Shown here piece by piece: positions 1-64,000 of a DNA stretch of 64,000 nucleotides. Numbering within the stretch: position 1 is the stretch's first letter; each line of letters starts with the position of its first letter. The stretch is from Pigmentibacter sp. JX0631 (GTDB lineage: Bacteria > Bdellovibrionota_B > Oligoflexia > Silvanigrellales > Silvanigrellaceae). The stretch spans positions 1,638,501 through 1,702,500 of the forward strand of contig NZ_CP123622.1 of assembly GCF_029873255.1 (NCBI RefSeq), given 5' to 3'. Position numbers and translations under genes: made by a program. The notes below the pieces were generated by a model. The model did no database searches. It was not told where the DNA came from and saw only the letters and a list, made by a program, of their open reading frames with translations.

Positions 1-1
1 C

Positions 2-406
2 GATTTTTTCTCTGGTGCTGTTAGGGCTGGTGAACATGAAGATATTAACTTAATGACTATTCTGTGCGAAGCTACAGAAGGTGGACTTGAAATATTAACT
101 AGAGACGGAAAATGGTTAGAAATTCAAACTAAAAAAGGTCAAATGGTTGTTGATTCCGGTGACATGTTATCCCGTATAACAAATCAAATCATCCCATCTA
201 CGACTCATCGGGTTGTAAATCCCAAGTCAGCAAAAAATGTGTCTAGATATTCTATGCCATTTTTTATTCATCCTTCTGAAAATTGCGAGCTGAATGTCTT
301 TAAAAATTGTTTATCTCCATCAAGAGCTGCCAAATTTCCTCCTATCTTAGCCAATGAATTTTTGTTACAAAGGTTAAAGGAAATTGGGTTAGGAAACAAA
401 ATTTAA
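2..406 (+). CDS. 2-oxoglutarate/Fe(II)-dependent oxygenase, C-terminal part
   Basis: The reading frame is open from the window edge, so only the C-terminal 134 residues are visible. They match the catalytic half of the isopenicillin-N-synthase-like 2OG-Fe(II) oxygenase superfamily. An H-E-D triplet (the HxD iron ligands) comes early, followed by a region with G-D-x-L, a distal His in T-T-H-R-V and an R-Y-S-M-P-F-F stretch that supplies the Arg/Ser binding the 2-oxoglutarate carboxylate. Such enzymes are cytoplasmic and oxidise small molecules using O2 and 2-oxoglutarate. The substrate cannot be read from this fragment. The gene ends 21 bases before the probable start of the downstream ABC ATPase gene, so the two may be cotranscribed. 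The family is clear; the specific function is unknown. Confidence 0.85.
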   Translation, partial: DFFSGAVRAGEHEDINLMTILCEATEGGLEILTRDGKWLEIQTKKGQMVVDSGDMLSRITNQIIPSTTHRVVNPKSAKNVSRYSMPFFIHPSENCELNVFKNCLSPSRAAKFPPILANEFLLQRLKEIGLGNKI

Positions 407-427
407 AAAATAAAAGAGAGGTTGAAC

Positions 428-1396
428 GTGAAAGAAGAGAACGTTCTAACTGTAGAAAATCTAGTAACTAGCTTTAACGTTTCCGGTCGTGAGGTTAATG
501 CCGTTGATGATTGTTCTTTTCATGTCAAAAAAGGAAAAACATTAGGGATAGTTGGTGAATCTGGATGTGGAAAAAGCGTAACAAGTTTATCTATTATGCG
601 TCTAATTCCTACTCCTCCAGGGAAAATAAAATCTGGTAAAATTCTTTTTGGCAATAAAAATATATTAGATTTACAAGAAAAAGAAATGCGCTCGATTCGT
701 GGAAATAAAATATCTATGATATTTCAAGAACCCATGACAAGTCTAAACCCAGTATATACAATTGGAAATCAAATTGCAGAAGTCTTTCAAACTCATAAAA
801 AAGTGAGCCAAAAAGAAGCGCAAAATTTATCGATTGAAATGCTGAAACAAGTTAGAATACCTTCACCCGAAAAAAGAATTCACGATTATCCTCATCAGTT
901 ATCAGGTGGTATGCGACAAAGAGTTATGATTGCAATAGCATTAGCTTGTAAACCAGCTTTATTAATAGCTGATGAACCAACAACAGCGTTAGACGTAACA
1001 ATTCAAGCTCAAATTCTAGCTTTAATGAATAATTTACAGGAAGACAACGGAATGTCTACTATTTTAATAACGCATGATTTAGGAGTTGTCGCTGAAACCT
1101 GTGATGATGTTGTTGTAATGTATGCTGGAAAAATAGTTGAAAAGGCTTCTACAAAAGAAATATTTACAAATCCAAAGCACCCCTATACAATTGGATTATT
1201 AAATTCAATACCAAGGCTTGGAGAAAAAAAAGATCGCCTCAATACTATACCAGGTATTGTACCTTCACTAACAAAATTGCCAAAGGGTTGCAGATTTCAA
1301 GATAGATGTTCAATAGCTACAGAGGAATGTAAAATTTCGGAACCTTTGTTAAATGAAGTTGAAAAAAACAAGTTTGTTGCTTGTATTAAAGCATAA
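428..1396 (+). CDS. Oligopeptide/dipeptide ABC transporter ATP-binding protein (OppD/DppD type)
   Basis: ATPase subunit of a peptide (or nickel/opine-type) ABC importer at the cytoplasmic face of the inner membrane. Counting from an alternative TTG at 422, the Walker A G-E-S-G-C-G-K-S is near residues 45-52, the signature L-S-G-G-M-R-Q-R near 160-167 and the Walker B L-L-I-A-D-E-P near 180-186. The C-terminal oligo_HPY region has clustered cysteines (C-R-F-x-D-R-C, then C, then C), a pattern linked to an iron-sulfur cluster in some DppD/OppD proteins. I prefer GTG at 428 because the Shine-Dalgarno AGAGAGG ends at 421 and would touch the TTG at 422 but lies six bases before the GTG. The partner ATPase follows at 1439. 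No permease or binding protein of this system is in the window. Confidence 0.9.
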
Positions 1397-1438
1397 ATTA
1401 AATTTAGCATTTAATGCCTATATAAAAAGGAAAGATTT

Positions 1439-2443
1439 ATGACTGCAGACAATATTTTGCAGATAAAAAATTTAATTAAATATTTTCCTATTCATGGTGG
1501 ATTATTTGGCAAAGAAATTGCAAAAGTTCATGCTGTCGATGATGTTTCCTTTTCATTAGGTAAAGGAAAAACATTAGGTTTAGTGGGAGAATCGGGATGT
1601 GGAAAAAGTACTTTAGGAAGAGCTATTTTAAGATTAATTGAACCCACATCTGGAACAATAATTTTTAATGGCAAAGATATTACACAACTCTCTCAAAAAG
1701 AACTTAGACATTTAAGAAAAGAATTTCAAATAGTTTTTCAAGATCCATTTGCAAGTTTAAATCCTAGAATGTCAATTCGTGAAATACTATCTGAACCGTT
1801 TGAAATACATAAATTATATACAAATAAAAATGAAAGAGAATTAAAAATAATTTCTCTTTTAAAAGAAGTAGGATTAAATCCTGAATTTATTGATAGATAT
1901 CCGCATGAGTTTTCTGGTGGACAAAGACAAAGAATAGGAATTGCAAGAGCAATATCTTTGAATCCTAAAATTATAATTTGTGATGAACCCGTAAGTGCGC
2001 TTGATGTATCCATTCAAAGTCAAATATTAAATTTAATGATGGATCTTCGAGATAAATACCATCTTTCTTATATATTTATTGCACACGATTTGTCCGTTAT
2101 TGAACATATTTCAGATGATGTTGCAGTAATGTATTTAGGTAAAATAGTTGAATATACATCTTCAGATAATTTATATAGTAAACCATTGCACCCATATACA
2201 AAAGCTTTAATATCTAGTATTCCAAAGCATGATATTGTTGAAAAAAGAAAACGCCAAGTCATTCAAGGTGACATACCAAGTCCAATTAATCCACCTTCAG
2301 GATGTCGTTTCCACACACGATGCCCATTTGCTAAAGAAATTTGTTCACAAAAAATACCAGAATTAAAAAATATGGGAACAGAAAATAGTCCCCATTTTGT
2401 ATCTTGTCACTTTACAAAAGAATTATCTGATAAAACTATTTAA
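1439..2443 (+). CDS. Oligopeptide/dipeptide ABC transporter ATP-binding protein (OppF/DppF type)
   Basis: Second ATPase of the peptide importer, expected to form a heterodimer with the product of the preceding gene. Walker [10 protein letters not shown] is near residues 50-58, followed by the Q-loop in F-Q-D-P-F-A-S-L, the signature F-S-G-G-Q-R-Q-R and Walker B I-I-I-C-D-E-P. The C-terminal oligo_HPY segment again carries C-R-F-H-T-R-C-P. The length of 334 residues is usual for OppF/DppF. The ATG at 1439 has an AAAAGGAAAG ribosome binding site; the 42-base gap to the upstream gene fits one operon. The gene ends 3 bases before the end of the convergent gene at 2447, leaving no room for a separate terminator. 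Confidence 0.92.
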   Translation: MTADNILQIKNLIKYFPIHGGLFGKEIAKVHAVDDVSFSLGKGKTLGLVGESGCGKSTLGRAILRLIEPTSGTIIFNGKDITQLSQKELRHLRKEFQIVFQDPFASLNPRMSIREILSEPFEIHKLYTNKNERELKIISLLKEVGLNPEFIDRYPHEFSGGQRQRIGIARAISLNPKIIICDEPVSALDVSIQSQILNLMMDLRDKYHLSYIFIAHDLSVIEHISDDVAVMYLGKIVEYTSSDNLYSKPLHPYTKALISSIPKHDIVEKRKRQVIQGDIPSPINPPSGCRFHTRCPFAKEICSQKIPELKNMGTENSPHFVSCHFTKELSDKTI

Positions 2444-2446
2444 TTT

Positions 2447-3364
2447 TTACATTTTCACAATAATTTTAAATTCAGGTTTTATATTATATTTTTTTGCAAA
2501 ATTACCTTGATTAATAGCTATAGCAAAATTGCCCAAGCTATTTAAATAAGATACTTCTGATCCGACTTTAACATCACCAAAAGTATTGCCATAATGAATT
2601 TTTTTGCGATAGATAACCTTATCTTTTTTATCTAAAATTTCAACTTGAATTTGTTTTCCTACTTCTGCTCCAATTTGTTTTAAATTTTCAGGACTAATAT
2701 TTGTCCATAAATTTCCGTAATCACCATCTAAAATAATAACAGTACCATGAATAGCATTATTTTTTACTTGTGAAGTTTGAATCGGAAATTTTATATATTC
2801 TTTCAAAATATGTGGTCCAACTTCTGCAAATGTTATTTTATCTGCAGCGAGTTTTCCACCAGTATAAGCAAATACATCTCGGCCATAAAAAGTGTGAGAT
2901 TTTTCTGAGTTTTCTAATCTATTTTTGGTTTCATCAATTTCTCTAATTTCTTTAATTCCATAAGCAGCAGCTATATTTGTCAACGTTCCGTTGTCCGGAG
3001 TTACAATAAAGTAACCATTATTAGTTTCAGCTACAATAGATTTTCTAGAAGTACCTACCCCCGGATCTACTACAGATACAAAAACAGTCCCTTTAGGATA
3101 GTATTGCATTACTTGGTATAATCTGTACGAAGCTTCCTGAACATTAAATGCTTCAACATTATGCGATAAATCTGAAATAGTTAAACTGGGATCAACAGTA
3201 TAAATTACGCCTTTCATAGTGCTCACAGCACCATCGGTTAAACCAAAATCAGTCATAAGAACGACTGGCGCTTTTGCCATAGCTACATTTCCAAAAACAA
3301 AAATTAAACAAGCAGAAAGTAATTTACTTCCTTTTAAAACTTGTTGTTTTAAATTACTAAACAT
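2447..3364 (-). CDS. Exported SAM hydroxide adenosyltransferase-like protein (DUF62 family)
   Basis: Homologue of S-adenosyl-L-methionine hydroxide adenosyltransferases and of the SAM-dependent halogenase fold. Family blocks seen are T-D-F-G near residues 38-41, V-D-P-G-V-G-T-S-R-K at 99-108, P-D-N-G-T-L-T at 123-129 and F-Y-G-R-D at 159-163. In characterised hydroxide adenosyltransferases the catalytic triad is Asp-Arg-His. Here Asp100 and Arg107 are present but the residue of the usual F-H-G-R-D His is Tyr160. The N-terminus (about residues 1-31, with a hydrophobic run ending A-M-A-K) looks like a Sec signal peptide, whereas most family members are cytoplasmic. The start has a strong GGGAGGGTG site. 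Activity is therefore uncertain; it may hydrolyse SAM, use another nucleophile or be a binding protein. Confidence 0.8.
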   Translation of the reverse strand: MFSNLKQQVLKGSKLLSACLIFVFGNVAMAKAPVVLMTDFGLTDGAVSTMKGVIYTVDPSLTISDLSHNVEAFNVQEASYRLYQVMQYYPKGTVFVSVVDPGVGTSRKSIVAETNNGYFIVTPDNGTLTNIAAAYGIKEIREIDETKNRLENSEKSHTFYGRDVFAYTGGKLAADKITFAEVGPHILKEYIKFPIQTSQVKNNAIHGTVIILDGDYGNLWTNISPENLKQIGAEVGKQIQVEILDKKDKVIYRKKIHYGNTFGDVKVGSEVSYLNSLGNFAIAINQGNFAKKYNIKPEFKIIVKM

Positions 3365-3629
3365 GTTTACACCCTCCCAAAAGAAAACGATATAATTATA
3401 AAATATTTAAGGAAATTTTATGAAAATTAAAGTGCGATTTATTATTAAAAAACAATATTAACAGAACATAAATTTCAGCTAAATATATTTTACATAAATC
3501 TCTTTACACTTTATTTTTTTTATTCGTCAAGGTTAAATTTTCAAAAAATAAAACTATATAAAATCTTAGCTTTACAAGAATAACTTTCTGATCCAATATC
3601 ATTAAAAATTGATCGGGAGGTGATTCTGT

Positions 3630-4820
3630 ATGAAACATGAAAATCGTTCCTTGGGTTTAGTTAATTATCATTCTATCCAATACTTCAGTCGTGACTTAAA
3701 AAGCTGTGTTGAGTGGCACAAAAAAACATTTGGTTTTGAAGAAATAGCTCAATCAAGTGAAAATTGGGAAAAACGACATGGAATGCGTTCAGTTGTGCTT
3801 AGAGGAGCTGGAAGTATCGGCTGGATAATTACAGAACCTATTGAAAAAAATTCTACTGCAGGGAGATATCTTTCCACACACCCAGATGGTGTTGCCTTTC
3901 TAAATTTCAAAGTAAAAAATTTAAAAAAAACAGTTGAATTTTTAGCTGATAAAAAAGCGGCTTTCTTATATGAAATTGAAAATCATAAATCTTTAAATGA
4001 TGGTTATTGGTATGAAACTGCCATCGCTACTGCGTTAGATGATGTAGGTTTTAGATTCATTGAAGAATCACAATACGATCAATTTGCTCCTGGATTTAAA
4101 TGGATTAATCAAGAAAAAAATAAACATAATTCTTTTGGATTAGATTTAGGAATAGATCATGTTACTTGTAATGGACGTTCAATGCATGCAATTACTGAGT
4201 TTTATCGCCATTGTTTAGGCTTTGAACAGTATTGGGGCATAGAATTTCATACTAACCACCACAAGCCAGATTTAGGTACAGGCTCTGGTTTAGAAAGTAT
4301 TGTTATGTGGGATAAAGAAAGTGGTATTAAATTTGCCACAAACCAGCCATTAGCACCATATTTTAATAATTCTCAAATTCAAATATATGTTGAAGATAAT
4401 AGAGGTTCTGGAGTTCAACATATTGCATTTGGCACAAAAAATATCATAGATACGGTGAGCAAAATAAGAAATAAAGGTGCCGTTTTCCTAGAAGCTTCTG
4501 ATAAATATTACGAACAACTTCCTGCAAGAATGTCTGCCATGAAACTCGATAAAATCAAGGAACCATTTAATATTATTAAAGAAAATAACATTTTACTCGA
4601 TGGATCTAACAGTAAATATTTACTCCAAATTTTCATGAAGGAACAATCTGTTCAATTACAGAAAAAAGAAGCAGGGCCCTTCTTCTATGAAATTATTCAA
4701 CGAGAAGGTGATGAAAGTTTTGGTGAAGGAAACTTTAAAGCTTTGTTTGATAGCATTGAAAAACAACAAGTATCTGAAAATAGACAAGAAATGAGGGAAA
4801 GAGTAGATTCTCTCTGCTAG
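3630..4820 (+). CDS. hppD: 4-Hydroxyphenylpyruvate dioxygenase-like protein
   Basis: Non-haem Fe(II) dioxygenase of the two-domain vicinal-oxygen-chelate fold, which converts 4-hydroxyphenylpyruvate to homogentisate in tyrosine catabolism. The three iron ligands fit the family: His177 in I-D-H-V-T, His264 in V-Q-H-I-A-F and Glu354 in F-F-Y-E-I-I-Q-R. The C-terminal stretch E-S-F-G-E-G-N-F-K-A-L-F is a slightly altered form of the family motif. The length (396 residues) is in the eukaryote/actinobacterial range. The start at 3630 has a GGGAGGTG site. 4-Hydroxymandelate synthase uses the same substrate and ligands and cannot be excluded, but HPPD is much more common. No homogentisate dioxygenase is adjacent. 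Confidence 0.88.
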   Translation: MKHENRSLGLVNYHSIQYFSRDLKSCVEWHKKTFGFEEIAQSSENWEKRHGMRSVVLRGAGSIGWIITEPIEKNSTAGRYLSTHPDGVAFLNFKVKNLKKTVEFLADKKAAFLYEIENHKSLNDGYWYETAIATALDDVGFRFIEESQYDQFAPGFKWINQEKNKHNSFGLDLGIDHVTCNGRSMHAITEFYRHCLGFEQYWGIEFHTNHHKPDLGTGSGLESIVMWDKESGIKFATNQPLAPYFNNSQIQIYVEDNRGSGVQHIAFGTKNIIDTVSKIRNKGAVFLEASDKYYEQLPARMSAMKLDKIKEPFNIIKENNILLDGSNSKYLLQIFMKEQSVQLQKKEAGPFFYEIIQREGDESFGEGNFKALFDSIEKQQVSENRQEMRERVDSLC

Positions 4821-4926
4821 CAGCAATTTTTTTAAAAAGCACTTGCGTAGGTTCTACACAAATGTTACAGGTCACCTTCTGTATTAGAGAAGTTTCATTC
4901 TTCTCAAACTAAATGAGGAGTTTAAA

Positions 4927-5058
4927 ATGGGTAAGAAAGATAACCGTCGTACGTTTAAAATGAAAAGAAAAAAAGCTCAAGCTGCTAAAAAAGCACGTGT
5001 AAGAGCTAAAATAGTAGCTGGTAAAGCAACTTCTAAAAAGACTGGTATAAAGAAGTAA
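4927..5058 (+). CDS. Small, highly basic 43-residue protein
   Basis: An ATG with a strong GAGGAG site six bases upstream opens a 43-codon frame ending in TAA. The product begins M-G-K-K-D-N-R-R, has 14 Lys and 5 Arg but one acidic residue, and is Lys/Arg/Ala-rich throughout, like small ribosome-associated proteins. The gene lies between an HPPD gene and a tRNA-Ser gene, 17 bases from the tRNA, which suggests a shared transcript or housekeeping expression. I do not recognise a named family. A nucleic-acid or ribosome binding role is inference from charge alone. Confidence 0.7.
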   Translation: MGKKDNRRTFKMKRKKAQAAKKARVRAKIVAGKATSKKTGIKK

Positions 5059-5075
5059 TTTCTTTATTAAAAAAC

Positions 5076-5165
5076 GGAGAGATGGCCGAGTGGCTTAAGG
5101 CGGCGGTCTTGAAAACCGTTGTAGGTGCGAGCCTACCGGGGGTTCGAATCCCTCTCTCTCCGCCA
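5076..5165 (+). tRNA. tRNA-Ser (anticodon TGA)
   Basis: The acceptor stem GGAGAGA pairs with TCTCTCC, followed by discriminator G and an encoded CCA (5163-5165). The anticodon loop CTTGAAA places TGA at 5110-5112. A long variable arm and the GGTTCGAATCC T-arm are typical of a type II serine tRNA. Total length is 90 nt. Confidence 0.97.
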
Positions 5166-5883
5166 TTCTTCTTTCCTAACAAAAATTCCCTCTTATAAAT
5201 AAAGTAAATATCATTTGTAATGTTAAAAACATTTGAAATAATTATTACTACATACATTCAACTCGTTTTGTATTAATATAGGAATATTATAGTTTTTTAC
5301 AAAGAATATTTTAGCCAGCAACTGACTATCAAAAAAAATAAAGAGCAAATTAGAATTAAACTTAGGTATGTATAAATTTCGAAGCATAGAAGTAACTAAG
5401 TAAGAAATTATCATCGTTTTTTAATTCTTAATACACCTGTTCTAATCAAAATAATTAAAATCCTTTTCAATTTCTCTTCCGTTTTAAAAGATGAATTATT
5501 TATTAAGGATTTCCTTACATAACTATAGCAACCTATATAAAAAATCCATTTTTTTAAGCAAAAATAGAAGAATACTCATTACTAAATGAAGATCTTCTGT
5601 TTATTTATTTTAGTTATTTTAGTTATTTTATAGATTTGAGAAATTTACAAACGATACTCTTATAAAAAAATAAAATTACTTATTTTAATTTTTTTTATAA
5701 TTATAAATTATGATAAATTAATTTTATTTTTTAATTTTGGTGTGCTATTAAAAATCTGAGCTTATTTCTAGGCTCAAAAAAACCTTATTTTTATCCAATT
5801 TTTTTTAATTCAATAGTCTCCATTTTATTTTTTATGGTTTTTTCGTTTATTTATTTCTTAATTTTTTATAAAAGGTTGATACT
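5166..5883. other. Gene-poor AT-rich intergenic stretch
   Basis: 718 bases with no convincing gene. A 63-codon minus-strand frame at 5223-5414 lacks a ribosome binding site and family features. There is a short TAGTTATTTT direct repeat near 5610-5632 and a weak five-pair hairpin (TGAGC...GCTCA) near 5757-5776. The stretch ends at the start of the orphan secreted gene at 5884. Confidence 0.6.
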
Positions 5884-7101
5884 ATGTCAATTTTGAAACA
5901 AATTTCTAAGCGTAAAATAATATACACTTCAATAGCATTATTTATTACATCTACAGCCTCAGCTGCAATCCCTATAATTCCAATTCTTTTTTGGGGAATT
6001 GTTGCAGGGGCTGCGACTTCTACTGGTCTTGGTATTTATTGCGTAGCATCAGATGCTTGCTCAAGCAGCTCTAAGAAAAAAGATAAATTAAATTCTACAA
6101 CTACTTCAAAAACACCTGCTACAACTACTTCAAAAACACCTGCTACAACTACTTCAAAAACACCTGCTACAACTACGACTCCACAATTTATTCAGCCGCA
6201 AATTCCAATAACTGCCGTAGGGTGTACCGTTCTAGTCAGACCACACGCAATCAGCGTTCTTATTTCACAAGCTGCTAACGAACAAATTGAGGTTAACATT
6301 CAAAATATTGAGGCAATGGATACAGATCATAGAGAAGAGGCTATTGTGCGTACGCTTAAAGAACTACGAACAAATGCTTGTTATTTACATTCGTTAGTCG
6401 GTCGGACGGTTCCACTTGCGAGTTTGGAAAATAATGCTCCAAATATTCCTGAATATTCTGAAACTATCTTTCGATCTACAGGAATCTTAAATAGAATGCT
6501 CATTGCTCAAAGAAGGCTATCCCAACTTTTTGGGGAAAGACAATGGACAACTTCAATAAATTCAGAGATGACTTCAATTTCTAATTACTTAACGAGATCC
6601 TATTCAGAAGTTACAAATTACCTACATCAAAGGTTTCCGCGTACTTTAAATTTTGAAATTACTCAAAGAGCTACACCTGCTTTAATAAATTTTAGAAATG
6701 ATCTTCTAGCAAATAGACTTGATGCTTTAACTGATTTTTTTGCTCATAATGCACTTAGAATCGCTAGAACACGTTATCAGCAAGGATTGGCAACCGGGGA
6801 AATCATCTCCGATGAAGTTCAAGGCGGATTTACAGTTCGTATAAACACTATGTTGGATAATACAGATGCGGGACTGATAAATATTTTACGTAGCCATGCA
6901 AGACCTTTATTAGAAAACCAAACGCGTGCAAGATTAGCTGATTGGCAGAGCGTTCAGAATACCTTGGAAGAAGTGGTAACAGATACTTATGATCAAGTTT
7001 TCTCTCGTATTACTTGCATAAATACCGTTGCAACTGCTGCTTTGCATCAAACATGCCGCGAAAATAATGTACATAGATATTCTTCTGAATTAAATAAATA
7101 A
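5884..7101 (+). CDS. Putative secreted protein with Thr-rich repeats, unknown function
   Basis: A 405-residue protein I do not recognise. The N-terminus has Lys/Arg followed by a hydrophobic core and A-S-A-A, a likely Sec signal peptide cut near residue 27. A second hydrophobic Gly/Ala-rich segment runs to about residue 52. A low-complexity linker follows, holding three perfect copies of T-T-T-S-K-T-P-A (residues about 72-95), and then a roughly 300-residue mainly helical C-terminal region with scattered Cys. The linker looks like a spacer between a membrane or export segment and a surface domain. The start has an AAAGG site about 9 bases upstream. The gene is isolated between two long noncoding stretches, as expected for an accessory gene. 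Function unknown. Confidence 0.75.
   Translation: MSILKQISKRKIIYTSIALFITSTASAAIPIIPILFWGIVAGAATSTGLGIYCVASDACSSSSKKKDKLNSTTTSKTPATTTSKTPATTTSKTPATTTTPQFIQPQIPITAVGCTVLVRPHAISVLISQAANEQIEVNIQNIEAMDTDHREEAIVRTLKELRTNACYLHSLVGRTVPLASLENNAPNIPEYSETIFRSTGILNRMLIAQRRLSQLFGERQWTTSINSEMTSISNYLTRSYSEVTNYLHQRFPRTLNFEITQRATPALINFRNDLLANRLDALTDFFAHNALRIARTRYQQGLATGEIISDEVQGGFTVRINTMLDNTDAGLINILRSHARPLLENQTRARLADWQSVQNTLEEVVTDTYDQVFSRITCINTVATAALHQTCRENNVHRYSSELNK
6097..6168 (+). repeat. Three perfect 24-bp tandem repeats inside a coding region
   Basis: Three identical consecutive 24-base units (6097-6120, 6121-6144, 6145-6168) encode an eight-residue T/S/K/P/A unit. The unit is a multiple of three, so copy number could vary without breaking the frame. 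Confidence 0.97.
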
Positions 7102-7985
7102 CATATAAATAAAGTGATGATCTTGAATTTTTATCCAAATCAAAAATATTTTGTCTTTTAATACAAATCTCAGTATATAACTATGCAAAGACACCAAACG
7201 TAAATTTTTTAATTTTTATATTTAATTCTCTTATTATTATTTTTTAATTCCCAAAATTTCAAGTCTTTCTAATTACCTACATTGATTCTTCCGAATTCAA
7301 TATATTACTTATAAATTCTTATATGTGTATGTATTTTGAAATGGAATTTTTTAAAAATCTAAATTTTAATATACATTTATATTATCTCAATCTAATAATT
7401 TTCTTTAATAATTCTAAACTTTTCTAACAAAATTAAATTTCTAATAATATTTTTATTTCCTACAGATGTTATTAATCTCAAACATTCTATTTTATTGTTG
7501 TAAAAAAATAATAGTTCAAATACTTCTCAACTATAAAAGAAATTTATTTATTCGCTTCATTTAATCTTATACTTAAAATATCTTATTTTTTAAATGTAAA
7601 ATTCTAATTTTATTTAAAAAAGTATTTAACTTATATGATAAATTGAAATAGATTTTTCTTTCTAAATCTGAAAATAATGAGCTTTCAAAAATTAATATAT
7701 TTTCATCAGGTTTAAGAGTCGAATTCACTTTTTCTTTATATTAAGATAAATCTTTATTTTTCTTCCATAAAAAATATTTTTTAAGCAATCATAAAGAATT
7801 TTTTCTGTTTTTGTGTAAATAAAATTCTGTAATAATTAAATAAATTTTTAATATGCAATAATTTTAACAAAATTTTTAATAAAAACTTGTGTTTTAAGTT
7901 TTATATGGTACTCTCTAACATCGTTAGACACGGTTAGAGTGTTTAACAAAACAACAATAATTACTAATTAATATTAAGGAGTTAC
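7102..7985. other. Long AT-rich noncoding stretch
   Basis: About 880 very AT-rich bases with no frame I can support on either strand. No tRNA, transposase remnant or clear terminator was seen. The only ordered element is a GTTAGAG-type inverted repeat at 7913-7939, described separately. The stretch could be a decayed accessory locus, but no homology is readable by eye. Confidence 0.55.
7913..7939. promoter_or_regulatory. Inverted repeat upstream of the OB-fold gene
   Basis: CTCTAAC at 7913-7919 and GTTAGAG at 7933-7939 are perfect inverted copies 13 bases apart. A third related GTTAGA sits between them at 7923-7928. The element is 46 bases before the start at 7986 and could be an operator for a dimeric regulator. 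No protein is assigned. Confidence 0.4.
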
Positions 7986-8444
7986 ATGAAAAAAACGTTT
8001 TATTCAATTGTTGGTAGTATGGTTTTATTAACCTCTTTTTCAGCATATTCACTTGATGATCTTGCTATTCATAAAAAAACAGTAGCAGCTACTAAAAATA
8101 TGGGTGATGAAAGATTTGTTTCTGTCACCGGTGTAATTGTAGAAAGAATTATGGGTGAATATTATAGATTTAGAGATAAAACTGGAGACATGTGTCTTGA
8201 AATTGATTCGGATAAATTAGTTCACTTTGGTACTAGAAGTCTTCCATTTGGAGCAGTCTTTCATTTGATTAGAGGTAAACAAGTAACAATAACAGGTGAA
8301 ACTGACAGAGAATATTTCAAAGATGGTTGTGAAAAATTCAACGTCGATGTTAGTGAAATTACAGTTATTGATAAATCTTTAAATTTAAATAAAATACCTT
8401 CGGATGATTTACTAAATCAAGCAGCAGTAGAGCCTACTCTCTAA
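7986..8444 (+). CDS. Periplasmic bacterial OB-fold (BOF/YgiW-like) protein
   Basis: A 152-residue protein with a signal peptide (about residues 1-22, ending near A-Y-S) and a core that resembles the BOF family of small periplasmic OB-fold proteins such as YgiW/YdeI. Family-like features are V-S-V-T-G-V-I-V at the first strand, Y-Y-R-F-R-D-K-T-G-D in the middle and V-T-I-T-G-E-T-D-R later. Members have been linked to envelope stress tolerance, and the exact ligand is unclear. Two Cys in the mature part could form a disulfide. The start is preceded by AAGGAG. It lies downstream of an inverted repeat and is followed by a strong hairpin. Confidence 0.7.
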   Translation: MKKTFYSIVGSMVLLTSFSAYSLDDLAIHKKTVAATKNMGDERFVSVTGVIVERIMGEYYRFRDKTGDMCLEIDSDKLVHFGTRSLPFGAVFHLIRGKQVTITGETDREYFKDGCEKFNVDVSEITVIDKSLNLNKIPSDDLLNQAAVEPTL

Positions 8445-8448
8445 TATC

Positions 8449-8477
8449 AAATTCATGGAAAAATTTTCCATGAATTT
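8449..8477 (+). terminator. Near-perfect hairpin after the OB-fold gene
   Basis: A 29-base almost complete palindrome (14-base arms AAATTCATGGAAAA / TTTTCCATGAATTT) starts 5 bases after the stop at 8444. It lacks a clear T-run afterwards, so it may act as an mRNA 3' stabiliser or a weak terminator. Confidence 0.5.
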
Positions 8478-8512
8478 AAACAAATTAAAAAATACAACTT
8501 AATGGTATATAA

Positions 8513-9103
8513 ATGAAATATATAAATAAATTTTCCTTTTTTCTAATTTCAATTGTTTTTATTTCTTGTGGTAAAAGTGAAAATAATTCTAAAAAAGATT
8601 CAATCAAATTAAATTATTCACATACTAAATTCCTTGCAAAAAGTAATTATTCTGTAAATCTTGAAGGAACATTTACAGATCAATGCAATTCTAACTTGAA
8701 AAATATTTCATGGAATTTAAATGGTATTAATGACCAAAATAAAAACATTGAATTAAATTTATCTAAAAATGATGATTGTAAATTAATAATTCATAAAGTA
8801 AATATAATAGATAATAAAAATAACAGAGTGATTTCAAGATTATTAGAAAATGTTGATATTGAAATAGATGATTCTATTTCTAATGATAATTCAACAATAA
8901 AAGGGATTTCAAATTTTGATTTAGACTTTAATATAAGCTTGAATTTTACAAATAGTAGTTGCAATATTAAGATATATGAAATTCCATTATTAAATAACGG
9001 AAATATCCCCACTGACACAGTTAATGATAATGGAATAAATCCTAATAATAATGGATTTGTTCCTGATAATGTAGATGAACATGATTTTTTTGATGAAGTT
9101 TAA
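8513..9103 (+). CDS. Putative lipoprotein, unknown function
   Basis: A 196-residue product with a typical lipoprotein signal: basic start, hydrophobic core and lipobox F-I-S-C with the acylated Cys at about residue 19. The mature part is Asn/Asp/Ile-rich, has three further Cys and ends in an acidic tail (D-E-H-D-F-F-D-E-V). I recognise no domain. It follows the OB-fold gene by about 70 bases. No strong ribosome binding site is visible before the ATG. It converges with the beta-barrel gene at 9114. Confidence 0.7.
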   Translation: MKYINKFSFFLISIVFISCGKSENNSKKDSIKLNYSHTKFLAKSNYSVNLEGTFTDQCNSNLKNISWNLNGINDQNKNIELNLSKNDDCKLIIHKVNIIDNKNNRVISRLLENVDIEIDDSISNDNSTIKGISNFDLDFNISLNFTNSSCNIKIYEIPLLNNGNIPTDTVNDNGINPNNNGFVPDNVDEHDFFDEV

Positions 9104-9113
9104 TTAGAACATA

Positions 9114-9971
9114 TTAATTAAAACTATCATAAGTATAACCTAGGCTAAATATAAACTCATTCATCCATAAAGATTGTTCTGCTGTTCCTTTATAAACAGG
9201 TATATTATATAATTTAGAATAAGCTTCTTTGTTACTAAATTCAAAATAAAATGGTTTATAAAAAACATATCGTAAAGCAATTTCTATTCCAACAGTCCAT
9301 CCGTTTAATTGCCACCAACCTTTATTGGTTCCAAAATAATTTGTCATTTCTTTGGAACCAACTCGATTATATTGTCCTAAAATTGTATTTTCAGAATGCG
9401 GAAGCATAATACCTCCACCCACTTTGACTAATAAAGCTATACTATGAGTTTCATTAATCTCAAATAATACTGGAAATCTTTTAACCAAATTAATCATGAC
9501 GTGATTTGCACCATTGTGCAGATGATAACGAAAGTAACTTGTAGTTAACAATTGGATTGAATCTATGTAAGTTCCATTTATCATTCCTGACACTCTAGCA
9601 TATTGTTCATTATAAGAAGAATACTTAGTGTGGTCGTAATTAAATTCAACTCCCCAAGATCTATCTGAATCAAAAAAATGGCCTATTCTTAAACTATACT
9701 GAGGTTCAGAAATATCCTTATTCCATACACCATCAGTCCACTCAGGAAAATCTTCGGCTCTTACATTATGAACAACAAAGTCGTTACCTAAAGCTGGTTG
9801 TGAAACATGAATGTCACTTGGATACCAATAATCTCTGTTGTACCCCCAAGAAAAATACCATTCTCCATCCCAAAAACTGACTTCTTCTGGATTTTTTTTT
9901 TCATTATTATCATTAATACAAAAAGCAATAGAAGAAGTTAATGTAATTATAATTATTATAAATTTCAACAT
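9114..9971 (-). CDS. Putative outer-membrane beta-barrel protein
   Basis: A 285-residue protein with an N-terminal signal peptide (hydrophobic Ile/Leu run, cleavage near residue 18). The mature part is rich in alternating aromatic and polar residues (W-Y-F-S-W-G-Y-N-R early, then R-I-G-H-F-F and repeated Tyr/Phe strands), the pattern of a small outer-membrane barrel. It ends S-L-G-Y-T-Y-D-S-F-N, close to a C-terminal aromatic insertion signal. I believe similar proteins are usually annotated only as hypothetical or outer-membrane beta-barrel. Function unknown. Confidence 0.65.
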   Translation of the reverse strand: MLKFIIIIITLTSSIAFCINDNNEKKNPEEVSFWDGEWYFSWGYNRDYWYPSDIHVSQPALGNDFVVHNVRAEDFPEWTDGVWNKDISEPQYSLRIGHFFDSDRSWGVEFNYDHTKYSSYNEQYARVSGMINGTYIDSIQLLTTSYFRYHLHNGANHVMINLVKRFPVLFEINETHSIALLVKVGGGIMLPHSENTILGQYNRVGSKEMTNYFGTNKGWWQLNGWTVGIEIALRYVFYKPFYFEFSNKEAYSKLYNIPVYKGTAEQSLWMNEFIFSLGYTYDSFN

Positions 9972-10083
9972 AAATCATCCATTGCTAAAAATAATATTTT
10001 ATTTAGTTTAGATGATTAAGGAGGTAAGATGCAATTTTTTGGGAAGAATTTTATTTTGATTTTTAAAATTTATTTTACTATTG

Positions 10084-10245
10084 TTAGCAGTCACCTTTAA
10101 GGGAACACATCATATTTTTCTTCCCTTTACTGGAATATTTTTGAGTTTCTGTCGATCTAAAACCCTCATCTTTATTGCTACTAGAAGCATAAACATTTAA
10201 AGAAAACAAAGTCATAAGTGCTATTAAAACAATTTTATTTTTCAT
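10084..10245 (-). CDS. Small secreted cysteine-containing peptide
   Basis: A 53-residue frame starting at an ATG (10243-10245) with an AAAGGAA site. An upstream in-frame start at 10272 adds nine residues but is poorly placed. The first 19 residues form a signal peptide (K-N-K, then a Leu/Ile/Ala core, cut after V-Y-A). The mature peptide is about 34 polar residues and ends M-M-C-S-L-K-G-D-C, with two Cys. It lies downstream of the RHS gene on the same strand, about 160 bases away. It could be a partner or immunity peptide, but there is no direct evidence. Confidence 0.55.
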   Translation of the reverse strand: MKNKIVLIALMTLFSLNVYASSSNKDEGFRSTETQKYSSKGKKNMMCSLKGDC

Positions 10246-10402
10246 AATTTTTTCCTTTTGATTGTATGCCAATTCAAATAATTAAAAGAAAAGTATGTTG
10301 TTTTATTTAATTTGAAAAGGTTACACATTTATATTTAAGTTTATCTTATAAGTCAATAAAATTTATTATTAATTTTTCAAAACAAACGCCGTGGTTATGG
10401 TA

Positions 10403-13400
10403 TTATTTTACAGTCTCATTATTTCTCATTTTATTTAAGTAATCCATTGTATCGCCAGGTTTTCTTAATATAGTAACGGCTGTAGATACACCTCCAGCTC
10501 CCATCAAAAGCCAAAATATTTCTGAGGATATTTTGGAATAGTAATCAGCTTTTTCTTTATTACCTTCTTTAGAATAGTTTCGAGCTACCTCTCCAAAACC
10601 TTTCCCTCCAGCCCATGCTAAATCACTAATATATCCTGAAACTTTTTTCACTCCTGTTAAAACAGAGCTATTTACTATTGGTTTGAAAACATTATACATT
10701 TCAGGGAGATAATTGCTTGGCAATTTTGCTTTTGCTGTTAAGCTCACAACTCCATCTGTTGCAGCAGTTGGTCCAGCCCTTAAAGCAGCAATATCTAAGC
10801 CAACCCCCGTAAAAGAAGCTGCCATACCTAAAGCAAATCCAGTCCAGCCTAATATATGTGATATATTGCCATAGTGATCTGCATCTGCTTTATTCCCAGC
10901 TTCTGCAGCATTAGCTGACTTTCTTCCATAAATTTGTCCAGTCATCCCAATAGCACTTGATGCCAATCCAGCAACTGAAGCTGCCGATACAGCGATATCA
11001 GTTGCTGTTAAAGCAGCTGTTCCAGCAATAGCAGGTGCTAAAGTTGTACCTAAGGTAACTATTGAAAAAATAATTCCAAGTATTGAAAAGCCAATTCCTA
11101 ATCCAAATACAATATTAGATGAACTTTCTCCTGTTGGATCAAATTTCATGATGGGATTATTTTCAGCAAATATGTAACCATTAAAGCCACCTTTTCCATA
11201 AGGTGAATTTGAATCATATTGCATAAATCTTCCCAAAGATGGGTTATATGCTCTATAACCTTTTCCTAAAAACTGATATCCAGAATTTTGATCAGTTGTC
11301 TCTCCATTAAAGCCAATGGTTTCAAGTTTTTTCTCACTAGAATTTGAAAGGTTAGATCTTTCTCCATAGGGTGTGTAAACATAATTATCACTAAGAAGTT
11401 TACCGTTATCATATATTTTAACTATACTTCTAGCCTGATCTAATAGGTAAAATTGAAATTTTGAATCTATATTTTTCCCGACTACATACCCATTTATTTG
11501 CAAGTAACTAGTTACTTCAGCATTTTTACTTTCATTAATTAATCTATTCCCATTAAAGTAGTAAAAACTTTTATTTCCAGAAGGATCTATTTGAGAATAT
11601 AGCTCACCTAATCCGTTATAATTATATGAAGTAGAATTTCCAATTTTATCTGTGAAAGAAATTAAACGTTGAAATGGTGAATACTTCATAATATTTCCAT
11701 CAGCATCTTTAATCATATTTCCATCAGCATCGTAGTCAAAGTTTCCAATATAATTTTTACTTCCACTAACTTTTAAAGAATCCAATCTTATTCCATCTTG
11801 TTTATTATATTCATATGATAAAAAATTATTTTCATTATTTTTGTATTTTATATTTACAGTTTTAATATTATTTAAAGAATCGAAAGTATAATCTTCTGAA
11901 CTAATTTGATTTCCAGTTTGATCTTTTGGACATAAAGAGCCATCACAATTATAATTCGATAGATTATTCATAAAATCGTAACTATATTGCTCATTAGCAT
12001 CATATTTATCTGAACTGCTACTTTTTCTTATTCTTGAAGAAATATTAAGGTTTACAGTATACTGATAATCATAACTTAAAATAATCTCATTTGAATTTGA
12101 ATATTTCATATTGCTTAATAATGACATTGAATTATAAGTATAATCAACTTGTATATTATTAGCCATAATTTTAGTTTTTAGTCTTCCAAAATTGTCGTAT
12201 AAAAATTCTTCAGTTTCAGAATTCCCATTACTACTAATAAATTCTGCTTTATTTAACTTATTTGAAAATGTATCATAATAGTAATTTGAAATTAAATTAT
12301 TTATATCTTTTATACTTAAAAGCAAGCCTGTTTGACTATATTTGTAAGAAATGCTTTTATTATTAATATAACTGATTTGTTTTATTTTTCCATCTAAATA
12401 ATATATGTAGTTTGTTTCTCCATTTGAATCTAACATTTTTGTCAAATTCTGGGTTAAACTATCGTAAATAAATGATGAAGAATACTTAGAATCTTCTCCT
12501 ACTACTTCAGTTTTAACTACTTTATTAAAACCATTATAAGAATATTTTATTATTTTTCCTGATTTATTTGTTTTAGAAATTAAGTTACCATAAATGTCAT
12601 ATGAATATTTTATTTCTTTATTAAAAGCATCTTTTTCAGAGATTAGCATTCCAATCGAATCGAATTCTCTATTACCTAAATTAAATATTTTACCATCATT
12701 AGATATTACAGACATATTTGATAATTTATCAGTAAATAGTGGATCATAATTATATACTATTGAACGACCATCTTTAAATATTTCTTTAATTTTTTGATTA
12801 AAAGAATTGTAAACATATTGAATTGAATTTCCATTAACATCTATACTCTGAATCATATTACCAAAATCATCATACTTATTTATACTTTTACTAAATAAAT
12901 TTCTTGACCCATCTAATATTTCAGTTTTTACAGGTTTGTAATTTAAATCCAAATATTCAATTTTTATTGGTGAATATTCTCCATTTCTAGCTATGACATA
13001 AGTTTCTCTTGTATTTAATCCATCATCAACCATTGAAACTTGGGTTTCTCCAGAAGGAAGAACAATATTTTTTTCCCTACCAAAAAAATCGTAGTATATT
13101 TGTTTTTTTAATGCAGAAATATTTCCATTTAAATCACTTTCAAAGATAGTTTCACTATCTTTGAATCCTTCATTTGAGTAACTATTCGTTTTAATCAGTG
13201 AATAATTTCCAGAAGAACCGGTTGAATTATACAATTGAATTTCTTTTCCTAACGAGTCATAAACTGTATAACCACTATATCCATTTGGATTTTTAAACAT
13301 TACAACCGATGAGCCATAACCTAGACCATATGTACTGTCATTTAGAAAATAAGAAAAATAAGTTATTAAGGAATTTCCAGTTATATTTGGCTTAATTTCT

Positions 13401-15418
13401 TCTTTTACCATTCTTCCTAAATCATCATACTGATATTTTACATTAATCCCATTTAAATCTGTTTTTTCAGTTTCTTTTTTACTGAATATATTAACTTTAG
13501 ATGATTCTTTTGCCAACAATTGCAGTGAATTATTATAATAATAATTTTCAGTTAAAGTATAATTATTTTGCACACTATAATTTGTGTTTTTTATATTGAT
13601 TTTACATTTCCCATTGTTTCCTGCAAATGTTTTAACATATAGAGGAAGAGAAAAAGGCTTTACTATACTATTTACATTACCTATATTTTTTGAATAACTC
13701 ATTAATTCGGTTTTAATTACTTTACCACATTCCGAGTCATTTGATTTACAAACAAAATCACTAGTTCTAGTTATTTTAGCTTTTAATCTTTGTTTATTTA
13801 AACCAATATTATTAGAAAAATCCTCATAGGAGTATTCTGTAACAATAGATCTTTTGTCATTATTGGAAGAAGTCACTTCTCTTTCAAGTAAAAATACAAA
13901 ATCACTATTCGTTTTTTCTTTTGCAAAATATTTATAATTTTTTATAATTCCTGTTGGCTCAATGATTTGCAAAATATTTCCATACTCATCATATTGATAT
14001 TTATAATTTTCGACTCGTTTGCCTAATGAACTTTTGTAAGTAGTTTTTATTTCTACTGGAAGATTATAACTTGCGCTCAAACTATCAAAATTTTTATTTT
14101 CCCAATCTTGATAAGAAAACTCTTTTATTTTTACTATTTCATCATTTTGTTTAACTGTTTCTGTCAAAATTTGATGATAGTGATTATAGTTTCTTATCGT
14201 TCTTATTTTCTCGTGATTAGGAGCATTTTTTATTTCTATTGTTGAATAAGTATAAGAATTAGGTGTTTGAAATAAGGCGTCTTCACCTTCTTTATAACCA
14301 TTGAAACCTTTTCCTAAATAGTTTGAAACATCTTGGTTATATTCATAAGAAATAGAATCATTGAGAGTAGATATTCCTTCAACATTTTTTGTAATTGATA
14401 AAAATGTAGTATTTATTTTGGAAACAGCAGGGAATGATATTCCTTTTTTAGAAGAATTTAATCCGCCTTTCAAATAATTTATTAAAACAGAGGTACCTGT
14501 AGGATAATTTATTTTTGTTACTAAATAATCAGTAGAAAAATCATCTTCTTTTTCAGAATTATATTGAAAAGACATAGATTGCTTTAATGGATTAGTTAAT
14601 GAAGTTAATAAGTTTTTATTAGCAGATTTTTCTACTTTTGTTACTATAGAATTATTGCCATTATTAACTTTAATTTCTACTAATGCATTACCTATATATG
14701 AAACTTCAAGAGAATTTATCTCAGAATTTGTTAAGCTACTTTTATAGTATATTTTTTCTAAGTAATTTGAATTTGTGTAAGAAAAATTAACTACTAGTCC
14801 TTCTAAATTAGTTATTGATTGAAGATTACCATAAACTTTGTCAATTATTTCTGTTTTTCCATCTTTATATTTTAAAACAATACTATTTTGATTCACATTA
14901 ACTACTAAATCTTTTAATTTATAGTATTTTAAAACTGATTTTCCTAAATCTAATTTGTATGAACTTCCATTTGATAAATATAGCATACTTGTTTTTGAAT
15001 CGAAGTAAGTTAAGTTCCAAAACCAGCCTTTTCCTAAGCCGAATCTATCACTATTGTTTGCTAGTGATGAATATACTATTTTTAAATCAATAGATGGAGA
15101 TTCATATCCTGGGCCTGATATATTACCAATATTATAACTAATATTTAATGCGCCAGTCCTAGGATCTACATTTTTTGTTAAATCTTTAAAATTATTTGCA
15201 TCACTTAAGTTATTTGTATTTAATGCGTTACTTGAAGAACTTCCAGTATTTTGACTTTGTGCTAAAGCCTTTGATCTAGATATTTTTGTATCATTTCCAT
15301 AAATTACTTCCGTAACTTTAGAAATATTAATTGCATAAACATAAGATTGAAACTGTAGGAAAGAAGTTAAAATAATACAAAATATGGCTAAAATACGTTT
15401 TAATTTAGTATTCTTCAT
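10403..15418 (-). CDS. RHS/YD-repeat protein with hydrophobic C-terminal module
   Basis: A 1671-residue protein with a signal peptide (about 1-29), then a long run of YD/RHS repeats (many Y-x-Y-D-x-x-G-N units, roughly residues 200-1350). An RHS-associated core follows, with Y-T-P-Y-G-E-R, Y-N-P-S-L-G-R-F and N-P-I-M-K-F-D-P-T-G ending near residue 1430. RHS proteins form a shell around a variable C-terminal domain, often a toxin. Here the last roughly 240 residues are Gly/Ala-rich with several hydrophobic stretches (about 1433-1470, 1477-1500, 1520-1545 and 1637-1655) and an internal duplication built on G-N-K-x-x-A-D-x-Y. The frame is intact. I see no catalytic toxin motif and no obvious immunity gene. 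Secretion to the surface is inferred from the signal peptide. Confidence 0.9.
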   Translation of the reverse strand: MKNTKLKRILAIFCIILTSFLQFQSYVYAINISKVTEVIYGNDTKISRSKALAQSQNTGSSSSNALNTNNLSDANNFKDLTKNVDPRTGALNISYNIGNISGPGYESPSIDLKIVYSSLANNSDRFGLGKGWFWNLTYFDSKTSMLYLSNGSSYKLDLGKSVLKYYKLKDLVVNVNQNSIVLKYKDGKTEIIDKVYGNLQSITNLEGLVVNFSYTNSNYLEKIYYKSSLTNSEINSLEVSYIGNALVEIKVNNGNNSIVTKVEKSANKNLLTSLTNPLKQSMSFQYNSEKEDDFSTDYLVTKINYPTGTSVLINYLKGGLNSSKKGISFPAVSKINTTFLSITKNVEGISTLNDSISYEYNQDVSNYLGKGFNGYKEGEDALFQTPNSYTYSTIEIKNAPNHEKIRTIRNYNHYHQILTETVKQNDEIVKIKEFSYQDWENKNFDSLSASYNLPVEIKTTYKSSLGKRVENYKYQYDEYGNILQIIEPTGIIKNYKYFAKEKTNSDFVFLLEREVTSSNNDKRSIVTEYSYEDFSNNIGLNKQRLKAKITRTSDFVCKSNDSECGKVIKTELMSYSKNIGNVNSIVKPFSLPLYVKTFAGNNGKCKINIKNTNYSVQNNYTLTENYYYNNSLQLLAKESSKVNIFSKKETEKTDLNGINVKYQYDDLGRMVKEEIKPNITGNSLITYFSYFLNDSTYGLGYGSSVVMFKNPNGYSGYTVYDSLGKEIQLYNSTGSSGNYSLIKTNSYSNEGFKDSETIFESDLNGNISALKKQIYYDFFGREKNIVLPSGETQVSMVDDGLNTRETYVIARNGEYSPIKIEYLDLNYKPVKTEILDGSRNLFSKSINKYDDFGNMIQSIDVNGNSIQYVYNSFNQKIKEIFKDGRSIVYNYDPLFTDKLSNMSVISNDGKIFNLGNREFDSIGMLISEKDAFNKEIKYSYDIYGNLISKTNKSGKIIKYSYNGFNKVVKTEVVGEDSKYSSSFIYDSLTQNLTKMLDSNGETNYIYYLDGKIKQISYINNKSISYKYSQTGLLLSIKDINNLISNYYYDTFSNKLNKAEFISSNGNSETEEFLYDNFGRLKTKIMANNIQVDYTYNSMSLLSNMKYSNSNEIILSYDYQYTVNLNISSRIRKSSSSDKYDANEQYSYDFMNNLSNYNCDGSLCPKDQTGNQISSEDYTFDSLNNIKTVNIKYKNNENNFLSYEYNKQDGIRLDSLKVSGSKNYIGNFDYDADGNMIKDADGNIMKYSPFQRLISFTDKIGNSTSYNYNGLGELYSQIDPSGNKSFYYFNGNRLINESKNAEVTSYLQINGYVVGKNIDSKFQFYLLDQARSIVKIYDNGKLLSDNYVYTPYGERSNLSNSSEKKLETIGFNGETTDQNSGYQFLGKGYRAYNPSLGRFMQYDSNSPYGKGGFNGYIFAENNPIMKFDPTGESSSNIVFGLGIGFSILGIIFSIVTLGTTLAPAIAGTAALTATDIAVSAASVAGLASSAIGMTGQIYGRKSANAAEAGNKADADHYGNISHILGWTGFALGMAASFTGVGLDIAALRAGPTAATDGVVSLTAKAKLPSNYLPEMYNVFKPIVNSSVLTGVKKVSGYISDLAWAGGKGFGEVARNYSKEGNKEKADYYSKISSEIFWLLMGAGGVSTAVTILRKPGDTMDYLNKMRNNETVK

Positions 15419-15434
15419 TTAGCACCAAATGAAT

Positions 15435-15458
15435 TTGTTATATGATATTATATAACAA
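15435..15458 (-). promoter_or_regulatory. Palindrome over a -10-like site upstream of the RHS gene
   Basis: TTGTTATAT (15435-15443) and ATATAACAA (15450-15458) are perfect 9-base inverted arms with a 6-base spacer, 17 bases upstream of the RHS start. On the minus strand the element contains TATAAT (15448-15453). This would suit a repressor site that covers the -10 box. Confidence 0.45.
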
Positions 15459-15638
15459 AGAATTACCATTTATTTTAAGTAAAACTTGATTACATAGTAA
15501 TTAAAAATGTATTAATTTAATCTAATACTTTTATTAAATATCTAATAATATTAATATTTAGTATTAAATTTAGAAGAATGAATCCTTTAATTATAATTAA
15601 AAAATTCAATATTATTATATACTTATATAATACCTACT

Positions 15639-16553
15639 TTACTGTGCTTTCATTTTGATATTTTGTATAAATTTGAAATTCAAATTATTAACCGCATACT
15701 CAATAATCTCATGACAACTACTAAAATTCTTTCTTAATTCATCAATTGCAATCTTTTCTAAACCCAGAAAATCTAGTGCTTGTATTAAATTAGTTTGGGG
15801 AGTTGAAAAATTCAATGATTTTGCTTTATTTTGTTTTGATAATTTTTGTCCAAATTCATTTGTCACTAATGGTATATGAACATATTCTTTTCCTTTAAAA
15901 TTAAGAACATTTTGAAGAAAAATTTGTCTAGGTGTTTGGAAAAATAAGTCATAGCCTCTAACTATTTCAGTAACATTTTGAAGCTCATCGTCAATAACAA
16001 CTGCTAGTTGATATGAAGCAAAATTCTCTTTACGCCAAATAATAAAATCACCTATTTCTTTTGCTATATTCTGTTCATAAGAACCTTGTAAATGATCATA
16101 AAAAGAAATATTGATACTGTTTGTTTTTATTCGATATGATTGATTATTTGAAAATGGATTCTTTTTATCCAAACAGGTTCCTTGATAAATAAACTCACCT
16201 GTTTCGTTATTTTTTCTGTTCTTTTGAAGATCTTTTCTAGAACAATTACAAACATATGCTTGTTTATTAGCAAGTAGTTCATGCAAATATTCTCTATAAA
16301 TGTGAGATCTTTTAGATTGATAAATTACTTCAGAATCCCATTCAAATCCATGGAGTGATAAAGAATTTAAAATAGAATTGACTGAACCTTTTTGAGCGCG
16401 ATAGATGTCAACATCTTCTATCCTAAGTAACCATTTCCCTTTATAAAATTTTGCACGAATATAACTTGCTAATGCCGTAACAAGAGATCCAAAATGAAGA
16501 TCTCCAGTAGGAGAGGGGGCAAATCTGCCAATGTAATTAGTTTCAATAGTCAT
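15639..16553 (-). CDS. gluQ: Glutamyl-Q tRNA(Asp) synthetase
   Basis: A truncated glutamyl-tRNA synthetase paralogue that attaches glutamate to queuosine at position 34 of tRNA-Asp. It has the class I N-terminal R-F-A-P-S-P-T-G-D-L-H-F-G-S signature (HIGH equivalent), zinc-ligand-type C-N-C and later Y-Q-G-T-C, and a KMSKS equivalent K-L-S-K-Q. At 304 residues it lacks the anticodon-binding domain of GltX, which separates GluQ from a true GluRS. The gene starts 7 bases after the 3' end of tRNA-Lys in the same direction, so the two are probably cotranscribed. Confidence 0.92.
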   Translation of the reverse strand: MTIETNYIGRFAPSPTGDLHFGSLVTALASYIRAKFYKGKWLLRIEDVDIYRAQKGSVNSILNSLSLHGFEWDSEVIYQSKRSHIYREYLHELLANKQAYVCNCSRKDLQKNRKNNETGEFIYQGTCLDKKNPFSNNQSYRIKTNSINISFYDHLQGSYEQNIAKEIGDFIIWRKENFASYQLAVVIDDELQNVTEIVRGYDLFFQTPRQIFLQNVLNFKGKEYVHIPLVTNEFGQKLSKQNKAKSLNFSTPQTNLIQALDFLGLEKIAIDELRKNFSSCHEIIEYAVNNLNFKFIQNIKMKAQ

Positions 16554-16560
16554 AATAAAA

Positions 16561-16636
16561 TGGTGAAGGGTCAGGGACTCGAACCCTGGACCAAGAGATT
16601 AAGAGTCTCTTGCTCTACCAACTGAGCTAACCCTCC
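16561..16636 (-). tRNA. tRNA-Lys (anticodon CTT)
   Basis: Read on the minus strand, acceptor GGAGGGT pairs with ACCCTTC (one G-T pair), followed by discriminator A and encoded CCA. The D-arm begins GCTCAGTTGG and the anticodon loop CTCTTAA gives CTT (plus-strand 16601-16603). Length 76 nt. Confidence 0.96.
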
Positions 16637-16690
16637 ATATGTTTTTCTGTTGTTATCTAAGATATATCTTTAAGTCAAGATTTGGAATAG

Positions 16691-16727
16691 AAAAAAGCTC
16701 AAATACCTACACAGAATTTGAGCTTTT
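16691..16727 (-). terminator. Rho-independent terminator of the atp genes
   Basis: AAAAGCTCAAAT (16693-16704) and ATTTGAGCTTTT (16716-16727) form a 12-pair stem with an 11-base loop. Minus-strand transcription then meets a run of T (complement of 16691-16696). It lies 23 bases after the atpE stop. Confidence 0.85.
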
Positions 16728-16749
16728 ATAGTAAACATAGGTAATAGTT

Positions 16750-17082
16750 TTATTTACCCAAAATTAAGAAAGCAATGATTAAACCCAAAATTGCTTGGAA
16801 TTCTATTAAGGCCATTGCTAACAAGAATGGTGTAAAGATTTTATTATAAGCTTGTGGATTGCGACCAATACTCTCTAATGCACCTTTAGCAGCATGACCT
16901 TGGCCTTGACCAGCACCAACAACCGCTAAACCAATAGCTAATCCAGCGCCAATTAATTTTAGTCCTGTACCAATAGACATTCCATCAGCAGCGGCTGCAG
17001 CAGCTTCGTTTGCTAAAGCAGGCATACTAACAATAAGAGCGGTTGCAGCAGAAGCTGAAATTAAAGCTAATTTTCTTTTCAT
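16750..17082 (-). CDS. atpE: F-type ATP synthase subunit c
   Basis: Proteolipid of the F0 rotor ring. Two hydrophobic helices are separated by the conserved R-N-P loop (residues 74-76). The first carries a Gly-rich helix-packing stretch, and the second has the ion-binding carboxylate Glu94 in A-L-I-E-F-Q. Usual c subunits are about 75-90 residues; this one has 110 because of an N-terminal extension that looks like a cleavable signal peptide (K-R-K, hydrophobic core, P-A-L-A near residue 24). Similar extensions are found in some other bacteria. The Ser/Thr that normally follows Glu in sodium-type rings is absent, so proton coupling is more likely. It follows atpB, after a gap containing three hairpins, and is followed by a terminator. 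Confidence 0.95.
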   Translation of the reverse strand: MKRKLALISASAATALIVSMPALANEAAAAAADGMSIGTGLKLIGAGLAIGLAVVGAGQGQGHAAKGALESIGRNPQAYNKIFTPFLLAMALIEFQAILGLIIAFLILGK

Positions 17083-17127
17083 ATCTTTCTCCTAAAACAA
17101 AAAAATTTTTTTCCCACTATTCTTTTG

Positions 17128-17192
17128 TTTACATGCAGAATTCTAGTTCCCATGTAAAGATTCAAAATAATTTGAATCACTCTTTGCAGAGT
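17128..17192 (-). promoter_or_regulatory. Three back-to-back perfect hairpins between atpB and atpE
   Basis: Hairpin 1: TTTACATG (17128-17135) with CATGTAAA (17151-17158). Hairpin 2: GATTCAAA (17159-17166) with TTTGAATC (17171-17178), four-base loop. Hairpin 3: ACTCT (17179-17183) with AGAGT (17188-17192), four-base loop. They abut with no spacer and lie 46-110 nt before the atpE start in the atpB-atpE transcript. No T-run follows, so RNA processing, stability or translation control is more likely than termination. Confidence 0.65.
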
Positions 17193-17285
17193 AAGGAAGT
17201 TATCATTTTATACTTAATTCCGAACAGTTAAGAACAAATTAAAACAATAATCCTTTGAATTTTCAAAAACCTTCAGAACAAAATG

Positions 17286-18143
17286 TTAGTGATGTTCTTT
17301 GGATTCAAGAGCTAATTTAATATAGACCGCACTGAGGGTCATAAAAATAAATGCTTGAAGGCAAGCAACAAAAGTTCCAAAACCAAGGAAAATTGCAGGT
17401 ATTGGCATGAATGGAATATAAAGATCTTTCATAAGTCCAGAAAAAATTGCAAAGACAAAGTGATCGCCTGAAATATTTCCAAAAATACGAAGAGATAGAG
17501 ATACAGGTCTTGAAAGTAAACTGATAAATTCAATTAGAAACATTAAAGGAGCCATCCATAAGACAGGACCTGCTAAATGTTTTATATATGAAAATCCAGC
17601 TTCTTTTAGACCGTAATAATTAAAGTAGACAAAAATAGCGATTGCAGCTGCAAAAGTAAAAGACATACTTGCTGTTGCAGGAGAAAAACCAGGCATTACA
17701 CCTGATAAGTTGGAAATGATAAGCACAAAAAAAGTACCACCCAGAACTCCAACAAAACGAATCCAATTTTTTTCGCCAATAGTCGATTCTAATGTTGACG
17801 AAACTACAGACCAACACAATTCCAGAAATGCTTTTAGACCAAACTTTTTCGGAGGTAATAACTCCTCATCAGACATTTCCTCAGGTTTCATACTAGAAAA
17901 ACCAGAAAAGACTGCTATTGCTGCAACCAAAAGTACGGCAAAGGCAGAAGCAAAAACTGGGGACCATTGTTCAGCTTTTAAACTTGCTATTGTAGCTGGC
18001 ATATCTGGATTAAAAAACACAAAGAACTTTTCTAAAATTTCATGATACCAATTCACAACATGCACTCCTGAAGACTCTGCATAGGCTGCTTGTGCAACAA
18101 CTATTGGAAACAACGTTAATATGTTTATGATTTTACGTTTCAT
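17286..18143 (-). CDS. atpB: F-type ATP synthase subunit a
   Basis: Membrane stator subunit of F0 that forms the proton half-channels against the c ring. The conserved essential arginine is Arg219 in S-L-S-L-R-I-F-G-N, and the following I-S-G-D-H and late helices are typical. The first 22 residues look like a signal peptide (ending A-Y-A), and an acidic loop (M-K-P-E-E-M-S-D-E-E) lies between helix 1 and the next helices. Length 285. It is encoded between two small membrane-protein genes and atpE, all on the minus strand. No F1 subunit gene is in the window. Confidence 0.95.
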   Translation of the reverse strand: MKRKIINILTLFPIVVAQAAYAESSGVHVVNWYHEILEKFFVFFNPDMPATIASLKAEQWSPVFASAFAVLLVAAIAVFSGFSSMKPEEMSDEELLPPKKFGLKAFLELCWSVVSSTLESTIGEKNWIRFVGVLGGTFFVLIISNLSGVMPGFSPATASMSFTFAAAIAIFVYFNYYGLKEAGFSYIKHLAGPVLWMAPLMFLIEFISLLSRPVSLSLRIFGNISGDHFVFAIFSGLMKDLYIPFMPIPAIFLGFGTFVACLQAFIFMTLSAVYIKLALESKEHH

Positions 18144-18193
18144 AATGTAGATAGAGGATCCCTTCGTAAAATATCAAAGCAAACAAAAGCCAA

Positions 18194-18478
18194 TTACCTT
18201 AAGGAAGCTTTTCTTGCAAGTAGGTAGAGCAAAAAGCTGACAAAATATGTTGCAATAAAAAAACACAAGTAAAAAATTATATTTTGGGCAGGGCATATAT
18301 AGACTAAGTATGCTAAAAGAGTAAATCCTGTAAATTTTGTAAGCATTGCCCAAAAACTATTAAAAATTTTACTTGTTTTTCCGTTGGTTAAAAGCGTTGA
18401 CTTCGTTTTTATGAACACCCCAGTCATAATGAGGATAGCGGCTAGACTAAAAAGGCTAATCATAATTAATTTACTCAT
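18194..18478 (-). CDS. Small membrane protein, AtpI-like position
   Basis: A 94-residue hydrophobic protein with about three predicted membrane segments (residues about 3-22, 45-62 and 66-85) and a basic C-terminus. The start chosen is the ATG at 18478, because GAGG lies nine bases before it; an ATG 15 bases upstream (18493) is also in frame. It overlaps the end of the preceding gene by 8 bases, a sign of translational coupling. Its position directly before atpB is that of atpI in many bacteria, whose products help c-ring assembly or Mg transport. Sequence similarity is too weak to name it with confidence. Confidence 0.6.
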   Translation of the reverse strand: MSKLIMISLFSLAAILIMTGVFIKTKSTLLTNGKTSKIFNSFWAMLTKFTGFTLLAYLVYICPAQNIIFYLCFFIATYFVSFLLYLLARKASLR

Positions 18479-18749
18479 TTTTATTAACCTCATCTGTCTT
18501 CTTCATTAAAAGTCGAATACTTCTATAAACGCTATAAAAACCAGATAACAAACAAACCACTGTCAAAGAAGATTTGATATATATAGTGGATATAGGAATA
18601 TAGGCAAATAAACTTTTACCGGTTTCTGTATCTCCAAAAACCCATATAACAACGATAAAGGCAACTGTCGATGTAAATTGTCCAAGTAGTAACGCAATTA
18701 GTTTTAAATCTGAACTCATATATTTTTTACCAAAAATTAAGCAAAACAC
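18471..18749 (-). CDS. Small two-helix membrane protein, AtpZ-like position
   Basis: A 92-residue protein with two hydrophobic segments, one around residues 16-40 and one around 55-72, followed by a charged tail (M-K-K-T-D-E-V-N-K-N-E). That is the layout of AtpZ-type proteins encoded at the head of atp operons. The GTG at 18749 has TGAGGT just upstream; an ATG at 18719 would give 82 residues and is an alternative. It is the first gene of the minus-strand F0 group and is divergent from dnaA. The function is inferred from position. Confidence 0.6.
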   Translation of the reverse strand: MFCLIFGKKYMSSDLKLIALLLGQFTSTVAFIVVIWVFGDTETGKSLFAYIPISTIYIKSSLTVVCLLSGFYSVYRSIRLLMKKTDEVNKNE

Positions 18750-18778
18750 TTGACCTCACGTTTGTCGATCGTAAGAAT
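18750..18778 (+). promoter_or_regulatory. Candidate dnaA promoter
   Basis: TTGACC at 18750-18755 and TAAGAA/AAGAAT at 18772-18778 with 16-17 bases between them, about 60 bases before the dnaA start. No DnaA box was seen in this intergenic region. Confidence 0.5.
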
Positions 18779-18839
18779 CATGGGATGTGTTTGGGCCGAA
18801 AGTCTTCCAGGCTCTTAAACCCGCAAAGAGGTTTCCAAC

Positions 18840-20366
18840 ATGATAGATAAAGATTCAAATCAAGTTTTTATAGATAAATTGCGTTCAAGATTTGTTGAGC
18901 TTGGATTATCTAAACAAACTGCTGCAAAAATAACTAAATTAGTAACCCCTGTAAAGGTTGATGGAAAGACTATTATATCATATTGTTCTGAACCTTTTTA
19001 CAAAGATCACATCATTTCCCCTAAACTTGATGAAATTGAAAAAATTGCCAGAGAATGTTGGGGGGCTGATTTTTCTTTTAAAATTGAAGATCACCCATTC
19101 CATGATTCAAAGATAGTAAAAAATAATTCTAAAAAAGAACAAAATGAAAATACTATAACTTTATTTCCTGATGATAACAATTATATAACTGATAAAAGAA
19201 AAAAACTTAAAAATAAGACAATTAATTTAGAAAAATCTATAAATACTTCTTCTAATTTAGAAATAGGTAATGAAAATCAAGTCACAGATGAAAAAGTTTT
19301 ATCAATAGTTTCCTCAGAAAAACCAAGAACATTAGACGCTACTCAAAATTTTGGTACTTTTATTCGTTGTGAAAGTAACTTAGTGGCATATTCTGCTTGT
19401 GAAGCTGTGGCAAAAAATCCAGGAAATCTGTCAAATCCTTTATTTATTTATGGAGCTACTGGCCTTGGTAAAACGCATCTATTACATTCAGTAGGTAATG
19501 AAATACTTCAAAAAATACCTGATGCAAAAATCCTTTATATTACCAGCGAAGACTTTGTTAATGACGTAATTCATCGAGGAATTCGTGTTGGAAAAATGGA
19601 CGAAGTTCGATCGAAATATAGTGCTTGTGATGTTTTACTTGTTGATGATATACAATTTTTAGAGAAAAAAGACGCTTGCCAAATAGAATTTTTCCATACT
19701 TTTAACGAACTTTACCAAAAACGGAAGCAAATAGTAATAACAAGTGATAAATTCCCTAAAGACATTCCAAATATTGAAGAACGACTAAAGAGCAGGTTCT
19801 TACAAGGCTTATTAGTTGATATTGAGCCGCCTGGATTTGAAGATAGAGTTGCTATAATCGAAACTAAAGCAAATTTATTAGGTTTAAAAATTAATCAAGA
19901 AATTTCATTTCTAATAGCAACGCACGCAAAAACAAATGTTAGAGAAATTCAAGGATTATTAAAAGACTTACTAATGAATCAACATATGACAGGAAGAAGT
20001 CCTACTATAGAATCAGTTACTATAATTTTGAAACGTAGATTTCCAACTGGATCAATGGAATCTACAATTGATACAACGGCTATACAAAAAGTTGTTGCAA
20101 ATCATTTCCAAATAAAAATGTCTGATTTAATGGGACAAAGTCGTCAACAAAAATTTGTTGTTGCTAGACATATCGCTATGTTTTTAGCGAAAGAATTATT
20201 AGGTTTACAAATCGTTGCAATAGCTAATGCTTTTAGTAAAAAAGATCACACAACCGTATTGCATGCAATGTCAAAAGTTAAAGAACTATTGGATAAAGAT
20301 GACGAATTTAGAGGTAATTTTTTGCAAATAAAAAGAAAAATAGAAGCTTTAATGCAATCTAACTAA
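18840..20366 (+). CDS. dnaA: Chromosomal replication initiator DnaA
   Basis: AAA+ initiator that binds DnaA boxes and melts the origin. Domain I covers about residues 1-85. A long Asn/Lys-rich linker (about 86-160) forms domain II. The AAA+ core has Walker A G-A-T-G-L-G-K-T at 205-212 and Walker B D-V-L-L-V-D-D at 264-270. The C-terminal DNA-binding domain ends with the signature K-K-D-H-T-T-V-L-H-A. The length of 508 is normal to slightly long. The ATG at 18840 follows AAAGAGG. The 3' end overlaps the convergent tsaC gene by 8 bases. Its target boxes lie about 1.1 kb further on, beyond tsaC. Confidence 0.98.
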   Translation: MIDKDSNQVFIDKLRSRFVELGLSKQTAAKITKLVTPVKVDGKTIISYCSEPFYKDHIISPKLDEIEKIARECWGADFSFKIEDHPFHDSKIVKNNSKKEQNENTITLFPDDNNYITDKRKKLKNKTINLEKSINTSSNLEIGNENQVTDEKVLSIVSSEKPRTLDATQNFGTFIRCESNLVAYSACEAVAKNPGNLSNPLFIYGATGLGKTHLLHSVGNEILQKIPDAKILYITSEDFVNDVIHRGIRVGKMDEVRSKYSACDVLLVDDIQFLEKKDACQIEFFHTFNELYQKRKQIVITSDKFPKDIPNIEERLKSRFLQGLLVDIEPPGFEDRVAIIETKANLLGLKINQEISFLIATHAKTNVREIQGLLKDLLMNQHMTGRSPTIESVTIILKRRFPTGSMESTIDTTAIQKVVANHFQIKMSDLMGQSRQQKFVVARHIAMFLAKELLGLQIVAIANAFSKKDHTTVLHAMSKVKELLDKDDEFRGNFLQIKRKIEALMQSN

Positions 20367-21468
20367 ATGTTACATATTTACCAGATGCTGCTCTGAAAAT
20401 TCTATCATAAATAGCAATTAATTCTTCATCACTCGCTTCAGAAAAATCAGGTAATAAAATATATTCTGCATTATGAATTATTTCACTTTTCCGCAAGTAA
20501 CTAAATAAATTTTTACTTGCTTCCAAATTATTTCCATTCATTGATAGATCATAATATTGTAAAACTTGTTCAGAATACTTTAAATTTTTCCCATTAAAGT
20601 CAATTAAGATAGTTTTTTTTAGATACTTTTTTAGAAATAATTCAGTTGTAACTTTATTTTTATTATTTTCATCTACTAAAATAAAAGATTCTATATTAGG
20701 TGAATAATGGGTCAATAATTGCCCTGGAGAGTCTAATTTTTCATTTTCAGAAGAATTCGAAACAACAGTTTTTTTAACTTTTTTTAGATTGAATGTTATC
20801 TTATTTTTCTTTAAAATCGAAGCAATTTGAATAGTACTGATAAAGCCTGGGCGTAATAAATGAATTTCATCATCTTCCATAATTTTAATAATTGTAGATT
20901 CTATTCCAATATTACAATCCTTATCTTGTTCTAAAATTATTAATTTTTCTTCATTTCCTAAATCATCCATTACATGTTGCGCTGTAGTGGGGCTCACATG
21001 CCCAAATTTATTCGCACTAGGAGCAGCAATCGGTAATTTAACTAATTTCAAAAGTTTTAAAGCAGTTTCTCCATTAGGAATTCTTAAGGCGATAGAATCA
21101 CCTCCTGCAGTTACTATTTTTGGTACACTACCAGAAGCCTTCACAATCATGGTTAAAGGACCTGGCCAAAACTCGTTCCCCAAGATGTCAAAACATTGTC
21201 TTTGAAAAGCAGTCATTTCTGATAAGCTTTCTGCTTGAACCATTCCACTTAAGTGAACAATAAGAGGATCTGATTTTGGTCTACCCTTTGCAAGAAAAAT
21301 CTTTTCAAGGGCTTTTTCATTTAGTGCATTTGCACCAAGCCCATAAACTGTTTCTGTTGGAAAGGCGACTAATTCCCCTGCTTGTAGAAGCTGGGAACAT
21401 TCTGCAAGTGACTCAGGTTTTAAAGCAGTTACAATTTTTGCCACATTCATCTCCAAATTTTTATTCAT
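20359..21468 (-). CDS. tsaC: L-threonylcarbamoyladenylate synthase (Sua5/YwlC type)
   Basis: Makes threonylcarbamoyl-AMP from threonine, bicarbonate and ATP, the first step of t6A modification at position 37 of ANN-decoding tRNAs. The YrdC domain occupies about residues 10-215, with P-T-E-T-V-Y-G-L-G-A-N-A near the start and P-S-A-N later. A linker carrying H-Y-S-P-N leads to a Sua5-specific C-terminal domain, so this is the long form (369 residues). The exact start is unclear: ATGs at 21468 and 21450 and a GTG at 21444 are in frame, and GGAG sits six bases before the GTG. The gene separates dnaA from oriC, and its promoter must lie within the origin. Confidence 0.93.
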   Translation of the reverse strand: MNKNLEMNVAKIVTALKPESLAECSQLLQAGELVAFPTETVYGLGANALNEKALEKIFLAKGRPKSDPLIVHLSGMVQAESLSEMTAFQRQCFDILGNEFWPGPLTMIVKASGSVPKIVTAGGDSIALRIPNGETALKLLKLVKLPIAAPSANKFGHVSPTTAQHVMDDLGNEEKLIILEQDKDCNIGIESTIIKIMEDDEIHLLRPGFISTIQIASILKKNKITFNLKKVKKTVVSNSSENEKLDSPGQLLTHYSPNIESFILVDENNKNKVTTELFLKKYLKKTILIDFNGKNLKYSEQVLQYYDLSMNGNNLEASKNLFSYLRKSEIIHNAEYILLPDFSEASDEELIAIYDRIFRAASGKYVTFS

Positions 21469-21673
21469 TTCGAGTTCTTAAAAGACTTATCCACATGTTA
21501 TCCACATAGATCATCCATCATTAGGATGTTCGCATTTTTTCCATATTTTAGAATGATTTTCAATGTTTTTCTAAAAAGTTATCCACATTAAAAACCAGAG
21601 TTATCCACATAACCCCAATCTAAAAAATATTATATAACATCACTTATGGGAATTTCTACGACCACTTTGGGTA

Positions 21674-21715
21674 TGTGGATAACGTGTGGACAACATGTGG
21701 ACAACGTGTGGATAA
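21674..21715 (-). repeat. DnaA-box array, four boxes at 11-bp spacing (minus)
   Basis: Boxes begin at 21674, 21685, 21696 and 21707, all reading TGTGGAYAA on the plus strand, with a constant 11-base period. The outer two are perfect and the inner two have one change (GACAA). The 11-base step puts the boxes on about the same DNA face. Confidence 0.95.
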
Positions 21716-21764
21716 GTACAAATGCTTAAAAAGTAATCACTATGTTATCCACATGAATTTTGAG

Positions 21765-21806
21765 TTTTCCACATCCTATCCACAGGTTTTCCACACGTTA
21801 TCCACA
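21765..21806 (+). repeat. DnaA-box array, four boxes at 11-bp spacing (plus)
   Basis: Boxes begin at 21765 (TTTTCCACA), 21776 (CTATCCACA), 21787 (TTTTCCACA) and 21798 (TTATCCACA), again exactly 11 bases apart and opposite in orientation to the array at 21674-21715. A single perfect box at 21745 lies between the arrays. Confidence 0.95.
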
Positions 21807-21874
21807 CGATTTTCAAGCTCAAAATAATGCTTTAGCACTTGAATTAATAAAGAAAAAACTTCTTCATTAGTAAG

Positions 21875-21915
21875 TTATCCACATAAAATGGCTTCACCTA
21901 CTACTACTTCTAATA
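21875..21915 (+). promoter_or_regulatory. Basal unwinding site: DnaA box plus DnaA-trio-like tract
   Basis: A perfect box (21875-21883) is followed, after a 14-base spacer, by the triplets CTA-CTA-CTA-CTT-CTA-ATA (21898-21915) and then an AT-rich stretch. This is the order of the Bacillus subtilis basal unwinding system, where such triplets (3'-[G/A]A[T/A] on the other strand) guide DnaA filament growth. The role here is inferred from that pattern. Confidence 0.7.
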
Positions 21916-22036
21916 TTTTGTTTTTAAATTTCTATTTAAGTGTATAAGAAGAGTTCCCCAAACAATCAAGCTTGAACAGCTGTAGACAATGGGTTAAGCA
22001 AATCACGTACAGGTAAATTTTTTTAAAGGTGGACAT

Positions 22037-23215
22037 ATGTTTAAAAAGAGCAAACGTTTTTTTTCATCCGACGTCCAAAGCATAAGCCCTGAAATATCAG
22101 CTGAGTTTGACAGGGACAAATTGGCGAGTGCGTTATTGTCAGTTAGTGCTGCACAAATAGACCCTGATATCGGATGGGTACAATTATCTTTTTCTGGAGG
22201 AAAAAAAGTAATTATTTCCTCTATAAGCCATAATTTAGCAATTAAATGTGAAATTGAAGCTCCATATTCGGGACAAGGTGTAATTAAAGTATCAGGAAAG
22301 CAATTTTCTGATTATGTAAAACAATTACCTTCAACTAAAGTCTTTTTAAAAGCTGAATTACCTTCAAGAATTCAATTAAAATGCGGAAGAAGTTCTGCAA
22401 AAATTCAATTAGTGCACGATCAGTCGCAAAGCAAAATTGATATACCTGATGCTGGAACTTCAATTAAAATTAAAGGTAATTTTATAGAACGTTGGGTATC
22501 TAGTTTTAAAGACTTCGTTTCTGTCGATGATAATCGCTTTTATGCTAATGGTGCTTTAATTTGGGCAGAAAGAAATTCAGAAGGAGTTCTACATGCTGTT
22601 GCAAGTGATGCCCTACGGTTAGCAAAGGCATCACTCACAGAAGGTATTCAAATTTTAAATTTAGATAACAGTCAGGTTTTAGTACCAAAAAAAGCTTTAG
22701 ATGAATTAAAAAGAGTTGCAAACATCATGCCTGATACTGATTTCATATTGAAGTGGCATGAAAAGGAATTATTTTTTTCTGTAGAGGCAGATGATTACAC
22801 AATGTTTGCAAAGTGTATTGCGGGTCAATATCCACCCTATGAAGCAGCTATTCCTCAACAGATCAACACAGAAATTCAATTAGATCTTAAGTCTATCCAA
22901 GATAGTGTAAAAAGATCCTTATTATTTGCAGATAAAAATAAAGTTATGAAATTTCATTTTGAAAACTCATTACTCACTATGGCGAGTTCTACTCCTGGTC
23001 AAAAGGAAGGTGAAGAAGTTATTGAGATGAGTTCTTCTATAGCATCTCCATTTGAAGTAAACTATAACGGTCACTTGATTATAGGTATTTTAGGTGTTTT
23101 ATCGGGATCAAGAGTTAATTTTGCTTGGGAAAATATGAACAGACCTGTTAAAATTACTGGCGAAAGTCAAAGGGGATTAGAAGTATTTTATCTTTTGGTT
23201 CCTGCACGTTTTTAA
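22037..23215 (+). CDS. dnaN: DNA polymerase III beta sliding clamp
   Basis: Ring-shaped processivity factor that tethers DNA polymerase III and many repair proteins. The 392-residue product shows the three-domain clamp pattern, including F-Y-A-N-G-A-L-I-W in the middle domain and a C-terminal Y-L-L-V-P-A-R-F close to the usual ending. It has about 20 extra N-terminal residues before the first clamp strand compared with the E. coli protein. The start has AAAGGTGG upstream. It lies directly after oriC and 29 bases before gyrB; recF, often found in this gap, is absent. Confidence 0.97.
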   Translation: MFKKSKRFFSSDVQSISPEISAEFDRDKLASALLSVSAAQIDPDIGWVQLSFSGGKKVIISSISHNLAIKCEIEAPYSGQGVIKVSGKQFSDYVKQLPSTKVFLKAELPSRIQLKCGRSSAKIQLVHDQSQSKIDIPDAGTSIKIKGNFIERWVSSFKDFVSVDDNRFYANGALIWAERNSEGVLHAVASDALRLAKASLTEGIQILNLDNSQVLVPKKALDELKRVANIMPDTDFILKWHEKELFFSVEADDYTMFAKCIAGQYPPYEAAIPQQINTEIQLDLKSIQDSVKRSLLFADKNKVMKFHFENSLLTMASSTPGQKEGEEVIEMSSSIASPFEVNYNGHLIIGILGVLSGSRVNFAWENMNRPVKITGESQRGLEVFYLLVPARF

Positions 23216-23241
23216 GTTTTCAATTTTTTTTAAAGAAATGA

Positions 23242-25695
<2,454 letters not shown>

Positions 25696-25718
25696 ATTGA
25701 AAAAGTTGGAAAAAAAAT

Positions 25719-28193
25719 ATGTCACTAGAAAAAACAAGTGTGCTTTCTGCTAATATTAATGATGAAATGAAAAACGCTTACTTAGACTATGCCATGAGCG
25801 TAATAGTAAGTCGGGCTTTGCCAGATGTTCGTGATGGTATGAAACCGGTTCATAGAAGAGTTTTATATGCCATGTACGAACAAAATAATGTTTATAATAA
25901 GCCATTTAAAAAATCGGCACGTATTGTCGGTGATGTTCTGGGTAAGTATCATCCTCATGGTGATTCAGCTGTCTATGGTGCTTTGGTACGCTTAACTCAA
26001 GACTTTTCTATGCGCTATCCTTTAATTGATGGTCAAGGAAACTTTGGTTCTATCGACGGCGACTCGGCTGCGGCAATGCGTTATACAGAAATTCGTCTTG
26101 CAAAAATATCTGAAGCTTTAATGGCTGATATTGAAGAAGATACAGTAGATTTTGGTCCTAACTATGACAATAGTGAAGTTCAACCACTCGTTCTGCCCAC
26201 CGTGTTACCTCAATTATTGATTAACGGACAAAGCGGGATAGCTGTGGGAATGGCTACCAATATTCCTCCTCATAATCTTGGTGAAGTTCTTGAAGCATTG
26301 CTACATTTGCTCGAAAAGCCTAAAGCTACTATTGAACAGCTTATGCATTATATTAAAGGACCAGATTTTCCGACTTATGGAATGATTTGTGGTTTAAAAG
26401 GTATTCAAGATGCCTATAGAACAGGGCGCGGTAGCATTGTAGTCCGTGGTAAAGCAGTTGTAGAAGCGACAAAAGGCGGTAAAGAGCAAATTATTGTAAC
26501 TGAATTGCCTTATCAGGTGAATAAGCTTACATGGATTGAAAAAATTGCTGAATTAGTGAAAGAAGAAGAAATTCTAGGTATTTCAGATATCCGTGATGAA
26601 AGTAGCAAAGAAGGAATTCGGGTCGTCATTGAAATTAAAAAAGGTGAAAATGCTGAAGTTATCTTAAATCATTTATACAAAAGAACACGTTTACAAGACT
26701 CCTTTGGCGTAAATATGGTTTGCATAGTCAGAGGTGTGCCTAAGCTATTAAATATTAAAGACACTTTAGAATGCTTTTTAGAGCATCGACTTGAAGTGAT
26801 TACGCGTAGAACTAATTATCGCTTACGCAAAGCCGAAGATCGTTTGCATATTTTAGAAGGTTTAAAAATAGCAGTTGATAATATTGATCGAGTTGTAGCT
26901 GTTATTCGTGGCGCTGAAAGCAGAGAAGATGCAAAAGAAAAATTAATTTCTTCATATTCTCTTTCAGAAAAGCAAGTAACTGCAATTCTAGACATGCGCT
27001 TAGTTCAATTAACAGGCTTAGAACGTTCAAAAATTATTGCAGAACATCAAGAAACTCTAGAAATCATTGCTGATTTAAAAGATATTTTGAGTAAGCCTGA
27101 AAGAGTAAGAGCTATTGTTAAAGAAGAGTTTTTAAATTTAAAGAGTTTGCATAGTGATAAACGGAGAACTGAAATTGTAACTGAAGCCGGAGACGTAGAT
27201 ATTGCAAGTCTTATCCCACCAGCTGATGTGTTTATTACTTTTTCCAGTTCTGGCTATATAAAAAGAGTAAATCAAGACGAATTTAGAACACAAAATAGAG
27301 CAGGAAAAGGAAAAACAGGAGCGGCATTAAAAGAAAATGATGCTGTGAAATTTACATTCCACGCACATACACATGACTATGTTTTAATGTTCTCAAATCT
27401 TGGTAAAGTTTATAGCTTTAAAGTTTATGAATTGCCTGAAGCTTCTGCTACTGCACGTGGGAAATCAATCAATCAAATATTGACTATGTCAAGCAACGAG
27501 CAAATTACTGCTATGTTGCCAGTAAAAGAATTTGTTGAAAATAATCATATTCTGATGGTTACAAAACAAGGAACAATTAAGAAAACTGAATTATCATCTT
27601 TTTCAAATATTCGTGCAGGCGGTTTAAGGGCTGTTACTTTAGAAGATGGTGATACACTTGTTTCAGTTAAAATTACTTCAGGAACAAATGAAATAATAAT
27701 TGCCACTGCCAATGGTCAAGCCGTTCGCTTTGATGAAGATGACGTGCGTTCAATGGGTAGAACTGCGAAAGGTGTTAAAGGCATCACTCTTGATGAAGAT
27801 GAAAAAGACTACGTTGTCGCTGCCGAGGTTGTACAACCTGAAAAATGCTTACTTGTTGTAACAGAAAATGGTTATGGGAAACGGAGTAAGCTCGACGAGT
27901 ATCGCAAAACAAGTAGGGGCGCAAAAGGCGTTAAAACTATAAAAATAAGTGAACGCAATGGCAAAGTGATCAGTATGATGCCTGTTGCCGAAGACTCAGA
28001 CATTGTGTTAACAACAAATACGGGTAGAGTTTTAAGAATTGCTGTGTCTTCTTTAAGAATTATGGGCAGAGTTACCCAAGGCGTATGCTTAATGCGTATT
28101 CTAGAAGGAGAAAAAATAGTTTCCGTTTCAACTCCAAGCGAATTTGATGAAACTCCTGTAACACATTTAGATTCTTCTGAAGAAGTCGAGTAA
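25719..28193 (+). CDS. gyrA: DNA gyrase subunit A
   Basis: DNA breaking-rejoining subunit of gyrase. The N-terminal region aligns with E. coli GyrA without a numbering shift: catalytic Tyr122 in A-A-M-R-Y-T-E-I-R and a quinolone-determining region G-D-S-A-V-Y-G-A with Ser83 but Gly87 in place of the usual acidic residue. The C-terminal beta-pinwheel contains Q-N-R-A-G-K-G, a variant of the GyrA box (Q-R-R-G-G-K-G), which argues for gyrase rather than ParC. Length 824. The next gene starts one base after the stop. Confidence 0.97.
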
Positions 28194-28194
28194 A

Positions 28195-30108
28195 ATGAAA
28201 ATTAAAAAAACATTAAGAAATTTTTTTTGTGTACTAAATATTTTTATAATTTTTTCTTTTTTAGCATGTAGTAAAAGACCTCTTCCACCTAAAATTGGAA
28301 ACAATATTTCTTTTCCGGGGAAGTTGGTTGCTCTAGATTCTACTCACTTTTTATTGCTAAACACAGTAGCAAATAATGCATATAGGGATGGAAGTATACA
28401 ATTGTATTCTGTCGATTCATCTACTGGTGCTTATACTTTAATGAATTCCTTGTCTATTCCAACGCATGCTTCAGATATTGCTGTAGCAAAAGATAAAAAA
28501 TTAGTCGCAGTATCATTTGATGGTACTTATAAAACTACAAATATTCTATTTTATAATTATAGTAACTTGAATAATCCAACTGCAATAAGTAATTTAACTT
28601 TAACTTTAGATAATGCTGGTGGAAAACAAGCGGTAAAAAATTTAAATTTCTTTCAAAGAAATAGTGATACTAATCATTATGTTTATGGTACAATAAATTC
28701 ATTTACCAATGATGATGGTACAAATGGAAATATTCCAGCAAGAACATTTTTAGCACAAGTAGATCAAAACTATACTAATACTAATTTATTAATGATGCTT
28801 TCTTATGGAGTAAATGATAAAAAATCATTGGCACCAAAATCAGATTCATTATTAACTAATAATGGAAATAATGGTGTACAATATACTTTTGGGTATTCTG
28901 CTCCTACTTATGTAGGAGGTTCTTTAGATTTATTTGTTGCTTTTCCAACAGGATCTATGGGCGGTTATAGTAGTGGTAGTAATACGTTTCCTTATCTGCC
29001 AGATGCTTTAACTTATTTTTCTGCGGCGGGAAATACAAGAGCAACTTGTAATGGTTCTCCTTGCACAACAACTTCCGATTTACGTACTGTATCTATGGCT
29101 GTTGTGAATATGCCTGAATTGTTAGCTGGTGTAGGTGTAAATAACTCTACATACTTTGTTCCTTTAGCATGGAACCAAAATGTTATGCCTTATAATTCAT
29201 TAACAAATGGAAAAACCATAAAAGCGCCAAACAATACAAGTGATTCTGATTTAAATTCTTTTGCATTTCAAACTAATTTTTGGAGCTCCTATTGGGCAAA
29301 TACAACAAATAATGGAAATGGAGTTTCAAGTTGTTACACTTCTACAGCAACTGCTGTTAATAACCAAAATAGTATTTTAGGTGATAACACCTTATTTGTA
29401 GTAAAAAATGGTACTAATGGAGCAAATGATCTTTCTGCAGATGGCGGAAAAGGTGGTTTGGGGAATGAAGTCATTGGTATAAGTGGATTAGATATTTTAC
29501 AGTCTAATATAGTAACAGATATAAAACCTGCTAGAACTAGTGCTGCAATTACAACCGGCGAAACTGATTTTAAATCCATAGCTAATTATCAAGTAATTGA
29601 TATAAACAATAAAGTTACTACTTTTACTGTTAAACCTTGGATTAATCAGCAAGGTTCAAATCTACAAAATAAAGGCCCCCTTTCTCCATTTATCTATTCA
29701 CGGACGACAAACGCACAAAATGCCGCCGAAAATAACCTTTTTGATTCTACGCCTTCAGGTATTTTAAATTTGGGAGTTCTAAATTTTGGAGGAAATACTT
29801 GTCGACCATATTGGGCTAGATCGACGAATATGGTGGGAGCAATGGGACGCGAAACTTCTTGGTTAACAGCAAATCCTTACACATTTACATCGGCTAGTAG
29901 ATATTACAACATTTTCCCGAACCTACTACAGTCAGCCGATCCTACAAAACTATCTGTTTATTCTTTTAAACCAGGTTCTGGATCTCAATCATGTGTTGAT
30001 TTAAATCCAACAGCAAATAAACCAAAAGTTTTTTGTGCGAATTTTTTGACTTCTGATCTTTCTAAATTTAGTGTTAGCCAAAGTGATCCAGTATTTACTT
30101 CATATTAA
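28195..30108 (+). CDS. Large putative lipoprotein, unknown function
   Basis: A 637-residue protein with a lipoprotein signal (basic start, hydrophobic core, F-L-A-C lipobox with Cys near residue 25). Residues about 40-330 show repeated strands such as G-K-L-V-A-L-D-S and [13 protein letters not shown], reminiscent of a beta-propeller. The rest is Asn/Thr/Ser-rich with pairs of Cys (N-G-S-P-C) and no recognised motif. The ATG lies one base after the gyrA stop codon without its own strong ribosome binding site, so translation may be coupled to gyrA. It is probably anchored in the outer membrane. Function unknown. Confidence 0.75.
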
Positions 30109-30125
30109 TTAAATTGGAAGATATT

Positions 30126-30782
30126 ATGAAAATATTTATTGATTCTGCTGATATTAATGAAATTAAAGCTGTTGCTGAACTTGGTGTTTGTGATGGTGTA
30201 ACAACAAACCCTACGTTAATTGCAAAATCAGGGCACGATTTTAAAAGTATTCTTTTAGAAATAATTAATATAATACCTGGCCCTGTATCAGCTGAAGTTA
30301 TTTCAGCTGATGCCAAAGGAATGTTAAAAGAAGCCGAAGAACTTGCCAAAATTGCTAATAGTATTGTTATTAAATTACCTTTAACACAAGAAGGCTTAAA
30401 AGCCTGTAAAGCTTTGACTGGGAGAGGGATTAAAACAAATGTAACTTTATGTTTTAGTGTTGGCCAAGCGCTCTTAGCTGCAAAAGCAGGTGCAACTTAT
30501 GTTTCTCCTTTTATAGGCAGATTAGATGATATTGGTGAAGAAGGAATTCGCTTGATATCAGAAATAAAAGAACTTTATTCTGCTCATAAAGTGGAGACAA
30601 AAATATTAGCTGCTAGCATTAGAAATCCACGGCATGTAACCGATGCTATTATTGCTGGAGCGGACATAGCTACAATTCCTTATAAAGTTCTTTTACAATT
30701 ATATAAACATCCTTTAACTGAAAAAGGTTTATCCCAGTTTTTAGAAGATTGGGAAAAATCTGGTCAAAAAGACATTGTCTAA
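30126..30782 (+). CDS. fsa: Transaldolase / fructose-6-phosphate aldolase family protein
   Basis: Small TIM-barrel class I aldolase of the TalC/FSA group, acting on C6/C7 sugar phosphates in the pentose-phosphate region of metabolism. The N-terminus M-K-I-F-I-D-S-A-D and G-V-T-T-N-P-T-L are typical, and the Schiff-base lysine is Lys83 in V-I-K-L-P-L-T. Length is 218 residues from the ATG at 30126, which has GGAAG eight bases upstream; the in-frame TTG at 30114 is less likely. Whether it is a transaldolase or a fructose-6-phosphate aldolase cannot be told from the sequence by eye. Confidence 0.92.
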
Positions 30783-30800
30783 GTAAGATAAAAATTAATT

Positions 30801-31646
30801 ATGAGCATTTTAATATTTACAGGTAATTCTGGAAAACTATCCGAATTTAAAAATATGATTTCATCGAAAGAAGAAATCATTGGATTATCAGAGTTAGCAA
30901 AAATTACCGAAAAGAATTTGCCAGAAGCAGATGAAGACTCTGATTTATTTAGTACAAATGCTTTTATTAAACTTTATAAAGCCTTAGAGTTTCTATATAC
31001 AAATAAAGATTTAAAATCAGTCCGTGAAATAAAATCGATTATAGTTGATGATTCTGGACTATGTGTGCCTAAATTAGGCTTTCTGCCGGGAGTGCATTCA
31101 GCAACTTTTGGTGGATTACCACGCAGTGATACAAATAATAGAAGAAAACTTTCTAGTGAAATTAATAAAATTGTAAACTTAACAAATGATAATGAATATA
31201 GATTACAAGCTTTTTTTGTTTGCTTTTTATTTGAAATAAAAATTCATGATCTAGAAAAATTTTCTTTCATAAAAAATAATTCATTTATTCAAGCATCACA
31301 ATTTATAAATTCTTCCTTAGAAAGTTTTGAAAGAAAACTATTAGAATCGGTAAATTTATCAAATATAGGTGATTATAGTACCTCTAAGTTATCTTTTAAT
31401 GATTTTCATCCCTCTTTTCCAACAGAAAATTTAGTAGATATTTATTTTGGCTATTGTTGTGGGGAAGTCTCCAATCTTGAACAAAATCTTATTCCTGGTG
31501 CAGGTCATGGATATGACTCTCAATTTTATTCGAATGCATTTAAAAATCTTTCATTTGCAAGTATAACATTAGAAGATAAAAATAAAATTAGTCACAGAGC
31601 GTTTGCTATGGAGGCTTTAAATAAATCCTATGGGAAAAGTAAATAA
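30801..31646 (+). CDS. rdgB: RdgB/HAM1-like non-canonical purine NTP pyrophosphatase, with insertion
   Basis: Family that removes ITP, dITP and XTP from the nucleotide pool. Recognised blocks are I-F-T-G-N-S-G-K near the start (phosphate-binding), V-D-D-S-G-L at 82-87, L-P-G-V-H-S-A at 95-101, G-A-G-H-G-Y-D-S at 233-240 and N-K-I-S-H-R-A at 261-267. Family members have about 195-205 residues; this one has 281 because of roughly 70 extra residues between the central strand near 145 and the strand near 217. The usual G-F-G-Y-D-P is altered. The fold is clear; full activity is likely but not certain. It overlaps the next gene by 17 bases. Confidence 0.82.
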   Translation: MSILIFTGNSGKLSEFKNMISSKEEIIGLSELAKITEKNLPEADEDSDLFSTNAFIKLYKALEFLYTNKDLKSVREIKSIIVDDSGLCVPKLGFLPGVHSATFGGLPRSDTNNRRKLSSEINKIVNLTNDNEYRLQAFFVCFLFEIKIHDLEKFSFIKNNSFIQASQFINSSLESFERKLLESVNLSNIGDYSTSKLSFNDFHPSFPTENLVDIYFGYCCGEVSNLEQNLIPGAGHGYDSQFYSNAFKNLSFASITLEDKNKISHRAFAMEALNKSYGKSK

Positions 31647-32727
31647 GCCACAAATTTTTAGTAATGAATTTTGCCAAAAATTCGATATTCAGTTTCCTAT
31701 TATTCAAGCTCCAATGGCAGGTGGAGGATCGTGTCCTAAACTTGTTTCAGCTGTTGGAAATAACGGTGCAATTGGTTTTTTAGCTGCGGGATATCTATCA
31801 GCAGATGATTTAGAAAAACAAATTATAGAAACAAAAAAGCTTACTAAAAAACCATTTGGTGTAAATTTATTTATTATTGACAGAGAAAAATTAATTAAAG
31901 CAAAAAAACCTGCAAATATAATTAATATTGAAAAAGAATTAGGGTTTCATAAAAATAGTTTGTACTCTGAAGTTATTTTAGACGAAGAAATAGAAAAAAA
32001 ATTAGATATAATTATTAAGCATAATATTCAATTTGTAAGTTTTACTTTTGGATTACCTGATAAGAAATATTTAGATATGCTAAAACAAAGTTCTACATAT
32101 TTAATTGGAACGGCAACAAATATAATTGAAGCAAAATTAATTGAAAATTCTAAACTAGATGCCATTGTTGCGCAAGGAGTAGAAGCTGGTGGGCATAGAG
32201 GCTCTTTTTTAAATCATAAAATTAATGATGAAATAGGTTTAATTTCCCTTTTAGAAGAATTAACTGGGAATTTAAACTTACCAATTATTGCTTCTGGTGG
32301 AATAGTTAGTGGTAAATCTATTCTGGCAGCAAAAATATTAGGAGCTAAAGCTTGTCAGATAGGCACTGCCTTTTTATTAACAGAAGAAAGTGGAATATCC
32401 CTTAAATATAAAGAAGCTTTATTAAATTGTCATGCGCATGAAACAATATTAACAGATAAAGTTTCAGGTAAAAAAGCAAGAGGCAAAATAAATACATTAA
32501 TTAGTGAATTAGAAACAAAAAAAGGAACTAAATTTAAATTTCCTGTGCAGAATTTTTTTACAAAAGAATTACGTGGATTTGCAAATAAAAATAATTTAGA
32601 TGAATATTTATCACTCTGGTGTGGACAAAGCGTTTGGAAAATTAAGAAGATAAAGTCTGTAGCAAACTTAATTGAAGACCTTAATAATGAATTTAATGAA
32701 GCTTTAGCATTAAACAAAAAAAATTAG
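31630..32727 (+). CDS. Nitronate monooxygenase (2-nitropropane dioxygenase family)
   Basis: FMN-dependent TIM-barrel enzyme that oxidises alkyl nitronates such as propionate 3-nitronate. Features seen are F-P-I-I-Q-A-P-M-A-G-G at the first strand, K-P-F-G-V-N-L-F-I, the catalytic-His-type segment E-A-G-G-H-R-G-S and the FMN-phosphate loop A-S-G-G-I-V with G-A-x-A-C-Q-I-G-T-A-F. Length is 365. It overlaps the end of the rdgB-like gene by 17 bases, so the two are likely coupled. Enoyl-ACP reductase FabK belongs to the same superfamily, but the E-A-G-G-H-R-G segment fits nitronate monooxygenase better. Confidence 0.85.
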   Translation: MGKVNKPQIFSNEFCQKFDIQFPIIQAPMAGGGSCPKLVSAVGNNGAIGFLAAGYLSADDLEKQIIETKKLTKKPFGVNLFIIDREKLIKAKKPANIINIEKELGFHKNSLYSEVILDEEIEKKLDIIIKHNIQFVSFTFGLPDKKYLDMLKQSSTYLIGTATNIIEAKLIENSKLDAIVAQGVEAGGHRGSFLNHKINDEIGLISLLEELTGNLNLPIIASGGIVSGKSILAAKILGAKACQIGTAFLLTEESGISLKYKEALLNCHAHETILTDKVSGKKARGKINTLISELETKKGTKFKFPVQNFFTKELRGFANKNNLDEYLSLWCGQSVWKIKKIKSVANLIEDLNNEFNEALALNKKN

Positions 32728-32729
32728 AA

Positions 32730-33719
32730 TTATTCAAATAAACTACATGAAATAGGACAGTTTTTATCGATATAAAAAATTTTCTTATTTTTGAGATAAA
32801 GTTTGCACTCTTTTTGGTTTTTTGAATATAAATAACTCATAATTGTATCACTACATTTTAATGAAAATTTTGGGTTTGCAAAGTTTTCAAGACACTTATT
32901 ATTACTTAAAGAAACATCATTCCTTTCCATAGAATTAGGTTTTCCCATTAAAGCTAATGTTGTTTCTAATGTTTCTCCTATATCAACTTTTAAGCAATTT
33001 TTTAATTCTGTATTTAGTTCATGAATTGATCTATCATTTTGACTTAATTCAATCCGACTACTTGTAAATGAGTCGTTAGAAATTTTTGAAAAATCACACT
33101 GACCACCATAATTGTTTAATTTTCCATCTAAAAACTCAATAATACAAGAATCATATCGCCACTGACCTTGTGATGGCGAAGCTAAAGTAGGATTTCCCCA
33201 TTTTTCTAAAACTCTATCTTTTGAATCGCCACATACTAATTTTTCCTTACTACCTGTAACGAGTGAAGCGCAGTTTGACGTAGTATTTTTACTTTTATTT
33301 AGGTAATTACTTTTATTGTTTGAATGAATATATCTTGAAACATTTGCTCTTGTTACTTGCGCCCAAGGACCTAAACCTGGAACAAAATACAATAAGAACC
33401 AACCAAATTGTTTTTCACAGACAGGAATGTCTGACATAAATATTCCGTCTTTATAAAACAAAACATTTGTAATGGTATCTCCGCCAGCATTTTTTGCTCT
33501 CATCTTTAAATCATTAATAATATCTTCAGCTAATATATTACAAGGTGTCCAAATAAAATCTCTTTGAACACTTTCAACTTTTAAATTGGTCTCTTGAATA
33601 GAATTATAATTTTGAGAGTAGGGCAAAGATTTATCAATAGAACCAACTGAGGAAATACAACTAGATAAAATTGGTAAAGACATTAATTGAAGAAATAGAA
33701 ACGGTTTTACAAGATTCAA
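32730..33719 (-). CDS. Putative lipoprotein with BamE/SmpA-like segments
   Basis: A 329-residue protein. Start TTG at 33719 is chosen because GGAG lies six bases before it; the longer frame from 33731 would start within that site. The signal ends in lipobox L-S-S-C. The mature protein has many Cys and two segments resembling the SmpA/BamE pattern (D-R-V-L-E-K-W-G-N-P ... W-R-Y-D-S, and T-L-A-L-M-G-K-P-N-S), a fold found in outer-membrane assembly lipoproteins. It follows tolB on the same strand by about 180 bases, where pal often lies, but no OmpA-like motif is present. The assignment is tentative. Confidence 0.65.
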   Translation of the reverse strand: MNLVKPFLFLQLMSLPILSSCISSVGSIDKSLPYSQNYNSIQETNLKVESVQRDFIWTPCNILAEDIINDLKMRAKNAGGDTITNVLFYKDGIFMSDIPVCEKQFGWFLLYFVPGLGPWAQVTRANVSRYIHSNNKSNYLNKSKNTTSNCASLVTGSKEKLVCGDSKDRVLEKWGNPTLASPSQGQWRYDSCIIEFLDGKLNNYGGQCDFSKISNDSFTSSRIELSQNDRSIHELNTELKNCLKVDIGETLETTLALMGKPNSMERNDVSLSNNKCLENFANPKFSLKCSDTIMSYLYSKNQKECKLYLKNKKIFYIDKNCPISCSLFE

Positions 33720-33899
33720 GAAAGTCTCCAAAAATATAATTTGTTAACATTTTTTTTTTATTTTGTTCATTAAGAAATATTTTAAGGTTTAAGAATGTAA
33801 TTTTCGAAATGAACAAAATACTACTTGCATTTATTAATATTCTATAAAATTTTCAATATTTTTAGTTTTTTGCTAAATGAATAGAAGTATAAAAAGAAA

Positions 33900-35411
33900 T
33901 TATTCTTCTTCAAATTCTGTTAAGGAGGGGCCCCAAGATGGTTGCTTTGCTTCTATTAAAGGAATATCTAATGCTTTTTGGAAAGCGCCGTCTTTATTCA
34001 TAACATACAATTTTTTTGGTCCATTTCTTGCTCCTTTGGCAGTTCTATCGGATTGAAAAATAATAAATCTGCCATCAGGAGACCAAGTTGGTTTTTCATT
34101 GTCACCTTGATTTAACGTTAAGCGTTCTATTTTGTTGCCATCAGCATCAATTTTAAATAAATCCCAACGATCAATATCTCTATCATAACTTCCAAAAGCA
34201 ATAGATTTACTATCTGGTGTCCAGCTGGCAGATGCATTATACCAACCTGCGTAAGTAATTCGTTTTGTTTCGTTAGACACTAAATCTTTAATAAAAATCA
34301 TTGGTTTTCCAAATTTTGTACTTGTATAAGCTAATAGTTTACCATTAGGTGAAAATGCGGGCTCCACTTCAATTTGGCTAGTATCTAAAAGTAACTTTTT
34401 GTTACCTCCAAATTTATTCATCGTAAAAATGTGTGTTGCTCCTGCTGGTGTACTTGCAGAAAAAGCAATTGTATTTCCATCAGGAGACCATGAAGCACCA
34501 GAACTATTTTGTATGTTACTTACAAGTTTACTTTCTTGTTTTGATATAAGATCAAAATTGTATATTTCGGGTTTACCAGATTTATAAGAAGTGTATGTAA
34601 TTTTTGAACCATCTTTTGCCCAAGTTGGACTAATATTTACCGCTCCATTATTAGTTATTTGTTTAAGATTTCCACCATCAAAGTCAGCAATAAATATTTG
34701 ACCATATCCTGATGCTTGCCTTTTTCCAACAAAAACTATTTGCGACATAAAAGGGCCTGGGGTTCCAGTTAATGCTCCTACAAGAACATCTCCAAATCTT
34801 TTTAGTGCTATATCAGCTGTTTTCATATTTAAATTAGTATATAATTTACCTACTAATTGATTTTGTGATTTTACATCAAATAGCCTGAATTCAATATTAA
34901 ATTTATTTGCACTAGTTGCAGGAGTAAATTTTCCAATAATTACATATTCAGCTTTTAAAAGTTTCCATTGGGCTGCTTGAAATGGTTGTAAAGCAATATT
35001 TGCTGTTTTTGGAAATGACTCTATTGGAATAAATTCAAACCAATTTGTAAATCCAAGGATTGAATTCATTCGTTTAGTAAAGTTATTTAAATCATTTTTT
35101 GAAATAGGTACTGCTTTGTCTGTACTTTGAAAAGAAGGAATTGCTATTCTTATTTTTTTTACACTGGGAGCCCCTACATCTATCGTATTATCTAACTTTC
35201 CTTCAGAAACAAGATCTTCACCTTCTAAATTTCTTTTGGTATTTTTTGTTGCGTTTTTATTTACAGGGTCTTTTTGATTTGTCTCAAAGGAACTGGTTTT
35301 TCCTTTAAGATTAAATGAAGAATCTGATTGAGAATAAACAGAAAATGACAAATTAAATGAAGTTAAAGCACAAATAAAATAAATAAATTTATTAGAAAAT
35401 AAATTGGTCAT
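33900..35411 (-). CDS. tolB: Tol-Pal system beta-propeller protein TolB
   Basis: Periplasmic protein of the Tol envelope system that normally interacts with Pal, porins and TolA. A signal peptide (about 1-28) is followed by a charged linker, an N-terminal alpha/beta domain (about 65-205) and a C-terminal six-bladed propeller with repeats of the type P-x-W-S-P-D-G. The length of 503 is longer than the roughly 430 of enterobacteria because of the linker. The start has AAAGGA six bases upstream. It is the last gene of the tolQRAB order. Confidence 0.93.
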   Translation of the reverse strand: MTNLFSNKFIYFICALTSFNLSFSVYSQSDSSFNLKGKTSSFETNQKDPVNKNATKNTKRNLEGEDLVSEGKLDNTIDVGAPSVKKIRIAIPSFQSTDKAVPISKNDLNNFTKRMNSILGFTNWFEFIPIESFPKTANIALQPFQAAQWKLLKAEYVIIGKFTPATSANKFNIEFRLFDVKSQNQLVGKLYTNLNMKTADIALKRFGDVLVGALTGTPGPFMSQIVFVGKRQASGYGQIFIADFDGGNLKQITNNGAVNISPTWAKDGSKITYTSYKSGKPEIYNFDLISKQESKLVSNIQNSSGASWSPDGNTIAFSASTPAGATHIFTMNKFGGNKKLLLDTSQIEVEPAFSPNGKLLAYTSTKFGKPMIFIKDLVSNETKRITYAGWYNASASWTPDSKSIAFGSYDRDIDRWDLFKIDADGNKIERLTLNQGDNEKPTWSPDGRFIIFQSDRTAKGARNGPKKLYVMNKDGAFQKALDIPLIEAKQPSWGPSLTEFEEE

Positions 35412-35422
35412 AGTAAATCCTT

Positions 35423-36634
35423 TTAACGAACATCTTTAGGAGTATACATTGCTTCAAAGCTTTTTGGTGGATTTATGTCCTTAGGTGGAGGTTGAGACAA
35501 TGGAAATGTACTTTCAACGGCACTTAATGCTAATTGGTCAAATTCTTTATTACCACTAGATTTTACAACTTTTGGTTTTCCAATAAGATGACCATAAGGG
35601 TTGACAGTAAATTCTATTCTTGCTTTTAAAGCGGGATTAAAGCTACTTCCTTCTGAAACGCTCCAGTTTTGCTTTAATTGCCTACCAATATAAGCTTTAT
35701 AACTATTATAGCTGATGCTACTCACCTTTCCTTCTAAAACCCCAGATGGAGCTTCGGCAAAAGGACTATCCGGTATGTCGCTAGGGGAAGCGAAAGGGGA
35801 TTTTGGAATAGCGTTTTTTTCAATTTTCGCACCTTCAGGCTTTGCCAAATTCTTTTCTCTAATACCATCTGCTTTTTTTGTACTTTCTTTTCTTGTATCA
35901 AGTTCTTTTCTTTTTAAAAAATCATCTAATTTTACTTTTTGTTTATCTTGATCGGGTAGGGGGCCAATAGGTTTATCTTTGTCCATTTTTTCTTTAGGAT
36001 CTTTTTTTTCTGCGACTTTTTTTCGATCATTTTCTCTATAAACCAGATCACTATTTGGATTGTCAATAGCTTCATTTTTTTCTTCAGAATTAGGGGAGGT
36101 ATCAGGAGCTATATTTTTTGTTAATTGTTGGAGTTCTCTAATAGTTTTTGTTGCTTCAGTTTCACCTTCATTTTTGTCAGTTGTATTTTGTACAGTTTGT
36201 GCTGCATTTTCATTTAAGCCAAAAGTTACTTCAACAATTTCAGGTTTTTCTTCGGTTATTTTTGAAACATAAGCAGAGATAAAAAAGGATGAAACAAAAA
36301 GAAAATGAACGACAAGAGCAATTAAAAAGTAAAATTGACCAGTTTTATAATATCCTTTTATTTCTAATGGGGATAAAAAAGGAATTTTAAAAGAGTTAGA
36401 CTTTATATCAATTAATGGTTGTTTTATTCTTTTATTTAAAGGTAATTCATTAATCTTTATGTACCTTGGGCCTGAAAAAGAATGATCGATAAAAGGAGCT
36501 TTATCAGGATTAGAAAAGTAAATATTTGCTTTCGCAGAATAAGTCGATTTATTAAATTTGATCATGTTTTTTTCATCGACTTCAGGAAAACGATAAGATT
36601 TCAAATCTAAATGTATATTTTTATAATCATTCAT
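35423..36634 (-). CDS. tolA: TolA/TonB-like energy-transducing protein
   Basis: Links the TolQ-TolR motor to the outer membrane. Residues 1-100 are polar and predicted cytoplasmic, a membrane helix spans about 101-122, a long Lys/Glu/Asp/Pro-rich spacer covers about 125-300, and the last roughly 100 residues form a TonB/TolA C-terminal domain (Y-I-G-R-Q-L-K-Q-N-W, then F-D-Q-L-A-L-S-A-V). Canonical TolA has only a very short cytoplasmic end, so the 100-residue N-terminal part is unusual. The start overlaps the tolR stop by four bases. Because the C-terminal domain is of the TonB class, a TonB-like role is possible, but tolQ/R and tolB context favours TolA. Confidence 0.88.
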   Translation of the reverse strand: MNDYKNIHLDLKSYRFPEVDEKNMIKFNKSTYSAKANIYFSNPDKAPFIDHSFSGPRYIKINELPLNKRIKQPLIDIKSNSFKIPFLSPLEIKGYYKTGQFYFLIALVVHFLFVSSFFISAYVSKITEEKPEIVEVTFGLNENAAQTVQNTTDKNEGETEATKTIRELQQLTKNIAPDTSPNSEEKNEAIDNPNSDLVYRENDRKKVAEKKDPKEKMDKDKPIGPLPDQDKQKVKLDDFLKRKELDTRKESTKKADGIREKNLAKPEGAKIEKNAIPKSPFASPSDIPDSPFAEAPSGVLEGKVSSISYNSYKAYIGRQLKQNWSVSEGSSFNPALKARIEFTVNPYGHLIGKPKVVKSSGNKEFDQLALSAVESTFPLSQPPPKDINPPKSFEAMYTPKDVR

Positions 36635-37077
36635 TTTTTATCACGTTTGTTTTCGCCAACCATTCCTATTCTTTCTATACCAGCTTTTTGGGCTGCAGTC
36701 ATAGCTGCCATAACTTTTCCATATGGAACACCATTATCAGCACGAATAAAAATTGAAGGATGTTCTTTATCTTTAGTTGAGTTCTTTAATACTGTAACAA
36801 GATTTATATCTTTAATAAACTCTTTTCCTATATAATAATCGCCGTTTTTATTTATAGATAAAACTAAGCTTTCACTAGACATTGATAAAGGTTTAGATTG
36901 AGACGTTTTAGGTAATTGAACATTAACTCCAGATATAGCAAAAGGAGCGGTTACCATAAAAATAATTAAAAGAACTAAACAGACATCAACAAAAGGTGTC
37001 ATATTAATTTCAGCTATAAAATGACTTTTTCTTCTATTTTCTGATGAGCCTGTGTCATTATCAATTTGAAAAGACAT
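36631..37077 (-). CDS. tolR: Tol motor subunit TolR (ExbD family)
   Basis: Membrane-anchored partner of TolQ in the proton-driven motor. A short cytoplasmic N-terminus leads to M-T-P-F-V-D-V-C-L-V-L-L, a helix with the conserved Asp needed for proton coupling (about residue 31), then a periplasmic domain. The length of 148 is typical. An AAGGA site precedes the ATG. It overlaps tolA by four bases and follows tolQ by 15 bases. Confidence 0.93.
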   Translation of the reverse strand: MSFQIDNDTGSSENRRKSHFIAEINMTPFVDVCLVLLIIFMVTAPFAISGVNVQLPKTSQSKPLSMSSESLVLSINKNGDYYIGKEFIKDINLVTVLKNSTKDKEHPSIFIRADNGVPYGKVMAAMTAAQKAGIERIGMVGENKRDKK

Positions 37078-37092
37078 ATTATTTAGTCCTTT

Positions 37093-37806
37093 TTAAGCAC
37101 TTTCGTTGTCTGATTTAATGGTATAATGTCTTTCTAAAATGTTAATAAAATCAGAAGAAAATCCATCTAATAAAACCAAATGTTTTCTTATTCTATTTAA
37201 AAGAATATTATAAAAAACAACCGCTGGTATAGCTACGAATAAACCGAGTGCTGTGGCAATTAAAGCCTCAGAAATACCAGGAGCAACTGATGCTAAACTA
37301 GAAGCGCCGCTAGCTCCAATATCGTGAAAAGCTCTTATAATACCAACAACTGTTCCAAATAATCCAATAAAAGGTCCTGCTGAAGAACAAACAGCAAGAA
37401 TACTTAAATTAGTTGATAAATTTGCTTCTTCAAGCATTTTTTGTCTTGTAAGTGTTCTTTTAACTGTATCAAAAGAGATTGGTCCGCTGGCATTTCTTTT
37501 TTCACGAGTTTGTAGAACTCTTATCATTTCATTAAAACCAGAGCGAAATACTTCTCTTGCTGGACTGTAATCCATATCTTTAACTTTAAGATTTAGCTCA
37601 GATAGGCTTTTGGCTTCCCAAAAACTTGTTAAAAATCTTTCAGATAAACTGTGCATACTGCTTAACGATTTCATTTTGCCAATAATAACTGCCCAAGCCC
37701 AAATACTCATAATAGCTAATAAAAGCATTACAGCGAGTCCTACTGGGCCGCCATTCATTACTATTGATAGCCAATCTATTTTTGTTGAAGTTAATGCGTT
37801 ATCCAT
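37093..37806 (-). CDS. tolQ: Tol motor subunit TolQ (ExbB family)
   Basis: Three-helix inner-membrane subunit that conducts protons with TolR. One helix lies near residues 17-40, a long cytoplasmic stretch follows, and then two helices, one with the G-L-F-G-T-V-x-G-I motif and one near 175-200 (L-I-A-T-A-L-G-L-F-V-A-I-P). The length of 237 is usual. GGAAGG precedes the start. It follows cmk by 21 bases and begins the tolQRAB set. Confidence 0.94.
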   Translation of the reverse strand: MDNALTSTKIDWLSIVMNGGPVGLAVMLLLAIMSIWAWAVIIGKMKSLSSMHSLSERFLTSFWEAKSLSELNLKVKDMDYSPAREVFRSGFNEMIRVLQTREKRNASGPISFDTVKRTLTRQKMLEEANLSTNLSILAVCSSAGPFIGLFGTVVGIIRAFHDIGASGASSLASVAPGISEALIATALGLFVAIPAVVFYNILLNRIRKHLVLLDGFSSDFINILERHYTIKSDNESA

Positions 37807-37827
37807 TAAATTGCCTTCCGAATTTAA

Positions 37828-38550
37828 TTAAAATTCACGAGAAATGATTAAATCTTTTTGAACAGCCAATTGCAATATTTTATTAGCAATATCTTCTTGT
37901 GAAAAACATGTTGAATCAAGAGAAAAAGCATCGTTTGCTGGTTTTAATGGAGAAAGTGTTCTATTTAAATCTCTTTCATCTCTTTCATGTATTTCTCTTA
38001 AAATTTCTTTAATGTCAGCATTTTGACCATTTTGCGAAAGTTCTTTTTTTCTTCGTTCAGCTCTTTCTTCTGCTGAAGCTGTCAAAAATATTTTTAAAGG
38101 AGCATCAGGAAAGACAACGGTTCCCATGTCTCTACCATCAACAACTGCTCCACTATTATTTAAAACAACCCTTCTTTGAATAGGAAGAAGTCTTTTCCTT
38201 ATAAAGTCTTCTTGTGCAAGAATACTTGATAATTCTGAAACAAATGGTGACTTTATTTCATGAGAAATTTCTCTTTCACCAATAAATACTTTTCCAGTTG
38301 ATGATTCTTGTCTATATCTTTCAGAAATAAAAGAAATAAAACGTTCAATATGCTCAACGTCAGTTATTTTCATATTTGATTCATGAAAAAGTAATGCTAA
38401 TGTTCGATAAATTGCACCAGTTGTAACATAAATCCAACCTAGTTTATGAGCTACAATTTTTGCAACTGAGCTTTTTCCTGAACCCGCAGGGCCATCAATT
38501 GTTATTACTTTCAATTTATTCTCACTAAAATTATTTTCTAATTCTAACAT
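37828..38550 (-). CDS. cmk: Cytidylate kinase
   Basis: Phosphorylates CMP and dCMP with ATP in pyrimidine nucleotide synthesis. It has the P-loop G-P-A-G-S-G-K-S-S near the N-terminus, G-A-I-Y-R-T-L-A, the D-G-R-D-M-G-T-V-V-F-P-D-A block and a C-terminal D-S-T motif. About ten extra residues precede the usual first strand. The length is 240. GAGGA lies before the ATG at 38550. It is between accA and tolQ on the same strand, probably one operon. Confidence 0.95.
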   Translation of the reverse strand: MLELENNFSENKLKVITIDGPAGSGKSSVAKIVAHKLGWIYVTTGAIYRTLALLFHESNMKITDVEHIERFISFISERYRQESSTGKVFIGEREISHEIKSPFVSELSSILAQEDFIRKRLLPIQRRVVLNNSGAVVDGRDMGTVVFPDAPLKIFLTASAEERAERRKKELSQNGQNADIKEILREIHERDERDLNRTLSPLKPANDAFSLDSTCFSQEDIANKILQLAVQKDLIISREF

Positions 38551-38561
38551 GGTATCCTCAT

Positions 38562-39629
38562 TTAAAGGCCAAGTGAGGATTCAACCTCTTCCCAAGATTC
38601 ATCCCAGGATTTTGTTATTGGCTTTTCCGTACCTATTTTGGAAATAGGTGATGCGTTATCGAATGAACCAATCTGCATATATTTTCTGACTCTATCAAGC
38701 TTTAATTCTTCTTTTGACATTTTTTGTAATAAATTTAGGTTTTTTTCAAGAGTATCACCAATGGTTTCTATCGTTTCTTTTGCTTTCCAATGCGATCCCC
38801 CAAGAGGTTCTTTGATAATACCATCAATAATTTTGTTTTTTAAGGCTACATCTGCAGTTAAGCCAAGAAGATTTGCAGCTCTGTCAGCTTGACTGCCATC
38901 CTTCCACAAAATTGATGCACAACCTTCAGGAGAAATCACGCTATAAGTAGAATATTCCATCATGAAAACTTTGTTTGCCACACCTAATGCCAGAGCGCCT
39001 CCGCTTCCTCCTTCACCCAAAACAACTGAGACGATAGGCACAGATAACCTACTCATAACCATAATATTTTTAGCAATAGCCTCGCTCTGTCCTCTTTCTT
39101 CTGCATCCATTCCAGGATATGCACCAGGTGTATCAATAAAAGTAACTATTGGCAGATTAAATCTTTCTGCAAGATTCATGATGCGTAATGCTTTTCTGTA
39201 TCCTTCAGGTTTGGGCATGCCAAAATTTCTTTTCATGTTTTCTTTGGTGCCACGTCCTTTTTGATGCCCAATGATCACGACTCTTTTATTTCTAAATAAG
39301 CCTATCCCGGCAACAATTGCTTGGTCATCAGCAAAGTTTCTATCTCCATGGAGTTCAATAAAATCAGTGCATAATTGATTCACAATATCCAAAGTATATG
39401 GTCTATTTGGATGTCTTGAGAGCTGGGTGATTTGATATGGAGTTAAGTTAGAATAAATTTCTTTTGCAAGAAGTTCAAATTTATTCTCAAGAATACAAAT
39501 TTCTTCATTTAATTCTTTGGTATCATCTATTTTGTTAAGTAAAATTGAGGATTGTTGAGCTGCAATTCGAAGTTCAGATATTCTATTATAGAGTTCTTGG
39601 AGGGGTTTTTCAAGTTGCAAAATATCCAT
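38562..39629 (-). CDS. accA: Acetyl-CoA carboxylase carboxyltransferase subunit alpha
   Basis: Alpha subunit of the carboxyltransferase that makes malonyl-CoA for fatty-acid synthesis, working with AccD. An N-terminal helical segment leads into the crotonase-like core with G-I-G-L-F-x-x-K-R-V, P-G-A-Y-P-G-M-D-A-E-E-R-G-Q and E-G-G-S-G-G-A-L-A-L-G. The length of 355 exceeds the E. coli protein by about 35 residues, mostly at the C-terminus. The ATG has AGAGGA upstream. It is the first gene of the minus-strand accA-cmk-tol group; accD is not in the window. Confidence 0.95.
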   Translation of the reverse strand: MDILQLEKPLQELYNRISELRIAAQQSSILLNKIDDTKELNEEICILENKFELLAKEIYSNLTPYQITQLSRHPNRPYTLDIVNQLCTDFIELHGDRNFADDQAIVAGIGLFRNKRVVIIGHQKGRGTKENMKRNFGMPKPEGYRKALRIMNLAERFNLPIVTFIDTPGAYPGMDAEERGQSEAIAKNIMVMSRLSVPIVSVVLGEGGSGGALALGVANKVFMMEYSTYSVISPEGCASILWKDGSQADRAANLLGLTADVALKNKIIDGIIKEPLGGSHWKAKETIETIGDTLEKNLNLLQKMSKEELKLDRVRKYMQIGSFDNASPISKIGTEKPITKSWDESWEEVESSLGL

Positions 39630-39753
39630 TTTGTTTTAATCCTCTTAAAGTGCTGTTATGTCACAACGAGTACAGCTCAAAACTAACTTCGAGCAATGTT
39701 AAAGTTGGTAGCAAAATTGAGTGAAATGGTCAAAAAAACTGAGGTAGTTTGCT

Positions 39754-40917
39754 ATGAGTCATCAAGAGCCTACAAAGCAAAACGACGATTTAAAATATAA
39801 TATGCGAGATATGGTGGCTGATTCAACTAGTGTTAGTTGGGTTGATGGTATTAACGGAAGATTATTTTATAGAGGTATTAATATAGCAGAATTAGCAGCG
39901 CATGCTACTTTTGAAGAAACTGCTTGGCTATTATTAACTGGAAAACTACCCACAAAGAGTAGATTAGATAGTTTTCAATGGGGACTAAGTAACATGTCCC
40001 ATTCACAAGAAAAAGTAATAAGGATTATAGAAGAATTCCCTCAATATTCTAATCCCTTATTGGTTTTACAAACCTGTTTAGCATCATTAGCATGCATTGA
40101 TAGGGAAGATGAATATTTAGAAGAAGAAAATTATATTGAAAAAGTAATGAGAATTATTTCTCAAACTCCAGTTATTTTATCTGCAGCGTATAGGCACTAT
40201 TTAGGTGTTCCTTTATTAGAACCTCGATCGGATTTATCTTTTGTTGAAAATTTTATTTATATGTTATTTGGAAAAATTCCAACTAAAAATCAAACTAGAT
40301 GTATGGAAATAGCTCTTATAATACAAATGGATCATGGGTTTAATCCGTCAACTTTTACTGCAAGAACAGTTGCTTCAACACTAGCAAATTTTTATTCAGC
40401 AACAAGTGCGGCAGTCGGCGCTTTAAGTGGTTCATTACATGGTGGGGCAAGTGTTTTGACTTTAGAAATGCTAGAAAAAGCTAAACAAAGTGAAAATGTT
40501 TCTTTATTTGTTCAAAATTTATTGCATTCTGGTGGGAAAATTATGGGTATGGGGCATAGAGTTTATAAAACAGTTGATCCTAGAGCAATTATTTTTAAAG
40601 ATCTTTTAACCCAGCTAACAGCTAAAGAAGAAAAAACTAGTGATTTAAAAATTTTAAACCAAATAGAAGAAGAAGCAAGAAAGTATTTTAAAGAAAAAAT
40701 GTTACCTATTTTTGTAAATGTAGATTTTTGGAGTGGTTCTGTTTATAAAAAACTTGGTATACATCCTGTATTATATTCGGCAATATTCGCTGCAGCTAGA
40801 ATGGTTGGTTGGTGTTCGCATATTTTAGAATTACGACAAAATAATAGAGTTTATAGTCCGCTTTCTAATTATAATGGTGAAACTAATATTCCTTATATTC
40901 CTATTGAACAAAGATGA
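39754..40917 (+). CDS. Citrate synthase family protein
   Basis: Condenses acetyl-CoA with oxaloacetate at the entry to the TCA cycle. Catalytic blocks are visible: G-S-L-H-G-G-A (His), G-M-G-H-R-V-Y (His) and V-D-F-W-S-G-S (Asp). The length of 387 fits the short, dimeric Bacillus/archaeal type rather than the long NADH-regulated type. 2-Methylcitrate synthase is in the same family and cannot be excluded, but no other methylcitrate-cycle gene is nearby. The start has GAGGT eight bases upstream. It is divergent from accA. Confidence 0.9.
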   Translation: MSHQEPTKQNDDLKYNMRDMVADSTSVSWVDGINGRLFYRGINIAELAAHATFEETAWLLLTGKLPTKSRLDSFQWGLSNMSHSQEKVIRIIEEFPQYSNPLLVLQTCLASLACIDREDEYLEEENYIEKVMRIISQTPVILSAAYRHYLGVPLLEPRSDLSFVENFIYMLFGKIPTKNQTRCMEIALIIQMDHGFNPSTFTARTVASTLANFYSATSAAVGALSGSLHGGASVLTLEMLEKAKQSENVSLFVQNLLHSGGKIMGMGHRVYKTVDPRAIIFKDLLTQLTAKEEKTSDLKILNQIEEEARKYFKEKMLPIFVNVDFWSGSVYKKLGIHPVLYSAIFAAARMVGWCSHILELRQNNRVYSPLSNYNGETNIPYIPIEQR

Positions 40918-40943
40918 ATTAATTTAAATTACTTGGAGTTAAA

Positions 40944-42428
40944 GTGTTTTTTATTTATGAAATGTGTCAAAAAATAATCTTATATATTTTAAAAATTTTT
41001 TATTTTTTTATAAAAGATAAAAAATTTAGAAGATTTGTTTATTTAAGAGATTCTGAAATTTTTCTTAAAAAAATTAAAGATTTAAAAGTTGAAAGTGGAA
41101 AAGAAATATACTGGTTCCATGTAGCAAGTGCTGGAGAAATGGAACAAGCTATACCTGTGGCAAGAAAATTATCTAAAGATTTAAATGTTCAATTTTTTGT
41201 TACTTACTATTCGCCTAGTGCAGAACCATTTTTGAAGAATTTTCCAAATATAATTGTGGCCCTCGGCTTACCAATTGATATTCGTAAAATTTACATATAT
41301 GCAATAAAAAAAATGAACATAAAAAAAATATTTTTTGTTCGCTATGACATATGGCCATCTTTGTTTTATGTAAGTAAAATGAATTATCTTCAAATTAATT
41401 TATTATCTGCTTCTGAAAAGAAGACTAAAAATGGAATTTTTGGATATTTTAGTGCAAAATGGAATAAAAAATATTATAAAAATATAGATAATATTTTCGC
41501 GGTTTCAAAAGAAGATTTTAAATATTTTTCTAAAATAAATGCAAATAGTAATGTGTATTTAGCTGGTGATGCTAAATGGGCAAGGGCTTTTGAAAGGGCT
41601 AATTCATTATCAGAAAAAAAACTAGAGTATGATTTTTCTTGTTTTTTTTCTTTTTGTTTAGATCAAAAAAAGCTTATGCAAAAAAAATGTATTGTTTTTG
41701 GTTCTCCTCATAAAGAGGAGCATCATATATCAATCTTACTAACAAGCTTATTAAATGAATATTTTATAATTTATGTCCCGCATGATGTAAAAGAAGAAAG
41801 TTGTGGAAAAATAAAAAAAGAATTTGAAGAAAAAAATTGTAAAGTAATATTTTATTCAGAAATTGTTAAATTTCTAAAAAGTAATTTAATTGAAGAAAAT
41901 AATACGAATTTTAATTTAAAATATGACTTAGAGATGGATAAAAATTATCAAATAAATAAAAATTATAATGTTTATAATTTAAAGTATAATGCGCATTATT
42001 TAGCTGATTTTCTTAGCCAATATGAAGTCATTATTTTTGATAAAATTGGCTATTTAGCAGAAATTTATGAAGTGGCTGATGTTGCCATTATTGGAGGTGG
42101 ATTTGACGGGCAAATTCACAATGTTTTGGAAGCGGCAGCACATGCAGTGCCGGTATTACTAGGAAATTCTTTTCATAGAGCTAGAGAAGCTGCTGATTTG
42201 GTGAATTCTGAAGCAGCTATTTCTTTCCAAAACCCAAATGAGATGTTTCAATTTCTTGTTCAGTGGGTTAGTTTGAAAGAGAAGGGAAGTGACTCAACCC
42301 AACATCCTAGTATTCGTCTTAGTCAGGCTAGAACAAAGACGATAGAGTTATTTAAAAGTATTCCTGATACAAGTGAAATTATCTTGAATACCCTTTTACA
42401 GCAGGGGGTAAAAAAGAGAAATCTCTAG
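40944..42428 (+). CDS. waaA: 3-deoxy-D-manno-octulosonic acid transferase
   Basis: Adds Kdo to lipid IVA in lipopolysaccharide synthesis at the inner membrane. It starts with a hydrophobic anchor (about 1-23), then F-H-V-A-S-A-G-E-M-E-Q with the catalytic-base glutamate Glu65, and late V-A-I-I-G-G-G-F ... H-N-V-L-E-A-A-A-H-A-V-P-V glycosyltransferase B signatures. The GTG at 40944 has TTGGAG seven bases upstream. At 494 residues it is about 70 longer than the E. coli enzyme; an Asn/Lys/Tyr-rich insertion lies around residues 300-355. It indicates an LPS-bearing outer membrane. Confidence 0.9.
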   Translation: MFFIYEMCQKIILYILKIFYFFIKDKKFRRFVYLRDSEIFLKKIKDLKVESGKEIYWFHVASAGEMEQAIPVARKLSKDLNVQFFVTYYSPSAEPFLKNFPNIIVALGLPIDIRKIYIYAIKKMNIKKIFFVRYDIWPSLFYVSKMNYLQINLLSASEKKTKNGIFGYFSAKWNKKYYKNIDNIFAVSKEDFKYFSKINANSNVYLAGDAKWARAFERANSLSEKKLEYDFSCFFSFCLDQKKLMQKKCIVFGSPHKEEHHISILLTSLLNEYFIIYVPHDVKEESCGKIKKEFEEKNCKVIFYSEIVKFLKSNLIEENNTNFNLKYDLEMDKNYQINKNYNVYNLKYNAHYLADFLSQYEVIIFDKIGYLAEIYEVADVAIIGGGFDGQIHNVLEAAAHAVPVLLGNSFHRAREAADLVNSEAAISFQNPNEMFQFLVQWVSLKEKGSDSTQHPSIRLSQARTKTIELFKSIPDTSEIILNTLLQQGVKKRNL

Positions 42429-42481
42429 GTAATTCCACTTGTGTTTGGATTTTGAACCTTTTTGAAAAAAGAATATGAGTT

Positions 42482-44032
42482 ATGGTCGCTAAGCAACTAG
42501 TTATAAATAGCACCTCCTACGAAACGCGCGTTGCGCTGATAGAAGGAGGTCAAGTATCGGAATATTACATAGAAAGAAGTCGAGATAGAGGTATCGTAGG
42601 AGGAATTTATAAAGGCAAAATAATTAGAGTTTTACCTGGAATGCAAAGTTGTTTTGTTGATATTGGCCTTGAAAGAGCTGCTTTTTTATATGGTGGCGAT
42701 ATAAAACCAGAAGGCTCTTATGAGCTTCCTGAGGGCTTTGATGAAGAAGGAAAAGGTCTTCATTCACAAAGTGAAGACGAAGAAAATTCTGAATCTAGTA
42801 TTCAAAAAAGTATTGTGAAAAATTATAAAATTTCTGATTTAGTTAAAGAAGGTCAAGAAATACTTGTACAAGTTGCTAAAGATGCCATTAGTACTAAAGG
42901 GGCACGGGTTACTACCTACCTCAGTTTACCTGGTAGATATGTAGTATTAATGCCTAGTATTAATCATATTGGTGTAAGCAGAAGAATTCAAAGTGAAGAC
43001 GAACGAACAAGATTACGAGCTATTGTACAAAAAATAAAACCTGAAGGTGCTGGAATCATAGTACGAACTGCGAGTGAAAATGTCCCTGATGAGAAAATTA
43101 TTGCAGATATAGATTTTTTGGTAAAACTTTGGGATTCCTTAAAGACTAAAAGTTTAAAATCTAAATCCCCTTGTTTAGTTCATGAAGATCTTGATTTGGT
43201 ATTTCGTGCAACAAGAGATTTAATATCTCGTGATTTAGATAGAATTGTTATTGATGATAAAAAAAGATATGAGGATCTTGTCAGATTTTTAAATAGATTT
43301 AGTGTGAAATTAGGCGCTCAAGTTCAATTATACCAAGGTGATACTCAAATATTTGATGCTTTCGGTATAGAACAAGAAGTTTCAAGAGCATTAGGTTCAA
43401 AAGTTTGGTTAAAATCTGGTGGATATTTAATCATTGAACAAACTGAAGCTCTAACTGCAATTGATGTGAATACAGGAAGATATGTAGGGAATAAATCTCT
43501 TGGTGATACTATTGTAAAAACTAATCTTGAAGCAGTAAAAGAAATTGTTCAACAATTGAGATTAAGAAATATTGGTGGAATTATAATACTTGATTTTATT
43601 GATATGGACAGAAGTGATGATAGAGATAAAGTTTTTTTGGCTTTAATTGAAGAATTAAAAAAAGATAAAGCTAAAACTACTGTACTTAGAATCTCGGAAA
43701 TGGGATTAGTACAAATGACGAGAAAACGCACTGAGGAAAGCTTATTGCAAAAAATGACTGTTGATTGCCCATATTGTGATGGAAATGGACATGTTAAAAG
43801 TCCCGCAACAATTTCTTGTGAAGTTATTAGAGAATTATTAAGAGAATTTTCACGTTCAAATAATGAAGGTTTTGTTGTTAAAGCACACGCACAAGTAGCA
43901 GATAGATTATTAGAAGAAGACAAAATTTTTCTGGATGAATTAAAAATAAAATATAGTAAGAAAATAGTAGTGAAATCTTTCGTAGATTATCACTTAGAGC
44001 ATTTTGAAATTGCCCCAATACGTTTTGAATAA
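42482..44032 (+). CDS. rng: Ribonuclease G/E family endoribonuclease
   Basis: Single-strand endonuclease in rRNA processing and mRNA decay. It has an N-terminal S1 domain (interrupted by an acidic, Ser-rich insertion near 75-115), the RNase E/G catalytic block with L-T-A-I-D-V-N-T-G and I-L-D-F-I-D-M, and the zinc-link C-P-Y-C-D-G-N-G. The length of 516 matches RNase G; the long RNase E scaffold tail is absent. The ATG is at 42482, close behind waaA. Confidence 0.92.
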   Translation: MVAKQLVINSTSYETRVALIEGGQVSEYYIERSRDRGIVGGIYKGKIIRVLPGMQSCFVDIGLERAAFLYGGDIKPEGSYELPEGFDEEGKGLHSQSEDEENSESSIQKSIVKNYKISDLVKEGQEILVQVAKDAISTKGARVTTYLSLPGRYVVLMPSINHIGVSRRIQSEDERTRLRAIVQKIKPEGAGIIVRTASENVPDEKIIADIDFLVKLWDSLKTKSLKSKSPCLVHEDLDLVFRATRDLISRDLDRIVIDDKKRYEDLVRFLNRFSVKLGAQVQLYQGDTQIFDAFGIEQEVSRALGSKVWLKSGGYLIIEQTEALTAIDVNTGRYVGNKSLGDTIVKTNLEAVKEIVQQLRLRNIGGIIILDFIDMDRSDDRDKVFLALIEELKKDKAKTTVLRISEMGLVQMTRKRTEESLLQKMTVDCPYCDGNGHVKSPATISCEVIRELLREFSRSNNEGFVVKAHAQVADRLLEEDKIFLDELKIKYSKKIVVKSFVDYHLEHFEIAPIRFE

Positions 44033-44062
44033 AATCTTACATAATTTAATTTAAAAAGAAGT

Positions 44063-44365
44063 TTAATGCCCAACACAGTTTGGGGAATTTATTGTGCTGT
44101 TATTCTTTTTTTTCCATTCTTCTTCTGTAAAAGTATGTAAAGAACAAGCTTTGATTAAGGTAAACTCTTCTTTTAATATATCATTAATTAATCTATGCCG
44201 ATTTAACAATGATTTATTTTCAAATTCGTTAGATACGACTTCAATTTTAAAATGAGTTTCTGATCCTTTTGGGACACTATGCTTGTAGCTTTCATTTATA
44301 ACTTTTATTAATATACTAGGGAGGTTTTGCTTTAATTTTATTTCAATTTTTTCTTGAATATTCAT
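44063..44365 (-). CDS. bolA: BolA family protein
   Basis: A small alpha/beta protein of the BolA family, which works with monothiol glutaredoxins in iron-sulfur handling or acts in stress morphology. The fold pattern includes S-E-T-H-F-K-I-E-V-V-S, N-R-H-R-L-I-N-D-I-L and S-L-H-T-F-T-E-E-E-W. Length is 100. The ATG occupies 44363-44365. An IS982-like element ends four bases away, with its target duplication (44364-44368) overlapping the start codon, so the native leader has been displaced to beyond 45392. No clear Shine-Dalgarno remains in front of the start, and expression may be altered. Confidence 0.85.
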   Translation of the reverse strand: MNIQEKIEIKLKQNLPSILIKVINESYKHSVPKGSETHFKIEVVSNEFENKSLLNRHRLINDILKEEFTLIKACSLHTFTEEEWKKKNNSTINSPNCVGH

Positions 44366-45392
44366 ATAATGCCAGTTAAGAGTTGAGAAAAATATTGTGA
44401 AGATTGAAGAAATAGCTCCAATTTGTTAGTTAATTGTTGCTTAAAACAAAGTAACAAAGGAGCTACCAATGGATTGGCAGAACCAACTCATTACCGTTTA
44501 CCTTACTTCCTGCAAATTTTTTTCTCAACTTTCTCCCTACATTTTTTTAAAAATAAGTCCTAATTCAAATCCTTCGTTTACTGATGAAGAAACCATCACA
44601 ATTTACATCTTTGGAATTTTGAATGAACTTAAAAATATAAAATCAATTTTTAAATTTACAAAAAATTTCCTTAGTGAATGGTTTCCAAATTTACCTTCTT
44701 ATGAAGGATTTTTATTTAGACTTAACAATCTGAATCATCTTTTTCCTGAACTTTCTAAATTCCTTTTACAGAATAAAAAGTTCAAATTAAATTCAAATAC
44801 TACTAAACCTTTCGTTCTAATTGACTCTTTACCAATTATCTTGGCAAAGGGTTTTAGAGCTCACAAATGTAATACAGCAAAAGAAATTTCTTCAATTGGT
44901 TTCTGCTCTTCCAAAAATCTTTTTTATGGATTGAAACTTCATCTTACTGCTTTATTTAAAAATAAACGCCTTGCTTCCCCGGTATCAATGAAAATAACAC
45001 GTGCTGCAACACATGATTTAACAGCGGTTAAGAATGATCTTTTAAATTTAAATCACTCAGAACTATTTGCTGATCGAGCGTACTGCGATCAATTTACTAA
45101 ACAAAAATTGGCTAAAAAAAATTCTAACTTGCATACTCCAATTAAACTTTCAAGAAGTAAAAAAACTCTCTCATACGATGAAAAAGTATATTCAAAATCT
45201 GTTAGTTCAATTAGACAATCAATTGAAATCCTATTCAACTGGCTAATTGAATCTAGTGGTATTCAAACGGCATCTAAAGTCCGTTCAACAAAGGGCTTGC
45301 TTGTACATGTTTTCGGAAGATTTTCTGCATGCCTTTTTAAGTACATGTTCTTTTTCTAAATACATATTCTCAACTCTTAACTGGCATATATA
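44364..45392 (+). mobile_element. IS982-like insertion sequence with target duplication
   Basis: A complete element of about 1019 bases (44369-45387) bounded by perfect 21-base inverted repeats at 44369-44389 and 45367-45387. Each side is flanked by ATATA (44364-44368 and 45388-45392), a probable 5-base target duplication. It carries one intact transposase gene. Perfect ends and an intact frame suggest recent insertion. It sits between bolA and tRNA-Leu. Confidence 0.92.
44469..45359 (+). CDS. IS982-family transposase
   Basis: A 296-residue DDE transposase. The candidate catalytic triad is Asp119 (V-L-I-D-S), Asp202 (L-F-A-D-R-A-Y) and Glu253 (Q-S-I-E-I-L-F). Other family features are P-S-Y-E-G-F near residue 80, F-Y-G-L-K-L-H after the first Asp and a terminal R-S-T-K-G-L-L-V-H-V-F-G segment. 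The ATG has AAAGGAG upstream. Length and layout match IS982; assignment to that family is by eye. Confidence 0.9.
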   Translation: MDWQNQLITVYLTSCKFFSQLSPYIFLKISPNSNPSFTDEETITIYIFGILNELKNIKSIFKFTKNFLSEWFPNLPSYEGFLFRLNNLNHLFPELSKFLLQNKKFKLNSNTTKPFVLIDSLPIILAKGFRAHKCNTAKEISSIGFCSSKNLFYGLKLHLTALFKNKRLASPVSMKITRAATHDLTAVKNDLLNLNHSELFADRAYCDQFTKQKLAKKNSNLHTPIKLSRSKKTLSYDEKVYSKSVSSIRQSIEILFNWLIESSGIQTASKVRSTKGLLVHVFGRFSACLFKYMFFF

Positions 45393-45417
45393 GATTATAC
45401 CTAATGGTACTTTAAAA

Positions 45418-45501
45418 TGGTGCGGACGGAGAGACTCGAACTCTCACGCCTAGGGCACTGGCTTCTAAGACCAGCGTGTCTACCAATTTCACCACATCCG
45501 C
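45418..45501 (-). tRNA. tRNA-Leu (anticodon TAG)
   Basis: On the minus strand, acceptor GCGGATG pairs with CGTCCGC (one T-G pair), followed by discriminator A and encoded CCA. The anticodon loop CTTAGAA gives TAG (plus-strand 45465-45467). A long variable arm and a GGTTGAAATTGG-type D-arm region fit leucine. Length 84 nt. It lies 26 bases beyond the IS target duplication. Confidence 0.95.
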
Positions 45502-45570
45502 TTGAAACTCTTCTCTAGCTGAGTTTTTTCAAGAGTTCAACTGGTTTGATAAGAAATTTTAAAAAAAATT

Positions 45571-46545
45571 TTAAATGCTGAAAAACTGGAATGATCTTTG
45601 TTTTTTGGTGAAAGCTTTAGGACTGGTCGTTAAATTAAGAACTGCAATAACTTCAGTAGTTTTATTAGGTGAAACAGTAATAATTAATGAACTTAATCGT
45701 TCTAAAACCATAAACAAGCCAAGTCCTGCACCTGCGGCTTCTTGTTGTAGTCGAATCATAGCTTTTCTATCGCTAGCAAATAAGAATTTTAGGTACTTAT
45801 AAACTGTTTGTTTACTAAAAGTTCCAAAAGAGTCTCTTACTCCGATGGCAAGATAAGTCCCATCAAAGCTCCATTCAATTTGAACTGTTTCCTGTGGAAG
45901 AAGAGCAATGGGTACTCTTCTATCTACATCTTGTAGTTTTGGATTAGCATCCCAAATTGCGTTCATTAAAAGCTCTTCTTGGACTTCAACCCCAAATTGA
46001 GCATAGGCATCAGTTGGTCTTCCAAGAACTTGTGAAAGACCTTTTATAAATTCAAAAAGAGCATCTCTAAACCATTGTCTTTGATCTGAATGAGAAAGAA
46101 CATATCTATGAACATAAGCTCCGTATGAAACACATTTATCAACGCCAAAATACTTTTTTTCTCTTATTTTTCTAATAGTACTCATTAGTTGTAGATGAGG
46201 GACATGTTCTTGATTACATGATAAAACGTGGCCGAATAACATCAATCCATCGCTATCTATTACTTTATCCTTCGTTTCTTCATCAACTAGAAGTAAATTT
46301 TCGATGCGAATAGAGGGTATAAGTTCTTGTTCTTTCAGTTTTTTTTCATCTATATGATCAGTGATATACATAGTTTGTTTGCAACCACTTTCTGCTAGTT
46401 TTTTTATTTCTTGGACAGTATTATTTTGGGCAGCAATTATAGGAGTTATGGCACAACTTCTAAAAAGAGCAACCAACTCACTACGATAGAGCTCGCTTTC
46501 AACATCAACTATTGCATCTAGATTTATGTTATCACTGTCTATCAT
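45571..46545 (-). CDS. GHKL ATPase (RsbW-like anti-sigma/serine kinase type)
   Basis: A 324-residue protein. The C-terminal half is a HATPase domain: N-box E-E-L-L-M-N-A-I (Glu190/191, Asn195), G1 box V-R-D-S-F-G (Asp238) and G2 box G-A-G-L-G-L (272-277). The N-terminal 165 residues have no recognised motif and may be a degenerate receiver or sensor. No phosphoacceptor His box is visible, so it is more like an RsbW/SpoIIAB-type kinase than a classical sensor kinase. It follows the STAS-domain gene by 12 bases, so the two likely form a partner-switching pair. The sigma factor or effector is not visible. Confidence 0.78.
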   Translation of the reverse strand: MIDSDNINLDAIVDVESELYRSELVALFRSCAITPIIAAQNNTVQEIKKLAESGCKQTMYITDHIDEKKLKEQELIPSIRIENLLLVDEETKDKVIDSDGLMLFGHVLSCNQEHVPHLQLMSTIRKIREKKYFGVDKCVSYGAYVHRYVLSHSDQRQWFRDALFEFIKGLSQVLGRPTDAYAQFGVEVQEELLMNAIWDANPKLQDVDRRVPIALLPQETVQIEWSFDGTYLAIGVRDSFGTFSKQTVYKYLKFLFASDRKAMIRLQQEAAGAGLGLFMVLERLSSLIITVSPNKTTEVIAVLNLTTSPKAFTKKQRSFQFFSI

Positions 46546-46557
46546 ATAAGCCCTTGT

Positions 46558-47010
46558 TTATTTTGAATTTTCAATAAAATAGAAATATGATTCAAAATCT
46601 ACATCAGATTCAATACTGCAACCTTCCTTGTCACATTTTGGCAATTCATATTCTAATTTTTTTCCAAGAGTAAAATCCTTGCCATTTTGCATTAAAAATA
46701 CTTTTTGTTCACCACAATTTTCACAGTAAGCAGGTATTTGAAAACTTTCAATTTTAGCATTATTGGAAAGAAACTCTTTGACCATATTAAATTGCATAAC
46801 TACGGCTTGGGGACAATTATAGTAAATGGGAGAAATTTTTAGCTTATTGATCCATACAATCCATTCGCGAACGCCACAACTGTTTATGGTGCGGATATTC
46901 CCTAAATCAAACTTGACTGATCCTGTAGGAAGCCCAAAATCTCCGAGATTACATGTTTCGGTGATGTCGCCAGACACATAGTATATGCCGTCTTTTAATT
47001 GAACATCCAC
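46558..47010 (-). CDS. STAS-domain protein with C-terminal zinc-ribbon-like tail
   Basis: A 150-residue protein. Residues about 1-90 fit the STAS anti-sigma-antagonist fold, with F-D-L-G-N-I-R-T-I-N-S-C-G-V-R-E-W placing Ser44 at the usual phosphorylated position. Residues 96-131 contain C-E-N-C-G and C-D-K-E-G-C, four Cys suited to bind zinc, an uncommon addition. It would be the substrate and antagonist of the GHKL kinase encoded next. The start follows GGAGGTTACACG. Target unknown. Confidence 0.75.
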   Translation of the reverse strand: MDVQLKDGIYYVSGDITETCNLGDFGLPTGSVKFDLGNIRTINSCGVREWIVWINKLKISPIYYNCPQAVVMQFNMVKEFLSNNAKIESFQIPAYCENCGEQKVFLMQNGKDFTLGKKLEYELPKCDKEGCSIESDVDFESYFYFIENSK

Positions 47011-47038
47011 GTGTAACCTCCCGAAACCTTCACAAACC

Positions 47039-48232
47039 TTACTTAATTAAGTCTACTGTTAGCCTGGCAATGTATCTTCTGTCATTAACTGTATCACCAT
47101 TAACAGGTACATTTTCAGCATAAGTAGCAAACTCCAGTCTGACGAATAGGATGAAAATCGATAAACCGGCAGAAAAATTTTGATTTCCATAACCCAATCG
47201 AATCGAGAAGGGAGCATTTACAGCAGATTGATCTCCAAAACTCAATTCACAACCGCCATGTATTTTATCTCGGTCATTTACTCTTTGATCATTAATTCTT
47301 TCTTCTTCAACAGAAAATATGGCGCCCACAAATTTATTAATATTGGGATTTATACTGAAACCTGCTTTAACGTTCATTTTTTCAATTTCATCATGGGAAG
47401 ATGAGTTACTTGCTTGATATGTAGTATCTCCCACGTCTAACACCGATAAACCAATTTTAGGAGACAACTGGGATTTGAAAGGCATAATAATCCCTAGGTC
47501 AATAGCATAACCATTTGTACTGTTTATATTTCTATCTGCCTGTAATTTAGCTTGGGAAATCAAACCATTTTGATTTGCTTCAATAGTGTTAGTTCTTGTT
47601 TCTCTTTGAACAATTCTAGATGAAGCTCCAAAAAGAAATGATTTAGACAAAGGGATGCTAAAGCCAGAAACAAATCCTTCTTGATCTCTTCTGAATTCAG
47701 AAAATGTTCTGTCATAGGTTACTCCACTTGAAAACACACTATTTTGAGGTGATGCTAAAAAAGTTGTATACCCACTTTCATAAGATTCAGCTAAAATTCC
47801 AAATTGAAAATAACCAATAATAATTGTTGGAAAAACACTAACTCTACTAAAAATTACGTTGTTTTTGCTTCCATCTTTAACTGAATTATCAATTAAACTG
47901 TAAGGATACTGGTAGTAATTGTAGTTTTGATTAATTAAACCATAAGTATATGAGTTAGTTGAATATGAAATATTTGGTAAAGAGGTTATTTTAACAACAC
48001 TTTTCAGCATAGAATTAACAGTACCTATCCCAGCTGGATTGTCAAAAATTGAATTTTCATCGTCAGCCACTGCTACATTTGCTCCGCCCATTCCTAAAGA
48101 GCGGCTTGAAAGATAGTTAGATATAGGCGGAATGATTACAGGATAGGTACTATTGCTTGGAAAACCAATACTTGAATTAACTAGTACAAAAGAAAAGATA
48201 AAAAATTTTATTTTAGAGCTAATCTTAAGCAA
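47039..48232 (-). CDS. Outer-membrane beta-barrel protein (PorV/FadL-like N-terminus)
   Basis: A protein of about 397 residues with a signal peptide and then S-R-S-L-G-M-G-G-A-N-V-A-V-A-D-D, N-P-A-G-I, a pattern typical of FadL/PorV/TraF-like barrel proteins whose N-terminus plugs the barrel. The rest shows alternating strand patterns and several G-x-S-x-P turns. The TTG at 48232 is chosen because GGAG lies six bases upstream; a GTG at 48244 in the same frame would overlap that site. The cargo is unknown. Confidence 0.75.
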   Translation of the reverse strand: MLKISSKIKFFIFSFVLVNSSIGFPSNSTYPVIIPPISNYLSSRSLGMGGANVAVADDENSIFDNPAGIGTVNSMLKSVVKITSLPNISYSTNSYTYGLINQNYNYYQYPYSLIDNSVKDGSKNNVIFSRVSVFPTIIIGYFQFGILAESYESGYTTFLASPQNSVFSSGVTYDRTFSEFRRDQEGFVSGFSIPLSKSFLFGASSRIVQRETRTNTIEANQNGLISQAKLQADRNINSTNGYAIDLGIIMPFKSQLSPKIGLSVLDVGDTTYQASNSSSHDEIEKMNVKAGFSINPNINKFVGAIFSVEEERINDQRVNDRDKIHGGCELSFGDQSAVNAPFSIRLGYGNQNFSAGLSIFILFVRLEFATYAENVPVNGDTVNDRRYIARLTVDLIK

Positions 48233-48320
48233 TATTTTCTCCACTTTTATAAAAATTTTTGCTATATGTGTTCGGTGTTTTTTTAACTCTATTTAGTTAA
48301 CTTAGTTTTTGAGGCTTAAC

Positions 48321-48902
48321 GTGGTTTTTGTTCCTGAATATTTTTCTTCTGTTCCAGAAGGACAAGCTTTTCATTATGTAGCAAAAAAAAGAGAAATACC
48401 TTGCCACGTTCTATTTTTAGCTGCGGCGGGTAAAGTAACGTCAAATAAACTACCTGCGGATGAAAGACTCTTGATGCTTAATTTTGCTAAAGCTGCATGT
48501 AATACGCAAAATCCAGATATTTTATGGCAAATAGCCCATGTAGAATCAGCATTTAAAATACGAATCGTAAATGTAGCTGGAAAAAAAACATTAATTGGGG
48601 ATGAAGCAAAAAAATACTTATTAAAAGGTATATCAAAAGAATCCAATATTGACATTGGCCCTCTTCAGATCAATTGGCGGGCAAATGGCTCGAAATTTAA
48701 GTTTGAACCTATTAATTTTTTAAATGGTGATTTTTCAGTTAATTTTTTATCAAACAATATATTAAAAAATTATGTAAGTTCTTGCGGAACAAAATGGATA
48801 AACTGTTATCATTCTTATGACAAATCTAGAGGTTCTCAATACAGAGAAAAAATAGATATATCTGGTGAAAAATTAAGAAAAATACTGTTAACTTACTTAT
48901 AA
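48321..48902 (+). CDS. Lytic-transglycosylase-like (SLT-fold) protein
   Basis: A product of about 193 residues with W-Q-I-A-H-V-E-S-A-F and later N-I-D-I-G-P-L-Q-I-N-W, the two key blocks of the SLT lysozyme-like fold; the glutamate of V-E-S-A would be catalytic. The closing stretch Y-H-S-Y-D-K-S-R-G also fits. The GTG at 48321 has GAGG six bases upstream; a TTG at 48309 lies over that site. I see no clear signal peptide, so export is unexplained. It ends six bases inside the convergent SNF2 gene. Confidence 0.72.
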   Translation: MVFVPEYFSSVPEGQAFHYVAKKREIPCHVLFLAAAGKVTSNKLPADERLLMLNFAKAACNTQNPDILWQIAHVESAFKIRIVNVAGKKTLIGDEAKKYLLKGISKESNIDIGPLQINWRANGSKFKFEPINFLNGDFSVNFLSNNILKNYVSSCGTKWINCYHSYDKSRGSQYREKIDISGEKLRKILLTYL

Positions 48903-51077
48903 AATTTTTAAAATTTCTTCTTTATTTAAAGCAAAATTTTCGTTTTTAATTTGGTTTAGTTGAGAATTAGTGGTGTTATCTAATATCTGAGTAGCTGTTT
49001 GAATTTTATCAATTAAAGATTTTTTAATATACTCATCAACTGTCTCTTGTCCTATTAAGTGAATTACTAAACATTTTTCAGAGTTTTGACCAATTCTGTG
49101 GAAACGAGCCTGAGACTGCACATAACTTCCACCATCAAAATTTAAATCCATATATATCATTGTATCAGCCTTCATTTTCCCATCTTTTGGTAACAAGGTG
49201 AGACCTTCTTTAGCAGATTGAGGAGTTGCAATAAACAATCTGCAATCTGGATTATTTTGGAATTCTTCGACACTTTGGCCGCGCTCATGGACAGACATTT
49301 CACCAGTATGAGCGACTGCACCCCAAGTTTCTTTATAAGTTTCTGTTAGGAAATCAACGTTTCCAACAAAATGGCTCCATAAAATAATTTTTTTAGTATC
49401 GTCAGAAAATATATCCGACAACATCTCATTTAATTCATCAATTTTTGCATTAGAACCCGTGTATTTAGGATCTATTAACATGGGATTAGATGCTATTTGT
49501 GAAAGTCTTAGTAACCTTACGACAATATTATTTGCCTGCATAGCATATTCTTCAGGACTCATATTTTCAATTTCGTTTCTCACAGAATCACGCATTTTTG
49601 CATATATTGTTTTTTGTTCTGCTTTTAATTCAATGTTATAATCTTTATATATAATTGGAGGTAAATCTAGAACTTCATTTTTTAATCTTCTTAAACTTGT
49701 AGCTTGAATTCTTTTTCTTAGTTCCTCTCCATTTCTTACACCAACAAATTTTTCAATTTTAATTTTTCTTCTACCTTGATTTACTTCTAAGATATCAATG
49801 TAACAAAAAGTATTTTTAAAAGCAGGAAAACTTGAACCGAATGTTAGGCCGTTATCCATAACGTAATATTGGGCAAATAAATCTATTGGTCTATTTGCAA
49901 TAGGAGTACCTGTAGCAATTACACAGCGTTTTGCAGCGTTTCTAATAAATTTTGCACTAATAGTTGTTTGAGCAGAAAGATTTTTTATTCTTTGACTTTC
50001 ATCAAAAATTATCATTCCTTCGCCTGCTTGAATCCAATCAGTTAAAGCATCTTTTTCAAGTCTAATTCCTTCATAGTGAATAATAAATATAGGATTATTA
50101 CTTTGAATTAATTTAGTTCGTTGTGCTGGTGAACCTTCTATTACAGTATATGGTATACTTGTCGCTAATTTTATTTCATCTTGCCAGGTTTTAACAAGTG
50201 ACTTAGGGGCAACTATTAGGCATCTATCAATAGATTTATTTTGTAACATCATAGCTACTGAAGAAGCAATTTGAAAACTTTTTCCACATCCCATCTCATC
50301 AAGTAATGCGCATGCTGGATTTTGTAAAAGAAATTCAATACCTGTAATTTGATGTGAATAAGGTTTTCTTTTAAATGGAAATGATGAAATTTGCTGTTTT
50401 ATTTTTTGCAGAACTTCAATTTGTTCAGGTGAAATATTTTTAGATCCAGTTGAACCAATCATTGCTTCACTGCCAAGGCTTGTATTTACTTCGCTTGTTA
50501 AATCAAATTCTTCAAACCAGCTTTCTCTTAAAATAAGTTTACCTAATTTGCTTGGTGCAATGTTGGCATAGTATTTAGTTTTAGTGAATTCTAGAATAGC
50601 ATTAAAAGCATTATCAGTTAATTTAAATCCTTTTCCAAGAATATCAAATAAATCATCAAAAGTACCGATAAAAAGTCTCCATACTCTATTGTCAGGATCC
50701 CATTGCCTTTCATTTCTATCAAGTCCTTTAATTCTATCAATAGTATTTTGGTTATAATTAAATGTTATTTGAAGATGGCCTTGCTCATCTAAATCAACAA
50801 TGGTATTTGAATTAATATATTTTCCTTCTTCATTTAATTTTGCTAAATTTTTATGAATTCTATCTAATAATTTTTCCTGAAGAGGAGCTGCTAAATTAAT
50901 TTTAACTTTTTTCAATGTTAAAGTTCCAACTATTTCCTGTTTTTCAAATTTTGGTTGTTCGATTAAAACTGGTTTAGTATCATCTTTTTTTTCATTCATG
51001 ATACCGAAAGCTAGACGAATTGGTCCTTTAGGGGGTTTTGGACGATAGGTATTCTTGTTATTGCTTTTATATGTCAT
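48897..51077 (-). CDS. SNF2-family ATPase with HARP-like N-terminal region
   Basis: A 726-residue DNA translocase. The motor has Walker A in D-E-M-G-C-G-K-S (about 262), motif II D-E-S-Q (about 357), A-T-G-T-P-I-A-N and the C-terminal Q-A-R-F-H-R-I-G-Q (about 656). Upstream, residues about 95-150 show F-N-Y-N-Q-N, then W-D-P-D-N-R-V-W-R-L-F, a pattern resembling the HARP domain of SMARCAL1-type annealing helicases. The start ATG at 51077 has GGAG nine bases upstream; an upstream in-frame start at 51116 is less well placed. The role could be in replication-fork or DNA-repair handling. No methyltransferase or nuclease is adjacent, so a restriction or defence role is not supported. Confidence 0.88.
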   Translation of the reverse strand: MTYKSNNKNTYRPKPPKGPIRLAFGIMNEKKDDTKPVLIEQPKFEKQEIVGTLTLKKVKINLAAPLQEKLLDRIHKNLAKLNEEGKYINSNTIVDLDEQGHLQITFNYNQNTIDRIKGLDRNERQWDPDNRVWRLFIGTFDDLFDILGKGFKLTDNAFNAILEFTKTKYYANIAPSKLGKLILRESWFEEFDLTSEVNTSLGSEAMIGSTGSKNISPEQIEVLQKIKQQISSFPFKRKPYSHQITGIEFLLQNPACALLDEMGCGKSFQIASSVAMMLQNKSIDRCLIVAPKSLVKTWQDEIKLATSIPYTVIEGSPAQRTKLIQSNNPIFIIHYEGIRLEKDALTDWIQAGEGMIIFDESQRIKNLSAQTTISAKFIRNAAKRCVIATGTPIANRPIDLFAQYYVMDNGLTFGSSFPAFKNTFCYIDILEVNQGRRKIKIEKFVGVRNGEELRKRIQATSLRRLKNEVLDLPPIIYKDYNIELKAEQKTIYAKMRDSVRNEIENMSPEEYAMQANNIVVRLLRLSQIASNPMLIDPKYTGSNAKIDELNEMLSDIFSDDTKKIILWSHFVGNVDFLTETYKETWGAVAHTGEMSVHERGQSVEEFQNNPDCRLFIATPQSAKEGLTLLPKDGKMKADTMIYMDLNFDGGSYVQSQARFHRIGQNSEKCLVIHLIGQETVDEYIKKSLIDKIQTATQILDNTTNSQLNQIKNENFALNKEEILKIL

Positions 51078-51277
51078 ACTTTTATTCTCCAAAACAAATT
51101 TTATAACAGGCATCACAAAACCAAGCTATTTATATGCTTTTTTTAAAAAGGGTAAAACTCTTTTTTTGCGCATATGGACATTGTGAAAAGCTTTCTTTAC
51201 ATTACAAAATAGCACACGGTCATAAAAATTTGATGTGCTTTTTGTAAAAGGGCTTCTTGTCCCTTGGAGATTTAGTT

Positions 51278-51901
51278 ATGGATAAAATTGTTTGTGTTGG
51301 CAAGAATTACTTGGAACATGCGAAAGAATTGGGTGATGCTGTCCCTGATAAACCCGTCATTTTTATAAAACCAAAAAGTATCTTAAGAGCTGCAATTGAT
51401 CATGAAGAATTGTCTTTGATAATTCCACAATCTTCTAGCTCTCTTCATTTTGAGGCGGAGCTTGTTTTGCGTCTTGATAAAGGCGGTTATCAGTTAGATC
51501 TCAAAGAAGCTGAAAAAGCTATAGGAGCTGTTTCTATTGGTTTGGATATGACTCTTCGAGATTTGCAAGCAAAACAAAAAAAAGATGGACATCCTTGGAC
51601 AACAAGTAAAGTTTTTCCTGATAGCGCTATCGTAGGGCCTTGGTTAAGAATATCAGAGTTTCCAAATTATTTAGAAGAAAAGTTTACCTTTTCATTAGAA
51701 GATAAAGTTAAACAAGAAGGATATGGTAAGAACATGCTTCTTTCACCTATTGAGTGTGTTTCTTATATCAGCAAATTTTTTCCTCTTGTTGCTGGTGATT
51801 TAATTTTTACTGGAACTCCTGCTGGTGTTGGCCCTGTTGTCTCTGGCCAAAGAGGCGTTTTAAGTTTTGGAGCCATAAGATATTCAGTTCTTTGGACCTA
51901 A
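51278..51901 (+). CDS. Fumarylacetoacetate hydrolase family protein
   Basis: A protein of about 207 residues of the FAH superfamily, which hydrolyses C-C bonds of 2-oxo or acylpyruvate compounds. It has V-G-K-N-Y-L-E-H-A, the F-E-A-E-L metal-ligand block, G-x-D-M-T-L-R-D-L-Q and the late F-T-G-T-P-A-G-V-G motif. It resembles the small single-domain acylpyruvase group rather than full FAH. The ATG at 51278 has GGAG eight bases upstream; a TTG at 51257 is in frame but less likely. A link with the HPPD gene far upstream is not implied. Confidence 0.88.
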   Translation: MDKIVCVGKNYLEHAKELGDAVPDKPVIFIKPKSILRAAIDHEELSLIIPQSSSSLHFEAELVLRLDKGGYQLDLKEAEKAIGAVSIGLDMTLRDLQAKQKKDGHPWTTSKVFPDSAIVGPWLRISEFPNYLEEKFTFSLEDKVKQEGYGKNMLLSPIECVSYISKFFPLVAGDLIFTGTPAGVGPVVSGQRGVLSFGAIRYSVLWT

Positions 51902-51951
51902 GAACATTCTATAAGATAACCAATTAAAGTAATTAAAAATTTATATTTAAT

Positions 51952-51980
51952 TTGACTAAAAATACATATTTTATTAAAAT
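51952..51980 (+). promoter_or_regulatory. Near-consensus sigma-70 promoter
   Basis: TTGACT (51952-51957) and TAAAAT (51975-51980) with exactly 17 bases between them, about 60 bases before the small secreted-protein gene at 52041. Confidence 0.7.
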
Positions 51981-52040
51981 ACAATTACGTTTTTTTATTT
52001 TTCTAATAATTAATTTGAATTTTCTTATTAAGGATGAAAG

Positions 52041-52295
52041 ATGATAAAAAACTTTATTTATATCATTTTTTTTAGTCTCAGTAACTTACCAATAAGTTAT
52101 AATCTGAATAATTCAGGATTTCTTTTGTTGGAAAATTCTATTAATGTTAATAAAATACATTCTTTTTTATTTGAGTACCAAAACTGCTTAAGTACAAATG
52201 TTTGTTATGAAATAGATTTTATAAAACATTCAATTGCGAATAAAAAAATTGATGAAGAATATGAACATGAAATGTTAATTTTAGAATTATTATAG
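52041..52295 (+). CDS. Small secreted protein, unknown
   Basis: An 84-residue product with a probable signal peptide (I-K-N, then a hydrophobic core, about residues 1-19) and a polar mature part with two Cys (Q-N-C and V-C-Y-E). The ATG has an AAGGA site and a near-consensus promoter upstream, which supports a real gene. I recognise no family. It converges with the cobalamin adenosyltransferase gene, 7 bases away. Confidence 0.6.
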   Translation: MIKNFIYIIFFSLSNLPISYNLNNSGFLLLENSINVNKIHSFLFEYQNCLSTNVCYEIDFIKHSIANKKIDEEYEHEMLILELL

Positions 52296-52302
52296 AAAAT
52301 AA

Positions 52303-52899
52303 TTAAAATTCAATAGTTCTAACTCCTGAATTTTTATTCCAAGTGACTTCATTACTTTTCGCCAATTTTTGAACCCACCGTGATAAAACAAAAAATAAAT
52401 CTGAAAGCCTGTTAATATAAGGAAGAATATTTGGATTAATTTCTTTTTCCATAGATAAGGCAACTGTAAGACGTTCTGCTCTTCTACAAACTGTTCTTGC
52501 TAGATGGAAATAAGAATTTAATTTAGTCCCACCGGGTAAAACAAATTCCTGCAGCGGTTCCAATATATTTTGACAAAAATCAATCATTTTTTCTAATTGA
52601 ATTGTATCAGTTTCATTTAGTACAATCATATTTTTCCATCGAGAAGACAAAGGCGTTGCTAAATCAGCTCCTAAATTAAATAAATCATTTTGAATAGAGT
52701 AGATCCAAGAATCCAAAATAGTTTTTTCTTTTTTAGGCATTTCTTCTAAATTTTGTCGGCAAATTCCAAGTATGCTATTTAATTCATCAATAGTTCCATA
52801 ACATTCAATTCTGAGATCATCTTTTGGAACTCGGTTCCCGTCAGCTAATCCTGTTGTGCCTTTATCACCAGTTTTTGTGTAAACTTTAACTATCCGCAT
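52303..52899 (-). CDS. Cob(I)alamin adenosyltransferase (PduO/MMAB type)
   Basis: Transfers adenosyl from ATP to cob(I)alamin to make adenosylcobalamin. The N-terminal V-Y-T-K-T-G-D-K-G-T-T is the ATP-binding signature; D-E-L-N-S and R-T-V-C-R-R-A-E-R carry further conserved residues. The length of 198 is usual. It lies 72 bases after the nucleoside permease gene on the same strand; cotranscription is possible but a functional link is not evident. Confidence 0.92.
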   Translation of the reverse strand: MRIVKVYTKTGDKGTTGLADGNRVPKDDLRIECYGTIDELNSILGICRQNLEEMPKKEKTILDSWIYSIQNDLFNLGADLATPLSSRWKNMIVLNETDTIQLEKMIDFCQNILEPLQEFVLPGGTKLNSYFHLARTVCRRAERLTVALSMEKEINPNILPYINRLSDLFFVLSRWVQKLAKSNEVTWNKNSGVRTIEF

Positions 52900-52971
52900 A
52901 ATAAATCCTAAGAATATAAGTTAAAAAATTATTATAACTTTTAATTTTCCAGGGATAAACTAAATTTCTAT

Positions 52972-53898
52972 TTAACGATTTCTTAAATACGGTTGTCCTA
53001 AAGATTTTGGTGGTTTACTTTTTCCTACAAAACCAGCAACAATTATTACAGTTAATAAATAAGGAACTATTTGAACAAATTGAGGTGAGATAATAAAATT
53101 CCAAATTGGATTTAAAAATTCAATTTCAAAGTCTGGTTTTGGTATTTTTACTCCTTGGAGCATAATACCTAAAGCATCAAAAAAACCAAAAGCTAAACAA
53201 GCTAATGTAGCAGCTATAGGTCTCCATCCGCCTACAATTAAGGCAGCTAATGCCATATAACCTCTACCAGCGGTCATATTTCTTGTATAACTGCTAGAAA
53301 GACAGATAGATAAAGTAGCGCCTCCAAGACCTGCTAAAAATCCAGATAACAAAACTCCGCTCCATCTGGTGCGAATAACATCAATTCCTGATGTTTGAAG
53401 AGCATCTGGATGTTCTCCGGCAAATTTATGCCACAAACCATAAGGAGAAAATTTAAACCAAAGCCAAACCAAAGCAACTATTACCCAAACGGCAATAATG
53501 GGTTCGTATATAAATCTATTGTGCATAGAGATTTCTGGTGTTGATCCAGTATTTTGAAAAAGTATTTGTGATGCGAAAGGAACTGTTCCGGCAGCTAATA
53601 TTGTTATAGCAGTTCCTGTAACAATTTGATTTGATTTAAAATTAATAACAAAAAGACCATAAATTGCAGACATGACAAGTCCGGCTAATCCGCCACATAA
53701 AAATCCTAAAAAAGGGGAGTGAGTTAATGCCGTAACAGCAGCAGCGGTAAAGGCTCCTGCTAACATTTTTCCTTCTAAAGCAATATTAATAATACCGCTT
53801 CGTTCGCTAAACAATCCACCAAGTGCTGCAAATATTAAAGGAGCTGACATCCGAATGGTCGCGCCACTAATTGAAGATAAGAGGTTAATCCATTCCAT
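52972..53898 (-). CDS. Nucleoside ABC transporter permease, second subunit (NupQ/YufQ-like)
   Basis: A 308-residue integral membrane permease of the BMP-type importers, with about eight helices and the block G-G-L-F-S-E-R-S-G-I-I-N-I-A-L-E-G-K-M near residue 30. The ATG at 53898 is just after the stop of the preceding permease gene (53900), within TGATATG. An upstream in-frame start at 53943 would overlap the previous gene by 44 bases and is less likely. It pairs with the permease encoded upstream. Confidence 0.88.
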   Translation of the reverse strand: MEWINLLSSISGATIRMSAPLIFAALGGLFSERSGIINIALEGKMLAGAFTAAAVTALTHSPFLGFLCGGLAGLVMSAIYGLFVINFKSNQIVTGTAITILAAGTVPFASQILFQNTGSTPEISMHNRFIYEPIIAVWVIVALVWLWFKFSPYGLWHKFAGEHPDALQTSGIDVIRTRWSGVLLSGFLAGLGGATLSICLSSSYTRNMTAGRGYMALAALIVGGWRPIAATLACLAFGFFDALGIMLQGVKIPKPDFEIEFLNPIWNFIISPQFVQIVPYLLTVIIVAGFVGKSKPPKSLGQPYLRNR

Positions 53899-53899
53899 A

Positions 53900-54928
53900 T
53901 CAATTTGCCTTTTTTGAAAATTTAATTTTTTCCCAAAGCCCATCAGCTGAAACAGCTAAAATGATTAATGCTTGAAGCACTAAAGCAAGGTCAGAAGTAA
54001 CATTGTGGGTGAAAATTTCTAAATCACTAGCTCCTTTTTGAAGGGCACCAAATAATAATCCAGAAAATATAATTGCTAGTGGGTTTCCTTTAGCTAGAAA
54101 AGCAACTGCAATACCTGTAAAACCATAACCAGGAGAAAAATCAAGTTTAAAACATTCTGAACGACCTAATATTTCTCCAACACCTACAAGACCAGCCAAG
54201 GCTCCCGCAATAAACATAGTTTTCATTTGAGTTTTAGAGATACTTATACCGGCAGTAGAAGAAGCAGCTTCATTTTCACCAACGCTTCTTATTTCATAAC
54301 CAAAGGGGGTTCTATACAAAAATATCCAAAGAAAAATTGCGACTAAAATTGATAAAAATATTGCTGAAGAAACAGGGGCGCCATCAAAAAAAGAATAAGA
54401 TTCTAATACATAATTTTTTGAGATTGGTATTGTTTGGGGATTTTGTGAATTCACGTCTTTTAAAACATAAACTGTAATATAACTAGCAATACCAGCTGCA
54501 ATAAAATTCAACATAATAGTTGTAATAACTTCATGAGCGCCACGTTTTGCTTTTAAGTATCCTGCAATTCCACCCCAGAAACCACCTAACAAAGCAGCGG
54601 CAAAACCTGCAAAAATTACTGCAAAAAAAGGTGAAATATTTGGAAACACTGCACCAACAGTTGCTGCAGCTAATGCTCCCATTGTTAATTGACCTTCCGC
54701 TCCAATATTAAACATTTTTGCTTTAAAAGCCATTGCTACAGAAAGGCCAGTAAGTATTAGTGGCATGCTATATGTTAAGGTCATACCGAAGTCATATGCA
54801 GTTCCGAATCCTGATTTAGCAAATATATAAAAAACATTAATTGGATTTTCACCAGCAATACTAGTAACAAGAAGACCAATAATAAGCGCTATAACTGTTG
54901 CAATAATGGGGCGTAAAATATTCATCAC
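53900..54928 (-). CDS. Nucleoside ABC transporter permease, first subunit (NupP/YufP-like)
   Basis: Permease of the same importer, 342 residues with multiple helices and F-K-A-K-M-F-N-I-G-A-E-G-Q-L-T-M-G, the conserved block of this permease group. The start is a GTG at 54928 or the next ATG at 54925; GGAG lies seven and ten bases upstream respectively. The ATPase gene's TGA overlaps this start region, which indicates coupled translation. Confidence 0.9.
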   Translation of the reverse strand: MMNILRPIIATVIALIIGLLVTSIAGENPINVFYIFAKSGFGTAYDFGMTLTYSMPLILTGLSVAMAFKAKMFNIGAEGQLTMGALAAATVGAVFPNISPFFAVIFAGFAAALLGGFWGGIAGYLKAKRGAHEVITTIMLNFIAAGIASYITVYVLKDVNSQNPQTIPISKNYVLESYSFFDGAPVSSAIFLSILVAIFLWIFLYRTPFGYEIRSVGENEAASSTAGISISKTQMKTMFIAGALAGLVGVGEILGRSECFKLDFSPGYGFTGIAVAFLAKGNPLAIIFSGLLFGALQKGASDLEIFTHNVTSDLALVLQALIILAVSADGLWEKIKFSKKAN

Positions 54929-56547
54929 TTTTTATCTCCATTCAATAATCCACCACACATTGCAAGTCCGATCATATGTTCATCAGCTTCATTTCTTCTG
55001 AATTCAGCGGCTATACTTCCGCCATACATTACAAGAATTCTATCAGCTAAAGTCATTATTTCATCTAATTCCGATGAAATAAGAAGGACGCCTACACCTT
55101 TATCTCTTTCAGCAACTAATTGGTTATGAATATACTCTATTGCACCAATGTCAACTCCTCTGGTAGGATTTGCAGCAACTATAAATTGAGGTTCTTTTCC
55201 AAATTCTCTTGCTATAATTATTTTTTGTTGGTTGCCACCTGAAAAACCTGACACATTTAGTTTAGGATTTCTTGGACGTACATCATATTTTTCCATTTCA
55301 CTTTTAACTGTTTTTTGAATTTCAGATATTTTTTGGAAAATTCCAAAACAAAACTTCTTTTCCCAATGTCTTCCTAATATATAATTTTCTTCCGCTGTCA
55401 TATTTAAAAGTAGCCCGTTTTTATGGCGATCTTCAGGTATAAATCCTACAATTAAATCCTGCATTTCCGAGCTTTTTTTATGTGTAATATCTGTGTTTAA
55501 AAGGGTTATTTTACCTGAAGCAGGGTGATGTGATGATATTTTTTTTCCAAAAAACTTTTGTGGATGAAAAATAATATCAATTAATTCTGATTGACCATTG
55601 CCTTCCACACCAGCTATACCAACAATTTCTCCTCCATTAATAGATAAATTAATATTATTTAATAGATTTTTCTTAGAGTCTTTGTTAGAAAAATTTCTTA
55701 AAGTAACATTTTTTAAATCTAATATATTATTGCTAGTTTTTTTTCCTGTTGGAATATTTGGTCTTAAATTTACGTTTCTGCCTACCATTAAAGATGCAAT
55801 TTTTTCTTCAGTAGCTTCAGATGTTTTTAATGATCCTACAACGTTTCCTGCACGAAATACCACTATATTGTCTGTAAAATTTAAAACTTCTCTTAATTTA
55901 TGAGTAACAATAATGATTGTTTTACCTTCATTCTTAAGTTTTTTTAAATTTTCAAATAATTCATCTACTTCTAAAGGTGTTAATACTGCAGTAGGTTCAT
56001 CAAGAATTAAAATTTCAGCATTTCTATAAAGTAATTTTAAGATTTCTATTCTTTGTTGCATACCAACAGCTAATTTAGAAATTTTAGTATTTAAAGGAAC
56101 AGTTAGCCCATATTTTTTAGCAATCTCTTCAATTTCAAGTCGAGCTTTTTTTCTATCTATTATATTGAATGGAGTTGGTAAAAAAGGAAATTTAAGGGTG
56201 TGTTCTTCATCTCCTAAAATGATATTATCAAGACCTGTAGCTGTTTCAGCAAGCATAAAATGTTGATGAACCATTCCAATTCCGTTTTTAATTGCATCTT
56301 TTGGTGATTGCCAGTGCTGAGGTTTGCCATTAACTAATATTTCACCACTATCTTCTTTATATAGGCCAAATAATATCTTCATTGCAGTTGATTTACCAGC
56401 GCCATTTTCACCAATTAAAGCTTGAATAGTGCCTTTTTCTACTGCAAAATTTATATTATTATTTGCAATTACTTTACCAAAAGATTTTGTTACATTTTTG
56501 AATTCTATAGCAATTTTTTTATCTTTAAAGTGTTCCATTTTTAGCAT
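54925..56547 (-). CDS. Nucleoside ABC transporter ATP-binding protein (two ATPase domains)
   Basis: A 540-residue protein with two fused ABC domains. The first has Walker A G-E-N-G-A-G-K-S-T and Walker B L-I-L-D-E-P-T. The second starts near residue 270 and has G-V-E-G-N-G-Q-S-E (Walker A variant without the GK[ST] ending) and F-S-G-G-N-Q-Q-K. This is the usual form in sugar- and nucleoside-type importers, where the second site is degenerate. It serves both permeases encoded downstream. Confidence 0.93.
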   Translation of the reverse strand: MLKMEHFKDKKIAIEFKNVTKSFGKVIANNNINFAVEKGTIQALIGENGAGKSTAMKILFGLYKEDSGEILVNGKPQHWQSPKDAIKNGIGMVHQHFMLAETATGLDNIILGDEEHTLKFPFLPTPFNIIDRKKARLEIEEIAKKYGLTVPLNTKISKLAVGMQQRIEILKLLYRNAEILILDEPTAVLTPLEVDELFENLKKLKNEGKTIIIVTHKLREVLNFTDNIVVFRAGNVVGSLKTSEATEEKIASLMVGRNVNLRPNIPTGKKTSNNILDLKNVTLRNFSNKDSKKNLLNNINLSINGGEIVGIAGVEGNGQSELIDIIFHPQKFFGKKISSHHPASGKITLLNTDITHKKSSEMQDLIVGFIPEDRHKNGLLLNMTAEENYILGRHWEKKFCFGIFQKISEIQKTVKSEMEKYDVRPRNPKLNVSGFSGGNQQKIIIAREFGKEPQFIVAANPTRGVDIGAIEYIHNQLVAERDKGVGVLLISSELDEIMTLADRILVMYGGSIAAEFRRNEADEHMIGLAMCGGLLNGDKK

Positions 56548-56585
56548 TCTAAATTTAAGGTGAAATTTAAATATAATTAATAAAA

Positions 56586-57629
56586 TTATTTATTTATTTT
56601 ATAATAATCTGGTACAATTATTTTCTTTTCAATAATTTCTTTTTTAATTTTATTTATTTCTTTAATTTCGTTATCTTTAAAAAGTTTTTTGTTATTATTA
56701 TCAAAAGACCAATCAACACCGCCTTCAGAAAAACCGTATCTTATCACCCCAGTAGATAATTTGTTTTCTGTATAGTCTTTAATTGATTCGAATACTTTAG
56801 CATCTACTTTCTTTTCCATGCTAGTTAATACAAGACCTGGGGATAAATGATTTTGGTTAGAATCAATACCAATAATAAATTTATGAGAAGATTTTTTATT
56901 TGCCTCTTCAACTGCATCAAAGGCTCCTAATGAAGATGCTCCTGCTGCAACGAAAATAACATCTATACCTTTATTATACATAGCTAATGCTATTTCTTTA
57001 GCCTTAGTAGGATTATTCCAAGCTGAAGATGTTATACCAACAAAAGTTTCTGTAACTTTAATTTTTGGATTAATAAATTTTGCACCTGCTTCAAAACCAT
57101 AATAAAATCTTTTTATGAGAGGAATTTCCATACCACCAATAAATCCAATTTGATTGGATTTTGATTTCATGGCGGCAATAGCTCCTACTAAAAAGCTACC
57201 TTCATGTTCTTGGAAAGAAATTGATCTAATATTTGGTTCATCTATAGAGGAATCTACCAAAACATATTTTTGTTTAGGATATTTCTTTGCAATTTTTCCA
57301 ACATTTTCAGCATTATTAAAGCCAACAGCTATGATAAGTCCACATTCACCACTAGAAAATGAGCGTATGAAATTTATAGAATTTGCATCATCACGAACAG
57401 TGACATATTTACTTTCTTTGGATACGTTTAATTCTTTTTGAGCTCTGGCAAAACCTTCATAAGCTAATTGATTAAATGATTTGTCATCTTTACCGCCTTT
57501 ATCTAATATAAGACAAATTTTTGGTAATTCTTTGGATTCCAAAGCAAAAATATTTGAACTAACGCAACTTAATAAGAAGACTGATTTTGAAAAAATAGAG
57601 AAAATAGATTTAATATTTCTTGAAATCAT
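56586..57629 (-). CDS. BMP-family substrate-binding protein, copy 1
   Basis: A 347-residue periplasmic binding protein of the BMP/Med family (nucleoside-type ligands). A signal-like N-terminus is followed by L-I-L-D-K-G-G-K-D-D-K-S-F-N-Q, the ligand-loop motif, then E-G-S-F-L-V-G-A-I-A-A and F-I-G-G-M-E-I-P. It is the copy closest to the ATPase gene and shares the same block order as its two upstream paralogues. A possible lipobox (L-L-S-C) near residue 22 suggests it may be lipidated. Confidence 0.9.
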   Translation of the reverse strand: MISRNIKSIFSIFSKSVFLLSCVSSNIFALESKELPKICLILDKGGKDDKSFNQLAYEGFARAQKELNVSKESKYVTVRDDANSINFIRSFSSGECGLIIAVGFNNAENVGKIAKKYPKQKYVLVDSSIDEPNIRSISFQEHEGSFLVGAIAAMKSKSNQIGFIGGMEIPLIKRFYYGFEAGAKFINPKIKVTETFVGITSSAWNNPTKAKEIALAMYNKGIDVIFVAAGASSLGAFDAVEEANKKSSHKFIIGIDSNQNHLSPGLVLTSMEKKVDAKVFESIKDYTENKLSTGVIRYGFSEGGVDWSFDNNNKKLFKDNEIKEINKIKKEIIEKKIIVPDYYKINK

Positions 57630-57644
57630 ATTAGCTTCAAACCT

Positions 57645-58631
57645 TTAATTTATAGTTTCTTGTTTTATTTCAGTTATTTCTTTTTTTATTTGATTAATTT
57701 TTTGAATTTCTTCTTTACTAAATAAACTTTCGTTATGTTTATCATATGCCCAGTTTATTCCTTTATTTTCTATATTATATGTATATACACCAGTTGTGAA
57801 ACTATTGTCTAAAATGCTCTGAATTGTGTCTATGACAGATTTATCAATTTCTTTAATTAAACTCGTTAAAATTAATCCTGGTTTAATCCAATTTTGATTA
57901 GAATCGCAGCCAATTGCATATTTTTTAGTCTTTTTAAAGCTCGCTTGTTCAGCGGCGTTAAAAACTCCTAAACCAGAACCTCCAGCGGCATGAAATATAA
58001 TATCGACACCTTGAGCATATTGATTAAGAGCCAATTCTTGAGCTTTCGTTGGATTATTCCAAGCTTCAACTGATACGCCAACATATCCAGTCATTATTTC
58101 GATTTTAGGATTAATTTTTTTTGCGCCAGCAATATAAGCTTTTTCAAATTTTTGAATAAGCGGAATATTCATCCCACCAATCATTCCTATTTTTCCTGTT
58201 TTTGTTTTGATAGCAGCAATTGAACCCATTAAAAAAGCTCCTTGTTCATCTTGAAAAACAATGGAGCGGACATTTTCATGAGCTACTTTAGTGTCAATAA
58301 CAGCAAACTTTTGTTTTGGAAAATTAGGGGCAAGGTTTTTAATAGCATCGGCATTATTAATTCCTACTGAAAAAATAATTGAGCATTTATTATTAACAAA
58401 TGTTCTTATAATTTGTTTCAAATGTGATTCTTCTTTCGCTTCAATAACCTTACTGTCTTTTGAGATTGGAAGAGTTTTAAGAGCTTTTTGAAATCCATTG
58501 TAAGCTTCTTGATTAAAAGACTGATCATCTTTTCCTGCTTTATCAAGAATCATACATATTTTTGGATTTGTTTCTGCCAATGCAATTGGTGTTATGGAAG
58601 TAAGAGCACATGAAGCAAAAAATTTTTTCAT
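57645..58631 (-). CDS. BMP-family substrate-binding protein, copy 2
   Basis: A 328-residue paralogue of the neighbouring BMP proteins. Signal peptide about 1-19, then M-I-L-D-K-A-G-K-D-D-Q-S-F-N-Q, a Q-G-A-F-L-M-G-S-I-A-A block and I-G-G-M-N-I-P. AAGGAC lies seven bases before the ATG. The first gap to copy 1 is only 15 bases. Differences from its neighbours in the ligand loops (for example K-A-G-K instead of K-G-G-K) may alter ligand choice. Confidence 0.9.
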   Translation of the reverse strand: MKKFFASCALTSITPIALAETNPKICMILDKAGKDDQSFNQEAYNGFQKALKTLPISKDSKVIEAKEESHLKQIIRTFVNNKCSIIFSVGINNADAIKNLAPNFPKQKFAVIDTKVAHENVRSIVFQDEQGAFLMGSIAAIKTKTGKIGMIGGMNIPLIQKFEKAYIAGAKKINPKIEIMTGYVGVSVEAWNNPTKAQELALNQYAQGVDIIFHAAGGSGLGVFNAAEQASFKKTKKYAIGCDSNQNWIKPGLILTSLIKEIDKSVIDTIQSILDNSFTTGVYTYNIENKGINWAYDKHNESLFSKEEIQKINQIKKEITEIKQETIN

Positions 58632-58645
58632 TTTGCAGTCCTTAA

Positions 58646-59728
58646 TTATTTAGAATTTTTTATTTTTTCCAATTCATAATAGTCTGGTACCTTTATTTTG
58701 CCACTAATTATTTTTTCTTTAATACTATTAATTTCTTTGATTTGCGAGCTGGTATAGAATTTTTTGTTATGTTCATCATATGCCCAATCTACCCCACCGT
58801 CTTTTAAACTAAACGCTGTATGTGTCGCAGTAAATTTATTATCTAGAACATCTTTTATAGTAGAATAAACCGCGTTGTCTACTCGTTTTACCATACTAGT
58901 TATCACTACATTTGGTTTGAGCCAATTTTGATTAGAATCTACGCCAATAGCATAGTGTTGTCTTTTGTTATTTGATTTTTTATTCATTAGTTCTGCTGAA
59001 TCAAAAACGCCTAAACCAGAATTTGCTGCGACTTGATAAATAACATCAATACCTTCGTTGTATTGAGCTAGTGCGAGTTCTTTAGCTTTTGAAGGATTAT
59101 TCCAAGCATCTGGAGTGATACCTACATAAGAAATAGTAATTTTAATATTAGGATTTATATATTTTGCTCCAGCAGTATAGCCTGTTTCAAAGCGATGAAT
59201 AAGCGGAATATCCATACCGCCAATAAAGCCTACTTTTCCTGTGGTAGATTTCATAGCTGCAATAGCTCCTACTAAAAAGGAACCATCATGTTCTTGAAAA
59301 GTGACTGAACGAATATTTTTAGCTTTATTTTTATCTTCTATATTAACATCTATCGCAAGAAATTTTTTGGTTGGATTTTTCAATGCCAAGTCTGGTATAA
59401 ATTCAGAAGGGTTAAATCCTATGCCTATAACAAGATCGCAGTTGCCTTGGGTTGTAAAATTTCTAAAAAATTGAACAATTTGAGTATCATTTCTTGGTTC
59501 AACAAATTTACTATCTTTGCTTATTTTTAATTCCTTAAGTGCTCTGTTGAAACCATTCACAGCAGATTCATTAAAGGAATGATCGTCTTTCCCACCTTTA
59601 TCAAGAACCATACATATTTTAGGCGGTTTTGCAGCTTCTTCGGAAGCATATAGAGAAGAGATGACATTCAAACTTAGGACAGCAGGAATCACTTTTCCAG
59701 CTTTTTTGATCACGCGGTGAGAGAACAC
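58646..59728 (-). CDS. BMP-family substrate-binding protein, copy 3
   Basis: A 360-residue paralogue, first gene of the importer operon. It begins with a GTG (59726-59728) after AAAGGA. A signal-like segment (ending about residue 29) precedes M-V-L-D-K-G-G-K-D-D-H-S-F-N-E, then the same family blocks (E-H-D-G-S-F-L-V-G-A, G-G-M-D-I-P). It ends 14 bases before copy 2. A 272-base leader lies upstream, in which I see no recognised riboswitch. Confidence 0.9.
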   Translation of the reverse strand: MFSHRVIKKAGKVIPAVLSLNVISSLYASEEAAKPPKICMVLDKGGKDDHSFNESAVNGFNRALKELKISKDSKFVEPRNDTQIVQFFRNFTTQGNCDLVIGIGFNPSEFIPDLALKNPTKKFLAIDVNIEDKNKAKNIRSVTFQEHDGSFLVGAIAAMKSTTGKVGFIGGMDIPLIHRFETGYTAGAKYINPNIKITISYVGITPDAWNNPSKAKELALAQYNEGIDVIYQVAANSGLGVFDSAELMNKKSNNKRQHYAIGVDSNQNWLKPNVVITSMVKRVDNAVYSTIKDVLDNKFTATHTAFSLKDGGVDWAYDEHNKKFYTSSQIKEINSIKEKIISGKIKVPDYYELEKIKNSK

Positions 59729-59913
59729 GGGGATTCCTTTCGGATTTTTAAGTTTCTTGATGAAATGAATTACTTAGCCATTTAGGCAAGAATCTGAAAA
59801 GGCATAGCACAAATGGATCAAATGTTTCTACGATTTTTTTGCATAAGAAGTAGCAAACAGAGAATAGGTAGTATGGAAATTTTTCTTATTAGAGAAAAAA
59901 GTTAGAATGTGTG

Positions 59914-59942
59914 TTGACTAATGGTACTTGATTTTGTACACC
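59914..59942 (+). promoter_or_regulatory. Candidate promoter of the tRNA-Arg/tRNA-Ser/tadA group
   Basis: TTGACT (59914-59919) with TACACC (59937-59942) after 17 bases, about 58 bases before tRNA-Arg. The -35 is good, the -10 is weak. Confidence 0.4.
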
Positions 59943-60000
59943 ATCAAACACTCTGAGAATTATGAATTGCAATTGAGTGATTCATTTTACTAAGATATTA

Positions 60001-60077
60001 GCGCGGTTAGCTCAGCTGGATAGAGCACCAGACTACGAATCTGGCGGTCAGGCGTTCGAATCGCTTACCGCGCGCCA
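60001..60077 (+). tRNA. tRNA-Arg (anticodon ACG)
   Basis: Acceptor GCGCGGT pairs with ACCGCGC, discriminator G and encoded CCA follow. The anticodon loop CTACGAA gives ACG, the substrate for A34-to-inosine editing by TadA. Length 77 nt. Confidence 0.97.
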
Positions 60078-60100
60078 TTATTACAATATGTTATCCCTTG

Positions 60101-60191
60101 GGAGCGATGGGTGAGTTGGCTTAAACCACGCCCTTGCTAAGGGCGCGAAGGGGAGACTCTTCCGAGGGTTCGAATCCCTCTCGCTCCGCCA
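60101..60191 (+). tRNA. tRNA-Ser (anticodon GCT)
   Basis: Acceptor GGAGCGA pairs with TCGCTCC, followed by G and CCA. The anticodon stem CGCCC/GGGCG encloses TTGCTAA, giving GCT. A long variable arm is present. Length 91 nt. Confidence 0.97.
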
Positions 60192-60206
60192 CCTTTCTAA
60201 GTAGGT

Positions 60207-60704
60207 GTGTATTTGTCTATTCAACAATCCAATTCAGATCAAAAAAATATCGATTCTTTTTACATGCTTAGGTGCTTAGAGCTAGCTCAGAAAGCTTTTC
60301 AGCAGCAAGAAGTTCCTGTAGGCGCTATCGTTGTTGATCATAGTAACAATAGCATTATAGCAGAAGCTTATAATTTGAGAGAAACTCACAATAATGCGAC
60401 GGCTCATGCGGAATTAATAGCAATTTCTAATGCTTGTCAAAATTTAGCACGTTGGCGATTAACTGGTTGTACATTATATGTAACTTTAGAGCCATGTTTT
60501 ATGTGTGCTGGAGCGATTATTTTAGCTCGACTTCCAAGAGTTGTTTTTGCAACATTCGATCCTAAAGCTGGAGCCGTAGGAAGTTTAACTAATCTCTTGA
60601 GTGATTCTCGATTGAACCATACTTGTGAAGTGACTACTGGAATTTTTGCAGAAGAGAGTTCTTTGCTTTTGAAATCATTTTTTAAGCTTCGTAGGAATAA
60701 ATAA
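60207..60704 (+). CDS. tadA: tRNA adenosine(34) deaminase
   Basis: Zinc-dependent cytidine-deaminase-fold enzyme that converts A34 of tRNA-Arg(ACG) to inosine. Zinc and catalytic residues are His67-Ala-Glu69 (H-A-E) and Pro96-Cys97-x-x-Cys100. Length 165 from GTG at 60207. A TTG at 60213 would place AGGT at a better distance (six bases) and shortens the protein by two residues. It begins 16 bases after tRNA-Ser and about 130 bases after tRNA-Arg(ACG), its normal substrate, and is probably in the same transcript. Confidence 0.93.
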   Translation: MYLSIQQSNSDQKNIDSFYMLRCLELAQKAFQQQEVPVGAIVVDHSNNSIIAEAYNLRETHNNATAHAELIAISNACQNLARWRLTGCTLYVTLEPCFMCAGAIILARLPRVVFATFDPKAGAVGSLTNLLSDSRLNHTCEVTTGIFAEESSLLLKSFFKLRRNK

Positions 60705-60791
60705 TAAAATTTTAGTATATTGAATTTTAATCATGAGGAAGGTATTTTTTTATATCTTCTAGGATCTTTTTATTATTTGGAGAAATATATT

Positions 60792-61589
60792 GTGGTTGCT
60801 AATGAATTATTTAAAGCAGAAACAATAGGCGTAGTTTTAGCTGCTGGTATGGGAAAAAGAATGAATTCTTCTTTACCTAAAGTTGCGCATAAACTACTAG
60901 GAAAATCTTTAGTCATTTGGGCAATTGAGTCATTAGTCAATGCAGGAATTAATAAAATTATTGTAGTTATTTCACCAACTCAAAAAATAGTCGAAGAAAT
61001 TATTTTAGAAAATGAATTTCCTAGTAATATTCAAATAAATTTTGCATATCAGAATACCCCGTTAGGTACTGGACACGCAGCTGAGTGTGGAGTTAAAGAA
61101 GTAGAAAATTATTATTTAAAAAATAGTAAATGTAACGAAATAAATATTTTAATAGCATATGGTGATACTCCTGCAGTAAAGCCTGAAACATTTAAAGAAT
61201 TTATTAATACTCATAAAAATGAAAATAATATTTTTACTGTATTGGCATTTGAAACAGATAATCCAACAGGGTATGGTCGTATTCTCACAGATAAGAAAAA
61301 TAATTTTTTAGGAATTTGTGAGGAAAAAGATTGTAATGAAGAACAAAAGAAAATAAAATTATGTAATTCGGGATTTCAATGTGCGAACTTTGCAGCTATG
61401 AAAGAATACTTTCCATTATTAAAAAATAATAATGCAGCAAAAGAATATTATTTGACTGATTTACCTTTAATTGCAAAACAAGCTGGAAAAAAAGTTGGCT
61501 ATTTAATTGGAAAAGATGAAACAGAGTTTTTAGGTATTAATTCTCAACAGCAATTAGCTGAGATGGAAGAGAAATTTAAAGAAAATTAA
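60792..61589 (+). CDS. glmU: UDP-N-acetylglucosamine pyrophosphorylase domain protein (GlmU N-terminal half)
   Basis: NTP-transferase domain that makes UDP-GlcNAc from GlcNAc-1-P and UTP. It has V-L-A-A-G-M-G-K-R-M at about 15-24, the lysine-containing L-P-K-V-A-H, G-T-G-H-A and Y-G-D-T-P-A, then a terminal helix. Only about 265 residues are present, so the left-handed beta-helix acetyltransferase domain (residues about 250-456 of E. coli GlmU) is missing, with a stop followed directly by glmS. The GTG at 60792 has GGAG nine bases upstream; frames extending to 60720 lack this. The acetyltransferase step must be done by another protein or is bypassed. Confidence 0.85.
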   Translation: MVANELFKAETIGVVLAAGMGKRMNSSLPKVAHKLLGKSLVIWAIESLVNAGINKIIVVISPTQKIVEEIILENEFPSNIQINFAYQNTPLGTGHAAECGVKEVENYYLKNSKCNEINILIAYGDTPAVKPETFKEFINTHKNENNIFTVLAFETDNPTGYGRILTDKKNNFLGICEEKDCNEEQKKIKLCNSGFQCANFAAMKEYFPLLKNNNAAKEYYLTDLPLIAKQAGKKVGYLIGKDETEFLGINSQQQLAEMEEKFKEN

Positions 61590-61614
61590 TTTTGAATATA
61601 ATGAAGAGGTTTCT

Positions 61615-63465
61615 ATGTGTGGAGTTATTGGTTATATCGGAACAGGAGTGACACCCGAATTTTTTTATAATGGTCTAAAAAGATTAGAATATCGAGGTTA
61701 TGATTCGGCTGGAATTGCAATGCTTGAATCAAACAAAATTTATATAGAAAGAGCTGAAGGAAAACTAACAAACCTTCAAAAAAAATTGAGTAATTTACCG
61801 AAATCAGCATCTTTAGGAATAGGTCATACGCGTTGGGCAACCCATGGGAAACCTACAGAACAAAATGCTCATCCGCATAGGTCTGATAATATTGTTCTGT
61901 TACACAATGGAATAATTGAAAATTATAAAGAATTGAAAGAATTTCTATTAACAAAAAATTATGTATTTAAAAGCGAAACTGATACTGAAGTGGCAGCGCA
62001 TCTTTTAAATTATGAGTTAAAAAAGTTGAATAATTCTTCTTCAGTTGAAGAAAATATGAAAAAAGCTATTTCTTCATTGGTTAAACAAATTCGTGGTGCA
62101 TTTGCTTTTGGTATAATATGTACAGATGATCCAGAAACACTTTATGTAGTAAAATATGGTTCACCAATTGTATTGGGTATAGGCGAAAATGAAAATTATA
62201 TGGCTTCAGGTATAACAGCCTTAGTAGACCATACTCGTGAAATAATAATTTTAGAAGATAATGAAATAGCTTATTTAAAAAAAGACTCTATAAAAATTGT
62301 TAGTTTTTCAGGAGATGAAATTAAACGAGATCCAATAATAGTAAATTGGTCTTCTAATATGCTTGACAAAAATGGTTATGATCATTTTATGTTGAAAGAA
62401 ATACATGAACAACCACAGGCAGTAGCGCAAACTATTAATGGTCGAATAGATAGAAATTCAGGAATTGTAGATTTAAAAGCTTATGGAATTGATAAAATTA
62501 ATTTAAAACAAATTGATAGAATTCAAATAATTGCTTGTGGAACAAGTTATTATGTAAGTTGTTTAGCTAAATATTATATAGAAGAATTTACTCAAATTCC
62601 AGTTGAAGTTGATCTTGCAAGTGAGTATCGCTACCGTACATCAACTGTGAATGAGCACACGCTTTGTATCGCTGTTTCTCAAAGCGGAGAAACCATTGAT
62701 ACTCTTCAAGCAATTAAATTTGCAAAAGAAAATAAAGCAAAAACATTAGCAATAGTAAATGCACCAGGAAGTAGTATTGCGCATGTCTGCGATGATGAAA
62801 GTTTAATATATGCAGGTCCTGAAATTGGAGTGGCAAGTACAAAAGCTTTATCAGCCCAATTATCTTCATTAATTTTATTAGCTTTAGGTATCTCTCAAGA
62901 GAAAAACAAAAAAAATAAAACCTTTATTGCTAATTGCTTAGAGGAATTATCAAAAGTTCCAAGTTTAATAGAAAAAACTCTTACTCTTTCTAAATCTATT
63001 AAAGAAATTACTTTAAAATACCAACATATGGATAATTTATTATTTATTGGTAGAGGACAACAATGGCCAGTTGCGTTGGAAGGGGCTTTAAAATTAAAAG
63101 AATTATCTTATATTCATGCAGAAGGTTATGCGGCTGGTGAACTAAAACACGGACCAATTGCATTAATAGATGAAAATATGAGTGTAGTTTGTTTAGCCCC
63201 CAAAGATCAGTATTATGAAAAAACGATTAGTAATATTGAAGAAATTAGAGCAAGAGGAGGTAAAATTCTCGCTATAGGTACAGAAGGCGATACTTCTTTA
63301 CAAGCTATTTCGGATGATTTTATACCTGTGACAGAGTGCTCTAGTATTGCGTTACCTTTTTTAACCACAGTTCCAATGCATTTATTTGCTTACTGGATAG
63401 CTGTAAGAAGAGGTAACGATGTAGATCAACCTAGAAATTTAGCGAAAAGTGTTACTGTAGAATAA
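61615..63465 (+). CDS. glmS: Glutamine-fructose-6-phosphate aminotransferase (isomerising)
   Basis: Makes glucosamine-6-phosphate from fructose-6-phosphate and glutamine. The N-terminal glutaminase begins M-C-G-V-I-G-Y (Cys becomes residue 1 after Met removal) with R-W-A-T-H-G; the C-terminal half has two SIS domains, including C-G-T-S-Y-Y and S-Q-S-G-E-T, and ends K-S-V-T-V-E. Length 616. It follows the glmU-like gene by 25 bases, so both are likely one operon. No glmS ribozyme-like leader is visible. Confidence 0.96.
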   Translation: MCGVIGYIGTGVTPEFFYNGLKRLEYRGYDSAGIAMLESNKIYIERAEGKLTNLQKKLSNLPKSASLGIGHTRWATHGKPTEQNAHPHRSDNIVLLHNGIIENYKELKEFLLTKNYVFKSETDTEVAAHLLNYELKKLNNSSSVEENMKKAISSLVKQIRGAFAFGIICTDDPETLYVVKYGSPIVLGIGENENYMASGITALVDHTREIIILEDNEIAYLKKDSIKIVSFSGDEIKRDPIIVNWSSNMLDKNGYDHFMLKEIHEQPQAVAQTINGRIDRNSGIVDLKAYGIDKINLKQIDRIQIIACGTSYYVSCLAKYYIEEFTQIPVEVDLASEYRYRTSTVNEHTLCIAVSQSGETIDTLQAIKFAKENKAKTLAIVNAPGSSIAHVCDDESLIYAGPEIGVASTKALSAQLSSLILLALGISQEKNKKNKTFIANCLEELSKVPSLIEKTLTLSKSIKEITLKYQHMDNLLFIGRGQQWPVALEGALKLKELSYIHAEGYAAGELKHGPIALIDENMSVVCLAPKDQYYEKTISNIEEIRARGGKILAIGTEGDTSLQAISDDFIPVTECSSIALPFLTTVPMHLFAYWIAVRRGNDVDQPRNLAKSVTVE

Positions 63466-63490
63466 TTCTATTTATAATTGAAAGTTATAT

Positions 63491-63955
63491 ATGAATAAAA
63501 CAAAATATAAAGAAATTATTGTACCTGAAAAAAAAAGAATTGTCTTGATAGCTCATGATAATAAGAAAAAAGAATTATTAGATTGGGCAGTAGAACATAG
63601 TAATAAACTAGCTGATCATGAATTATTTGCAACTGGTACAACTGGGAAATTATTAGAACGAGAAACGGGATTTAAAGTAACATGCTTTGAAAGTGGTCCA
63701 TTAGGTGGAGATATGCAGGCTGGTGCCCACATATCTGAAGGAAAATTAGACATGGTACTTTTTTTCTGGGATCCTTTAGCAGCTCAACCTCATGATCCTG
63801 ATGTGCGTGCTTTACTAAGAGTAGCTGTTGTGTGGAATATACCTTTAGCTTGCAATAAAGCTTCAGCTGATTTTCTAATAAGCTCTCCCTTTTTTTCTAA
63901 CTCTTACAAAAGACAAATTACAGACTTTTCTGGTTATAAAGGAAGAAGTATTTAG
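63491..63955 (+). CDS. mgsA: Methylglyoxal synthase
   Basis: Converts dihydroxyacetone phosphate to methylglyoxal, relieving phosphate limitation of glycolysis. It has I-A-H-D-N-K-K-K near the start, T-G-T-T-G, G-P-L-G-G-D-M-Q with catalytic Asp74, and F-W-D-P-L ... P-H-D-P-D-V-R-A-L-L-R with the conserved His. The length of 154 is close to E. coli. It follows glmS by 25 bases and is followed by a hairpin. Confidence 0.95.
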   Translation: MNKTKYKEIIVPEKKRIVLIAHDNKKKELLDWAVEHSNKLADHELFATGTTGKLLERETGFKVTCFESGPLGGDMQAGAHISEGKLDMVLFFWDPLAAQPHDPDVRALLRVAVVWNIPLACNKASADFLISSPFFSNSYKRQITDFSGYKGRSI

Positions 63956-63960
63956 AAATT

Positions 63961-63994
63961 AAATCGATAGAATAAAAACTTTTTTTATCGATTT
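63961..63994 (+). terminator. Possible hairpin after mgsA
   Basis: AAATCGATA (63961-63969) pairs with TATCGATTT (63986-63994) around a 16-base loop, five bases after the stop. There is no T-run in the visible sequence afterwards, so terminator function is uncertain. Confidence 0.4.
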
Positions 63995-64000
63995 AAATAG

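Follow-up and report, generated by a model that had tools for sequence, protein, structure and literature searches.

The region 21487-21950 of the window (the 64,000-nucleotide stretch of the Pigmentibacter sp. JX0631 chromosome that we analyzed) is very probably the chromosomal oriC of this Silvanigrellaceae bacterium. We read its two opposed arrays of DnaA boxes as the DnaA-oligomerization region, and the box at 21875 together with the DnaA-trios at 21898-21915 as the unwinding end. Both parts are known, the opposed phased arrays from E. coli and the opening element from B. subtilis. We computed the anatomy, genomic setting and conservation of the region and established that it is unique in the genome; for DnaA binding, oligomer polarity, unwinding and helicase loading we draw on E. 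coli, B. subtilis and T. maritima. A literature search found no published work on any Silvanigrellaceae origin.

Genomic setting

The origin is flanked by dnaA and sua5 on one side and by dnaN, gyrB and gyrA on the other, as identified with Pfam. The dnaA gene (18840-20366, plus strand; Bac_DnaA 6e-58, Bac_DnaA_C 2e-23) was the single match when the genome was searched for DnaA-family genes, and dnaN, encoding the beta clamp (22037-23215, plus strand; DNA_pol3_beta domains), is followed by gyrB and gyrA (gyrase families). Between dnaA and oriC lies sua5, encoding threonylcarbamoyl-AMP synthase (20359-21468, minus strand; Sua5_yciO_yrdC 5e-50, Sua5_C). The gene occupies this position, convergent with dnaA, in those Silvanigrellaceae loci that could be checked. 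At the other class loci, outside the Silvanigrellaceae, no sua5 match was found and dnaA is directly upstream of oriC; sua5 looks like an insertion that separated dnaA from the origin.

GC skew was sampled in twenty 20-kb stretches of the genome. It was negative or near zero in 9 of the 10 samples before oriC and positive in 9 of the 10 after it, and within the window it changed from -0.085 to +0.118 across the arrays, so that the skew switches near dnaA and dnaN. Nine of the genome's 58 perfect TTATCCACA boxes fall within 397 bp (21487-21883), and no second dense cluster of perfect boxes was found in the genome, making this dense cluster unique in the chromosome. The intergenic region contains one GATC. 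The closest named relatives are Fluviispira multicolorata and Spirobacillus cienkowskii, both Silvanigrellaceae, and a scan of named genomes found seven loci.

We also compared the DnaA protein encoded in the window with that of E. coli. Residues R281, R285, R399, D433, H434, T435 and T436 of the E. coli protein are invariant in it, and five of these (R285, R399, D433, H434 and T435) are the arginine-finger and box-reading residues, as known for DnaA in general and from PMC5742627. No Pfam match to DnaA_N (domain I) was obtained for the window DnaA, although domains III and IV score strongly, and helicase recruitment could therefore differ.

The two arrays and other DnaA boxes

The left, DUE-distal array comprises four predicted DnaA boxes on the minus strand, starting at 21674, 21685, 21696 and 21707 (21674-21715), and the right, DUE-proximal array four on the plus strand, starting at 21765, 21776, 21787 and 21798 (21765-21806). 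Both assignments rest on a box scan, an inverted repeat and genus conservation. On re-scanning, the eight coordinates, the orientations and the 11-bp steps given in an earlier note on this DNA all proved correct, as did the perfect box that it placed between the arrays, which is a predicted plus-strand box at 21745-21753. The mismatch boxes are each one base off TTATCCACA (TTGTCCACA twice, TTTTCCACA twice and CTATCCACA once). Independently of the box scan, find_repeats recovered the arrays as a 50-bp inverted repeat (21674-21723 and 21757-21806) that is 80% complementary.

Taken singly, one-mismatch boxes are about as frequent in the window as expected (110 observed vs. 102.8 expected), and the signal therefore lies in their clustering and phasing. 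The pattern YTDTCCACA-NN-YTDTCCACA matches the genome (3,654,982 bases) seven times, and all seven matches lie at 1659987-1660306, the roughly 320 bp of oriC; six of these 11-bp-step pairs make up the two arrays and the seventh is formed by the boxes at 21487 and 21498. The reversed control pattern had no match in the genome. Chance arising from base composition was rejected as the source of the phasing on this genome-wide count and on the class spacing test described below, in agreement with the earlier note. Of that note's overall interpretation, DnaA boxes in an origin and a non-chance phasing, which proved to be conserved in related origins, stand, whereas the unusualness of the layout and a strict same-face phasing do not.

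Boxes at 21487, 21498, 21579, 21601 and 21875, as well as the DnaA-trio element, were absent from that note. The perfect boxes 21487 and 21498 (21487-21506, plus strand) are one 11-bp step apart just upstream of sua5 and are invariant in seven genus members; the perfect boxes 21579 and 21601 (21579-21609, plus strand), 22 bp apart, are likewise invariant in the genus. The spacings of this group (11, 81 and 22) are also invariant in the genus, and a conserved A+T-rich block (21531-21566) lies among its boxes. The group at 21487-21609 may serve as the promoter region of sua5 or form an upstream portion of the origin.

The unwinding end

The perfect TTATCCACA box at 21875-21883 (plus strand), invariant in the genus, is the DUE-proximal box of a predicted basal unwinding system. 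The published search rule for such systems calls for a box with two mismatches at most, a spacer of 0-16 bp and at least three trinucleotides with a central A (PMC8287927), and the consensus DnaA-trio is 3'-GAT-5' (PMC8287927, PMC10721633). Box 21875 is followed, after a 14-bp spacer, by six trios (21898-21915, minus strand; 3'-GAT GAT GAT GAA GAT TAT-5', top strand CTACTACTACTTCTAATA), in which 14 of 18 positions are invariant in the genus. The stretch 21900-21949, a probable DNA unwinding element, was the least stable 50-mer sampled in 10-bp steps across the intergenic region, with a nearest-neighbor stability of 51.0 kcal/mol (3.8th percentile of the window). The trios past box 21875 and this least stable 50-mer together place the unwinding element on the dnaN side and make the right array the DUE-proximal one. 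A DUE beside the left array (21610-21659), considered for its A+T content, was rejected: it is less unstable than 21900-21949 (54.5 vs. 51.0), and neither its sequence nor its length is conserved.

Box and trios recur across much of the class, and CTACTACTACT is invariant in the genus. A near-box, TTATACACT (21939-21947, minus strand), faces the DUE from the dnaN side and is invariant in seven genus members; it sits in the strongly conserved AAGTGTATAAGAAG, just past the trios. Between the right array and the DUE-proximal box is a box-free gap of 68 bp (21807-21874), fixed in length in the genus with a mean sequence identity of 48%. A search of this gap for an IHF site yielded none that was convincing, only IHF-like matches with two mismatches; the genome encodes five HU/IHF-family proteins.

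Conservation and the spacing rule

Six genus relatives retain both the minus and the plus array, as well as the central box. The earlier note had proposed that a lack of phasing in related origins would count against its reading; when they were checked, phasing was present in both the genus relatives and the class loci. In the seven-member alignment the array boxes have at most one variable position each, mostly position 3, with the exception of the fourth right box, which is missing from two genomes (G003 and G007, with three boxes each). The 2-bp array spacers are 33-71% identical among the seven genus members, and array steps across these seven species are 11, or 12 at most. Two distances were constant in all seven members: 20 bp, start to start, from the central box to the right array, and 77 bp from the last right-array box to box 21875, G003 and G007 included. 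Inner positions that hold mismatch boxes in the window hold perfect consensus boxes in sister species.

Some variation was seen within the family. The Spirobacillus-type origins L008 and L009 have three right-array boxes rather than four, keep the 20-bp and 77-bp anchor distances, and are also 22-23 bp shorter in the stretch from box 21601 to the left array. In another family relative (L010, genome G008) the box set upstream of dnaN is enlarged, and many of its boxes are TTGTCCACA, arranged in several phased runs. The stretch presumed to hold the trios of this origin (CTACCCCTTCTTCC) is degenerate.

For the spacing survey we used a class-level sample from outside the Silvanigrellaceae; a phylum-level search gave nearly the same genomes. 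Among same-orientation box pairs 9-20 bp apart in this sample, 56 of 57 were at 11 bp (27 pairs) or 12 bp (29 pairs), compared with a mean of 13 pairs at these two steps, and a maximum of 23, when the same boxes were placed at random (2000 trials). Most origins outside the family (26 of 32) have a minus-run, then a plus-run, then the unwinding element. Four-plus-four arrays are especially clear at loci L029, L066 and L030, and some class members (families f4, f7 and f11) keep the array layout only in parts.

The exact 11-bp step stressed in the earlier note is not required in the relatives, where steps of 11 and 12 are about equally used. From this near equality the constraint looks like a spacer of 2-3 bp that would permit contacts between neighbors, as judged from box positions, rather than strict same-face phasing, and the exact 11 of the window is one setting of this 2-3-bp spacer rule. 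The proposal that all boxes of an array strictly face the same side of the helix is likewise too strong: three 11-bp steps overshoot three 10.5-bp turns by about 1.5 bp, and the drift is larger in relatives with 12-bp steps. How far the trio-side box lies from the last array box also varies by family, the distance being 43, 53, 64-65, 77 or 79 bp start to start (loci such as L029, L030, L062, L066, L074 and the window). These values differ by roughly one array unit, as if units had been gained or lost at that end.

Comparison with known origins

The earlier note considered the symmetry and phasing unusual. However, E. coli oriC already has two opposed arrays of four sites, spaced by exactly 2 bp. 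Its order is R1, R5M-tau2-I1-I2, R2, C3-C2-I3-C1, R4 (Rozgaja 2011, as reviewed in PMC4451416, PMC5742627); each half holds four low-affinity sites exactly 2 bp apart, the two arrays are opposed in orientation with R2 in between, and there is a gap of 45 bp between R1, the DUE-proximal box, and the left array (PMC4451416). Re-measuring the right array in the E. coli locus (L033), we found C3, C2, I3 and C1 at 537, 548, 559 and 570, with R4 at 582 and R1 at 402. The window shares with E. coli the two opposed four-site arrays, the 2-bp spacers and the single box between, and in both origins the DUE-proximal array points to the DUE, with a box-free gap and then a DUE-proximal consensus box beyond it. 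This gap is 45 bp in E. coli as published, 68 bp in the window and 44 bp in several class relatives. The two origins differ in other respects. The central box of the window shares the orientation of the DUE-proximal array, whereas R2 shares that of the distal one; the window origin is linked to dnaN; and it has clear DnaA-trios in place of the AT-rich 13-mers and weak trio score of E. coli. The array boxes also differ, being consensus or one mismatch from it in the window but low-affinity sites in E. coli. With 0-1 mismatch each, their sequences suggest a higher affinity than that of the E. coli low-affinity sites, and ATP-dependent staging may therefore differ between the two origins.

The unwinding end resembles that of B. 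subtilis (boxes 6/7 plus trios; PMC6669920, PMC8287927, PMC10721633) in having a box, a spacer and repeated 3'-GAT-5' in the right orientation within the most easily melted stretch. Unlike B. subtilis, the window has one box beside the trios instead of a tandem pair, a 14-bp spacer that is within the 16-bp limit (PMC8287927), and an opposed double array 68 bp away. Bdellovibrio bacteriovorus oriC, according to the part of its description available to us, also lies in the dnaA-dnaN region and has multiple DnaA boxes and DnaA-trios in its DUE (PMC5124646). In that organism, however, the 5' end of the origin holds the DUE and two boxes are inside dnaA, whereas in the window the DUE lies towards dnaN; that part of the account mentions no opposed phased arrays (PMC5124646). 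Thermotoga maritima oriC likewise has same-orientation boxes with a 2-bp separation, and Thermotoga DnaA forms its two-site complex maximally on boxes so arranged; its minimal region, in contrast, has five boxes without mirrored four-plus-four arrays (PMC10316083).

Proposed working and alternatives

In E. coli, a head-to-tail DnaA oligomer assembles on each half of oriC, the two having opposite polarity; the DUE-proximal oligomer suffices for unwinding, and the distal one aids helicase loading (PMC5742627). Given this geometry, the 2-bp optimum of Thermotoga and the retained DnaA residues, the same assembly, with trios guiding the unwinding, is the best explanation for the window. DnaA would occupy the boxes of 21487-21950, and the 2-bp spacers would let neighboring protomers touch head-to-tail within each array, giving two oligomers of opposite polarity, one per array. 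The right-array oligomer, together with DnaA at 21875, would then drive a DnaA-ATP oligomer onto the trio strand and the DNA would open towards dnaN, while the opposed left array would support helicase loading for the second fork. Bending or looping would have to bridge the 68-bp gap between the right array and box 21875. The suggestion in the earlier note that the arrays could seed a DnaA filament fits well here, since oligomer seeding is the known role of such spacing in E. coli (PMC4451416, PMC5742627).

Instead, the arrays might mainly titrate DnaA or regulate sua5 or dnaN, leaving box 21875 and the trios alone as the true origin core. B. subtilis DnaA does open DNA with two boxes and trios (PMC8287927), boxes 21487 and 21498 are just upstream of the sua5 start, and some relatives carry trios with few array boxes. 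However, titration requires neither fixed spacing nor mirror orientation, and here the spacing, the order and the distance to the trio box have been retained although the spacers have changed in sequence; moreover, this geometry has a working role within oriC of E. coli (PMC5742627). We consider this explanation improbable. Less credible still, and very unlikely in our estimate, is that an 11-bp unit was duplicated in tandem and left the even spacing as a by-product under no constraint. The boxes do form an 11-bp tandem series and array size differs by one unit in G003 and G007, but the spacer dinucleotides have diverged to 33-71% identity with steps still at 11 (12 at most) in seven species. 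Steps of 11 or 12 also hold across several families. A neutral array would be expected to slip out of register.

Since the tandem repeats are roughly iteron-sized, we also considered whether an iteron origin, plasmid-like or derived from a phage, had integrated near dnaN. However, the repeats are DnaA boxes, there is no Rep gene between sua5 and dnaN, the site is the GC-skew switch, and the layout is common to dnaN-linked origins across the class. A plasmid-like origin was accordingly rejected on skew, gene context and class-wide conservation, and we give the idea almost no credence.

Implications

The reason why DnaA-box arrangements differ between bacteria has been described as unclear, and the two-cluster opposed layout has been named for E. 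coli and Vibrio cholerae (PMC10316083). We tentatively propose, as a possibility we hold at somewhat less than even, that an opposed four-plus-four geometry like that of E. coli, having spacers of 2-3 bp and a set distance to the unwinding box, belongs to a separate class-level lineage as an old or a convergent trait and occurs there alongside clear DnaA-trios. If so, with boxes this near to consensus, selection would act on spacing and orientation and not on low affinity. A single origin would then also bear hallmarks of both proposed opening models, that in which a single strand is recruited to a bent array and that in which a continuous filament runs from box to trios. The interest for specialists lies in class-wide conservation far from the enterics. 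The natural variation in step (11 or 12 bp), in gap length (43-79 bp start to start) and in the number of units makes these origins a comparative set suited to the question of which parts of the geometry DnaA needs.
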